From a virus: DNA of 34,293 bases. The position numbers were made by a program, and so were the translations under genes. Location: IMG/VR virus record IMGVR_UViG_3300043119_000044, positions 1 to 34,293 of that record. One strand, written 5' to 3'. Positions 1-34,293 of this stretch are shown here, in pieces. How positions within the stretch are numbered: position 1 is the stretch's first letter; each line of letters begins with the position of its first letter. Under the pieces are notes generated by a model, which worked only from the letters and a program-made list of their open reading frames with translations, did no database searches and was not told the DNA's origin.

Positions 1-2
1 TT

Positions 3-1592
3 ACAAAGAATAGCAGCACCTCTTCTGCTGTACCCGCAGCAGGGGACTTAACTAAAGGTGAGTTGGCGATTAACGTCACCGATAAGAAACTGTACACCAA
101 AGACAATAGTGCTACTGTTGTCAAGGTCGTAGGTTCGTTAGGTAATCAAGAAGCTAACGCTGTGGCGATCACAGGTGGTACAGTTGCAGGTGTTGCCCAG
201 ACAGGCGGCACTATCAACAACACCCCTATTGGTGCTACGACTGCTGCTGCTGTGACAGGTACAACCATCACTGCTACCACAGGCTTCTCTGGTACACTGA
301 CAGGTAACGTCACAGGCAATACCACAGGTACTCACACAGGTGCTGTGACAGGTAACGTAACTGGTAACTTGACAGGTAACGTCACAGCCTCTAGCGGTTC
401 CTCTACCTTTAACAACGTAACTATCAGTGGTTCGTTGGACATGGATGCAGGTAGCTCAGCTACTATCACTGGTTTGGCTACTCCTGTTAACAACAGCGAT
501 GCAGCTACCAAGATTTATGTAGATACAGCTATCAGTAACTTGATTGATGGTGCTCCAGCTAACTTGGATACCTTGAACGAGATTGCTGCTGCCTTGAATG
601 ATGATGCTAACTTAGCAGCAACACTGACAGCCTCTATCGCTACCAAAGTATCTAAGGCTGGTGACACCATGTCCGGTGCTCTGGCTATGGGTACTAACAA
701 GATCACAGGTTTAGGTACGCCTACAGCAGGTACAGACGCTACTACTAAGACTTACGTTGATGATGCTAATGCTTTGAAGCTGAGCTTGTCTGGTGGTACT
801 ATGTCTGGTGCTATCGCAATGGGCAGTAGCAAGATCACAGGTTTAGGTACTCCCACAGCAGGCACTGATGCTACCACTAAGACTTATGTTGATGGTATCT
901 TAGGTTCCGCTACCGCTGCTGCTGCTTCAGCCTCCGCTGCTGCAACCAGTGAGACTAACGCTGCTAACTCAGCCAGTGCAGCCTCTGGTAGTGCTTCTGC
1001 TGCTTCTGCCAGTGCCTCTAGTGCTGCTGCAAGCTATGACAGCTTTGATGATCGCTACCTTGGTGCTAAGACATCTGCTCCTACTGTGGACAATGATGGT
1101 AACACGTTGCTCACAGGCGCTATTTACTGGAACTCCACTAGCAGCACTCTGTGGGTATGGTCTGGTTCTGTCTGGACACAAGCTACCTTGACTGCTGGCA
1201 GCTTTGCTACTCTGGCAGGTACTGAGACACTGACCAACAAGACTATTGAAGCTGGTACGTTCACTAACGGTTACACCGAAGAAACGGTGACTGCCAACAC
1301 AAGCACGGCGTACACCATTGATTTAGCCAACGGCACTGTGCAAATCCTGACTCTGACAGGCAACTGCACTTACACCTTTCCAACACCAGTGGCTGGAAAG
1401 TCTTTTATCTTGGTACAAAAGCAAGATGGAACAGGCTCACGCACAGTGACATGGCCTGCCTCGGTTGATTGGCCCGGAGCAACCGCGCCCACGCTGACAG
1501 CTACAGCATCCAAGGCAGACAAGTTTGTGTTCACGGCCATTGACGGGTCTAACTGGCTTGGCAGTGTTGCTGGTCAGAACTACACCGTTTAA
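3..1592 (+). CDS. Tail fibre protein, 5' end cut by the window edge
   Basis: The reading frame is open to the left edge, so the gene begins outside the window; an internal TTG at 63 is not a credible start because the frame continues through it. About 529 residues are visible. Near the left edge is a GELAIN-type segment followed by DKKLYTKD, common in phage fibres. Next come short TGNVTG-type repeats, two copies of a KITGLGTPTAGTDATTKTYVD unit, an Ala/Ser-rich linker, the YDSFDDRYLGAK segment, and a C-terminal domain containing TVTWPASVDWPG and ending SVAGQNYTV. The family role is host recognition at the tail tip; the receptor cannot be read. From about base 1255 codon use shifts toward C-ending codons, suggesting that the C-terminal domain was exchanged. 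It directly precedes the propeller protein. Confidence 0.85.
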   Translation, partial: TKNSSTSSAVPAAGDLTKGELAINVTDKKLYTKDNSATVVKVVGSLGNQEANAVAITGGTVAGVAQTGGTINNTPIGATTAAAVTGTTITATTGFSGTLTGNVTGNTTGTHTGAVTGNVTGNLTGNVTASSGSSTFNNVTISGSLDMDAGSSATITGLATPVNNSDAATKIYVDTAISNLIDGAPANLDTLNEIAAALNDDANLAATLTASIATKVSKAGDTMSGALAMGTNKITGLGTPTAGTDATTKTYVDDANALKLSLSGGTMSGAIAMGSSKITGLGTPTAGTDATTKTYVDGILGSATAAAASASAAATSETNAANSASAASGSASAASASASSAAASYDSFDDRYLGAKTSAPTVDNDGNTLLTGAIYWNSTSSTLWVWSGSVWTQATLTAGSFATLAGTETLTNKTIEAGTFTNGYTEETVTANTSTAYTIDLANGTVQILTLTGNCTYTFPTPVAGKSFILVQKQDGTGSRTVTWPASVDWPGATAPTLTATASKADKFVFTAIDGSNWLGSVAGQNYTV

Positions 1593-1601
1593 GGGGTACT
1601 G

Positions 1602-3626
1602 ATGTTTAGTTCAAACACTACGGGACTGACAACGGGAACCGCGCCAAAGGCAATAGCGTTTGCTGAAGGCGCTGCACCATATATCAGAGTCTTTTCATGG
1701 GGAGCAAGTGGATTTACTGGAATATACTCAAGTCCAGCAACAACTTTGACAAGCACTGGTAACGCTGTTGCATTTAATCCAAATAGTTCTGCAATTGCTG
1801 TGGGCGATCTTGGCTCCCCTTACATTGCAGCTTATCCGTGGACTGCAAGCGGTTTTGGAACCAAATATTCCAACCCCGGAACTTTGCCGGACTATTCTGG
1901 AGAAGGTGTGGCTTTTAGCCCTAATGGGGCGGCCCTTGCAGTAAGTCATTCCTCTGGAACATATATTTCAATATATCCTTGGTCAGCCTCTGGGTTTGGA
2001 ACAAAGTATGCTGATCCGGCAACGCTTCCATCTCAAGCAGCTTATGCTGTTGCCTTCTCTCCGAATGGTAGTTATGTTGCTGTAGCACATCAAAATTCAC
2101 CTCGAGTTACCGCATATCCGTGGTCAGGTTCTGGATTTGGGACTAAATACGCCAATCCAGCAACAATTCCAACAGGAACTGGCCGAGCTATTGCGTTTAG
2201 CCCAAACAGTTCTGAAATTGTTGTTGCTCATGATACTTCACCGTATATCACAGCCTATCCTTGGTCGGCTTCTGGATTTGGAACTAAGTATTCTGATCCG
2301 GCAACGCTTCCAACGGGTAATGGTAAGGGTGTTTCTTTTAGTCCTAACGGAGCTGCCCTTGCAGTCGCGCATACTAGCGTTCCCTATATCACAGCGTATG
2401 CGTGGTCTAATTCCGGCTTTGGGGCCAAATACACAAATCCAGCAACAGAAGCAATCGGTCAAGGTAAATGTTGCGCTTTTAGCCCAGATGGTGGCGCACT
2501 TGCAGTTAACAATCAAGTTTACGCTTGGAGTAGTTCTGGCTTTGGAACCAAGTATTCTAATTCTCCTTTTATCAATGAAAATAATTCACCAAACGGAGTA
2601 GCTTGGTCTACAGTAGGCGATACACCTGCACCTATATATTCGATTGCTGTGGCACACACCATCACGCCATTTATCACCGCCTACCCTTGGAGCGCTTCTG
2701 GTTTTGGTACTAAATATGCTAACCCTGCAACACTTCCAGCAAGCACTGGTCGAGGTGTTTCTTTTAGCCCTAATGGTTCTGCTATAGCTGTGGCTCACTC
2801 TACTACACCCTTTGTTTCGGCTTACCCGTGGAGTGATTCTGGATTCGGGACTAAGTATGCTAATCCATCAACACTACCAACTGGTACTTGTCTAAGTGTA
2901 GCATTTAGCCCTGATAACGCTAATATTGCAGTGGCTCACGGCACAACGCCATTCATTACCGCCTACCCTTGGAGCAGTTCTGGTTTTGGGACTAAATATA
3001 CAAACCCAGCCACACTACCTACTGGGCAGGGTCTAAGTGTTAAATTTAGCCCTAATGGTTCTGCTATTGCTGTAGCTCACGACATAACGCCATTTGTATC
3101 TGCTTACCCTTGGAGTGGCTCTGGTTTTGGCACTAAATACAGTAATCCAGCGACACTCCCGGTAGGTGGAGGTGAGGGTCTTGCTTTTAGTCCCAATAGC
3201 AGTTATGTTGCAGTAGCACAAGCATCAAGTCCATATATTTCAGTTTATCCTTGGAGTGGTTCTGGATTTGGAACCAAGTATTCTGACCCAGCAACACTAC
3301 CAACAGGAACTGGTCAAGATGTGGCGTTCAGCCCTGATAACGCTAATTTGGCGGTATCTCACGCGACATCACCGTTTATCACAGTTTACCCTTGGTCTGG
3401 CTCGGGGTTTGGGACTAAGTATTCTGATCCGGCAACGCTTCCAGCAAGCACTGGTATTGGTGTTTCATTTAGCCCTGATGGTTTAGCAATTGCAGTGGCT
3501 CACGGCACAACGCCATTTATCACCGCCTACCCTTGGAGTGGGTCAGGGTTTGGAGCAAAATATGCCAACCCCGCAACACTTCCAGCAAGCACTGGAAACG
3601 GTGTCGCATTCGGTAAAATTAACTAA
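1602..3626 (+). CDS. Double beta-propeller repeat protein, probable tail tip or receptor-binding protein
   Basis: This 674-residue protein is almost wholly made of WD40/PD40-like repeats. After a 16-residue N-terminus there are 14 repeats: the first is short (38 residues), repeats 2-6 and 9-14 are exactly 47, repeat 7 is 42 and repeat 8 is 53 with a unique insert. A lone final strand, GVAFGKIN, matches the first strand of a repeat, as in the closing strand of beta propellers. Each repeat carries VAFSPNG, AVAH, ITAYPWSGSGFGTKY and NPATLP. The irregular repeats 7/8 at mid-protein suggest two seven-bladed propellers. The ATG has a good AAGGGG site. Position between the tail fibre and tail chaperone suggests a virion surface role, but no enzyme motif or receptor is recognisable. 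A single large propeller is a less likely alternative. Confidence 0.85.
   Translation: MFSSNTTGLTTGTAPKAIAFAEGAAPYIRVFSWGASGFTGIYSSPATTLTSTGNAVAFNPNSSAIAVGDLGSPYIAAYPWTASGFGTKYSNPGTLPDYSGEGVAFSPNGAALAVSHSSGTYISIYPWSASGFGTKYADPATLPSQAAYAVAFSPNGSYVAVAHQNSPRVTAYPWSGSGFGTKYANPATIPTGTGRAIAFSPNSSEIVVAHDTSPYITAYPWSASGFGTKYSDPATLPTGNGKGVSFSPNGAALAVAHTSVPYITAYAWSNSGFGAKYTNPATEAIGQGKCCAFSPDGGALAVNNQVYAWSSSGFGTKYSNSPFINENNSPNGVAWSTVGDTPAPIYSIAVAHTITPFITAYPWSASGFGTKYANPATLPASTGRGVSFSPNGSAIAVAHSTTPFVSAYPWSDSGFGTKYANPSTLPTGTCLSVAFSPDNANIAVAHGTTPFITAYPWSSSGFGTKYTNPATLPTGQGLSVKFSPNGSAIAVAHDITPFVSAYPWSGSGFGTKYSNPATLPVGGGEGLAFSPNSSYVAVAQASSPYISVYPWSGSGFGTKYSDPATLPTGTGQDVAFSPDNANLAVSHATSPFITVYPWSGSGFGTKYSDPATLPASTGIGVSFSPDGLAIAVAHGTTPFITAYPWSGSGFGAKYANPATLPASTGNGVAFGKIN
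1650..3599 (+). repeat. Fourteen tandem repeats of about 141 bp inside the propeller gene
   Basis: The DNA repeats every 141 bp, matching the 47-residue protein period. Copies share blocks encoding SGFGTKY and NPATLP but differ at many synonymous positions, so this is an old, selected protein repeat, not recent satellite expansion. Repeats 1, 7 and 8 differ in length. Confidence 0.9.
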
Positions 3627-3635
3627 AGGAAAATC

Positions 3636-3902
3636 ATGTCAGATAAAACCATTGAAGCCCCAAAGACCCGCGAAGAAATCTTGGCGATGTCCCTTGAAGC
3701 GCGTGAACAAGAAATCATGCACTACCAGATCAACATCGACAACTACACGTTGGCGCTTGAAGAGATGGGCTACATGCCTGCCTCAGAGCGTGCTGAACTG
3801 GCTGGCTTTGCCGAGCAGATTCGCGGCCTGCTGACCTCTGAGATTTTGGAACAGAAGAAGGCCAAGATCATGATGGCCGTCATCAAGAAACAAGTGGGGT
3901 AA
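3636..3902 (+). CDS. Small helical protein of unknown function in the tail cassette
   Basis: The protein has 88 residues and is charged and mostly helical by composition, with EEILAMSLEAREQEIMHYQI then a second helical stretch ending in KIMMAVIKKQVG. I recognise no domain. The start has an AAAGGA ribosome site. It lies nine bases after the propeller gene and four bases before the tail assembly chaperone gene, and shares their C-ending codon use, so it probably travels with them as part of a tail-tip module. A fibre chaperone is possible but unproven. Confidence 0.75.
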   Translation: MSDKTIEAPKTREEILAMSLEAREQEIMHYQINIDNYTLALEEMGYMPASERAELAGFAEQIRGLLTSEILEQKKAKIMMAVIKKQVG

Positions 3903-3905
3903 TCC

Positions 3906-4355
3906 ATGCACGCACTCATCGAAAACGGGGCTGTCAAGCAGTACCCATATGGCCTTTTTCAACTGAAGGCTGACAACCCATTTACCAGCTTTCCGGCTCA
4001 AGCCACCGATGAGATGCTGTCTTCATTTGGTGTTGAGCGCGTGTTCTTTGCGACACCACCAGAACTGACAAACACTCAAGTTCTGGTGGAAGGCACTCCA
4101 GTAATTGCTGACAACCGTTGGACGCAAGTGTTCACTGTGCGCGACATGACTACCGATGAGGTTGCAAACCGCAACGCAGGTCAAGCAGCATCTATCCGTG
4201 CCGAGCGCAACGACAAGCTGGCCGCTTCCGATTGGACTCAGGTTGCTGATGCTCCTGTGAATCAAGCTGCATGGGCTACATACCGTCAAGCATTGCGTGA
4301 TGTAACAGCACAAGCAGGCTTTCCTTGGACTATTGAATGGCCTACACAGCCATAA
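3906..4355 (+). CDS. Phage tail assembly chaperone (Phage_tail_APC-like)
   Basis: The 149-residue protein starts with [20 protein letters not shown] and ends with a segment in which [24 protein letters not shown] and [10 protein letters not shown] stand out. These are hallmarks of the Phage_tail_APC family, small proteins encoded next to tail fibres and thought to assist fibre or tail assembly. The middle part is variable in the family and unremarkable here. Codon use matches the two genes upstream and differs from those downstream, supporting a shared foreign origin for the cassette. Annotation as a fibre assembly factor is family knowledge; its partner here is inferred from position. Confidence 0.8.
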
Positions 4356-4366
4356 GGAGAAAGACA

Positions 4367-4531
4367 ATGCCACTTAAAAAAGGTAAGTCAGATAAGACTA
4401 TCAGTGAGAATATCTCTATGATGGTTAAAGAGGGTAAACCACAGAAGCAAGCTGTTGCTATTGCTCTCTCCGAAGCTGGTAAAGATAAGCCAGCTAAGAA
4501 GCCTAAAAAGACCCGTAAAAATACTGCTTGA
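4367..4531 (+). CDS. Small basic conserved phage protein (DUF6496-like)
   Basis: I chose the ATG at 4367 because AAGGAG lies just upstream and the protein then begins [16 protein letters not shown], as this small phage family usually does. An upstream in-frame ATG at 4337 would overlap the chaperone gene and lacks such a site. The 54-residue product continues with [18 protein letters not shown] and ends in a Lys-rich tail, so it is strongly basic. The family has no known function; nucleic acid binding is a guess from charge. Its TGA stop codon lies inside the -35 box of the next promoter. Confidence 0.75.
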
Positions 4532-4556
4532 CTTTAACGTCTAACTGTGGTAAAAT
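4528..4556 (+). promoter_or_regulatory. Sigma-70 promoter with extended -10, upstream of the tail adaptor gene
   Basis: TTGACT (4528-4533) and TAAAAT (4551-4556) are separated by 17 bases, and TGG directly precedes the -10 as an extended -10. The TGA inside TTGACT is the stop codon of the preceding gene. It would drive the tail adaptor, ejection and lysis genes. Confidence 0.75.
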
Positions 4557-4583
4557 AGTGTATATAACTAAAGGAACATAAGG

Positions 4584-5237
4584 ATGGCTTCAACCTATCT
4601 ACAACTGGTTAACAACGTACTCACAAGGTTGCGGGAGACTGAGGTATCCTCGGTTCAAGACACTCCTTATAGTTCTTTGATTGGTGTATTTGTTAACGAT
4701 GCTAAGCGTGAGGTAGAGGATGCTTACGAATGGAATGCTTTGAGCACTACAATCGTTATCCCTACTGTCGCTGGTCAACGTAACTACACACTTACTGGAT
4801 CAGGTGAACGATTCAGGACAAGTGATGTAATCAATGACACAGAAGATGTGCCTATGCGTCAGGCCTCTCAAGTATGGCTTAATCGTCAATACTACACAGG
4901 CACTGTGCAGGATGCAGCTCCTTGCTACTACAGTTACAATGGTGTTACCGCTGGTGGTGATAACAAAGTAGACCTCTGGCCTCAACCTGATGCTGTATAT
5001 CAGATTCGCTTTGAGTTAACAGTACCTCAAGTAGACTTGGCTAACAACGGTGATACCCTTATCGTCCCTGCTCACTTAGTACAGCTCTTAGCCTATGCTA
5101 AAGCTATCGGTGAACGTGGTGAAGATGGTGGTTCTGCCTTCGGTGAAGTCTTCCAACAATACCGTTTAGCCTTGGCTGATGCTGTGGCTATTGAGCGTAA
5201 CCGCTACGATGACCAAGTAGTCTGGACAGGTGTTTAA
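4584..5237 (+). CDS. Head-to-tail adaptor / tail tubular A-like structural protein
   Basis: The 217-residue protein starts YLQLVNNVLTRLRETEVSSV and contains the FVNDAKREVEDAYEWNAL segment typical of podovirus adaptor proteins (T7 gp11 / P22 gp4 region). A C-terminal helical part, LLAYAKAIGERGEDGGSAF, follows a beta-rich middle. Such proteins bind below the portal and close the head or form the upper tail tube. It is the first gene after the 4528 promoter and lies two bases upstream of the gp10-like gene, the usual partner. The exact family (gp11-like or gp4-like) cannot be settled by eye. Confidence 0.8.
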   Translation: MASTYLQLVNNVLTRLRETEVSSVQDTPYSSLIGVFVNDAKREVEDAYEWNALSTTIVIPTVAGQRNYTLTGSGERFRTSDVINDTEDVPMRQASQVWLNRQYYTGTVQDAAPCYYSYNGVTAGGDNKVDLWPQPDAVYQIRFELTVPQVDLANNGDTLIVPAHLVQLLAYAKAIGERGEDGGSAFGEVFQQYRLALADAVAIERNRYDDQVVWTGV

Positions 5238-5239
5238 TC

Positions 5240-6778
5240 ATGGTAGCTAAACTTCTAACGACAACCATTGCTGCTCCCGGCTTCAAAGGAGTGAATACCC
5301 AAGACTCTTCGATCACGTTAGAGGATGGTTTTGCTACCGTAGCTAATAACTGTGTCATTGATAAGTTTGGTCGTATCGGTGCTCGTAAAGGGTGGGTTCC
5401 TGCTCACGCAAGCAACGGTACATTGAGCACAGAGCCTGTCAAAGCCATTGATGAGCTTATCACTGTTGCTGGTGACTCTTATGTCATTGCAGCAGGTAAC
5501 AATAAGTTATTCAAGCTGGTAGGCAGTACCTTAACTGAGTTAACCTATGGTGGTGGCGGTACGGCTCCTACGATCACAGACAGTAACTGGCAGATGGCTT
5601 CTCTGAACAGTTGCTTGTATATGTATCAGGCAGGTCATGATCCCTTGGTGTTCGATCCTGCTGTAAGTACTACTACGTATCGTCGTATCTCTGAGAAGTC
5701 AGGATATGTAGGTACTGTGTCTAATAACAACTGTGCTATCAGTGCTTATGGTCGGGTATGGACAGCTAACAACAGTACCGACAAGAGCACAATACAGTTC
5801 TCTGACCTTCTCTCTGGACACATCTTGAGTACAGGCACTGCTGGTACTCTTAACGTATCTCAGGTGTGGCCTGCTGGCGGTGATGAGATCATGGCCCTAG
5901 CTGCACACAATAACTTCTTGATTGTCTTTGGCCGTAGACAGATACTGATCTACGCTAATGCTAACAGCCCCAATGATCTGTCTTTGTCAGATGCTATCAC
6001 AGGCACTGGATGCTTTGCTCGTGATTCGGTGGTTGTGACAGGTGGTGACGTGTTGTTCCTCTCAGATGCTGGTGTTAAGTCCCTGATGCGAACCATCCAA
6101 GAGAAGTCAGCACCTATGCGAGACATCAGTGCTAACGTACGTGATGACTTAGTGTTCGAGCTTACCACAGAAGACCCTGACGAAATCAAGGCTGTGTACT
6201 CTGATAAGGATGCCTTCTATCTGTTGTCTCTCCCTGCTCGTCAGTTAGTCTATTGCTTCGATATGCGAGTGATGCTGCCTAACGGAGCTAACCGAACAAC
6301 TACTTGGGATGGCTTACTCCCCTACGCTATCAAGTACACCCGTAACAAAGACTTACTGATTGGTAAGCCCGGATACATCGGTAAGTACGATGGCTACAAG
6401 GACAATGCAGATAGCTACCTGATGCGTTACTACACTAACTACTTCGACTTCGCTGCTCCAACAGTGATTAAGATCATGAAGAAGGTAGGTATCACAGTTA
6501 TTGGTGGTCAAGGCTACGGTGTTACGTTGAAGTTCGGCTTTGACTACAGTGACATTCTGAACAGCCGACAGTTTGCACTGGCTAATGCCTCTGTAGCTGA
6601 GTACAACATTGCTGAGTACAACATCGGTGAGTATGGTGGATCAGCCTTTGATAATAAAGTTATCAACATCGGTGGCTCAGGTAAGGTTATTCAATTAGGT
6701 TTTGAGACTACTGTCTTCAATAAACCTGTATCAATTCAAAAACTGGACGTTTACGTTAAGACAGGAAAGACTCGTTAA
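5240..6778 (+). CDS. Tail tube / packaged-DNA stabilisation protein (P22 gp10-like)
   Basis: The protein has 512 residues, close to P22 gp10. It opens with TTTIAAPGFKGVNTQDSSI and has NNCVIDKFGRIGARKGW near residue 40, a pattern usual for phage tail tubular B / gp10-like proteins. The rest is beta-rich with repeated short blocks such as FLIVFGRRQILIYAN and GDVLFLSDAGVKSLM, consistent with a propeller fold. Near the C-terminus is a short internal repeat (AEYNIAEYNIGEY). The family forms the distal tail tube or plug that retains packaged DNA. It follows the adaptor gene by two bases. Confidence 0.8.
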   Translation: MVAKLLTTTIAAPGFKGVNTQDSSITLEDGFATVANNCVIDKFGRIGARKGWVPAHASNGTLSTEPVKAIDELITVAGDSYVIAAGNNKLFKLVGSTLTELTYGGGGTAPTITDSNWQMASLNSCLYMYQAGHDPLVFDPAVSTTTYRRISEKSGYVGTVSNNNCAISAYGRVWTANNSTDKSTIQFSDLLSGHILSTGTAGTLNVSQVWPAGGDEIMALAAHNNFLIVFGRRQILIYANANSPNDLSLSDAITGTGCFARDSVVVTGGDVLFLSDAGVKSLMRTIQEKSAPMRDISANVRDDLVFELTTEDPDEIKAVYSDKDAFYLLSLPARQLVYCFDMRVMLPNGANRTTTWDGLLPYAIKYTRNKDLLIGKPGYIGKYDGYKDNADSYLMRYYTNYFDFAAPTVIKIMKKVGITVIGGQGYGVTLKFGFDYSDILNSRQFALANASVAEYNIAEYNIGEYGGSAFDNKVINIGGSGKVIQLGFETTVFNKPVSIQKLDVYVKTGKTR

Positions 6779-6779
6779 T

Positions 6780-7010
6780 ATGTCAAACTATACAAAGAGT
6801 ACTAACTTTGCCGTTAAGGATACTTTACCAACAGGTAATGCTGGTAAAATCATTAAAGGCACTGAGATTGATACTGAATACAATAACATTGCTTCAGCCA
6901 TCAGCTCTAAAGGTGATTCTAACAATGGTGCTTTTACAGGCACTACAACAATGGTTAACCTGACTGTATCAGGTACGTTTAATGCAACAGTTGATGGTGG
7001 GAGTTACTAA
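6780..7010 (+). CDS. Small tail protein resembling a fibre N-terminal module
   Basis: I use the ATG at 6780, immediately after the gp10-like stop; in-frame codons further upstream lie inside that gene. The 76-residue product has NYTKSTNFAVKDTLPTGN and GKIIKGTEIDTEYNNIASAI, a motif that in many podoviruses begins the tail fibre and attaches it to the tail. Here it ends soon after (TVSGTFNATVDGG), so it is either a stand-alone adaptor or the remnant of a fibre whose distal part is now encoded elsewhere. The stop and the next start share a base (TAATG). Confidence 0.75.
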   Translation: MSNYTKSTNFAVKDTLPTGNAGKIIKGTEIDTEYNNIASAISSKGDSNNGAFTGTTTMVNLTVSGTFNATVDGGSY

Positions 7011-7948
7011 TGGCTGACTTTGATTGGACTTCTTTACTCGCTCCTTCTATTGGTGCTTTAGGTACAGCCTACGCAGCTAACCAAGCAGCAGGTAATGCTA
7101 CCGCATCGGCGAACCAAGCTGCACAAATGGCTCAGTTCCGTCCTGTTGGTGTTACCTCTCGCTTCGGTAAGTCAGGCTTTCAGTATGGCCCTCAAGGTGA
7201 ACTGGTTGGTGCAGGCTACCAAGTAGCTCCTGATGTTGCTGCAATGCGTGAGAGCTTGCTTGGAATGGCAGGCTCAGGTCTGTCACAGGCTCAGTTGGCC
7301 CAACAGATGCAAGGTGGAATTACCACAGCAGGTCAAGGCTTGTTTAACCTCGGTCAACAGTATGTTGGTGAAAGTCCTCAGGCTGTAGCTCAGAACTACA
7401 TGACTCAGCAGCAGGGTTTACTTGCTCCGGGACGTGAACAGCAGTTAGCTCAGTTGACTAACCAACAGCAGCAACAAGGTCGTTTAGGTCTTGCCACAGG
7501 CGGTACAGCAGCAGGCTACACAGCAGGTGCTCCCGGCTTACAAGCTACCAACCCACAGATGGCTGCTTACTACAACGCTATGGCTCAGCAGGATGCTCAG
7601 TTGGCTGCTAATGCTAACCAAGCAGGTCAACAGCAAGTTACCTTCGGTCAAGGCTTGATGACAGGTGGTATTAACCTGAACAATGCTGGCTACGGTATGC
7701 AGTCCAATGCTCTGGTTCCATATACCAACTTCTTGCAAGGTGCTCAGAATGCTGAAAACTTAGGCATAAATGCATTGACAGCAGGTCAAAGCTTAGGCTC
7801 AGCAGCAGCTTCTAGCAACCAAGCAGCAGCTAATCAGTACATGGGTGGACAGAACATTGCTAACACTGCTAACCGTGCTGCTGTTACAGGTGCTGTTGCA
7901 GGTTTGACTGATCCTATTGCACAGTTGATTGCAAGCTTAACCCGTTAA
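7010..7948 (+). CDS. Internal virion / DNA ejection protein 1, Ala-Gln rich
   Basis: The 312-residue protein is very rich in Ala, Gln and Gly, with long helical stretches (LAQLTNQQQQQGRLGLATGG and similar) and few charges. This composition and its place directly after the tail genes match small DNA-transfer proteins of P22-like podoviruses. An N-terminal hydrophobic segment (LAPSIGALGTAYAANQAA) may insert in membrane. No catalytic motif is seen. The three successive genes to 10724 probably form the ejection complex; which corresponds to which P22 or T7 protein cannot be decided. Confidence 0.7.
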   Translation: MADFDWTSLLAPSIGALGTAYAANQAAGNATASANQAAQMAQFRPVGVTSRFGKSGFQYGPQGELVGAGYQVAPDVAAMRESLLGMAGSGLSQAQLAQQMQGGITTAGQGLFNLGQQYVGESPQAVAQNYMTQQQGLLAPGREQQLAQLTNQQQQQGRLGLATGGTAAGYTAGAPGLQATNPQMAAYYNAMAQQDAQLAANANQAGQQQVTFGQGLMTGGINLNNAGYGMQSNALVPYTNFLQGAQNAENLGINALTAGQSLGSAAASSNQAAANQYMGGQNIANTANRAAVTGAVAGLTDPIAQLIASLTR

Positions 7949-7959
7949 GGAATACGATA

Positions 7960-9204
7960 ATGGCAACACAAAGTTTATTCGGAGGCTCTATGTCTCCTCA
8001 AGAGATGCAAGCTCAGATGTTGGAGCAAAAGGCAGCTCAGTTTGCCCAGATGACACCTGATCAGCAGTTAGGCATGATGGCTTATAAAGCTGGCTCAGGT
8101 GTTGGCACAGGCTTGGCAGGTGCTTTCGGTGTACAGACACAAGACCCAACGATTCAACGAGCTACCAAGCTTCGTGAGCTGGCAGGACAGTACAACACCA
8201 ACACTGCTGCTGGTATCCGTCAAATGGCTGATGCCTTGCGTACTACTGATCCTGAGATGGCTTTGCAGTTGTCACAGAAGGCTGCTGCTATGGACTTGGA
8301 AGCTGCTAAGCTGACTTCTGAGCAAGCTAAAACAGTATCTAGTGAAGCCCAAGCAGGTAAATACTTGGCTGAGCAAGGTAAGATTCTCCGAGGTGAAGCC
8401 AAAGATGAGCAGTTACGCTCTGAGTTAGCTGCTTTGCCAATGGATGCTGATGATAAAACTGTGGAAGCTGTTGTTCGTAAGTATGGCAAACCTGATGACA
8501 TCTTTAAGACTCTTGAGCGTAAGCAGACAGCAGAAGCTACTCGTATTGCTAAAGCTCAATTGGAAAAGGAAAAGGCTGAAACTCGTGCCATTGAGCAACA
8601 ACGTGATCGGGAGTTTAAGCAACAGTTAACTATGATGGCGCAGGCAAATCGATCTGCTGTAACAGGAGTTCAGCAACAGTTTGCACAACAGCGTCTGGAT
8701 GACTTGAAAGACAAAGCAGCCGAGAAGCTGGACAAGAAAGAAGCATCTAAGCAGTTCGCTATCAACCATGCTAATAAAGTAGTTGAGGATGTATCTGCTG
8801 CTAAGTCTCTTGTGTCAGGCACTACAGCAGGTTTGGTAGGTAAAGGTACTTCGTTCATTCCCGGTACTGACTCTTATAACTTGAATCAACGCTTGTTGAC
8901 CATTAAAGCTAACCTTGGTTTTGATCGTTTACAACAGATGCGTGATGCTAGTCCAACTGGCGGTGCTCTTGGTCAGGTTGCTGTACAGGAACTTCAAGCT
9001 TTGCAAGCTACTGTAGGTTCGTTAGAGTTGGGACAATCCAAAGCAGAGTTACAGAAGAACTTAGATAAGATTGAACTTCACTACAATAACTGGTTAAGCA
9101 CCGTTGGCGGTACACCAGCAGTGAAACCTCCTGTTGCTCCAGCATCTCCTGCGGCTCCTGCTAACGCTGCTACTGGTGGCTGGTCTATTCGACGAAAACA
9201 ATAA
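7960..9204 (+). CDS. Internal virion / DNA ejection protein 2, coiled-coil rich
   Basis: The 414-residue protein begins SLFGGSMSPQEMQAQML and has a long helical, coiled-coil prone centre (around residues 120-275) rich in Lys, Glu, Ala and Gln. A conserved-looking C-terminal domain follows, with RLLTIKANLGFDRLQQMRDA and VGSLELGQSKAELQKNLD, a block I associate with podovirus internal proteins. It ends in a Pro/Ala linker and a basic tail. An AAGGA site precedes the ATG. The role in forming a channel for DNA entry is inferred from family and order. Confidence 0.7.
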   Translation: MATQSLFGGSMSPQEMQAQMLEQKAAQFAQMTPDQQLGMMAYKAGSGVGTGLAGAFGVQTQDPTIQRATKLRELAGQYNTNTAAGIRQMADALRTTDPEMALQLSQKAAAMDLEAAKLTSEQAKTVSSEAQAGKYLAEQGKILRGEAKDEQLRSELAALPMDADDKTVEAVVRKYGKPDDIFKTLERKQTAEATRIAKAQLEKEKAETRAIEQQRDREFKQQLTMMAQANRSAVTGVQQQFAQQRLDDLKDKAAEKLDKKEASKQFAINHANKVVEDVSAAKSLVSGTTAGLVGKGTSFIPGTDSYNLNQRLLTIKANLGFDRLQQMRDASPTGGALGQVAVQELQALQATVGSLELGQSKAELQKNLDKIELHYNNWLSTVGGTPAVKPPVAPASPAAPANAATGGWSIRRKQ

Positions 9205-9212
9205 GGATAGGT

Positions 9213-10724
9213 ATGGCTACATTTGTTGTCACAGCTCCAGACGGTAAGGAGTATGAAATTACAGCCCCTGAAGGAGCTACACAGGAGCAAGTATTGGCCT
9301 ATGCTCAGCAGAACTACAATAAGTCTGCTGAGCCTGCTAAGGCTGAACAACCTAAGCGTAGTCTTGCTCAAGAGGCAGCTCGTCAGTTAGGTCTTACAGC
9401 ACGTGCAGGCATCACAGGCTTAACAGCAGTTCCTGCTATGATGGCTGAGCCTGTTGCTGCTGGTATTAACATGCTGGCAGGTAAGCAAGTGATGGGTTCA
9501 CCTACTCAAGGTATCCAAAAGCTCATGACTGCGGCAGGCTTACCAGAGGCTCAAGGAGGCTTAGAACGAGCAGTACAGACAGGTGCTTCAGCTATGGCTG
9601 GTATTCCTGCTCAAGCTGCATTGTCTGGTACTTCTGCTGCTCTAGCTCCCTTGCGTCAGAATATGCTTCAGCAGACAGCAGCAGCTGGTGTTGGCGGTAC
9701 GTCAGGCCAAGCAGCAGCAGATGTTGTGCAAGAAGCTACTGATAGTCCTATTCTAAGCGCTATTGCAGGTATTGCAGCAGGCGCTTTAACAGGCAGTGTT
9801 GCAGCTAAAGGAGCTACAGCAGCTACTACCAAGCGTGATCCTATGGTTACTCTGGATCAGATCAAACAACGTGCTCAGAAAGCTTATGCCAGTGTTGAAG
9901 AACAAGGTGTAACATTAAAGCCTAAGAGTGTGTTGGATAACTTTGATAGCATTGAAAGTGCTCTGCTTAAGGAAAACTTTAACCCTAAGCTGGATGCTCA
10001 TAAGCCTGTAGCTCAGGTGCTGGAACAGTTACGGGACATGACAGGCACTCAGCGAGTTCCTTTTAGCAAGCTCGAACAGATGCGCTCTGCTCTTGTAGAC
10101 TTAAAGACAGCTAAGGATGCGGCTACCCGTAAGTATGCAGGCCAAGCTGTGTCTGAGTTAGACAACTACATCACCAACCTTAATGGTAAGGATGTTATCT
10201 CTACCACAGGCAATTTAGGCACAGCAGTTAAGTCTGTTCAAGAAGCTCGTAAAGACTGGCGTAACCTCTCTAGGGCTACAGTGTTAGAAGATGCTTTGAA
10301 TGTTGCTGAAGCACGTGCTCTTGACCCTAAAGCATCTGAAGGTGAATTGATTCGTCGTCAGTTGATCAACCTTGCAGCTAACAAGGACAAGATGCGGTTC
10401 TTCTCCGAACGTGAAAAGAATGCTATTAAGAGCGTAGCTTCTGGCCCTACCGCTGATCCATTACTGTCTCTCTTAGCTCGGTTAAACCCTGAGCGTAGTG
10501 CTTTGATGCAAGCAAGTACAGTGGCTGGCTCTTTCGCTAACCCTGCCGCTGCTGCGGGTGTTGCAGGTATCGGCTACGGTGCTGACAAACTTCAAGGAGC
10601 TTTACGTAAAGGCTCAGTGGATCGTTTAATCTCAGATATTGCTTCTGGTAAGGTTGCTGGCCCTGCTGCCAATACTTCCTTCAGAGGCTTACTGTCTGGA
10701 TTACCTACACAACCTCAGGAGTAA
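9213..10724 (+). CDS. Internal virion / DNA ejection protein 3 with N-terminal virion-protein motif
   Basis: The 503-residue protein starts with FVVTAPDGKEYEITAPEGAT and QEQVLAYAQQNY, a short module common at the N-terminus of podovirus internal proteins. Between about residues 55 and 205 it is Ala/Gly-rich and hydrophobic with several possible membrane-inserting helices, including ILSAIAGIAAGALTGSVAAK. The following part is helical and charged, and another Ala/Gly segment lies near residue 440. It is the last gene before the lysis genes. Role in membrane passage of DNA is inferred; no lytic transglycosylase motif is visible. Confidence 0.7.
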   Translation: MATFVVTAPDGKEYEITAPEGATQEQVLAYAQQNYNKSAEPAKAEQPKRSLAQEAARQLGLTARAGITGLTAVPAMMAEPVAAGINMLAGKQVMGSPTQGIQKLMTAAGLPEAQGGLERAVQTGASAMAGIPAQAALSGTSAALAPLRQNMLQQTAAAGVGGTSGQAAADVVQEATDSPILSAIAGIAAGALTGSVAAKGATAATTKRDPMVTLDQIKQRAQKAYASVEEQGVTLKPKSVLDNFDSIESALLKENFNPKLDAHKPVAQVLEQLRDMTGTQRVPFSKLEQMRSALVDLKTAKDAATRKYAGQAVSELDNYITNLNGKDVISTTGNLGTAVKSVQEARKDWRNLSRATVLEDALNVAEARALDPKASEGELIRRQLINLAANKDKMRFFSEREKNAIKSVASGPTADPLLSLLARLNPERSALMQASTVAGSFANPAAAAGVAGIGYGADKLQGALRKGSVDRLISDIASGKVAGPAANTSFRGLLSGLPTQPQE

Positions 10725-10727
10725 TCA

Positions 10728-11111
10728 ATGACATTCGCATTAGGACAACGAAGCAAGGACAGGCTCAATGGAGTCCATCCTGACCTAGTAAAAGTAATCG
10801 AGGAGGCTATCAAAGAGTCTCCTTTGGACTTCTCCGTCACTGAAGGCTTACGCACCAAGGAGCGCCAGAAGGTTCTCTTTGATGCGGGTAAGTCTCAGAC
10901 GATGAACAGCAGACACATCACAGGTAATGCTGTGGACATTGCTGTGATCCGTGAAGGTGAAGTTACATGGGATGCTAAATATTATATTCCGGTTATTGAG
11001 CACATTAAAAAGATAGCTAAGTCTATGGATATTGCTATAGTATCTGGAGGCGATTGGATAACTTTTAAAGATTATCCTCATATTGAGTTACATAGATCGG
11101 CTTATCCATGA
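10728..11111 (+). CDS. Endolysin, M15 family peptidase
   Basis: The 127-residue protein has the zinc-peptidase motifs of the M15 / VanY-like family: [13 protein letters not shown] with His63 and Asp70, and DYPHIEL with His118 as third ligand. The family cuts peptide bonds in peptidoglycan stem peptides (L-Ala-D-Glu or D-Ala-D-Ala). There is no signal peptide, so release depends on the holin genes downstream. A CAGGAG site precedes the ATG. From about base 10975 the DNA becomes AT-rich up to the end of the gene, continuing into the HNH gene that overlaps the stop (ATGA), suggesting co-transfer of this 3' part with the endonuclease. Confidence 0.88.
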
Positions 11112-11572
11112 CTAGCTTAACAAAAGAAGAAAGAGATAAGATCTATAAACAAAATTGGTATCTTAAAAATAAAGATAAAATCTTAGCAAATAAAGATACT
11201 TCTCATGAGGCAAAAGCTAAAAAAGCAGCTTACGATAAAAAGCGTAGAGAACTTAAAGGCCAGCAGCTTCGTGAATATGATAAAGAAAGATCTTCTTTAC
11301 CTAATCGTAAGGCAGAAAAACGTAATTGGTCGCGTAAGCGTAAGATGTCTGTTAAACAAGCCACGCCTAATTGGTTATCTGAGTTAGATGAATTATTTAT
11401 TAAGGAAATCTATTCTTTAGCAGTACTGAGAAGTAACGCAATAGGAATAGAGTATCAAGTAGATCACATTATTCCTTTGCATGGAAAAAATGTATGTGGT
11501 TTGCATGTACCTGATAATCTTCAACTTTTATCAGCTAAGGCAAATCAGCAAAAGAGACATTTGTATGATTGA
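11108..11572 (+). CDS. HNH homing endonuclease inserted in the lysis genes
   Basis: The 154-residue protein has a basic, Lys-rich N-terminal half and a C-terminal HNH domain: [19 protein letters not shown], then [16 protein letters not shown]. These match the family's first His, the GLHVxxNLQ core and the final Asn/His. Such enzymes cut DNA lacking the gene and spread by repair. It overlaps the endolysin stop (ATGA) and the next start. Its DNA is much more AT-rich and A-ending in codon use than its neighbours, a sign of recent arrival. Confidence 0.88.
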
Positions 11573-12032
11573 TCCTATCACCGCTTTTGCGACTGCACAG
11601 GCAGCTATTAAGGGTGTGCAGGCAGCGATCAAGATGGGTAAGGATATTCAGGCTGTGTCTAAGGACATCATGAAGTTCTTTGATGCTAAGGATGTGGTTG
11701 TGAAAGCAGCCACTAAGTCCAAGAGCAATAGCGGTAGATCAGATACGTCTATGGCCTTAGAGACAGCTATGAATGCCAAGGCTCTGGTGGATGCTGAGAA
11801 TGAACTTAAAGAACTATTGATCTACTCAGGTAATGGGGATGTGTGGCATGCACTGCTAGTTGAACGTAATGCTATTGTGGCAAGACGTAAGGCAGAAGCT
11901 TTAGAAGCTCGTAGGGCATCCGCTAGAACCAAGGCTAGGCTTGTTAAAGCTGCTGAGATATTCCTGATCATTATCTTCATCCTTCTTGTAGCTTCTCTGA
12001 CTTTAGCAGGGATTGTACTGTATTTAAAATAA
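11565..12032 (+). CDS. Membrane-anchored lysis-cassette protein of unknown role
   Basis: I use the ATG at 11565 ([14 protein letters not shown]); the longer frame from 11481 lies within the HNH gene. The 155-residue product has an Ala/Lys-rich helical body, a middle segment [19 protein letters not shown], a charged coiled stretch rich in Arg/Ala, and one strong transmembrane helix near the C-terminus ([20 protein letters not shown]). It sits between endolysin and holin. Similar proteins accompany podovirus lysis genes. The C-terminal anchor is unlike classical Rz spanins, whose helix is N-terminal, so I do not call it a spanin. Confidence 0.75.
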
Positions 12033-12040
12033 GGTAGTGT

Positions 12041-12454
12041 ATGATACTAGAATCATTATTAGGTATCGGTAGTAAGCTAATTGATAAGCTTATTCCTGAT
12101 CCTTCTCAGAAAGCAGATGCACAGTTAAGGTTAGCTGAGTTAGTACAGAATGGTGAGTTAGCTAAGATGGCTAACGAGACTGATCTGTATAAGACAGAAC
12201 AGAATAACTTAACAGACCGTCAGCAAGCAGATATGTCCAGTGACTCTTGGCTGTCCAAGAACATCAGACCTATGACACTTGTGGCTATCTTCTTAGGCTA
12301 CTTCACCTTCGGTATCATGGATGCTAACGGTGTACGTGCTAATGAAACCTACGTCCAACTGCTTGGTCAATGGGGTATGCTTGTGATGTCCTTCTACTTC
12401 GGTGGGCGCACCTTGGAAAAGATCATGGAGATGAAGTCAGGGAAGAAAGAGTGA
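12041..12454 (+). CDS. Holin of the 3TM superfamily
   Basis: The 137-residue protein has an amphipathic N-terminus, a central charged segment with SSDSWLSKNIRPMTLVAIFL, a hydrophobic helix at about 77-93 and another at about 105-121, then a Lys-rich tail. The WLSKNIRPMTL motif before the membrane helices is typical of GTA_holin_3TM-type proteins. Holins open the inner membrane at a set time so that the endolysin escapes. An AAGGT site precedes the ATG. It follows the membrane protein gene by eight bases and precedes a second small membrane protein by one. Confidence 0.8.
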   Translation: MILESLLGIGSKLIDKLIPDPSQKADAQLRLAELVQNGELAKMANETDLYKTEQNNLTDRQQADMSSDSWLSKNIRPMTLVAIFLGYFTFGIMDANGVRANETYVQLLGQWGMLVMSFYFGGRTLEKIMEMKSGKKE

Positions 12455-12455
12455 T

Positions 12456-12680
12456 ATGCACAAGCAAGAAGTAACCCATGAAGAAATCTATGAGCGATTA
12501 TGTAAGGTAGAAGAGAAGGTAGACAAAGTATCTGTGGATACCGAGGATATGGTATCAGCATTCCAAGCTGCTCAAGGAGCTTTCACAGTCCTTGATTGGA
12601 TTGCTAAGGTAGCTAAGCCTATCCTGTGGGTAGTAGCGACAGTAACTGCTGTAGTGACTATCTTCCATAACGTTAAGTAG
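12456..12680 (+). CDS. Small membrane protein, holin-associated, XhlA-like layout
   Basis: The 74-residue protein has an N-terminal helical, coiled-coil prone part (EIYERLCKVEEKVDKVSVDT) and a C-terminal transmembrane helix (WIAKVAKPILWVVATVTAVV). This layout resembles XhlA-type proteins that assist holins. It is the last gene of the rightward arm and ends in TAG just before the terminator. Function is inferred from layout and place; it could also be an antiholin. Confidence 0.65.
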   Translation: MHKQEVTHEEIYERLCKVEEKVDKVSVDTEDMVSAFQAAQGAFTVLDWIAKVAKPILWVVATVTAVVTIFHNVK

Positions 12681-12686
12681 CAAAGC

Positions 12687-12723
12687 AAAAGGCCACTAGA
12701 GTTCATCGCTCTAGTGGCCTTTT
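12687..12723. terminator. Bidirectional intrinsic terminator between the two converging arms
   Basis: A perfect 15-bp inverted repeat (12687-12701 with 12709-12723) encloses a 7-base loop. It begins with AAAA and ends with a T run, so the RNA has a U tract in both directions. It lies between the last rightward gene and the end of the ClpP-like gene, where the two arms converge. Confidence 0.93.
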
Positions 12724-12727
12724 TCGT

Positions 12728-13363
12728 TTACTCTACAGGTTCTACCTTCTTAACCTTCTTAGGCTTAGGCGGCATCTGAAGAGCTTCCAGATACTTGTAT
12801 CGCTTACCCATACGTCTGACAGCCTCTTCAGCATCAAACCAGTACTCCTTACCGTTCTTCAGCTCCTCCAGCTCCTTGTCTGTCAAGAATCCTTTGTAGG
12901 CTTGGTCGAGGAGCTTGTTGATTTGTCTTGTAGCAAAATCAGTCTGTCCTTTGACATTCGGCACAGTACCGATGGAACCATAATGAGCAGTATGTAACAT
13001 AAACTCAGCACTATCAGCAATGTAGCACTCAGGAGCCATACAAGCCAACATACTAGCTGCTGAGTACGCAGCACCGATAACTGTAACAGATACATCACCT
13101 CGACATCCTTTCATTGCTTCGATGATCTGCCAGATACTATCTGTGCGTCCACCTGAGCTGTTTACCAATAGATTAACTGAATCATTCTCACCACAAGTAG
13201 CTAAGCAATGGATTACATCACGATAGTTACTAGGCTCCCGGATGTCATCATCAATGAACACCAAGTGAGTGTTCATCTGCTGAGTAATAGTACGGATAAG
13301 ACCCTTCTGCTCTGGCATCATCATCATTAGTTCTTCGATCCCTTCGTTAGCTTTAGCCATCAT
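12728..13363 (-). CDS. ClpP-like serine protease
   Basis: The 211-residue protein has ClpP signatures: VNSSGGRTDS (residues 67-75) for the oxyanion region, SAASML with the probable catalytic Ser104, and FMLHTA with His124. A C-terminal YWFDAEEAVRRMG segment matches ClpP/SppA-like folds, and a Lys/Pro tail ends the protein. It could process virion proteins, but its site in the metabolic arm next to PhoH rather than beside capsid genes favours a role in host takeover or regulated proteolysis; the target is unknown. Its start overlaps the PhoH stop (ATGA), implying coupled translation. No Clp ATPase is encoded in the window. Confidence 0.82.
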   Translation of the reverse strand: MMAKANEGIEELMMMMPEQKGLIRTITQQMNTHLVFIDDDIREPSNYRDVIHCLATCGENDSVNLLVNSSGGRTDSIWQIIEAMKGCRGDVSVTVIGAAYSAASMLACMAPECYIADSAEFMLHTAHYGSIGTVPNVKGQTDFATRQINKLLDQAYKGFLTDKELEELKNGKEYWFDAEEAVRRMGKRYKYLEALQMPPKPKKVKKVEPVE

Positions 13364-14106
13364 TCACCATCCTCATATTTGACACGGGCAATGATATAGT
13401 TCTTAACCAATGAGCTACGAACAATATCCTCGATGTGGAACTCGACACGAACAAACTCTTTCATCTTTGCAGCAATGTCAAAGAACTTAAGCAGTCCACT
13501 CTTGTCATCCTTCTTCTTCAAGTCAGTCTGTCGGTAGTCACCACAGAAGATAATCTTGGACTTGTCACCAACACGGGTAATGATGGTATCAAGCTCCTCG
13601 AAGGTCATGTTCTGTACCTCATCCACGACAATGATGCTGTTGGAGAAGGTAGTCCCTCGAATGAACGAGGTAGACACAAACTCAATGTGTCCTTGTTCTA
13701 CCAATCGATCCCAAGCATCCTTACGCTTGAACAGGTCACTACAGATTTGTCGATAAGGTTGAATATACACCTCCATCTTCTCATCTGCATCCCCCGGCAA
13801 GAAACCCATATCTCGTCCTTGAACGCTACTGCGGATAACTGTTACCTTGTTAAAAGGGTTGTTACGATCCATAGCCTCTTCCAAGGCTTTGTATAAGGCA
13901 ATGTATGTCTTACCTGTACCAGCTACACCATGTAAGGCCATGAAGTAGTTACTGGCCTGATACGCCTCAAAGAAGTCCATCTGCTTCTCAGTCTTAGGCT
14001 TAATGACAGTCATGTCATCAAGCTTCAACTTCAAGCTGTTACTGACCTTCTCTCGTGGAGTCAATTCCTTAGCTGGAATAGATCGATTCATTGGTTTACT
14101 TGCCAT
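13360..14106 (-). CDS. phoH: PhoH-like ATPase
   Basis: The 248-residue protein has Walker A HGVAGTGKT (about residue 59-67), Walker B IIVVDEVQNM, and the GRDMGFLPGDADEKM segment typical of PhoH proteins, followed by IIFCGDYRQTD. The family is related to superfamily 1 helicases and is widespread in aquatic phages; its job in infection remains unclear despite its early link with phosphate starvation. I see no Pho box. The start has AAAGGGAGA upstream and follows the glutaredoxin gene by nine bases. Confidence 0.88.
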   Translation of the reverse strand: MASKPMNRSIPAKELTPREKVSNSLKLKLDDMTVIKPKTEKQMDFFEAYQASNYFMALHGVAGTGKTYIALYKALEEAMDRNNPFNKVTVIRSSVQGRDMGFLPGDADEKMEVYIQPYRQICSDLFKRKDAWDRLVEQGHIEFVSTSFIRGTTFSNSIIVVDEVQNMTFEELDTIITRVGDKSKIIFCGDYRQTDLKKKDDKSGLLKFFDIAAKMKEFVRVEFHIEDIVRSSLVKNYIIARVKYEDGE

Positions 14107-14115
14107 ATTCTCCCT

Positions 14116-14301
14116 TTAATCTTCGTTAACAAACACTAGATGAGGCATCTGACGTACCTGTGGGAACCTCTCAAGGAAGTCCTCACGGGATAGGTCAACA
14201 CCTACTACGATCTCTGTAAAGGACTCGCCATCCTTAGTCAGGCGAGCCTTCAGAGCCGTACATGCAGGGCAGTTCTCCTTGCTGTAGACTACAATCTTCA
14301 T
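14116..14301 (-). CDS. Glutaredoxin-like thiol protein
   Basis: I use the ATG at 14301, preceded by AGGAG; a longer frame to 14334 would overlap nrdA. The 61-residue product begins KIVVYSKENCPACTALKARL with the redox pair CPAC at residues 10-13, and has QMPHLVFVNED with the cis-Pro of the thioredoxin fold. It is shorter than bacterial glutaredoxins (about 80-85 residues) and ends right after the cis-Pro strand, so the last helix is missing. Placed directly after nrdA, it probably reduces the reductase C-terminal cysteines. Confidence 0.82.
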   Translation of the reverse strand: MKIVVYSKENCPACTALKARLTKDGESFTEIVVGVDLSREDFLERFPQVRQMPHLVFVNED

Positions 14302-14312
14302 ATTTCTCCTAG

Positions 14313-16025
14313 TTAAGCGTGACAAGCAACACATTCACCTGAACTAGCACTAACACCAGCCTTGGTACGAATGTAATACAGACTCAAGATGTTCTTATCT
14401 TTAAACGCTGCCTTGTGGACAGAGCTGATGTGTTCCTCTGGATCATCTGCACCGAAGAACAGATTGATAGATTGACCTTGGCAGATATATCGTTGACGGG
14501 CAGAAGCCTGCTCAAGGATAATATACGGATCAAGCTCAAAGGCTGTCTTGAACACAGCTTTCTCATCCTCTGTCATCCATGTAACGTGCTGGATAGAACC
14601 ATCGTGACTTGCAATCTCAAGCAATGTCTCACGACTGTACACACCTTCACGCTTCATGATCTCTAACAGCTCAGGCACTACTCGGATTGTTTCTCCTCCG
14701 GCTCCTTGCTGTACGAATACATTTCCAATAAATGGTTCAATGCCTTGAGATACCCCGCCCATAAGCTGGCTTGTTGACATGGTGGGAGCAACAGCAAGGC
14801 GGTGTGTATTTCGGACTCCAAATCCTTTGCAATATACAGGCTCCCCAAGTTGTTCTGCAAGATACCTGCTTGCCTCTGTTGACTTCTTGTTAAGTCCATC
14901 GAATATCTCCACGTTAAGTTTCTGAGCTTGAAAGCTCTCAAAAGGAATCATCTTCTTGTGGAGCAACGAGTGCCACCCAAGAACACCTAACCCAAGCGCA
15001 CGACTCTTTTCAGTACTCGCCAGCGCCTTTTCAAAGCCTCTTTTGCCAGCAGCCATTGACAAGAACTCACTAGTAACACAATCGAGAAATACTGTCGCAG
15101 TGAATACAGCATCGGTTTCTTTCCATTCATCATACTTCTCCAAGTTCATACTCGCCAAGATACAAGTGAATGTCTCCTCTTCACCGCTGTGCAGCATGAT
15201 CTCTGTACACAGGTTAGAAGCCTTAACATCCAAGTTATGAGCCTTGTACATCTCAGGACGGGAATCTGCTACCTTATCGGTGAACAAGAAGTAACCCTTA
15301 CCTGTCAGCATCTTCAGCTTCAAAGCCTTCTGGTATCGCTCAATAGCTTCAGGATGTCCACTGTCCAAGGACTCCATAAACTCATTACTAACAGTCCAAC
15401 CTACGTTAGCATCATCAGGGTTATTCTTTACCCAATCAGCCAGCTCGTTAAAGTCAGGATGATCAATAGGCAAGTAACCAGCCCATGCGCCTCTACGAGC
15501 AACCCCTTGAGTTACTCGCTTCATCGCGTCTACATAGGTTTGAAAGACTGGTAGGACTCCCGAAGCTGTACCGCCAGTCCCGATTTGTGAACCTCGGGGT
15601 CGTATGTCTCCCAAATATCCGCTAGTGCCAAAGCCATTCTTAGTGAGGACAGCAGTATCAAGTAACTCGCCGTAAAAGTCAGCAACAGAATCACCAATGT
15701 ACTGACCACTACAGGCCACAGGCATACCTTTGTTAGTACCGAGATTAGCCAGAGTAGGCGTAGAAGGACTGAGCCAGCCGTTCCAAATAACTTCATAAAA
15801 CTTACCTTTCCAGTCTGTACCGTCCTTAGGTGCATGCTTAGCTGCTGTCTCAGCGATCTGCTCAGCACGATTCTTAAAGCTCGTAGAGCCTTCCATGTAC
15901 TTAGACTTAAATAGTCCCCATCCTCCTGTCTGATACCACTCAGGCAAGAGTCCTTCCTTCTGCAAACGCTTACGCTCTGCACTTAGGAATTCATACTTGT
16001 TATCCAACACAGGTGTACTTACCAT
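14313..16025 (-). CDS. nrdA: Ribonucleoside-diphosphate reductase, large (alpha) subunit
   Basis: The 570-residue protein has the class I active site: Cys105 (ACSGQYIGDS), the NLCTEI triad with Asn271, Cys273 and Glu275, Cys288 in TCILASMNL, the paired tyrosines 550-551 (LSLYYIRT) for radical transfer, and a C-terminal GECVACHA redox pair. It is much shorter than E. coli NrdA (about 760) and has no N-terminal ATP cone, so overall allosteric shut-off by dATP is probably absent. It makes dNDPs from NDPs with NrdB. Its ATG overlaps the nrdB stop, so the subunits are coupled. Glutaredoxin follows 11 bases later. Confidence 0.93.
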   Translation of the reverse strand: MVSTPVLDNKYEFLSAERKRLQKEGLLPEWYQTGGWGLFKSKYMEGSTSFKNRAEQIAETAAKHAPKDGTDWKGKFYEVIWNGWLSPSTPTLANLGTNKGMPVACSGQYIGDSVADFYGELLDTAVLTKNGFGTSGYLGDIRPRGSQIGTGGTASGVLPVFQTYVDAMKRVTQGVARRGAWAGYLPIDHPDFNELADWVKNNPDDANVGWTVSNEFMESLDSGHPEAIERYQKALKLKMLTGKGYFLFTDKVADSRPEMYKAHNLDVKASNLCTEIMLHSGEEETFTCILASMNLEKYDEWKETDAVFTATVFLDCVTSEFLSMAAGKRGFEKALASTEKSRALGLGVLGWHSLLHKKMIPFESFQAQKLNVEIFDGLNKKSTEASRYLAEQLGEPVYCKGFGVRNTHRLAVAPTMSTSQLMGGVSQGIEPFIGNVFVQQGAGGETIRVVPELLEIMKREGVYSRETLLEIASHDGSIQHVTWMTEDEKAVFKTAFELDPYIILEQASARQRYICQGQSINLFFGADDPEEHISSVHKAAFKDKNILSLYYIRTKAGVSASSGECVACHA

Positions 16026-16975
16026 ACGAAGTTTCTTTCATTCCATTTACGGTTATATTGATTGCCAACTTTAGCGAAGAAGTCATGGATCGTACTGGAG
16101 CTAATGCCCAAGTAGAACCACTCAGAGATTGTATCACCAGTTTCGTCAAAGATAGCTTCAAAGCCCAAGTTGCTCAAGCAAATGTTAGCCCGTGCATTCA
16201 CGAAAGCTTTCATAGCTGTTGGATTGATACCTTCGATCTCTCCGTGAGAGAACAGCAGGTCAACAATACGGTGCTCATGTTCAACCAATGCCTTAGCAGC
16301 TTGGTACACACGATCACGCATCCACACCTTATCTAGCTTATTCTCTTCCATGTACGTACGGAACAACCAAGAGCTTGCTTCGTGGTGGATGTTCTCATCT
16401 CGTACAGAGAAGTTGATACCTGCCACTAGGTTACTCAGCTTGTTCTTACCATTACTCTGGAAGTGCTTCAGGAAAGCAAAGCTAGAGTACAGTACACAAC
16501 CTTCCATCATACTGAAGACTGCCAAGGAAAGGGGTAGATCACGACTACTAACAAGAGTGTCCAAGTACCCAATACGGCTAGCCAATACAGGATCGTACTG
16601 CCAAGATTGATGGAAGTCCTCAGTAGCCAAGCCAAGCAGTTCGTTAATGCGGTTATAGAAACGTGCATGTACGTTACTCTCGAAGTAGCAGAAGGCATCA
16701 GCCATCAAACCAACATCAGGATGCTGGAAGTTAGGTTTAACAGTACCAGACCAATACTCATCACCCACAATACGTTCGTACTTGGTAAAGAGTTTGAGTG
16801 AAGTAGTAACACCATGACGTTCACTAGGAGTAAAATCGGTAAGAATGCTGTGTACATCTTTTTCCAAATCAATTTCATCAAAAGTCCAGAATACACCATT
16901 CTGTTTATCAGCAAAGGCCAAAGCCTCTGGATAGTCAAAGGTGTATACATCCTTTTTGGTTAGTAGGTTTCTCAT
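16019..16975 (-). CDS. nrdB: Ribonucleoside-diphosphate reductase, small (beta) subunit
   Basis: The 318-residue protein carries the diiron/tyrosyl radical elements: Glu67 in FTKYE at the usual first-ligand place, Glu99 and His103 in FESNVHARFY, radical Tyr107 four residues after His103, Glu158 in SMMEG, and Glu194 and His197 in RDENIHHE. The first Glu-His pair is spaced ExxxH, not ExxH as in E. coli. I recall phage relatives with this spacing but cannot check. It ends with the C-terminal tail that docks on NrdA. Its ATG overlaps the stop of a 53-codon gene upstream (ATGA). Confidence 0.92.
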   Translation of the reverse strand: MRNLLTKKDVYTFDYPEALAFADKQNGVFWTFDEIDLEKDVHSILTDFTPSERHGVTTSLKLFTKYERIVGDEYWSGTVKPNFQHPDVGLMADAFCYFESNVHARFYNRINELLGLATEDFHQSWQYDPVLASRIGYLDTLVSSRDLPLSLAVFSMMEGCVLYSSFAFLKHFQSNGKNKLSNLVAGINFSVRDENIHHEASSWLFRTYMEENKLDKVWMRDRVYQAAKALVEHEHRIVDLLFSHGEIEGINPTAMKAFVNARANICLSNLGFEAIFDETGDTISEWFYLGISSSTIHDFFAKVGNQYNRKWNERNFVW

Positions 16976-17133
16976 TCAATTTCTTTCATTAGTTCTTCTT
17001 GTTTATCTTCAATGTAATCTTCAAAGCGCTCAATGATGTCATCACTGTGGATGTCTAACAACTCCAGCAGCGTTACTTCATCGACTCGTTGAAGCTTCTC
17101 TTTAAGTTCCTCAAACGTCAGATTCATCATCAT
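16972..17133 (-). CDS. Small acidic helical protein upstream of nrdB
   Basis: A 53-codon frame exactly fills the gap between nrdB and the kinase-like gene. The product starts with three Met codons, then NLTFEELKEKLQRVDEVTLL, then an acidic helix with DDIIERFEDYIEDKQEEL. The stop overlaps the nrdB ATG, and the start lies within the last codons of the upstream gene, which supports real translation. The first, second or third ATG (17133, 17130, 17127) could be used. Function is unknown; I recall similar FEELKEKL...LLELL proteins in other podoviruses. Confidence 0.75.
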   Translation of the reverse strand: MMMNLTFEELKEKLQRVDEVTLLELLDIHSDDIIERFEDYIEDKQEELMKEIE

Positions 17134-17566
17134 ACGCCTGAATCAATTTATCCAAATACCACTTAGCCTTCTTCAAGTCCTCAACACCATTCTTGTCCAT
17201 GAAGCGCATCAAGTATTGCATCATCTGCGTGTAATCAGCGGTAGCCATAGGTCGGTAAACCAAGTTAGCATCATCCATCTTGACCACCAGCTTCTCGATG
17301 ACATCCCGTACCTCGATGCCTTCATCTTCAAAGAGCATGTAGTGTTTAGGTTTACTCACAACATCAAAGTGCATGTCACCTGAAGATGTACCATTAGTTC
17401 CTTTAAACCACTCATCAATAGCTTCACTCAAAGGCTGAGCATCATGACTAGGTTTATACATATCACGAGGAACCCAGTTAGAGTAGCCTGTACACAGCTT
17501 ACAGGGAGGTTCTAAGTCCTTGTCCATCTCTGCGTAGAAGCAACTTGTACACTTATTTGCTGCCAT
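17111..17566 (-). CDS. DUF3310 protein, T7 gp1.7 nucleotide kinase-like, with N-terminal zinc finger
   Basis: I choose ATG 17566, with AAGGAAG upstream, over longer frames inside the metallophosphoesterase gene. The 151-residue product has an N-terminal CTSC...CKLC pair likely to bind zinc, then the DUF3310 domain: KPKHYMLFEDEGIEVRDVIE, a Tyr/Met-rich middle (MMQYLMRFMDKNG) and EDLKKAKWYLDKLI. DUF3310 is found in T7 gp1.7, reported to be a dGMP/dTMP kinase. This fits a place in the nucleotide operon with NrdAB, MazG and ThyX. The zinc segment resembles part of the family's usual N-terminal extension. Confidence 0.78.
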   Translation of the reverse strand: MAANKCTSCFYAEMDKDLEPPCKLCTGYSNWVPRDMYKPSHDAQPLSEAIDEWFKGTNGTSSGDMHFDVVSKPKHYMLFEDEGIEVRDVIEKLVVKMDDANLVYRPMATADYTQMMQYLMRFMDKNGVEDLKKAKWYLDKLIQAYDDESDV

Positions 17567-18326
17567 TACCGTACTTCCTTTGCAAATATTCAATAGACAA
17601 AAGCATCTCATCAAAGCCTCCATCCTTAACGTCATTCAACATAACCAATCCTCGCCAGTGACGATTGCTTAGCTGATCCATGTAGTCTTCATCATGTAGA
17701 TAGTAGCTACCAGCAATGATACCGCATATAGGCTTTCCGTCAGCGCGTTTACCATAGGCGATCTGTTTACCTTGTTGATGGCCTGCCACACAAGACATAT
17801 GAAGCTTATTGATAAGAGCGCTGGCAGTACCAGCAGGTCTACCCATTGCACCCACAGGCCAATAATGGTTAAAACCAACGCCGTTAATAAAGAAAGGATG
17901 TAGAAAATCATGTACTTCCCAGTCCTTATCATAGTCTAAGTCTTTAACACTGATCAAACCTTCCAACGTAGGATTGTTGTTCACAGCTCGGTTGATACGA
18001 TTCTCATGGTTACCTAGAGTTAGGATTAGCTTAGGCTTGTAGACCTTGTGCTTGGATTCCTTCTGAGTCTTCTGCAAGTCCCGCAGAGGTTTCAGAAGCT
18101 TCTTCATAGCCTCCTTAACAACCTCTACATCTTTCTTGTACCGAAGACCTTCAAAGTACTTAGACCCTTTAACATCATGCGTAGACAAAGAAGGCATATC
18201 TGCAAAGTCCCCAATGTTCACCACCACATCAGGACGATACTCACAGATAGCCTTCCCTGCCCACTCAAGATGCTCCAAAGGAACTCCTTCTTTGACCTGA
18301 GCGTCAGGGATGACTAATATCTTCAT
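17553..18326 (-). CDS. Calcineurin-like metallophosphoesterase
   Basis: The protein of about 257 residues has the phosphoesterase blocks: IPDAQ (Asp8), NIGDFAD (Asp40), TLGNHENR (Asn106, His107) and a later AGHQQG with His. In many relatives the first block is DxH; here it is DAQ, a variant I know in other phage copies. The ATG at 18326 lies two bases after the preceding stop; a GTG nine bases upstream is possible. Such enzymes cleave phosphodiesters or phosphomonoesters with two metals; substrate in phage is unknown. It overlaps the DUF3310 start by 14 bases. Confidence 0.83.
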   Translation of the reverse strand: MKILVIPDAQVKEGVPLEHLEWAGKAICEYRPDVVVNIGDFADMPSLSTHDVKGSKYFEGLRYKKDVEVVKEAMKKLLKPLRDLQKTQKESKHKVYKPKLILTLGNHENRINRAVNNNPTLEGLISVKDLDYDKDWEVHDFLHPFFINGVGFNHYWPVGAMGRPAGTASALINKLHMSCVAGHQQGKQIAYGKRADGKPICGIIAGSYYLHDEDYMDQLSNRHWRGLVMLNDVKDGGFDEMLLSIEYLQRKYGNGSK

Positions 18327-18328
18327 GC

Positions 18329-18625
18329 TTACCACTCTGCCAAGTTATCAGGGCCAACTTCTTCCTCTAAGGTGAAATACTCACCTGTCCAAGGATCAAG
18401 ATAGTCGTGATGGTGTTCGTACATAGCAGCTAACCAGATAGGCTCCTGTAACCGAACCTTCTCCATGATCCCATATTGGAACACAGATTCCAAGAAACGT
18501 ACATAGTCATTCAAACACTCTGACCAAGTAGCTCCCGGTGTGCTGATTGTCTTAGTATACACTTTACCATCACAATCTGTATACGTAAAGCCATATGTTT
18601 GCATTGCTTCATCATGATCAATCAT
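18329..18625 (-). CDS. Hypothetical phage protein
   Basis: The 98-residue protein starts with a beta-rich segment (YGFTYTDCDGKVYTKTI), followed by TWSECLNDYVRFLESVF and an acidic, aromatic C-terminus (HHHDYLDPWTGEYFTLEEEV). I recognise no family. The start overlaps the MazG stop (ATGA), and the stop lies two bases before the metallophosphoesterase ATG, so it is a coupled member of the nucleotide operon. Confidence 0.75.
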   Translation of the reverse strand: MIDHDEAMQTYGFTYTDCDGKVYTKTISTPGATWSECLNDYVRFLESVFQYGIMEKVRLQEPIWLAAMYEHHHDYLDPWTGEYFTLEEEVGPDNLAEW

Positions 18626-18930
18626 CGCTCATCTCCTCCACCACTCAGGGTATTGTTTGTTTGTCGTGCTGCAAGCTTACGTAAGTTCTGGCTGGCAATA
18701 TCTGCCAAGCTCCACCCCATCACCGTAGACAGACCTGCGATCTGCCACAGTACGTCACCTGCTTCCTTTTGCATTCCTGCTTCGTCCAACACACCATCAC
18801 GAATCCACTTGGCATACTTACCTGCAACTTCACCTGCTTCAGAGGTAAGGTTAGCAACCATGTAAGCAGGGTTCTTAGCGGACTCTAGTGCTGTTTTAAA
18901 CGCTAGTTCTTGATATTCATTCAATAGCAT
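18622..18930 (-). CDS. mazG: MazG-like nucleotide pyrophosphohydrolase
   Basis: I use ATG 18930 with GGAG seven bases upstream; a TTG at 18942 is less likely. The 102-residue protein has the MazG helical motif: EAGEVAGK with Glu31 and Glu34, then KEAGDVLW with Glu56 and Asp59, four acidic magnesium ligands. Members hydrolyse NTPs or (p)ppGpp-related nucleotides; in phages they may rebalance nucleotide pools or lower ppGpp. It lies between two hypothetical genes and near thyX, overlapping both neighbours slightly. Confidence 0.88.
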   Translation of the reverse strand: MLLNEYQELAFKTALESAKNPAYMVANLTSEAGEVAGKYAKWIRDGVLDEAGMQKEAGDVLWQIAGLSTVMGWSLADIASQNLRKLAARQTNNTLSGGGDER

Positions 18931-19220
18931 GGGTTGCTCCAATCAGTTACTACAAACTTCAAAGTCAGATACTTAACAGCATCTCCGGGATACATAGTTC
19001 GCTCTACATGAAAGCCGCCACAGTTAGTCTCGTAGTTAAGATTAGGAGAAGCTTCATACGCATAGGTAAGTAGCCTACGTGCCATCTTGCGAAGCTCTCC
19101 AATACTTACCTCACTGCCGTTAGTATTATGGTATACCCACTCAAGGCAGTCCATAACTTTTTTGACCTTATCGAAATCAAACTCATCTAACAGGTCTTCA
19201 ACTTGATCAATTCGGGACAT
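18921..19220 (-). CDS. Conserved-looking hypothetical protein upstream of mazG
   Basis: The 99-residue protein has an acidic helical N-terminus (RIDQVEDLLDEFDFDKVKKV) and a distinctive C-terminal block GGFHVERTMYPGDAVKYLTL then KFVVTDWSNP. The ATG is preceded by GGAGG eight bases upstream, inside the end of thyX, and its stop overlaps the mazG start. I do not know the function. Confidence 0.75.
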   Translation of the reverse strand: MSRIDQVEDLLDEFDFDKVKKVMDCLEWVYHNTNGSEVSIGELRKMARRLLTYAYEASPNLNYETNCGGFHVERTMYPGDAVKYLTLKFVVTDWSNPCY

Positions 19221-19842
19221 TCATAGCCTCCATCACGTTAGGGAACAGTTTAGTTAACTCATCACGACACTTCTCAGCAACCTCTCGGTGCTCTTTCTGC
19301 GTAGCCGCATCACAGCGAATATCAACATAGTGAAGCCAACTACGCAGTGTACCATTCATGTACATCTTGCTCATCGTCATTCCTTCAGGTAACAGCTTAC
19401 GAGCCTGCTCCTTAGCAACTCCTTTGGCAAGAGCCATATTGTACACAAACTCTGCATCATCACGGATACGCTTCTGTGCTTGGAACCACCAACTATGTAA
19501 CTCAGAATCTCCTACCTCAATACTGTTCTGTCGGTTCCTTGTGTCCTGTAGGCGTACCTCAGACAACTCAAAGCCTTGAACAGCAGCGTACCGCTGAGAG
19601 AACTCTTGGAAGGAGAAGCTACGGTGTCGCAGAATCTGCCGTGCAATGTCACGGGTAGTCTCGATCTCCATACACACGTTGACCATCTCAAGAGGACTCC
19701 AGTGCTTATGCTTGATCAGATACTTCACAAGCTTAGGGCCAGTGTCCTTATTGCCTTGATTCTCAGGCGCTGACACCCGAGCCATGTAAGCGATTAGGTC
19801 TTCGCCTTCAGGTGTTGACCAGATTACCTTAACCGTTGACAT
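19207..19842 (-). CDS. thyX: Flavin-dependent thymidylate synthase
   Basis: With ATG 19842 (GGAAGG upstream) the protein has 211 residues. It carries the ThyX signature RHRSFSFQEFSQR (residues 72-84), matching the RHRxxSxxxxSxR flavin and substrate binding motif, and the helical C-terminal part LRSWLHYVDIRCDAATQKEH expected in the family. It methylates dUMP to dTMP with FAD, NADPH and methylene-tetrahydrofolate. A GTG at 19848 is an alternative start. It is part of the phage dNTP supply set and overlaps the small gene upstream. Confidence 0.92.
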   Translation of the reverse strand: MSTVKVIWSTPEGEDLIAYMARVSAPENQGNKDTGPKLVKYLIKHKHWSPLEMVNVCMEIETTRDIARQILRHRSFSFQEFSQRYAAVQGFELSEVRLQDTRNRQNSIEVGDSELHSWWFQAQKRIRDDAEFVYNMALAKGVAKEQARKLLPEGMTMSKMYMNGTLRSWLHYVDIRCDAATQKEHREVAEKCRDELTKLFPNVMEAMNVPN

Positions 19843-19999
19843 CTTCACCTTCCACTTTCAATAGATCACCTGCTTTGATACCTGCTTTGATAGCTTCCAA
19901 GATACCATGACGGAGTAGCGACTCAGCTTCCTCCTTTGTTAAGTCAAAGGAGTAACTGGCACTGCCATCTTCATTCTCTTTAATCAATTCAACGTTCAT
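19829..19999 (-). CDS. Small hypothetical protein between endonuclease I and thyX
   Basis: A 56-codon frame fills the gap, starting inside the end of the endonuclease gene and overlapping the thyX start. The product begins NVELIKENEDGSASYSFDLT and continues with an acidic helix (KEEAESLLRHGILEAIKAGI). The layout (short strand pair then helix) recalls small conserved phage proteins, but I cannot assign a function. Confidence 0.75.
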   Translation of the reverse strand: MNVELIKENEDGSASYSFDLTKEEAESLLRHGILEAIKAGIKAGDLLKVEGEDVNG

Positions 20000-20384
20000 T
20001 CAACCACTCCTCAGGTATTGTCTTATCAGCGAACTGATACCCATTCTTACGACACCACATAGCGTAGGTAGTCTTAGAAGTCTTGCTGATCCGGGCATTA
20101 GAGTTGCTAAACACAAATCTAATGTCCAAGTCTGGGTTATGTCGCTTAACCAAGATATGCTTCTGGCGATCAGGCGCTAGGAAGCGCCCTTTAGTCTCCA
20201 CAATGATACCATTGGCAAGTACAAAGTCAGGTGTGTATACGTGTTGAGAGGCAGGCTTGATGTACTTAAGCTTGACCTTCTCATACGTGTATTCAATACC
20301 TAACTGATCCAGTTGTTCAGCTACTCTTTCTTCGAGTCCACTACGGAATCCGTACTTAATTGCAACTTGCTTGGCGGTTGCCAT
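19989..20384 (-). CDS. Endonuclease I, T7 gp3-like Holliday-junction resolvase
   Basis: The 131-residue protein has RSGLEERVAEQL with an acidic residue near 18-19, TPDF with Asp53, and VETKG with Glu63 and Lys65. Positions and spacing match the T7 endonuclease I catalytic residues Glu20, Asp55, Glu65 and Lys67. It cuts branched DNA and, in T7, helps degrade host DNA. The ATG has AAGGAG five bases upstream although it lies 64 bases inside the exonuclease gene, in another frame, so the long overlap is real. Confidence 0.9.
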   Translation of the reverse strand: MATAKQVAIKYGFRSGLEERVAEQLDQLGIEYTYEKVKLKYIKPASQHVYTPDFVLANGIIVETKGRFLAPDRQKHILVKRHNPDLDIRFVFSNSNARISKTSKTTYAMWCRKNGYQFADKTIPEEWLNER

Positions 20385-21076
20385 AGTTCTCCTTCATAAC
20401 GTCTTAGCCACAAGAGCTGTCCTTGTTCTGTAAAGTATTCCATCGTATGTCCCAATTCTTCATACTTCGTCCACGCACAACGTAAGAGGTCTTCTTTCGT
20501 CTTTGCGTCTTGGAGAGCTTTAGCTGCCTTTTTAGGGCCAATGCCTGCCAAGCACGGAATATTGTCAATCCTATCTCCAGTGAGAAGTTGCGTTGCAAAC
20601 GACTTATACGCTGTGAACTCATCGACATAGTATCTCTCATCTCTCACAGGATTGTAATGCCACCCTTGAAGCTGATCCAAGTCCTTATCCACATGCACTA
20701 TCCAGCACTTGTCTAACAAGTCTGTAGATGCAATGGCTACGGTATCATCAGCTTCTTCACCAACCGTTAGAATAGCACCATGACGCTTGACTAGATGCTC
20801 CCTTAGGGCTTCGTAGTGCTTAGGTCTAAGTACATCCTTACGGTTGCCTTTGTATGGTACTGTCTTGGCAATGTCGTAACGGTAGTTAGATTTACCTGTA
20901 ATCCAAGCTTTGTAATCGTCAGCTTTAAGATTCACATAGATAAAGTCTTCTAACCACTCCGTTAACCGTGCCTTAGCGATGCCAACTGGCTCATCATCCG
21001 TACTGAATCCAATACGATAGACAAGCTAAAGGAAATCAGCGTCCACTAGCGCAATCTTAGGATCATTTGACTTCAT
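20321..21076 (-). pseudogene. 5'-3' exonuclease (T7 gp6 / FEN-like) with in-frame amber codon at codon 17
   Basis: From ATG 21076, with a strong GGAGG site five bases upstream, the frame reads KSNDPKIALVDADFL, then TAG at 21026-21028, then LVYRIGFSTDDEPVG and on without further stops. Relatives usually read DADxLVYR without a break; here CTT-TAG-CTT looks like a 6-bp insertion carrying a stop. Downstream are GEEADDTVAIAS, HVDKDLDQL and the helix-hairpin segment LTGDRIDNIPCLAGIGPKKA, all FEN-family elements binding metal and DNA. In-frame GTG 20935 lacks a ribosome site and would drop the DAD motif. It may be broken, read through, or a sequencing/assembly error. In T7-like phages this enzyme removes primers and degrades host DNA. 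Confidence 0.82.
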
Positions 21077-21569
21077 TTTTACCTCCTTCAAAGTGACGGA
21101 TGCGATGGCAATTCGCGCAGAGAAGAACGCACTTTGATAGTTCTTTCTCAATTTCAGAAAAATTCTTTCGACGCAAGATATTTCCTAAGTTATGTTCTTT
21201 TTCTGTAGGGTCTAAATGATGGAATTCATATACAGGAAGTGGAAACTTTCCACCGCAGTCTTGACATTTACCACCCATATAATCTACAGCTCTTTGTTTC
21301 TTTTCAATACCATCACGAGCAGTCTTTTCATTTCTTTCCTTGACCCATTCAGAATCTTGTTTAGCTTTGCTATAAAACGCCCTAGCTTTGGCGTTAGCGC
21401 ATTCTTTACATGAATTCCCATGTGTAGAAAAAAGTGAAATATCTTTGATAGAGGAACAAGCATTACAGTATTTTTGCCCTTGAGGAACTTCTTTTCCGTC
21501 CACAAGGAACGTGTACTCTAACACTCGTCCTTTGTCATCTCGCTTAGTAATTTTGCGTTCAGCTTTCAT
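21063..21569 (-). CDS. HNH endonuclease between SSB and exonuclease
   Basis: I use ATG 21569, with GGAG upstream; the frame extends to 21629 but those codons overlap a promoter. The 168-residue protein has a cysteine-rich N-terminal part (YCNACSSIKDISLF, then CKECANAKARAFY) and a C-terminal HNH core: GGKCQDCGG, YEFHHLDPTEK, and KCVLLCANCHRIRHFEGG. Paired cysteines suggest structural zinc. It has its own promoter and is AT-rich compared with its neighbours. Its last codons overlap the start of the exonuclease, which is interrupted 17 codons later. Confidence 0.87.
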   Translation of the reverse strand: MKAERKITKRDDKGRVLEYTFLVDGKEVPQGQKYCNACSSIKDISLFSTHGNSCKECANAKARAFYSKAKQDSEWVKERNEKTARDGIEKKQRAVDYMGGKCQDCGGKFPLPVYEFHHLDPTEKEHNLGNILRRKNFSEIEKELSKCVLLCANCHRIRHFEGGKNEVK

Positions 21570-21600
21570 TTCATCTCCAATACAATATAAACAAAACAGT

Positions 21601-21629
21601 ATTATACCACATTGGAGAGAGAATGTCAA
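21601..21629 (-). promoter_or_regulatory. Leftward sigma-70 promoter for the HNH-exonuclease unit
   Basis: On the minus strand TTGACA (21624-21629) and TATAAT (21601-21606) are 17 bases apart, with TGG directly before the -10. It lies eight bases past the SSB stop and 32 bases upstream of the HNH ATG. Confidence 0.85.
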
Positions 21630-21636
21630 GCTTTAT

Positions 21637-22053
21637 TTACAGGATGTCTGAGTCATCATCACCTTCAGCGTCACCGCCGTATACAACCAAGTCTGTCACG
21701 ATGATCTTGCTGATACTTGGAGCAGCACCGAACTTAGCTGACATCTTGTGGCGGTATGAACCAACCAGAGCTGTTACCTTAGTACCGTTACCAATCTTGC
21801 TGATGTCAATATCGTTGCCTTCAGCGTCCATAGGCTCGAACAGGAACTTTGACTTACCAACAATGTAGTTACCCATTGTGTCCTTGTTCTTGATCACAAT
21901 ACCCTGCTCTTTAAGAGCCTCACAAGCCTTGTCAGAGAGCATACCGATTGTACACTCATACTTGGTGTTGTCTTCGTTGAACTTGGTATTGAATTCCTTC
22001 ATCCAGTTAGCCCAGAAGAGTTGACCTGCGATTTTGACTGGTTTGTTATCCAT
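21637..22053 (-). CDS. Single-stranded DNA-binding protein, T7 gp2.5-like
   Basis: The 138-residue protein has a beta-rich core (VKIAGQLFWANWMKEFNTKF, then KFLFEPMDAEGNDIDISKIG and VTALVGSYRHKMSAKFG) and an acidic tail ending DAEGDDDSDIL, the usual partner-binding tail of SSBs. It is shorter than T7 gp2.5 (232 residues) and the fold is assigned from tail, size and neighbourhood, since the sequence similarity I can see is weak. It sits between the tRNA and the recombination nucleases. An AAAGGAA site precedes the ATG. Confidence 0.72.
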   Translation of the reverse strand: MDNKPVKIAGQLFWANWMKEFNTKFNEDNTKYECTIGMLSDKACEALKEQGIVIKNKDTMGNYIVGKSKFLFEPMDAEGNDIDISKIGNGTKVTALVGSYRHKMSAKFGAAPSISKIIVTDLVVYGGDAEGDDDSDIL

Positions 22054-22101
22054 GATTTAATTTCCTTTAAATGTTATGCCGTCTTTCCGTGCTGTCATGT
22101 T

Positions 22102-22186
22102 TGGTGGGCCTAACCTGACTCGAACAGGTACGCTTTGCAGCGGGAGATTTTAAGTCTCCTGTGTCTACCTATTTCACCATAGGCCC
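22102..22186 (-). tRNA. tRNA-Leu, anticodon UAA, CCA encoded
   Basis: The 85-base gene folds as a class II tRNA: acceptor GGGCCTA pairs with TAGGCCC, an anticodon stem GGAGA/TCTCC holds loop CTTAAAA (anticodon TAA), a variable arm CGC-TGCAAA-GCG follows, and the T arm has TTCGAGT between ACCTG and CAGGT. Discriminator A and CCA are encoded. It reads UUA (and UUG by wobble), codons that are common in these phage genes. Confidence 0.95.
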
Positions 22187-22194
22187 ATATGTAT

Positions 22195-22222
22195 ATTGTA
22201 CACTACTTTTCAGTAATGTCAA
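22195..22222 (-). promoter_or_regulatory. Leftward sigma-70 promoter for tRNA-Leu and SSB
   Basis: Minus-strand TTGACA (22217-22222) and TACAAT (22195-22200) are 16 bases apart, just upstream of the tRNA 5' end at 22186. The polymerase stop codon TGA lies inside TTGACA. Confidence 0.72.
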
Positions 22223-23931
22223 TGAGTTTCTCTCCAATTTCTTCCTATTTTGTACTCTCCATCGAGAGGACATCGTAGGTTGTAAGCTTCACCTGCCTCA
22301 ATGATACTCTGTTTAAAGGCTTTACCAACCTCTTCAGCAATATCTTTAGGGCATTCTAGCTGTGCTTCGTCGTGAACATTGGCAACGTACTTAACAGGCC
22401 AGTTGTTAGCTTTAACCTTATCATCGAACAAGACCAAAGCCTTCTTCATCACAACGGCTCCTGCACCTTGGAGTAACGAATTGAGGGCGGCATGCTCTGA
22501 CCGAACCCAAATACGTCGCCCATCAAGTCCGGGAACCCACCCTTTTGCTGCTTGCTTTCGGACTCGTTCAAGAAGTTTAGCGAGGGACGGTGTTTGCGTG
22601 AGGAACTTGGCTTTGAGCTTTGTTCCATCTCTTGCACTGCCTCCCACAATGCTACCAATCTTCGCATCTCCCGCACCATAGAGGAAGGCGTAGATAAAAG
22701 TCTTTGCATTGTCTCTAGAAGCGAGTCCTGCTGCTCTTTGGTTAACTGTATGAACATCTGTTCCATCTTTAGATGATCCCTCACAGACAGTTCTGACATA
22801 ATCTTCATCCTTCATATAGTGAGCCAACATACGAAGCTCCAGACCTGAAGCATCGCAACCTACCAACACATTACCATCCTCTACAGTCCAGCACTCCCTG
22901 CACTCAGGCCCATAGATGGAACCTGCATTGGGAATCTGAGCCATGTTAGGGCTACTGTGAGTCATCCGGCCTGTAACAGCACCGTTGGTGATAACCCTAC
23001 CGTGAACCCTACCGTCCTTACCGATAGCCTCAAGCCATGATTCTATCTGACTAACTCGCTTCTGTAGCATCAGGTACTCAGCAATGATCTGAGCCTCCGG
23101 TATCTTAACACCTGCAAGCACAGTTTCGTCAATCTTAGGAATACCTGTCTCGGTAAATTCCTTAGGTTTCCATCCAAGCTCCTTCAGTCGCTGTCCGATC
23201 TGCTGTCTTGATCCCGGATTGAAAGTAACCACGCTGTCCTTGAGTCTCTTTCCTGTTTTGTCAGAGTGTCGTTCAACAGTGACAGGAGGCCATCTCTGTT
23301 GCATTCGCTCATATATTCCTGCCACTTTTGACTTGATGTCAGCAAGTAACACTTGGGCATATGGTTGGTCGAGTTTGAATCCATTACGTTCCTGCTCCGA
23401 GATTATAGATGCTACTTTGTGTTCGAGGTCGATGCTCTCTTGGCTAAACTGCTTCTCAGCCACATCACTGTTAAGCCGAACATAAAGCTTAGCAGTAACT
23501 TCAACGTCCCTAACACAGTAATGCTCAAGAAGGCTATCAATAGGATTATCGAAACACTCTCCTGCATATTCTTCCTTCCTGTCCATCATCCACTGCCAAA
23601 CAGCAGCATAGTTAATCTTGTGGAAACCAAGTGTCTGACCCCATGCTTCGAGAGTGTGTCCGTTCTCCCTGCTTGGGTCGAGAAGCCTGCTTACTATCAA
23701 TGTATCGTACACTTGATTCAAGCTGATCTTCGTCTGCCATAAGCGATTCAAGACTGGTACATCGAATCCGATGGCGTTGTGCCCGATGATCAAGGACGTG
23801 TCCTTTAAATACTCCGACAGGGGACTTGCTGCTTTCCATTTACGTACTTCTCCAGTGTCAATGTTCTTAGTTACGACTAGGTGTATCTTGTCGTGAGCTA
23901 GGTTTGTTTCGATGTCCAGTACTATTCTCAT
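22219..23931 (-). CDS. DNA polymerase, family A, with 3'-5' exonuclease domain
   Basis: I start at ATG 23931 (RIVLDIETN), giving 570 residues; GTG 23976 and ATG 23967 lie inside the previous gene. The exonuclease domain shows DIET (Asp6, Glu8), IGHNAIGFDVPVL and HYCVRDVEVTAKLY. Polymerase motifs are A (CDASGLELRMLAHY, Asp360), B (RDNAKTFIYAFLYGAG, Lys410, Tyr418) and C (NVHDEAQ, 520-522). It is shorter than T7 gp5 (704 residues); I did not try to locate a thioredoxin-binding insertion. It copies the genome with the primase-helicase encoded just upstream. Confidence 0.95.
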   Translation of the reverse strand: MRIVLDIETNLAHDKIHLVVTKNIDTGEVRKWKAASPLSEYLKDTSLIIGHNAIGFDVPVLNRLWQTKISLNQVYDTLIVSRLLDPSRENGHTLEAWGQTLGFHKINYAAVWQWMMDRKEEYAGECFDNPIDSLLEHYCVRDVEVTAKLYVRLNSDVAEKQFSQESIDLEHKVASIISEQERNGFKLDQPYAQVLLADIKSKVAGIYERMQQRWPPVTVERHSDKTGKRLKDSVVTFNPGSRQQIGQRLKELGWKPKEFTETGIPKIDETVLAGVKIPEAQIIAEYLMLQKRVSQIESWLEAIGKDGRVHGRVITNGAVTGRMTHSSPNMAQIPNAGSIYGPECRECWTVEDGNVLVGCDASGLELRMLAHYMKDEDYVRTVCEGSSKDGTDVHTVNQRAAGLASRDNAKTFIYAFLYGAGDAKIGSIVGGSARDGTKLKAKFLTQTPSLAKLLERVRKQAAKGWVPGLDGRRIWVRSEHAALNSLLQGAGAVVMKKALVLFDDKVKANNWPVKYVANVHDEAQLECPKDIAEEVGKAFKQSIIEAGEAYNLRCPLDGEYKIGRNWRETH

Positions 23932-24088
23932 TTGTTTCTTCCAGAGGCCAAAAGTAATTACATCCATCTTTGTCACGAGGAGAGTTCATAAAGTAACTCT
24001 GTCGATACTCACTAGGTTTAGCCTGTGCTCGGTAGCACTGGTCAAACTTAGGACAGGAGTAATCGTTACACATTGAGATGTCAGGCAT
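23867..24088 (-). CDS. Small cysteine-rich phage protein
   Basis: The protein begins PDISMCNDYSCPKFDQCYRA, then KPSEYRQSYF and DGCNYFWPLEE. Several cysteines suggest a metal site. ATG 24088 has GAGGAAG upstream and gives 73 residues; ATG 24103 overlaps the preceding stop (ATGA) and is an alternative. The last 65 bases overlap the polymerase start in another frame. I recall the MCxDxxCP pattern in other podoviruses near replication genes; function is unknown. Confidence 0.72.
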   Translation of the reverse strand: MPDISMCNDYSCPKFDQCYRAQAKPSEYRQSYFMNSPRDKDGCNYFWPLEETNENSTGHRNKPSSRQDTPSRN

Positions 24089-24099
24089 GATCTTCTTCC

Positions 24100-24249
24100 T
24101 CATTTAATGTTAAGCCACAACCCGATCTGAGCAAAGGCATACCCTGTCCAGATCATCCCGTTAGAGACTTCTCCCTTGCTCCATTGTAGCACACCTACGA
24201 TCAGGTATCCTACTCCGGTAGCGCCTACGATTAAGTGCTCAATGGTCAT
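24100..24249 (-). CDS. Small protein with two predicted membrane helices
   Basis: The start at ATG 24249 is nine bases after AAGGA; the frame extends upstream into a neighbouring gene. The product of 49 residues has two hydrophobic helices (HLIVGATGVGYLIVGVLQW and GMIWTGYAFAQIGLWLNI) with a short charged link. Its function is unknown. It overlaps the gene upstream by 11 bases, and its stop overlaps an ATG of the next gene. Confidence 0.7.
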   Translation of the reverse strand: MTIEHLIVGATGVGYLIVGVLQWSKGEVSNGMIWTGYAFAQIGLWLNIK

Positions 24250-24397
24250 CTTTGTCATCCTTCTCAGGTTCCTCTTTGACAGGCTCTTCCGGTGGCTTAT
24301 CTCGCTGAAAGATAGCATCCCATCGGTTTGCATAGTCCTCATTGCTCACCTGCCTTGGTCGGCTACCTGAGCCTTTACCTCCGTGCCATGCTGTCAT
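24239..24397 (-). CDS. Small acidic-tailed phage protein downstream of primase-helicase
   Basis: A 52-codon frame starts at an ATG overlapping the helicase stop (ATGA). The product begins TAWHGGKGSGSRPRQVSNED, continues YANRWDAIFQRDKP and ends in a Glu/Asp/Lys tail. The GGKGSxxR and WDxIF pattern recurs, to my knowledge, in small proteins encoded next to podovirus replication genes. Function is unknown. Confidence 0.78.
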   Translation of the reverse strand: MTAWHGGKGSGSRPRQVSNEDYANRWDAIFQRDKPPEEPVKEEPEKDDKDDH

Positions 24398-25992
24398 AAT
24401 GCTTCCTCTTCAGCTTCAACCATACGTCCAGTATAGCTGTTGTATTGTAGCTTACAAGCAGGGCCAGTCTCGCCATTGTAGCGATTCTTTGCCACTGCCA
24501 CCTTTGTCAAGTGCCTGTCACTCTCGTTCTCAGCCATGCTATTACGCTCCAACGTGATCACTGCATCACTCAACTGTGCAATAGCACCTGAGCCTCGCAA
24601 CTGAGACAGAGACACACTACCCCCATCCTCATGTCCTTGGTTGCCTTGTGGTCGTTTCAGGTGACTCACACAGATCAAGGTGATGTTCAGCTCCTGTACC
24701 AGTGTGCGTAGCTTGGTCATCATGTTGTCAATAGCTTTGCGTTCATCGCCGTTGTCTTGACCAGAAATAACAATAGAAATATGATCCAAGAATACAATCC
24801 TACAATCACAAGCTTTTGCCATATATCGGATTCGATTAGAAATGTTGTCCACATCACTTGAGCCGAAATGGTCAAACAAGTAAATGCGGTTACTGCCAAG
24901 AGTAGCATCAAAAGCATCTTTAAGTTCCTGTTCAGTTGTAGGTGTATCAGGCAAGTGTAACTGCTTGTTAGCGTGCAGTGACATGATACTCCGTGCTGTC
25001 TTACGGGTAGATTCCTCAAGGAAGAGTCCACCAATGTTCCAGCTAGTTGTCTTCAAGAGATTATACAGTATCTCACGCAAGAATTGACTCTTACCTAAGC
25101 CACTGCCTGCGGTAACTGTAATCAACTCTGCTGGCCTGATACCATACAAGAGCTTGTTCAAGCCTTCCCAAGGGTATTGTGCCTCTGCAATCGGCTCTGG
25201 TTTGGAGATTTCCTCCCAGAGATCAGCAGCGTTAACAATACCATCAGGGACATAAGGACTAGCCCTCCACCATGCGTTAATGAACTCCTTGGTAGCTCCT
25301 GCAATCAGATACTCGCAAGCATCCTTGTAACCATCCTTATACTGCATGATCTTGGCTTTGTTACCGAACAGTTCAGCAACTTCCTTAGCAGCTTTCTTTC
25401 CCGGCTCATCACCATCAAAGCAGATAACCACTGAGTCAAAGCTATTGATCCACTCATAGTTAGCCTTGCAGTCCTTTAAAGCAGCCTGAGCACCGTTACG
25501 GATACTCACTGTAGGGTATAAAGACCCTTGCATCTGGAAAGCTGCGAGAGCATCAAGTTCTCCTTCTGTGATGGTGATAGCTTTGCCTCCGGTGTGAAAG
25601 AGAGATTGACCAAATAGAGTTGCTCCTTTGAAGTCTCCGCTAATGGAGAAGTTCTTAGTGGGTATATCACGTTGCTTAACAGCCACTCTAGCTCCTGCTC
25701 CGTCATGGTAAGGGTAATACTGTTTGTTTCCATCTGTTGTTACTCCATACTTTTCACAGGTTGCCTGAGAGATACCCCGCTCAGGGATTGATTTAGATGT
25801 TCCTTTAATTTCCATAGGTGCTTTCTTTGTAGGCGCTACTGCGTCCCTCATTACCGTTCGCTCATCATAAGCACCTTCGTGCTCGGTTACACCACAACTG
25901 AAGCAGTGCGTGTGTCCATCGTCATACAGAGAACCTGCATCCTTGCTTCCACAGTGCTCACAGGCTATGTGTTTGAGGAACTTGCTAGTCAC
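24394..25992 (-). CDS. DNA primase-helicase, T7 gp4-like
   Basis: I choose GTG 25992 because AGGAG lies about eight bases upstream and the product then begins TSKFLKHIACEHCGS; the ATG at 26025 lacks a site. The 532-residue protein has an N-terminal zinc domain (Cys11, 14, 30, 33), a TOPRIM-like primase part (ITEGELDALAAF, Glu144; CFDGDEPGKKAA, Asp193/195), and a DnaB-type helicase domain with Walker A TAGSGLGKS (about 294-302), Walker B RIVFLDHISIVIS and the LRGSGAIAQLSDAVITLERN segment. It unwinds DNA and makes primers for the polymerase. Confidence 0.95.
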   Translation of the reverse strand: MTSKFLKHIACEHCGSKDAGSLYDDGHTHCFSCGVTEHEGAYDERTVMRDAVAPTKKAPMEIKGTSKSIPERGISQATCEKYGVTTDGNKQYYPYHDGAGARVAVKQRDIPTKNFSISGDFKGATLFGQSLFHTGGKAITITEGELDALAAFQMQGSLYPTVSIRNGAQAALKDCKANYEWINSFDSVVICFDGDEPGKKAAKEVAELFGNKAKIMQYKDGYKDACEYLIAGATKEFINAWWRASPYVPDGIVNAADLWEEISKPEPIAEAQYPWEGLNKLLYGIRPAELITVTAGSGLGKSQFLREILYNLLKTTSWNIGGLFLEESTRKTARSIMSLHANKQLHLPDTPTTEQELKDAFDATLGSNRIYLFDHFGSSDVDNISNRIRYMAKACDCRIVFLDHISIVISGQDNGDERKAIDNMMTKLRTLVQELNITLICVSHLKRPQGNQGHEDGGSVSLSQLRGSGAIAQLSDAVITLERNSMAENESDRHLTKVAVAKNRYNGETGPACKLQYNSYTGRMVEAEEEAL

Positions 25993-26221
25993 TGTTTTTC
26001 TCCTGCTGTGCTTCCAGCTTATCAATGGTGATCTGCTGCGCTCGTACCAGTGCGCTTAGTCGCTGAATGTCTTGCTCACGCTCATCAGCACGAACAAGGG
26101 CTTCAAAGGCTTTGAGTTCATCACCTAGTTCACCAGCATCCATCCACCAACGTCCATTACTGAAGTAAACAAGATCAGCCTCACGGGCCATGTCTATCGT
26201 ATCTCGCTTAGTAGTGCTCAT
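25985..26221 (-). CDS. Hypothetical protein upstream of primase-helicase
   Basis: Of two adjacent ATGs (26224 and 26221) I use the second; the frame extends upstream into the next gene. The 78-residue product has DMAREADLVYFSNGRWWMDA, then a charged C-terminal coiled coil (VRADEREQDIQRLSALVRAQ). I recall no function. It overlaps the primase-helicase start by eight bases. Confidence 0.65.
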   Translation of the reverse strand: MSTTKRDTIDMAREADLVYFSNGRWWMDAGELGDELKAFEALVRADEREQDIQRLSALVRAQQITIDKLEAQQEKNSD

Positions 26222-26489
26222 CATACGCCCTCTGTTGTTCCTCAACGTCTGACCATTGTGCCCTAATCTGGTCTTCAATGGACTCCCAAGTCTTATCATG
26301 GATCAAGTCATTGACCTGTACCCATGTGTCAGGCTTTAGCTGTTGCTTCAAGTCACCTTTAAAGCGCCTGTTGTAGAACACTTCCCATGTCTCGTAGTTG
26401 ATCTCACTGTCACCAATGACATCAAACTCAACGACACACTTAGCATTCTCAACGTTAACAACTAAGCCAAAAGGGTTATTCTTGCTCAT
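26208..26489 (-). CDS. Hypothetical early protein
   Basis: The 93-residue protein starts NNPFGLVVNVENAKCVVEFD, has a beta-rich N-terminal part with YETWEVFYNRRFK and an acidic helical C-terminus (WESIEDQIRAQWSDVEEQQR). I recognise no domain. The ATG overlaps the stop of an 18-codon frame upstream (ATGA), suggesting coupled translation. Confidence 0.68.
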   Translation of the reverse strand: MSKNNPFGLVVNVENAKCVVEFDVIGDSEINYETWEVFYNRRFKGDLKQQLKPDTWVQVNDLIHDKTWESIEDQIRAQWSDVEEQQRAYDEHY

Positions 26490-26542
26490 TTAAGTACCAC
26501 CTTAATAAGTGTTAAGACACCAAGGAACAAGGAGACAATCAT
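26486..26542 (-). CDS. 18-residue hydrophobic micropeptide
   Basis: An 18-codon frame (product IVSLFLGVLTLIKVVLK after Met) exactly joins the stop of the upstream gene and the start of the downstream gene by ATGA overlaps at both ends, with AAGGAAG upstream of its ATG. It would be one short membrane helix with two Lys residues. It may act as a peptide or may simply carry ribosomes between genes. Confidence 0.5.
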   Translation of the reverse strand: MIVSLFLGVLTLIKVVLK

Positions 26543-26715
26543 TGTGTATCTTCCTTAGACATTCGTGCTACTGCACATTGTATGTCATACATGATCTTAT
26601 CGTAGCCATTGGCACGTATAAGACTAGCGACATCATCCATAACGGAATGATACCAACATTCAAACTGTAAGACATCATCTTCATGGGTCATCATGTCCAT
26701 AGACAATTCACTCAT
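26539..26715 (-). CDS. Small acidic hypothetical protein, first gene after an early promoter
   Basis: ATG 26715 has GAGGTG eight bases upstream; GTG 26724 is less likely. The 58-residue product is acidic and Met-rich, with MMTHEDDVLQFECWYHSVMD and GYDKIMYDIQCAVARMS. Function is unknown. It is the first gene behind the promoter at 26831-26858 and a 5' hairpin leader. Confidence 0.7.
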   Translation of the reverse strand: MSELSMDMMTHEDDVLQFECWYHSVMDDVASLIRANGYDKIMYDIQCAVARMSKEDTQ

Positions 26716-26746
26716 TTCTAACACCTCATATATAGACTTTAAAGGA

Positions 26747-26828
26747 CTATAGAGTTAAGACATAAAGATGTATCTTACTAAGTATCTGTTAGTAGGTTAA
26801 CATCTATGAAATGTCTTAGTCTCTATAG
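26747..26828 (-). promoter_or_regulatory. Long stem-loop at the 5' end of the leftward transcript
   Basis: CTATAGAG-TTAAGACAT (26747-26763) is complementary to 26811-26828 with one or two mismatches. AGATGT/ACATCT and ACTAA/TTAGT pairs lie inside, giving an 82-base hairpin. The predicted start site (about 26824) is at the edge of the stem. It may stabilise the mRNA or be an RNase III site. Confidence 0.68.
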
Positions 26829-26830
26829 TA

Positions 26831-26858
26831 ATTATACCACTCGTTGGTCAACTGTCAA
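26831..26858 (-). promoter_or_regulatory. Leftward sigma-70 promoter, near consensus
   Basis: Minus-strand TTGACA (26853-26858) and TATAAT (26831-26836) are 16 bases apart with TGG before the -10. The stop TGA of the upstream gene lies inside TTGACA. Two TGTAACAG copies 10 bp apart (26878, 26888) lie about 20 bp upstream, inside that gene. Confidence 0.85.
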
Positions 26859-27088
26859 TGATCCTCATCATCTAAGTTGTAACAGTTTGTAACAGAGTCT
26901 ACCTCCTCAGTCTCCCCTGTGTCCTCAAACGGGTCCGAAGCAGTGCCTAACCCTTGTCCTCCCTTGGTAGGTAATCCCGGTATCTCCCTCAGACATCCAT
27001 CACATAGGTCTAAGAATTCCCCTGTAATGCCATGCCTACGCACAGATTCATGGTCTTTCAAGTTCTTATCACAGATCACACAGTGCAT
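26855..27088 (-). CDS. Small zinc-ribbon protein
   Basis: The 77-residue protein has two CxxC pairs, HCVICDKNLKDHES at the start and LDLCDGCLREIPG near residue 30, that probably bind one zinc, followed by a disordered acidic C-terminus. AAGGAG precedes the ATG. Similar small zinc proteins occur among early phage genes; the partner is unknown. Confidence 0.75.
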   Translation of the reverse strand: MHCVICDKNLKDHESVRRHGITGEFLDLCDGCLREIPGLPTKGGQGLGTASDPFEDTGETEEVDSVTNCYNLDDEDH

Positions 27089-27148
27089 TATTAACTCCTT
27101 TGGCTATGTAGCCATTAGTTGATTCATTTGAGGCCGTTGTAGGCCCGT

Positions 27149-27208
27149 TTAAAGCCTTCCTAGAGGCTTTCGTGAAGGTAGGATTAGGTTAAGTAGCCAA
27201 CGAATCAT
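27149..27208 (-). CDS. 19-residue micropeptide overlapping the 28-residue one (uncertain)
   Basis: A 19-codon frame (IRWLLNLILPSRKPLGRL after Met) has GGGGAG five to six bases before its ATG, but that site lies inside another small frame. The product is basic with one short hydrophobic stretch. Coding is plausible only because of the ribosome site; no homologue is known to me. Confidence 0.32.
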   Translation of the reverse strand: MIRWLLNLILPSRKPLGRL

Positions 27209-27275
27209 AATAACTCCCCGTTAACCAACCTAAGATGACTACCAACAAGACAACCCAATGGCTTAGCTTAGGCAT
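27189..27275 (-). CDS. 28-residue single-helix membrane peptide
   Basis: The ATG at 27275 has GGAGG seven bases upstream and overlaps the previous stop by eight bases. The peptide begins PKLSH, continues with the hydrophobic helix WVVLLVVILGWLTG and ends YYDSLAT. The strong ribosome site and tiling support translation. It would be an inner-membrane peptide of unknown role. Confidence 0.6.
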   Translation of the reverse strand: MPKLSHWVVLLVVILGWLTGSYYDSLAT

Positions 27276-27489
27276 TCTCAGCCTCCAATCTAACCATATC
27301 CTCAATGTCAAGGATTATTTGGTAGTCTACAATATCCCTCATGTCTGGAGGGTTATCATCTTTGTATCCTTCAAGGTACAGGTCAGTGCATCGAACGATT
27401 AAGGGCAGGGACTCAATGGATTGAACCTCACAGAGGCCATACCATTCACAGCCTCTGAGCTTATAGGTGAATTGCTTAATCTTAGTCAC
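27268..27489 (-). CDS. Hypothetical early protein with GTG start
   Basis: The 73-residue protein begins TKIKQFTYKLRGCEWYGLCE and has a beta-rich first half, then an acidic end (MRDIVDYQIILDIEDMVRLE). It starts at GTG overlapping the stop of the 30-codon gene upstream, with GAGGA about nine bases before. Function is unknown. Confidence 0.68.
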   Translation of the reverse strand: MTKIKQFTYKLRGCEWYGLCEVQSIESLPLIVRCTDLYLEGYKDDNPPDMRDIVDYQIILDIEDMVRLEAENA

Positions 27490-27578
27490 AATGGTGCATC
27501 CTCGTGGTTGTCAGGGTTGAATTTAGGACGTTTATGTCCGTTGTCCAATGGATTAGGGAAGGCAGGGAAGGGCCACAT
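27486..27578 (-). CDS. 30-residue proline-rich small protein
   Basis: A 30-codon frame starts where the previous gene stops (TAATG) and ends on the GTG of the next one. GAAGGTG lies upstream. The product is Pro/Asn-rich: WPFPAFPNPLDNGHKRPKF, then NPDNHEDAPL. It has no membrane helix. The exact tiling on both sides supports translation; function is unknown. Confidence 0.6.
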   Translation of the reverse strand: MWPFPAFPNPLDNGHKRPKFNPDNHEDAPL

Positions 27579-27781
27579 TATGACACCTTCACCAACTTAA
27601 ACAATTCGAGACAGATACCCTTAACCCACTTATCAGGGACAATATCCCCCGTTGTAGGGTCACAGTAGGCCATCTCAGGCCCATAGTTGTTGCACTCATA
27701 CCAGTGCTGACAGATAGCTCGTTCAGTGGCGCTAAAGGCCACTATACCGGAGGTTCTGAATTGGACTTCGTAGCGTGGCAT
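27578..27781 (-). CDS. Hypothetical early protein
   Basis: ATG 27781 has AAGGGGAA upstream; the frame extends to 27811, inside the next gene. The 67-residue product starts PRYEVQFRTSGIVAFSATER, has CQHWYECNNYGPEMAYCDP with three Cys, and ends in a helix (ICLELFKLVKVS). I recognise no family. Confidence 0.68.
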   Translation of the reverse strand: MPRYEVQFRTSGIVAFSATERAICQHWYECNNYGPEMAYCDPTTGDIVPDKWVKGICLELFKLVKVS

Positions 27782-27795
27782 GATGTTCCCCTTGA

Positions 27796-28131
27796 TTAGC
27801 GGCAAGCCCACAGCTCAGACAATGCATCATCAAGACCCAGATTATCCTTGAATGAAGCATCAGCACGATCAGCCCACCATGCACCTTCGACAATACCTGT
27901 ACGTGTGTTAACCCAGATATTAGGCCCACCAAAGGCGACCAGAACCCGTGCGCCTAAGTACTCGCCACGGCTATTCACAATGTACTCAATGTCCAAGGCA
28001 TCTTGGAGATAGTCAAAGGCACTGAATTCGCCCTCGCTGTCAATATCCCTGCCTTCATTCCATTCATCCATTGGTGGATTGGTCAGGTTATCAGCGATTG
28101 ATTGGACATGATTTTTGAGATTGTTTGACAT
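27796..28131 (-). CDS. Conserved hypothetical protein with AFGGPNIWVNT motif
   Basis: The 111-residue acidic protein has FDYLQDALDIEYIVNSRGEY, then ARVLVAFGGPNIWVNTRTG, IVEGAWWADRA and a C-terminal LGLDDALSELWACR. I recall this conserved pattern in small proteins of proteobacterial phages and plasmids, with no known function. The ATG at 28131 is the only sensible start. Confidence 0.78.
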   Translation of the reverse strand: MSNNLKNHVQSIADNLTNPPMDEWNEGRDIDSEGEFSAFDYLQDALDIEYIVNSRGEYLGARVLVAFGGPNIWVNTRTGIVEGAWWADRADASFKDNLGLDDALSELWACR

Positions 28132-28200
28132 GGTTTACCTTTGAAGTTGTGCCTGTACATCACAGGCGGGATTTAGTGCGATAGGATTGCACTCCAATGG

Positions 28201-28230
28201 ATTCTAGCATGAGAACCCATCAGGCTACAA
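28201..28230 (-). promoter_or_regulatory. Possible leftward promoter with extended -10
   Basis: Minus-strand TTGTAG (28225-28230) and TAGAAT (28201-28206) are 18 bases apart, with TGC before the -10. The -35 is poor; the site is suggested mainly by the extended -10 and the 100-base gap before the next gene. Confidence 0.38.
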
Positions 28231-28233
28231 TCA

Positions 28234-28359
28234 TTAAACTCCCAAGGCCAGCAACACACCCCAAAGGGCGAACACTGCGAGACAGGCGATTGTGATGATG
28301 ATTTCTTGAACCTTGGACTCAGGCTTGGATGGCTTGTATGTGTATTGATGTTGAGACAT
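28234..28359 (-). CDS. 41-residue single-helix membrane protein
   Basis: The ATG at 28359 has AAGGA six bases upstream. The product has a polar N-terminus (SQHQYTYKPSKPESKVQE) and a hydrophobic C-terminal helix (IIITIACLAVFALWGVLLAL) ending in GV. It would be a tail-anchored inner-membrane protein. It lies nine bases after the upstream gene. Function is unknown; phage peptides of this kind sometimes inhibit host membrane enzymes, but nothing here shows that. Confidence 0.72.
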   Translation of the reverse strand: MSQHQYTYKPSKPESKVQEIIITIACLAVFALWGVLLALGV

Positions 28360-28367
28360 GATGATCC

Positions 28368-28592
28368 TTAGTTGGTGACAGTGACAGTAGGTATTGACAG
28401 GAAGCGGATGCACTCTTTAAAGTGGTCAAAGACAATGAAGGGTTCTACATTCGCATCATTGCACATCTTCTCCATCAGTGCTTCGTGATCGTCACCAGCA
28501 CGCCATGCTTCAATGCCCTTGTCAACGATGTGGTCACAGTACTGCATGAGAGCGGCCCACATTGAGTATTTGATTTCTTCCATCTTGTCCAT
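28368..28592 (-). CDS. Hypothetical early protein
   Basis: ATG 28592 has GGAG six bases upstream and is preferred to ATG 28604, which has no site. The 74-residue product is helical and Met-rich: EEIKYSMWAALMQYCDHIVD, then EAWRAGDDHEALMEKMCND and FDHFKECIRFLSIP. Function is unknown. Confidence 0.68.
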   Translation of the reverse strand: MDKMEEIKYSMWAALMQYCDHIVDKGIEAWRAGDDHEALMEKMCNDANVEPFIVFDHFKECIRFLSIPTVTVTN

Positions 28593-28611
28593 ATTGATCT
28601 CCATTCAGTGC

Positions 28612-28660
28612 GACAGTACACTCCACTGACCCCTGTCACGGGTCAGCAGGCTGTACTGTC
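28612..28660 (-). promoter_or_regulatory. Two-tier hairpin between the first two leftward genes
   Basis: GACAGTACA (28612-28620) pairs with TGTACTGTC (28652-28660); inside, after a symmetric 5x5 internal loop, CTGACCC (28626-28632) pairs with GGGTCAG (28640-28646) around a 7-base loop. There is no U tract, so an RNA processing or stability element is more likely than a terminator. Confidence 0.72.
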
Positions 28661-28925
28661 AGGCCAATGCTTCGCGGATGGTCAGGCCTGTAGAGTGCTG
28701 GACGATTGCATTGAACCATTCACCCATTGTAAGGCTAGGCAACCGTGCCAGCAAGTGTTGTACGTTGGTGTCCTTGTTCAGTTGCTGTGCTTGCTGGTGG
28801 GTCAGCATGGCGGCTGTCAGAAGCTCCCAGTTCAGGCTGTTGGGATGCTTGTTGAAAGCCTTCTGACGTTGCTTGAGGACTTCGAGAACGTGCTTCTGAA
28901 CTTCTGGGAGAGTGACTGTGTACAT
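28659..28925 (-). CDS. Hypothetical protein, first gene of the leftward arm
   Basis: The 88-residue protein is mostly helical: PEVQKHVLEVLKQRQKAFNK, then NWELLTAAMLTHQQAQQLNK and RLPSLTMGEWFNAIVQHSTG. It is the gene closest to the control region and follows a good promoter by about 50 bases, so it is probably among the first expressed. Early genes at this place often counter host defences or redirect host enzymes; no motif shows which. Confidence 0.75.
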   Translation of the reverse strand: MYTVTLPEVQKHVLEVLKQRQKAFNKHPNSLNWELLTAAMLTHQQAQQLNKDTNVQHLLARLPSLTMGEWFNAIVQHSTGLTIREALA

Positions 28926-28973
28926 GGTGTTTCCTTGGTTGTGGTGTCAGGCCTTTCCCGACTCCATGAATGT

Positions 28974-29001
28974 AGTGTATCACACAGAATCCACTTGTCA
29001 A
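28974..29001 (-). promoter_or_regulatory. Leftward early promoter
   Basis: Minus-strand TTGACA (28996-29001) and TACACT (28974-28979) are 16 bases apart, with TGA before the -10. Upstream, two TGTAACAAA copies 10 bp apart (minus strand, 29016-29024 and 29026-29034) begin 14 bases from the -35. Confidence 0.72.
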
Positions 29002-29108
29002 CACCTTTGTGCCTGTTTGTTACACTTTGTTACATCTTTGTGCATGAAGCGTTTAAACGCCCTACAAGCCACGATCGACCCTTGCCCTACCTTACCCATT
29101 GCCAACTC

Positions 29109-29239
29109 TTATCCACACCAGTAGTGCTACTTGTCCACAGAACTAACTCTTATATAAGACTAACAACCTGTGGATAACTTAGGCATGATAGTTGCTGTGT
29201 TGTGGATAACTTTACAGTGCTTGAACAACCTGTGGATAA
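29109..29239. other. Candidate replication origin with four perfect DnaA boxes
   Basis: The consensus TTATCCACA or its complement TGTGGATAA occurs at 29109-29117, 29169-29177, 29201-29209 and 29231-29239, with a one-mismatch TTGTCCACA at 29131-29139. The last three are on the same strand, 30-32 bp apart, about three helical turns. The cluster lies in a gene-free region between divergent promoters. Host DnaA would bind here; use as origin is inferred. Confidence 0.75.
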
Positions 29240-29320
29240 CTGTAATGATAGTGTTTCTCTATTGACTTGGCTGAGTGATAGGTGTGTGCTATAGCGACCT
29301 ACATCGCCTCTCACATCCCA

Positions 29321-29340
29321 ATTGAGAATGATTCTCATTT
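29321..29340. promoter_or_regulatory. Fur-box-like palindrome
   Basis: TGAGAAT-G-ATTCTCA (29323-29337) is a perfect 7-1-7 inverted repeat and, with its flanks, strongly resembles Fur sites of beta- and gammaproteobacteria. No promoter I can define overlaps it, so its role is open. Confidence 0.55.
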
Positions 29341-29353
29341 GCAACTACAGTGA

Positions 29354-29412
29354 CTACGTAGTATTACGTATAGACTGTGCAGTAACTGACTGACTGGTCA
29401 GTAACAGACTGA
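29354..29412. repeat. Iteron-like repeats and palindromes next to the DnaA boxes
   Basis: The 14-mer CAGTAAC(T/A)GACTGA occurs at 29380-29393 and 29399-29412. ACTGAC-TG-GTCAGT (29389-29402) is a palindrome between them, and CTACGTAG (29354-29361) lies before. The rest of the stretch to 29480 is rich in CAGT/ACTG words. This could be a protein-binding array of the origin or an operator. Confidence 0.5.
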
Positions 29413-29775
29413 ACAGTACAGTATAATTATGACTAAACAGTCACAAAGTGACTCAGTAGTTGCCAAGTGACTAACGCTACCGCTGCAAAGTCATGGGGGG
29501 AGGGGTCAGGGATAGTGTAGAATTGTTGTGGGAGCCTACAACGTCCACAAAAAGGTAAATAAAGGACTTATTAGTTGACTAAATTAGTGGGTTACTTAAA
29601 GCGCTAAGTAGTTGACAGACAAGGAAAACTAGACAGATTAGACAAACCTTCGTGTGCAGGCTTAATTGGGGACAGATTAGTGCTTAAAAGATAGGCAGTT
29701 ATCTGACTTGTAACTTACATAAAGTAGTGTAAGATGTAACATATGTAAATATTTGTAACAAAATGAAGAAAAAGC
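29413..29775. other. Gene-free control sequence
   Basis: I see no credible gene. It holds a G-rich tract (29495 to about 29509: six G, A, four G, TCA, then more G), a lone TATAAT (29422) without a -35, a lone TTGACA (29612) without a -10, and three TGTAAC words at 29709, 29735 and 29754. The last is TGTAACAAA, 13 bases before the rightward -35. Confidence 0.6.
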
Positions 29776-29804
29776 TTGACAGAACAGCTTTTCCGTGGTA
29801 TAAT
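29776..29804 (+). promoter_or_regulatory. Rightward consensus sigma-70 promoter for the packaging genes
   Basis: TTGACA (29776-29781) and TATAAT (29799-29804), both perfect, are 17 bases apart with TGG before the -10. An A-rich stretch lies just upstream and may act as an UP element. It drives the small and large terminase and portal genes after a leader of about 255 bases. Confidence 0.93.
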
Positions 29805-29810
29805 ATACTT

Positions 29811-30066
29811 AGAAGGTAAGTAAAGTAGCTAAGAAGGTGATGGACTCTTAAGTTGCTAAGACGAATCTGCACAGTTGGATACAACGAATGTAGACGTACC
29901 TAGATGTCTAAGCTTAGAAGTTACATACTATAAGTTACTTACAACAAGTACTTATAATATTTAACTTAGTAAGTTCTTAACTTCTACGTTACCTTTAACG
30001 TACTTTAAGCATAGATGGTTTGTCTATCTACCTTAAGGTTGTCTCCCTTAGAAAGGACAAAGACAA
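29811..30066 (+). promoter_or_regulatory. Long structured leader upstream of the small terminase gene
   Basis: The leader has no convincing frame and contains several inverted repeats: TATAAGTTACTT/AAGTACTTATA (29929-29940 with 29946-29956, loop ACAAC, one bulge), TAGAAGTTA/TAACTTCTA around it, ACTTA-G-TAAGT, and ACGTTA/TAACGT just after. This may control terminase translation or mRNA stability. Confidence 0.55.
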
Positions 30067-30441
30067 ATGGAACATGAAGAACAAACTGTAAGTAAACGCA
30101 AAGCTGGAAGACCAAAGAAGTCTGAGCTTAAAGAAATTAAGGAAAGTAGATCAGTTGGTCGTCCCAAAGGTGAAGCTGCTATTATCAATGAGTACAAGCT
30201 ACGTATGCTTAACTCACCTAAAAGCGCTAAGGTCTTAGAGGCTATATACGATGCTGCTCTAAATGATGAACATAAGAACCAAGCTGCTGCATGGAAACTG
30301 ATTGTCGATAGGATTGTTCCTGTCTCAGCCTTTGAAGCTAATAAGCAAGCTGGTGGTGGCATGCCTCAGATCAGTATCAACATCACGGGTTTGTCTACAC
30401 CTAGTGTGTCTACCTCAGACGATGAGGTGATTGATGTCTGA
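30067..30441 (+). CDS. Terminase small subunit with two AT-hooks (probable)
   Basis: The 124-residue protein begins with a basic segment with two AT-hook cores, KAGRPKK and VGRPKGE, suited to minor-groove DNA binding. A helical part follows (LNSPKSAKVLEAIYDAALND and AAAWKLIVDRIVPVSAF), then a Gly-rich link and a beta strand (ISINITG) with an acidic end. It directly precedes and overlaps the large subunit gene, and the composition matches AT-hook small terminases I know from other podoviruses. It would recognise the packaging start on concatemers. An AAGGA site lies about ten bases before the ATG. Confidence 0.8.
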   Translation: MEHEEQTVSKRKAGRPKKSELKEIKESRSVGRPKGEAAIINEYKLRMLNSPKSAKVLEAIYDAALNDEHKNQAAAWKLIVDRIVPVSAFEANKQAGGGMPQISINITGLSTPSVSTSDDEVIDV

Positions 30442-31705
30442 ACTTAACTTTGCACTGCTCAAGTGGCAACAGACTGTCTTTAAAGATGACCATCGCTTTA
30501 AAGTGGTAGCTGCTGGTCGCCGTTGTGGTAAGTCCAGATTGTCTGCTGTAACGCTGCTTATTGAGGCTTTAAACTGTCCTGAAGGCTCAGCGGTGATGTA
30601 CATCGCTCCTACCCTTGGACAGGCTCGTACGATCATCTGGGACTTGCTGCATGACTTAGGTCGTCCAGTCATCAAGTCCTCACACATTAATAACTTAGAG
30701 ATAACACTGGTTAATGGAAGGAAGATTCTTGTTCGAGGTGCTGATAACCCTGATAGTCTTCGTGGTGTGTCCCTTACTTACGTGGTACTGGACGAATGTG
30801 CTTTTATTAAGCAAGAGATTTGGGAAAAGGTTATTCGAGCTTCTTTGTCTGACAAAAAAGGTAGAGCCTTGTTTATCTCCACTCCAAGTGGACGTAACTG
30901 GTTCTATGACATCTACAAGTTCGGTCAAGAAGACAAAGAAGGTATCGTAGATGAAGAGTGGAAGTCATGGCACTACACCACTCAGGACAACGAGACTATT
31001 GATCCTAAAGAAGTAGAGGCTGCTAAGCGTACCTTGAGTAGCTTTGCATTCAAGCAAGAATACTTATCCAGCTTTGACAATGCAGGTTCTGACCTGTTCA
31101 AAGAGGATTGGTTCAAGCTTGCTAAAGAACCTCAGTATGGACAGTACGTAGTAGCTATCGACTTAGCTGGCTTTGAAGAGGTAGGCAAGAATGCAGGTGC
31201 TGCTAAGAAGCGTCTGGATGAATCTGCCATTGCCATTGTAAAGCTAGAGGATAACGGTAACTGGTGGGTACACAAGATTGTTCATGGACGTTGGGACATT
31301 AGAGAAACCTGTGTACACATCTTAAAGAGTATCCGTGACTACAAGCCTATCGCTGTAGGCATTGAACGTGGTGCTCTGAAGAATGCCGTACTACCTTACC
31401 TTAATGACTTGATGCGTAAGAACAACATCTACGCACACATCCAAGACTTAACTCATGGTAACAAGAAGAAGACAGACAGGGTTGTATGGTCGCTCCAAGG
31501 GCGCATGGAACACGGTAGAGTCTCCTTCAACATCGAGGAAGAGTGGGGTGAATTTAAAGATCAGATGATCATGTTCCCTACAGCAGGCGTACATGATGAC
31601 TTGATTGATGCTCTTTCGTACGTAGATCAATTGGCTGTATCTAACTACCAGCAAGACTACGAAAATGATGATTACGAAGTTTTAGACCCTATTGCAGGAT
31701 ACTAA
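30434..31705 (+). CDS. terL: Terminase large subunit
   Basis: ATG 30434, with GAGGTGA upstream, overlaps the small subunit stop; TTG 30431 is less likely. The 423-residue protein has the ATPase motor: Walker A GRRCGKS (28-34) and Walker B YVVLDE (116-121) followed by CAFI. The RNase H-like nuclease shows YVVAIDLAG, VGIERGALKNAV and HDDLIDALSY with the expected acidic residues. It pumps DNA into proheads and cuts the concatemer. It is followed after nine bases by the portal gene. Confidence 0.95.
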   Translation: MSELNFALLKWQQTVFKDDHRFKVVAAGRRCGKSRLSAVTLLIEALNCPEGSAVMYIAPTLGQARTIIWDLLHDLGRPVIKSSHINNLEITLVNGRKILVRGADNPDSLRGVSLTYVVLDECAFIKQEIWEKVIRASLSDKKGRALFISTPSGRNWFYDIYKFGQEDKEGIVDEEWKSWHYTTQDNETIDPKEVEAAKRTLSSFAFKQEYLSSFDNAGSDLFKEDWFKLAKEPQYGQYVVAIDLAGFEEVGKNAGAAKKRLDESAIAIVKLEDNGNWWVHKIVHGRWDIRETCVHILKSIRDYKPIAVGIERGALKNAVLPYLNDLMRKNNIYAHIQDLTHGNKKKTDRVVWSLQGRMEHGRVSFNIEEEWGEFKDQMIMFPTAGVHDDLIDALSYVDQLAVSNYQQDYENDDYEVLDPIAGY

Positions 31706-31714
31706 AGGAAAACA

Positions 31715-33709
31715 ATGTCTGAAGAAAACTATAACGACAGTGCGTTTGAAGAACCCACAGAGAGTGAGAAAGAACTTACCTCTTGGGTTACCGAACACAT
31801 TACACGGTGGCGTGACTACCGTGATGGTAACTACATGGATTTATGGCTTGAGTATGAGCGTATCTTCCGTGGCGTGTGGGACACACAAGACAAGACCCGT
31901 GAATCAGAGCGTAGCCGTATCATCTCCCCTGCTACTCAGCAGGCTGTAGAGACTCGTCACGCTGAGATCATCGAGGCTATCTTTGGTCAAGGTGAGTTCT
32001 TTGACATTGAAGATGACCTGATGGACGTTAACGGTAACCCCTTGGACGTTGAGCAGTTAAAAGCTCAGTTGATGGAAGACTTTAAACGAGACAAGATTAA
32101 GAAAGCTATTGACCAAATTGAGTTGATGGCTGAAATCTACGGTACAGGTATCGGTGAGATCATCGTCAAAGCTGAAAAGCAGTACGCTCCAGCTACTCAA
32201 GCCATTCCCGGTATTGCCAACGCAGCCGCTATCGGTGTTGAAGAGACTGAGCGTGTAGCGGTCAAGATCAAACCTGTTAACCCTAAGAACTTCCTGATCG
32301 ATCCTAACGCAGATTCTATCGAAGATGCTATGGGTGTGGCTATTGAGAAATATGTCTCCTTGCACAAAGTTGTAGAAGGCATCGAATCAGGCATCTATAA
32401 GAAGGTCAACATTGGTACAACCTTTGACGATTCTAACTTAGAGCCTACTCAAGACATCACACAGTACCAAGATGACAAGGTTAAGCTGGTAACTTACTAC
32501 GGTTTAGTTCCTCAAGAGTACTTGGATGAAGCTGAAGGTGAAGAGTACGAGGAAATCTTCCCTGAAGGCTCTCAAGCTGACGACTACTGCAACATGGTGG
32601 AAGCCATTGTGGTTATCGCCAACGATGGTATCTTGCTCAAAGCTGAAGCTAACCCCTACATGATGAAGGATCGTCCTGTTATCGCCTACCAAGACGATAC
32701 AGTTCCCGGTCGTTTCTGGGGTCGTGGCACGGTAGAGAAAGCATATAACATGCAGAAGGCCATTGATGGTCAACTGCGTGCTCATATGGACTCCTTAGCC
32801 CTCACTACAGCACCTATGATCGCTATGGATGCTACCCGTTTACCTCGTGGCGCTAAGTTCGAGATTAAACCCGGAAAAGCTATCCTGACTAACGGCTCTC
32901 CAAGTGAGATTTTATACCCCTTCAAGTTCGGTCAAACTGACGGTAATGCCGCAGCAGCAGCTCAGAACTTTGAACGTATGCTCTTACAGGCTACAGGTAC
33001 TGTTGACAGTGCTGGTATGCCCTCTAATGTGCCTCGTGACGCTACCGCTGGTGGTATGTCTATGGCGATGGCTGGAATTATCAAGAAGTACAAGCGTACT
33101 CTGACTAACTTCCAAGAAGATTTCATGATGCCTTTCATCTATAAAGCTGCTTATCGCTATATGCAGTTTGATAGTGAGCGTTACCCTACTGTGGATATGA
33201 ATTTCATCCCTACAGCTACCTTGGGTATCTTGGCACGAGAGTTTGAACAGCAGCAGTTGATTGGTTTGCTCCAGACATTGGGGCCAAATACACCAGTCTT
33301 ACCTCTGATCCTCAAAGGAATCTTGCAGAATAGCTCCTTGACTAACCGTGGTGAGTTAATTGCTACCTTAGATCAGATGAGCCAGCCTGATCCACAAGCT
33401 CAGCAAGCGCAAATGCAGCAGCAACAAATGCAAATGCAGTTGTTACAGGCTCAGATTGCAGATTTGCAGGCTAAGACACAGAAATCTCAAGCAGATGCTC
33501 AGAAAGCCACAGTTGAAGCTCAAGTTACCCCTCAATTAGCTCAGGCTAAGGTGGTAGCTGCCTTGTCCACTAACTTGGATGAGGACGGTGAAGCTAAGGA
33601 CTTTGAACGACGTGTGAAGATGACTGAATTGATGCTCAAACAAGAGGATATTCAGAGCAACGAACGCATTGCACAGTTCCAAATGGCTGCAAAGGCTCAA
33701 AAAGCTTAA
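31715..33709 (+). CDS. Portal protein, P22-like
   Basis: The 664-residue protein is longer than T7 connectors (about 536) and near the size of P22-type portals. It starts acidic, then has RSRIISPATQQAVETRHAEI, DRPVIAYQDDTVPGRFWGRG and the AYNMQKAIDGQLRAHMDSLA helix, followed by the RMLLQATGTVDSAGMPSNVP segment. The C-terminal 110 residues are a Gln-rich coiled coil (around QMQQQQMQMQLLQAQIADLQ), which may form a barrel as in P22. The ring at one head vertex is the channel for DNA. AAAGGA precedes the ATG. Confidence 0.9.
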   Translation: MSEENYNDSAFEEPTESEKELTSWVTEHITRWRDYRDGNYMDLWLEYERIFRGVWDTQDKTRESERSRIISPATQQAVETRHAEIIEAIFGQGEFFDIEDDLMDVNGNPLDVEQLKAQLMEDFKRDKIKKAIDQIELMAEIYGTGIGEIIVKAEKQYAPATQAIPGIANAAAIGVEETERVAVKIKPVNPKNFLIDPNADSIEDAMGVAIEKYVSLHKVVEGIESGIYKKVNIGTTFDDSNLEPTQDITQYQDDKVKLVTYYGLVPQEYLDEAEGEEYEEIFPEGSQADDYCNMVEAIVVIANDGILLKAEANPYMMKDRPVIAYQDDTVPGRFWGRGTVEKAYNMQKAIDGQLRAHMDSLALTTAPMIAMDATRLPRGAKFEIKPGKAILTNGSPSEILYPFKFGQTDGNAAAAAQNFERMLLQATGTVDSAGMPSNVPRDATAGGMSMAMAGIIKKYKRTLTNFQEDFMMPFIYKAAYRYMQFDSERYPTVDMNFIPTATLGILAREFEQQQLIGLLQTLGPNTPVLPLILKGILQNSSLTNRGELIATLDQMSQPDPQAQQAQMQQQQMQMQLLQAQIADLQAKTQKSQADAQKATVEAQVTPQLAQAKVVAALSTNLDEDGEAKDFERRVKMTELMLKQEDIQSNERIAQFQMAAKAQKA

Positions 33710-33736
33710 ACATTAACAACTAAAGGAACAACCGTA

Positions 33737-34159
33737 GTGGCTCCTAATCAAACAGAAAAAGAAAAGCGTAAAGAGTACGATAAACGGTACTATGAAAAGA
33801 ATAAAGAAAAATGCAAAGAACGGACTAAAAATCACCCTTCATGTGTAGCTGCTCGTGAAAAATATCGCAGTAAACCAGAAGTAAAAGTCAAAATGAGAAA
33901 TCAAAGACTTTTACGAAACTATGGCATAACAAACGAAGATTATGCAGAAATGCTTGAAGAACAGCATTTTTGTTGTGCAGGTTGTGGCTTACATCAAAAC
34001 CAAATTGATAAAAAGCTAAATGTAGACCACAATCATGATACAGGTGAAGTCAGAGGCCTTCTTTGTGGTTCTTGTAATAGGGCTTTAGGTCTTTTAAAAG
34101 ACAGTAAGCAAACATTACTTAATCTTCATGATTATTTGGAGAAATATAATGGCGCTTAA
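33737..34159 (+). CDS. Endonuclease VII-type HNH endonuclease after the portal gene
   Basis: The 140-residue protein starts at GTG with AAAGGA about ten bases upstream. After a Lys/Arg-rich N-terminus it has YGITNEDYAEMLEEQHFCCA, CAGCG, LNVDHNHDTGEVRGLLCGSC and NRALGLLKDS, the recombination endonuclease VII (His-Me finger) pattern with two CxxC zinc pairs. T4 gp49 resolves junctions, but many stand-alone phage copies act as homing enzymes. AT-rich codons and its place in the virion genes favour a mobile origin. Confidence 0.87.
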   Translation: MAPNQTEKEKRKEYDKRYYEKNKEKCKERTKNHPSCVAAREKYRSKPEVKVKMRNQRLLRNYGITNEDYAEMLEEQHFCCAGCGLHQNQIDKKLNVDHNHDTGEVRGLLCGSCNRALGLLKDSKQTLLNLHDYLEKYNGA

Positions 34160-34293
34160 TCGAGCTTTACAGAAATATTATGAGGATTCTTTCACGATGA
34201 TGGCTACCCAAGGGTGGGCTGACTTGATGGAAGACCTCAACAAGTTAAAAGATAGTCTCAATAATTTATCACAGGTCACGGACACACAAGAAC
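34149..34293 (+). CDS. Small virion-operon protein, 3' end cut by the window edge
   Basis: An ATG at 34149 overlaps the end of the endonuclease gene and has GGAGA about nine bases upstream. The 48 codons visible read ALNRALQKYYEDSFTMMATQ, then GWADLMEDLNKLKDSLNNLS, and remain open to the edge. Charged helices and the place after the portal resemble small proteins upstream of scaffold genes in podoviruses; I infer an assembly role with low certainty. Confidence 0.7.
   Translation, partial: MALNRALQKYYEDSFTMMATQGWADLMEDLNKLKDSLNNLSQVTDTQE

Follow-up and report, generated by a model that had tools for sequence, protein, structure and literature searches.

A predicted two-ring, WD40-like propeller encoded beside a phage tail fibre as a probable exchangeable host-binding module

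Phage receptor-binding propellers are already known: the phi11 receptor-binding protein (Gp45) and PRD1 P2 contain five-bladed propellers, and PhiKZ gp131C a seven-bladed one (PMC4901313). In cells, highly repetitive WD40 proteins, WD40 proteins with 14 repeats and variable hotspot sites have been described (PMC5587647), and propellers keep arising by amplification of single blades, some viral ones among them (PMC9218822). In the WD40 domains of fungal NLRs (HET-D/HET-E/HNWD), repeats are shuffled and each of them has four positions under selection (PMC4986451). Here we compare with these systems a propeller encoded in a 34,293-nucleotide viral sequence, IMG/VR record IMGVR_UViG_3300043119_000044, the whole of which is referred to as the window.

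The window derives from a short-tailed phage with an SU10/P22-type portal (SU10_portal, E = 6.4e-22; SU10_adaptor, E = 5.2e-16), and it also carries genes for terminase, DNA polymerase, primase-helicase and ribonucleotide reductase. A tRNA-Leu gene (anticodon TAA; 22102-22186, minus strand) lies between a gene cluster and the DNA polymerase gene. Three large ORFs occupy positions 7010-10724; neither PHROG nor Pfam gave a match for two of them (7010-7948 and 9213-10724), and the third (7960-9204) has a weak match to a protein described as "released from the phage upon host infection".

The propeller gene (1602-3626, plus strand) encodes 674 amino acids arranged in 14 units of about 47 residues. 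Tryptophan anchors occur at residues 33, 80, 127, 174, 221, 268 and 309 in units 1-7, and at residues 363, 410, 457, 504, 551, 598 and 645 in units 8-14, giving spacings of 47 (five times), 41, 54 and 47 (six times). These anchors bear out the 14 repeats proposed in the initial annotation, and the structural model its closing lone strand; the irregular lengths of 42 and 53 that it gave for repeats 7 and 8 describe the same irregularity with a different residue as starting point. Tandem Repeats Finder independently detected a 141-bp period at 2643-3610 (score 645). The earlier description of the repeats as near-identical was too strong, as the 11 regular 47-residue units are merely similar, with mean identities of 63% (amino acid) and 64% (DNA; range 55-76%).

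The protein starts in mid-unit, where KAIAFAEGAAPYIRVFSW matches SAIAVAHGTTPFITAYPW without gaps, that is, strands b and c, and it ends in GVAFGKIN, that is, strand a. The eighth unit's surplus residues, TVGDTPAP (residues 337-344; 2610-2633, plus strand), follow a strand a (GVAWS, 332-336) and precede a strand b (IYSIAVAH, 345-352), at the very point where the N and C ends of the protein would come together. Thus, in the sequence, the arrangement b-c-d, six full units and a occurs twice, with a short linker in between that is also placed by the structural model and by extra spacing at the same point in relatives. Ring 1 (residues 16-336; 1647-2609, plus strand), delimited by the sequence reading and by DSSP analysis of the model, begins with strand b, continues through six full units and is closed by strand a (GVAWS). 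Ring 2 (residues 345-674; 2634-3623, plus strand), delimited from the model, is closed by the C-terminal strand.

Structure prediction, which the initial annotation had proposed as a check of its reading of two fused seven-bladed propellers, returned a propeller fold with two seven-bladed rings. An AlphaFold2 run with an alignment of 46 relatives (50-65% identity), used in place of a single-sequence run without alignment (pLDDT 31.5), gave a mean pLDDT of 90.7, with residues 1-11 as the sole segment below 50. DSSP strands in this model match the sequence reading, the first at residues 17-21 and the last, lone strand at 665-673; strand d is short. The pTM of 0.73 leaves the mutual orientation of the two rings uncertain. 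The top Foldseek match in the PDB was 2YMU (E = 4.7e-31), a highly repetitive two-propeller protein; Foldseek also found 1NR0, with two seven-bladed propellers, and 7BID, a designed seven-bladed protein (TM-score on target 0.84; rmsd 3.4 over 326 columns). A phmmer search of the PDB gave weak matches only, the best being 6R5Z, a nine-bladed propeller of three fragments (E = 0.0038). Against PF00400 (WD40) the whole protein scores 32 bits, over the cut-off of 27, with no single stretch passing. The unit consensus TGTGNGVAFSP lacks GH, and at the end of strand c the tryptophan is followed by serine, instead of forming a WD dipeptide, in 820 of about 880 units. The units are therefore called WD40-like rather than filed as WD40.

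Four IMG/VR scans returned 412, 452, 36 and at least 598 related stretches. The initial annotation considered such regular propellers unusual in phage tail tips, yet with at least 598 related stretches in one scan this type is not rare. Because the relatives' loci were ranked by similarity to 14-, 7- and 21-unit query proteins, the proportions of unit counts are biased and the linker positions are not; 112 of 133 distinct complete ORFs had exactly 7, 14 or 21 units (61, 46 and 5 ORFs, respectively). In 14-unit relatives the mean spacing was 46.9-47.2 everywhere except after unit 7, where it was 52.0 (minimum 50, maximum 62), and every clear 14-unit relative has extra residues there; in 21-unit relatives both junctions, after units 7 and 14, are long. 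That the counts keep to multiples of seven and that every junction has a linker is strong evidence for separate seven-bladed rings that does not depend on the model. Several ORFs with other counts reflect split or missed units: counts of 15 or 17 contain 16+31 or 6-residue spacings, showing units split by the search, and one relative counted as 13 (L078) has a spacing of 98, hiding a missed divergent unit. Repeat collapse during assembly may account for counts of 9, 12 and 13, and one relative with 8+7 units (L219) is a true exception. A superhelix and a single 14-bladed ring were both considered and rejected, since neither fits the junction insert, the genes with seven units or the model. Two seven-bladed WD40-like rings in one chain, with a C-terminal strand a closing each of them, are a well-supported prediction, on which the high-confidence model, the fold matches (2YMU, 1NR0 and 7BID) and the counts with their junction insert agree.

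Among named relatives, the Manatee Spring phage protein (MW202701) is 63% identical at 98% coverage, has 14 units and is followed by a tail assembly chaperone; A0A6J5SDD4 and ORF76 of Pseudomonas phage POR1 match the window propeller in fold. Cultured phages with related propellers, at 26-31% identity, include Pseudomonas phages ZRG1 and POR1 and Salicola phage CGphi29. One phage (L049, 5674-9977; also L050-L052) has three genes for single-ring propellers, and the first of these propellers is joined to a fibronectin type III domain (PF00041, E = 3e-8). On a 108-kb contig, a 1971-residue protein (L242, 5986-11898) has 21 detected units followed by about 900 residues without a Pfam match. Related propellers also occur on bacterial MAG contigs: one (L246, 7932-10730) has seven units and then RHS-like sequence, and two others (L247, 7977-9812, seven units; L249, 7959-9839, five detected units) resemble each other in an Ala-rich C-terminal part.

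Directly upstream of the propeller is a tail-fibre gene (3-1592, plus strand; PHROG 38058 tail fiber, E = 7.9e-31; PHROG 9017, E = 5.4e-12), whose 5' end lies outside the window and whose stop is 9 bp before the propeller start. Downstream, on the same strand, are an 88-residue ORF without assigned function (3636-3902) that is part of the conserved cassette, and a gene for a tail-assembly chaperone (3906-4355; Phage_tail_APC, PF16778, E = 5.6e-22). The search for homologues beside tail fibres suggested by the initial annotation was successful: 29 of 42 ORFs upstream of propellers match the PHROG 9017 tail fiber protein and, among the 54 multi-ring loci with enough downstream sequence, relatives of the chaperone and the 88-residue ORF lie within 1 kb downstream in 53 and 50, respectively. 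In several single-ring relatives the ring is, in frame, the C-terminal part of a tail-fibre polypeptide. One of these joins the ring to collagen-like repeats (L114; PHROG 6320 tail fiber, E = 9e-32), three (L137, L144 and L126) fuse it to sequence matching tail fiber PHROGs, and further fused relatives carry LPVANGGTGATTLTANNVLLGNGTSA-type repeats, which we take to be tail-fibre repeats. The propeller family is thus encoded next to a fibre here and fused to one in relatives, the association expected of a tail-fibre receptor-binding protein, and the in-frame fusions and the conserved cassette indirectly support the initial suggestion of a location on the virion surface. The position at the C-terminal end of fibre polypeptides places the ring at the far end of those fibres and, we infer, also where the propeller is a separate gene; BLASTP found no homology between the C-terminal domain of the window fibre and the domain that comes before the ring when the two are fused in relatives (E = 0.15). 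In Pseudomonas phage ZRG1 (L083, 9158-10960), a propeller with at least six detected units follows a tail-terminator domain (PHROG 4204, E = 1.6e-14) instead of a fibre, joined to it by a PDPTPDPDP linker.

Comparison of the window's own units gave pS of 0.64, pN of 0.26 and dN/dS of about 0.22, with synonymous sites near saturation; medians across 112 genes, with units compared within each gene, were 0.58 for pS and 0.22 for pN. The synonymous differences between copies had been read as selection on the protein, which holds on average but fails at four positions per unit: across the 112 genes, the ratio of pN to mean pS was 1.07, 1.14, 1.12 and 0.91 at unit positions 3, 5, 21 and 22, and 0.01-0.73 at all others. 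Positions 3 and 5 precede strand a, and positions 21 and 22 are in the b-c turn; given the antiparallel topology, both sets of loops, d-a and b-c, are on the same face, which in WD40 proteins is called the "top". The chance that all four variable positions land in the ten such loop positions is about 0.001. In 20 close unit comparisons, changed codons at these positions were 15 nonsynonymous and 5 synonymous, versus 32 and 67 elsewhere in the unit (Fisher P = 0.0007). Diversifying selection at the four positions is suggested, although it is not proven, since the per-site rates are near neutrality. The c-d segment (PWSGSGFGTKY), by comparison, ranks with the best-conserved parts of the unit (W31, S32, G35, F36, G37 and K39). 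The proposal that one regular surface binds one glycan many times over is a poor fit for the d-a/b-c face, since each blade there has its own set of four residues, but the regular, conserved c-d face could act in this way.

Blades also turn over. Units at the same position in different proteins are scarcely more alike (61.3% protein identity) than those at different positions (60.7%), and DNA identity is higher within one gene (66%) than otherwise (61%). Between one pair of relatives (L139/L150) the order of best-matching units is rearranged, and in another (L109/L127) one unit is matched by three. Entire rings are replaced as well. In the pair L042/L057, DNA identity is 90% upstream, 98% in ring 1, 62% in ring 2 and 97% downstream, and in L021/L056 the corresponding values are 97%, 95%, 73% and 89%; the conservation of both flanks makes assembly chimeras unlikely in these two pairs. 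A third pair, with dissimilar flanks, has 96% identity in ring 1 and 64% in ring 2 (L039/L218). Ring 2 alone was thus replaced as a block in three lineages, and no compared pair showed replacement of ring 1 with ring 2 conserved. In many other pairs both rings are 63-75% identical between conserved flanks, forming a variable island. A diversity-generating retroelement (DGR) target was considered and rejected: no template repeat was found among own-locus DNA matches outside complete propeller ORFs in the partial loci, and no reverse transcriptase among the window ORFs scanned. Such matches occurred only in L106, L113 and L126, and those examined were long and typical of further propeller sequence. 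It is quite possible, though short of probable, that these uncultured phages diversify by a route independent of retroelements, in which the blades and seven-bladed rings of host-binding propellers are recombined as cassettes with ring closure as the sole constraint and variability on one face, resembling fungal NLRs but on the attacker's side.

We propose that the propeller is probably an exchangeable, distal host-binding module of the tail fibre. The two-ring propeller, a separate gene in this phage, probably docks on the C-terminal head domain of the upstream fibre, aided by the chaperone encoded two genes downstream; in several single-ring relatives a single polypeptide holds both fibre and ring. 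Its d-a/b-c loop face, with about four variable residues per blade, would contact a host surface molecule, and specificity could shift by point changes at those residues, blade shuffling or whole-ring replacement, while ring closure would hold the blade count at multiples of seven. On a conserved blade scaffold, the variable surface positions, the changing blades and the whole replaceable ring together suggest a rapidly re-tooled grip on the host cell, and turnover of blades and rings, we infer, changes host range.

The conservation of the c-d segment, repeated identically round the ring, would also suit a lectin-like multivalent binder that uses this regular loop face, with a variable face that is merely unconstrained, as its near-neutral rather than clearly positively selected positions would allow. 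We consider this unlikely, because c-d conservation can be structural, the segment holding core strand c, and because phages whose flanks are conserved can differ in entire rings, a divergence for which a fixed ligand gives no reason. That the number of rings varies from one to three with the cassette unchanged could also fit a structural spacer or decoration of the fibre or tail with no part in host binding; propellers are structural parts in short tails, and a paper on the phage SU10 tail reportedly deals with propeller-containing tail proteins. Variation on one face and block replacement of one ring are not expected of a spacer, and in fused relatives the ring is terminal, after the fibre head domain, so that such a role is distinctly improbable. 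Many propellers are enzymes, and the protein has weak similarity to the seven-bladed Pfam Lactonase family (E = 7e-4, below the curated cut-off). An enzyme acting on host polysaccharide, or an intracellular protein beside tail genes by chance, is nevertheless very improbable: the blades are interchangeable and lack conserved asymmetric residues, which speaks against a single active site; the fusions to fibres do not suit an intracellular role; and one genome_contigs scan gave 6 relatives versus at least 598 in one viral scan.

If the host-binding module is real, the same kind of modular adhesin is present in hundreds of environmental phages, and about four residues in each blade could reveal its specificity, offering a handle on host range for viruses known only from sequence. 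The persistence of counts in sevens despite shuffled blades is a natural experiment in how repeat proteins keep their fold while changing their surface. Within the literature covered, which left out most subscription papers, no description of a multi-ring phage propeller family was found, nor of phage propellers with counts in sevens, one-sided variability and ring replacement beside a fibre. MW202701, A0A6J5SDD4 and POR1 ORF76 belong to the same family and are annotated by name only (WD40) or as hypothetical, with no function proposed; the last is one ring-sized protein of about 30% identity, versus two rings in the window. Like Gp45 of phi11, PhiKZ gp131C and PRD1 P2, the window protein places a beta-propeller in a (putative) phage receptor-binding protein, but those have one propeller per chain, with neither multi-ring arrays nor repeated, nearly exchangeable blades. 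Npun_R6612 of Nostoc (2YMU) likewise has 14 repeats forming two seven-bladed propellers in one chain (PMC5587647); unlike the window propeller, it is cellular, has canonical WD40 repeats and lacks a fibre context, and the two are only 20% identical in structural alignment. Fungal NLR WD40 domains share with the phage propellers shuffled, conserved repeats and four variable positions per repeat on the loop, or interaction, face. The fungal proteins are eukaryotic immune receptors with polymorphic repeat number and selected positions, whereas phage propellers come in multiples of seven and their positions are near neutral, positive selection being unproven. The likeness between phage propeller and fungal immune receptor, each a WD40-like ring with four variable loop-face positions per repeat and shuffled repeats, would be a convergence that merits testing.

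Follow-up and report, generated by a model that had tools for sequence, protein, structure and literature searches.

The amber codon in the exonuclease gene

How might a phage express an exonuclease gene whose reading frame is closed by a stop codon within its active-site motif? The gene lies on the minus strand of an IMG/VR virus record of 34,293 bases, analysed here at its full length and referred to as the window (Table 1). Translation from the ATG at 21076 gives MKSNDPKIALVDADFL, then TAG at codon 17 (21028-21026), then LVYRIGF and a frame that stays open up to the gene's own terminator, also a TAG (20321-20323). A profile search placed the body among the phrog_107 exonucleases (E 4e-55), and the gene thus has the profile of that family with a frame interrupted at codon 17. 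An earlier note on this DNA had likewise read both sides of the stop as one exonuclease with an insertion, and had offered amber readthrough, a population variant, an assembly error or damage by the adjacent HNH enzyme as explanations; the minus-strand orientation and the recurrence of the design in many phages with three stops go beyond it.

The TAG is held by a 6-bp insertion in the context CTT TAG CTT. Within the window clade, 66 close relatives read DADFLVYR without the insertion and 12 records, that of the window included, carry an identical CTTTAG; the hexamer is therefore a real insertion and the TAG is real. On these alignments the interruption is neither an assembly error nor decay. 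The stop codons of the window's genes are TAA in 15 cases, TGA in 8 and TAG in 1. The phage tRNA for which the earlier note gave a UAA anticodon is a tRNA-Leu(UAA) at 22102-22186, between the DNA polymerase and putative SSB genes, and several stop-bearing relatives (L257-L259) have a tRNA-Leu(UAA) too.

Table 1. Features of the exonuclease locus, in window positions.
Feature	Position	Strand	Basis or remark
Exonuclease reading frame, T7 gp6/FEN family, 5'-3'	20321..21076	minus	phrog_107 match and translation
Exonuclease body past the stop, conserved and unbroken	20324..21022	minus	dN/dS comparison
CTT, proposed landing codon (native Leu codon)	21023..21025	minus	CTN in every stop-bearing relative
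Near-invariant block	21024..21203	minus	2 variable sites in 180 nt, 11 aligned clade sequences
In-frame TAG stop	21026..21028	minus	same in 11 other IMG/VR contigs of the clade
CTT, proposed take-off codon (Leu16)	21029..21031	minus	CTT before every TAG or TAA, CTG before TGA
HNH endonuclease gene, 168 aa, zinc-ribbon and HNH	21063..21569	minus	phrog_2255, 3e-28; HNH PF01844 weak
Exonuclease Shine-Dalgarno GAAGGAGG, inside HNH 3' end	21082..21089	minus	near consensus
Stem 3' arm CACTTTG, beside Shine-Dalgarno	21089..21095	minus	constant 32-nt loop
Stem 5' arm CAAAGTG	21130..21136	minus	same stem
Sigma-70 promoter, perfect, TTGACA-17-TATAAT, in HNH cassette	21601..21629	minus	12/12 consensus positions
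Upstream gene, putative single-strand DNA-binding protein	21637..22053	minus	position and acidic tail

Recurrence of the Leu-stop-Leu hexamer

The same insertion was found in about 20 distinct exonuclease bodies of diverged phages, always as Leu(CTN)-stop-Leu(CTN), and all three stop codons are in use. CTT TAG CTN occurs outside the window clade in L083, the L084/L085/L087/L089/L090 group, L097, L165, L130, L138, L132, L133, L135 and L140; CTG TGA CTA occurs in L131 and phage T2S1-k141_477764; and CTT TAA CTT occurs in a sequenced phage, Vibrio phage 177E37-1. This last gene reads MRALIDADVL(CTT)TAA(CTT)RMEVGAVG, and the sibling phage 1.264.O reads MRALIDADVLRMEVGAVG, the same residues without the hexamer. 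In two deposited genomes, L118 (PQ867848.1) and L128 (OX241560.1), the exonuclease start had been placed after the in-frame stop, with loss of the catalytic aspartates. An error of sequencing or assembly, or a variant rare in the population, is next to impossible: no support for either was found, and against both stands the same site and logic in many independent contigs and two annotated phage genomes, with three different stops.

L130-L140 had been found with a pattern that imposed the Leu codons, and two scans were hence run with codons left free. When the middle codon was free (IDADxL-NNN-Lx[Y]; 2.9 million viral contigs), all eight matches were exonucleases with a stop at that place, and there was no sense codon among them. 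When the flanking codons were free (IDADx-NNN-TRR-NNN-xY), all six exonuclease matches were Leu-stop-Leu, the other matches being unrelated proteins with TGG or out-of-frame. A further scan, of the DADF version, left both inserted codons open and likewise yielded no exonuclease with a sense-codon hexamer. The cases obtained without imposing Leu codons, namely L118, L128, L165 and the clades of the window, L083, L084, L097 and L131 (by HNH or exonuclease similarity), follow the same codon rule: the codon before the stop is CTT with TAG or TAA and CTG with TGA, and the base after the stop is always C. The codon after the stop is never TTR, and the native Leu codon is TTA or TTG in 19 of the 66 intact window-clade genes. 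A pattern scan of genome contigs gave 11 matches, none an exonuclease, and the viral matches L110-L115, L134, L139 and L220-L244 were set aside as unrelated or out-of-frame coincidences.

A mobile HNH cassette ending at the insertion

Directly upstream of the exonuclease, and overlapping its start by 14 bases, lies an HNH gene. In the window clade it is present at all 12 stop-bearing loci and at none of the 66 intact ones, the pattern of an endonuclease gene found with the insert and absent without it, as for T4 mobA and gene 60. The HNH protein as query retrieved 11 loci, each adjoining a TAG-bearing exonuclease. An HNH gene also directly precedes the stop-bearing exonuclease in nearly all cases elsewhere, drawn from two families without detectable similarity. 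It is of the zinc-ribbon type in most lineages and a NUMOD4-HNH_3 protein in 177E37-1, between which and the window HNH protein no similarity could be detected; the upstream gene of L133 is NUMOD4-like by sequence. L132 is without an upstream HNH gene, and the sequence of L135 ends before the HNH position. The L132 exonuclease (IMGVR_UViG_3300021440_000021, downstream of 10064) combines CTT-TAG-CTT with an in-frame HNH/AP2-like domain in mid-protein. No stop is present in other phages of E. coli and Salmonella whose exonuclease gene is preceded by an HNH gene.

Alignment of 11 clade members revealed a near-invariant block that extends from 175 bases ahead of the TAG to 4 bases beyond it, flanked by strongly variable sequence in the HNH 5' part and the exonuclease body. 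Near-identity halts at the insertion: TAGCT closes the block, and from the very next base and codons the phages differ. Such a block is what a recent transfer with its breakpoint at the insertion would leave. The promoter of the unit also occurs in L102, L106 and L107, is absent from L104 and is present in most members examined. In several cassette-free relatives the native exonuclease start overlaps the end of the putative SSB gene, for which a profile search gave no match; the cassette replaces this native start. Stop-bearing genes are scattered over the exonuclease-body tree (16 changes, at least five on supported branches), and the unit thus moves horizontally. Together, these comparisons make a mobile HNH cassette with a conserved in-frame stop well supported. 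The link to the neighbouring HNH gene in the earlier note has therefore held, while random damage by its enzyme is excluded by the same CTT-TAG-CTN in independent contigs and by the TAA version in the sequenced Vibrio phage.

Two endonuclease VII-like genes of the window (33737-34159 and 11108-11572) are possibly further homing-type elements of the same phage. The window also encodes, at 1602-3626, a predicted protein that consists of many copies of a tandem repeat some 40 residues long (PWSxSGFGTKYxNPATLP...).

Signs that the interrupted gene is used

Past the stop every body remains open, about 20 bodies showing no second disruption, and the median dN/dS of the body is 0.106 in the stop-bearing clade versus 0.111 in intact relatives; the unbroken body of the earlier note is borne out. 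A single exonuclease copy was present per record (12 records searched, a phrog_107 match in all 12). The strong ribosome site that the note had seen is typical of stop-bearing genes: the median Shine-Dalgarno energy is -13.0 kcal/mol in 21 stop-bearing genes versus -3.9 in 53 intact ones, and the stop and the stronger Shine-Dalgarno go together in about five of five supported independent pairs (p 0.06, the maximum for that number of pairs). On the sequences compared, strong initiation is the strongest independent sign that the gene is used. The HNH 3' end also contains a stem (CAAARUG, 32-nt loop, CAYUUUG; 21089-21136) that is kept in the zinc-ribbon HNH stop lineages near the window and shows one compensatory change, G-C to A-U, in L130/L138. 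This stem, just before the Shine-Dalgarno, probably couples translation of the exonuclease to that of the HNH gene.

Would a purely selfish cassette leave the same record? It could home despite killing an exonuclease that is dispensable or replaced by the host, the bodies being unbroken merely since the insertions are recent. Recent transfer of just this kind is suggested by the near-identity of the DNA that surrounds the stop in the window clade. The cassette is less diverged than the body in most lineages, and its dS is below body dS in several pairs; since the cassette moves laterally and has done so recently in several lineages, purifying selection on the body may partly predate the stop, which weakens dN/dS as proof. 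A dead gene, however, has no need of matched Leu codons, of a stop or of a stronger Shine-Dalgarno, and the intact bodies and single exonuclease per record also speak against this account. L130 and L138, moreover, retain CTT-TAG-CTG and an open body in spite of divergence in both their N-terminal codons and their HNH genes, and are the best case for long persistence of the stop. We consider selfish damage improbable.

Position of the insertion in the active site

The structure of an intact relative predicted from a broad alignment (pLDDT 91) matches ExoIX, T5 FEN and T4 RNase H. The fold is that of a FEN, and the N-terminal Asp motif, with D8 and D10 invariant, has a fixed spacing. In this model the insertion point falls within helix 1 (residues 10-19), two residues past the invariant D10. 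Taq polymerase (VDGHHLAYR) has its Tyr-Arg pair at the same distance from the catalytic Asp, and no length change between the catalytic Asp and Tyr14 was found in the intact relatives of alignments A2 and A5. As this spacing is conserved as far as Taq polymerase and the insertion point adjoins D8/D10, two extra residues in helix 1 are, on the predicted model, unlikely to be tolerated. Readthrough would put two extra residues there, and a hop from CTN to CTN would put none.

Readthrough, the amber option of the earlier note, would mean that a near-cognate or suppressor tRNA decodes the stop and that the exonuclease works with two more residues (X-Leu) after DADxL. It would suit the maintained frame, the C after every stop, the unbroken bodies and a strong initiation that compensates weak readthrough. 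Readthrough would also leave the flanks free and allow sense replacements, whereas the flanks are always Leu CTN and the middle is always a stop, whichever of the three it is. One point change would raise output; a functional longer protein would therefore favour a sense codon over the stop, yet such codons are not seen. The records searched contained no suppressor tRNA. With the constraint in helix 1 added, readthrough is unlikely. Stop-codon reassignment or global TAG recoding was rejected, with three stops used, normal stops elsewhere and no suppressor tRNA in those records.

A split gene, in which an N-terminal peptide with the catalytic aspartates and a re-initiated C-terminal fragment form the active enzyme, is very improbable. 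Split phage genes that assemble are known beside homing endonucleases, as for NrdA and gene 43 (PMC2988022), but no start codon is conserved past the stop, where the codon is GTC, GTA, GTT, GTG, TTA, AGC, CTG, ACT, CGT or TAT depending on the lineage, and the downstream starts chosen by the depositors of L118 and L128 drop the catalytic aspartates.

Two other candidates were dismissed. An RF2-type +1 frameshift is ruled out by a body in frame 0. A group I intron or intein does not fit an insert of 6 nt, and an Rfam search near the gene gave only the tRNA and one sub-threshold chance match.

A proposed model: a stop hop in a protected cassette

A ribosomal hop from CTT over the TAG to the next CTN, which the earlier note had not considered, would restore the native protein exactly. 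The stop, the matched CTN codons that surround it and the lack of any sense version lead us to prefer such a hop over readthrough, and production of the exonuclease by a +6 stop hop is the best explanation of the codon rule, with a chance of about two in three. Under ordinary decoding the hexamer would inactivate the exonuclease. In the proposed mechanism, peptidyl-tRNA-Leu would sit over CUU (or CUG) in the P site next to a slow stop, detach, and re-pair with the CUN six bases on. The +6 hop, in frame, would yield native DADFLVYR, and its product would be recognizable by the junction peptide IALVDADFLVYR in the window or ALIDADVLR in 177E37-1. Very strong initiation may offset a low efficiency of hopping. 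Landing on CUG or CUA after CUU counts against a hop, as the tRNA would have to re-pair by wobble or be able to read the whole CUN family. No RNA structure downstream of the stop was found to be conserved across lineages, nor was any nascent-peptide signal recognized; a simple stop hop may work without a stimulator. A hairpin after the stop in the window clade was rejected as stimulator since it is also present in intact relatives, and the other lineages have none in common.

The insertion, its stop, their recurrence, the HNH association, the horizontal spread, the codon matching and the strong Shine-Dalgarno can all be read in the DNA. To account for them we propose, with a probability of roughly 0.68, a mobile HNH cassette in which a hexamer gives protection and is itself hopped over by ribosomes. 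The cassette would comprise the HNH gene, its promoter, the Shine-Dalgarno and the first 17 exonuclease codons. Its enzyme, whose nuclease activity we infer, would cleave exonuclease genes that have no cassette, at the active-site motif DAD-x-L | xYR, and the cassette would be copied in as the break is repaired. The CTT-TAG hexamer would split the cut site and so keep the cassette safe from its own enzyme.

Counting against the proposal, some exonucleases beside related HNH genes are intact, and the hexamer is therefore not the sole means of coexisting with such a gene. Sixteen exonucleases beside zinc-ribbon HNH genes are without a stop, and most have an altered motif, with DGD or with TTA, TTG, ATA or ATT at the Leu codon. 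This fits two routes of resistance, by substitution or by hexamer. L158-L164 and L171, relatives of L130/L138 beside related HNH genes, are intact, with DGD or IIT/LIT as altered codons in the active site and a Shine-Dalgarno that is mostly weak, which would suit a second route to immunity.

We further consider it quite likely that natural in-frame stop hopping is a recurrent phage device, in which unrelated HNH cassettes have repeatedly reached an active-site Leu-stop-Leu hexamer that is left uncut as DNA and erased by the ribosome. If so, it would explain why an essential-type gene can survive although its most conserved codons are the target of a selfish endonuclease. Genes taken to be broken, or given late starts in annotation, would in some cases be intact, as in the two annotated phage genomes whose late exonuclease starts drop the catalytic residues. 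The old problem of how peptidyl-tRNA leaves a codon at a stop would also become directly testable with minimal natural sites.

Comparison with known systems

Synthetic constructs in E. coli have demonstrated stop hops between matched codons, of which a 2016 review knew no natural occurrence (PMC5009743); our literature search, whose coverage leaves out many journals, found no report of one. The synthetic cases have the same CTN-stop-CTN layout, in which nine nucleotides are read as one amino acid and the product is two residues shorter than that of readthrough (PMC5009743). They are constructs, whereas the present cases are natural sequences in which a hop is proposed, and would be the first natural in-frame stop hops. 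CUU adjoining a stop is also the classic slippery codon of RF2 (PMC5009743), and the prfB +1 frameshift site, CUU UGA C, shares the slippery P-site CUU, the A-site stop and the following C. However, prfB shifts by +1, while here the body is in frame 0 and the TGA cases use CTG, which is unable to slip likewise.

As an element, the cassette resembles the intronless homing of T4 SegA-G and MobE, with a free-standing gene beside its presumed target and a co-conversion tract that ends near the presumed cut. Immunity in those systems comes from substitutions or an intron, and here apparently from a hexamer in the coding frame. Another close parallel is the T4 gene 60 bypass with MobA, where an HNH homing-type gene likewise lies beside an interrupted essential-type replication gene (PMC5009743, PMC2988022). 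There, too, the codon next after take-off is a stop, the landing codon matches that of take-off, as around the phage stops described here, and the insert may protect from the endonuclease. The gene 60 insert is 50 nt long and that of the window 6 nt, in frame, which is short of a long-gap bypass, and the phage hexamers are without a conserved stem-loop or known nascent-peptide signal. The interrupted T4 gene encodes a topoisomerase; here the target is an exonuclease, with three stops, many lineages and two HNH families. If the hop is real, these cassettes would be a second, far simpler form of the gene 60 bypass cassette, frequent enough for comparative study.
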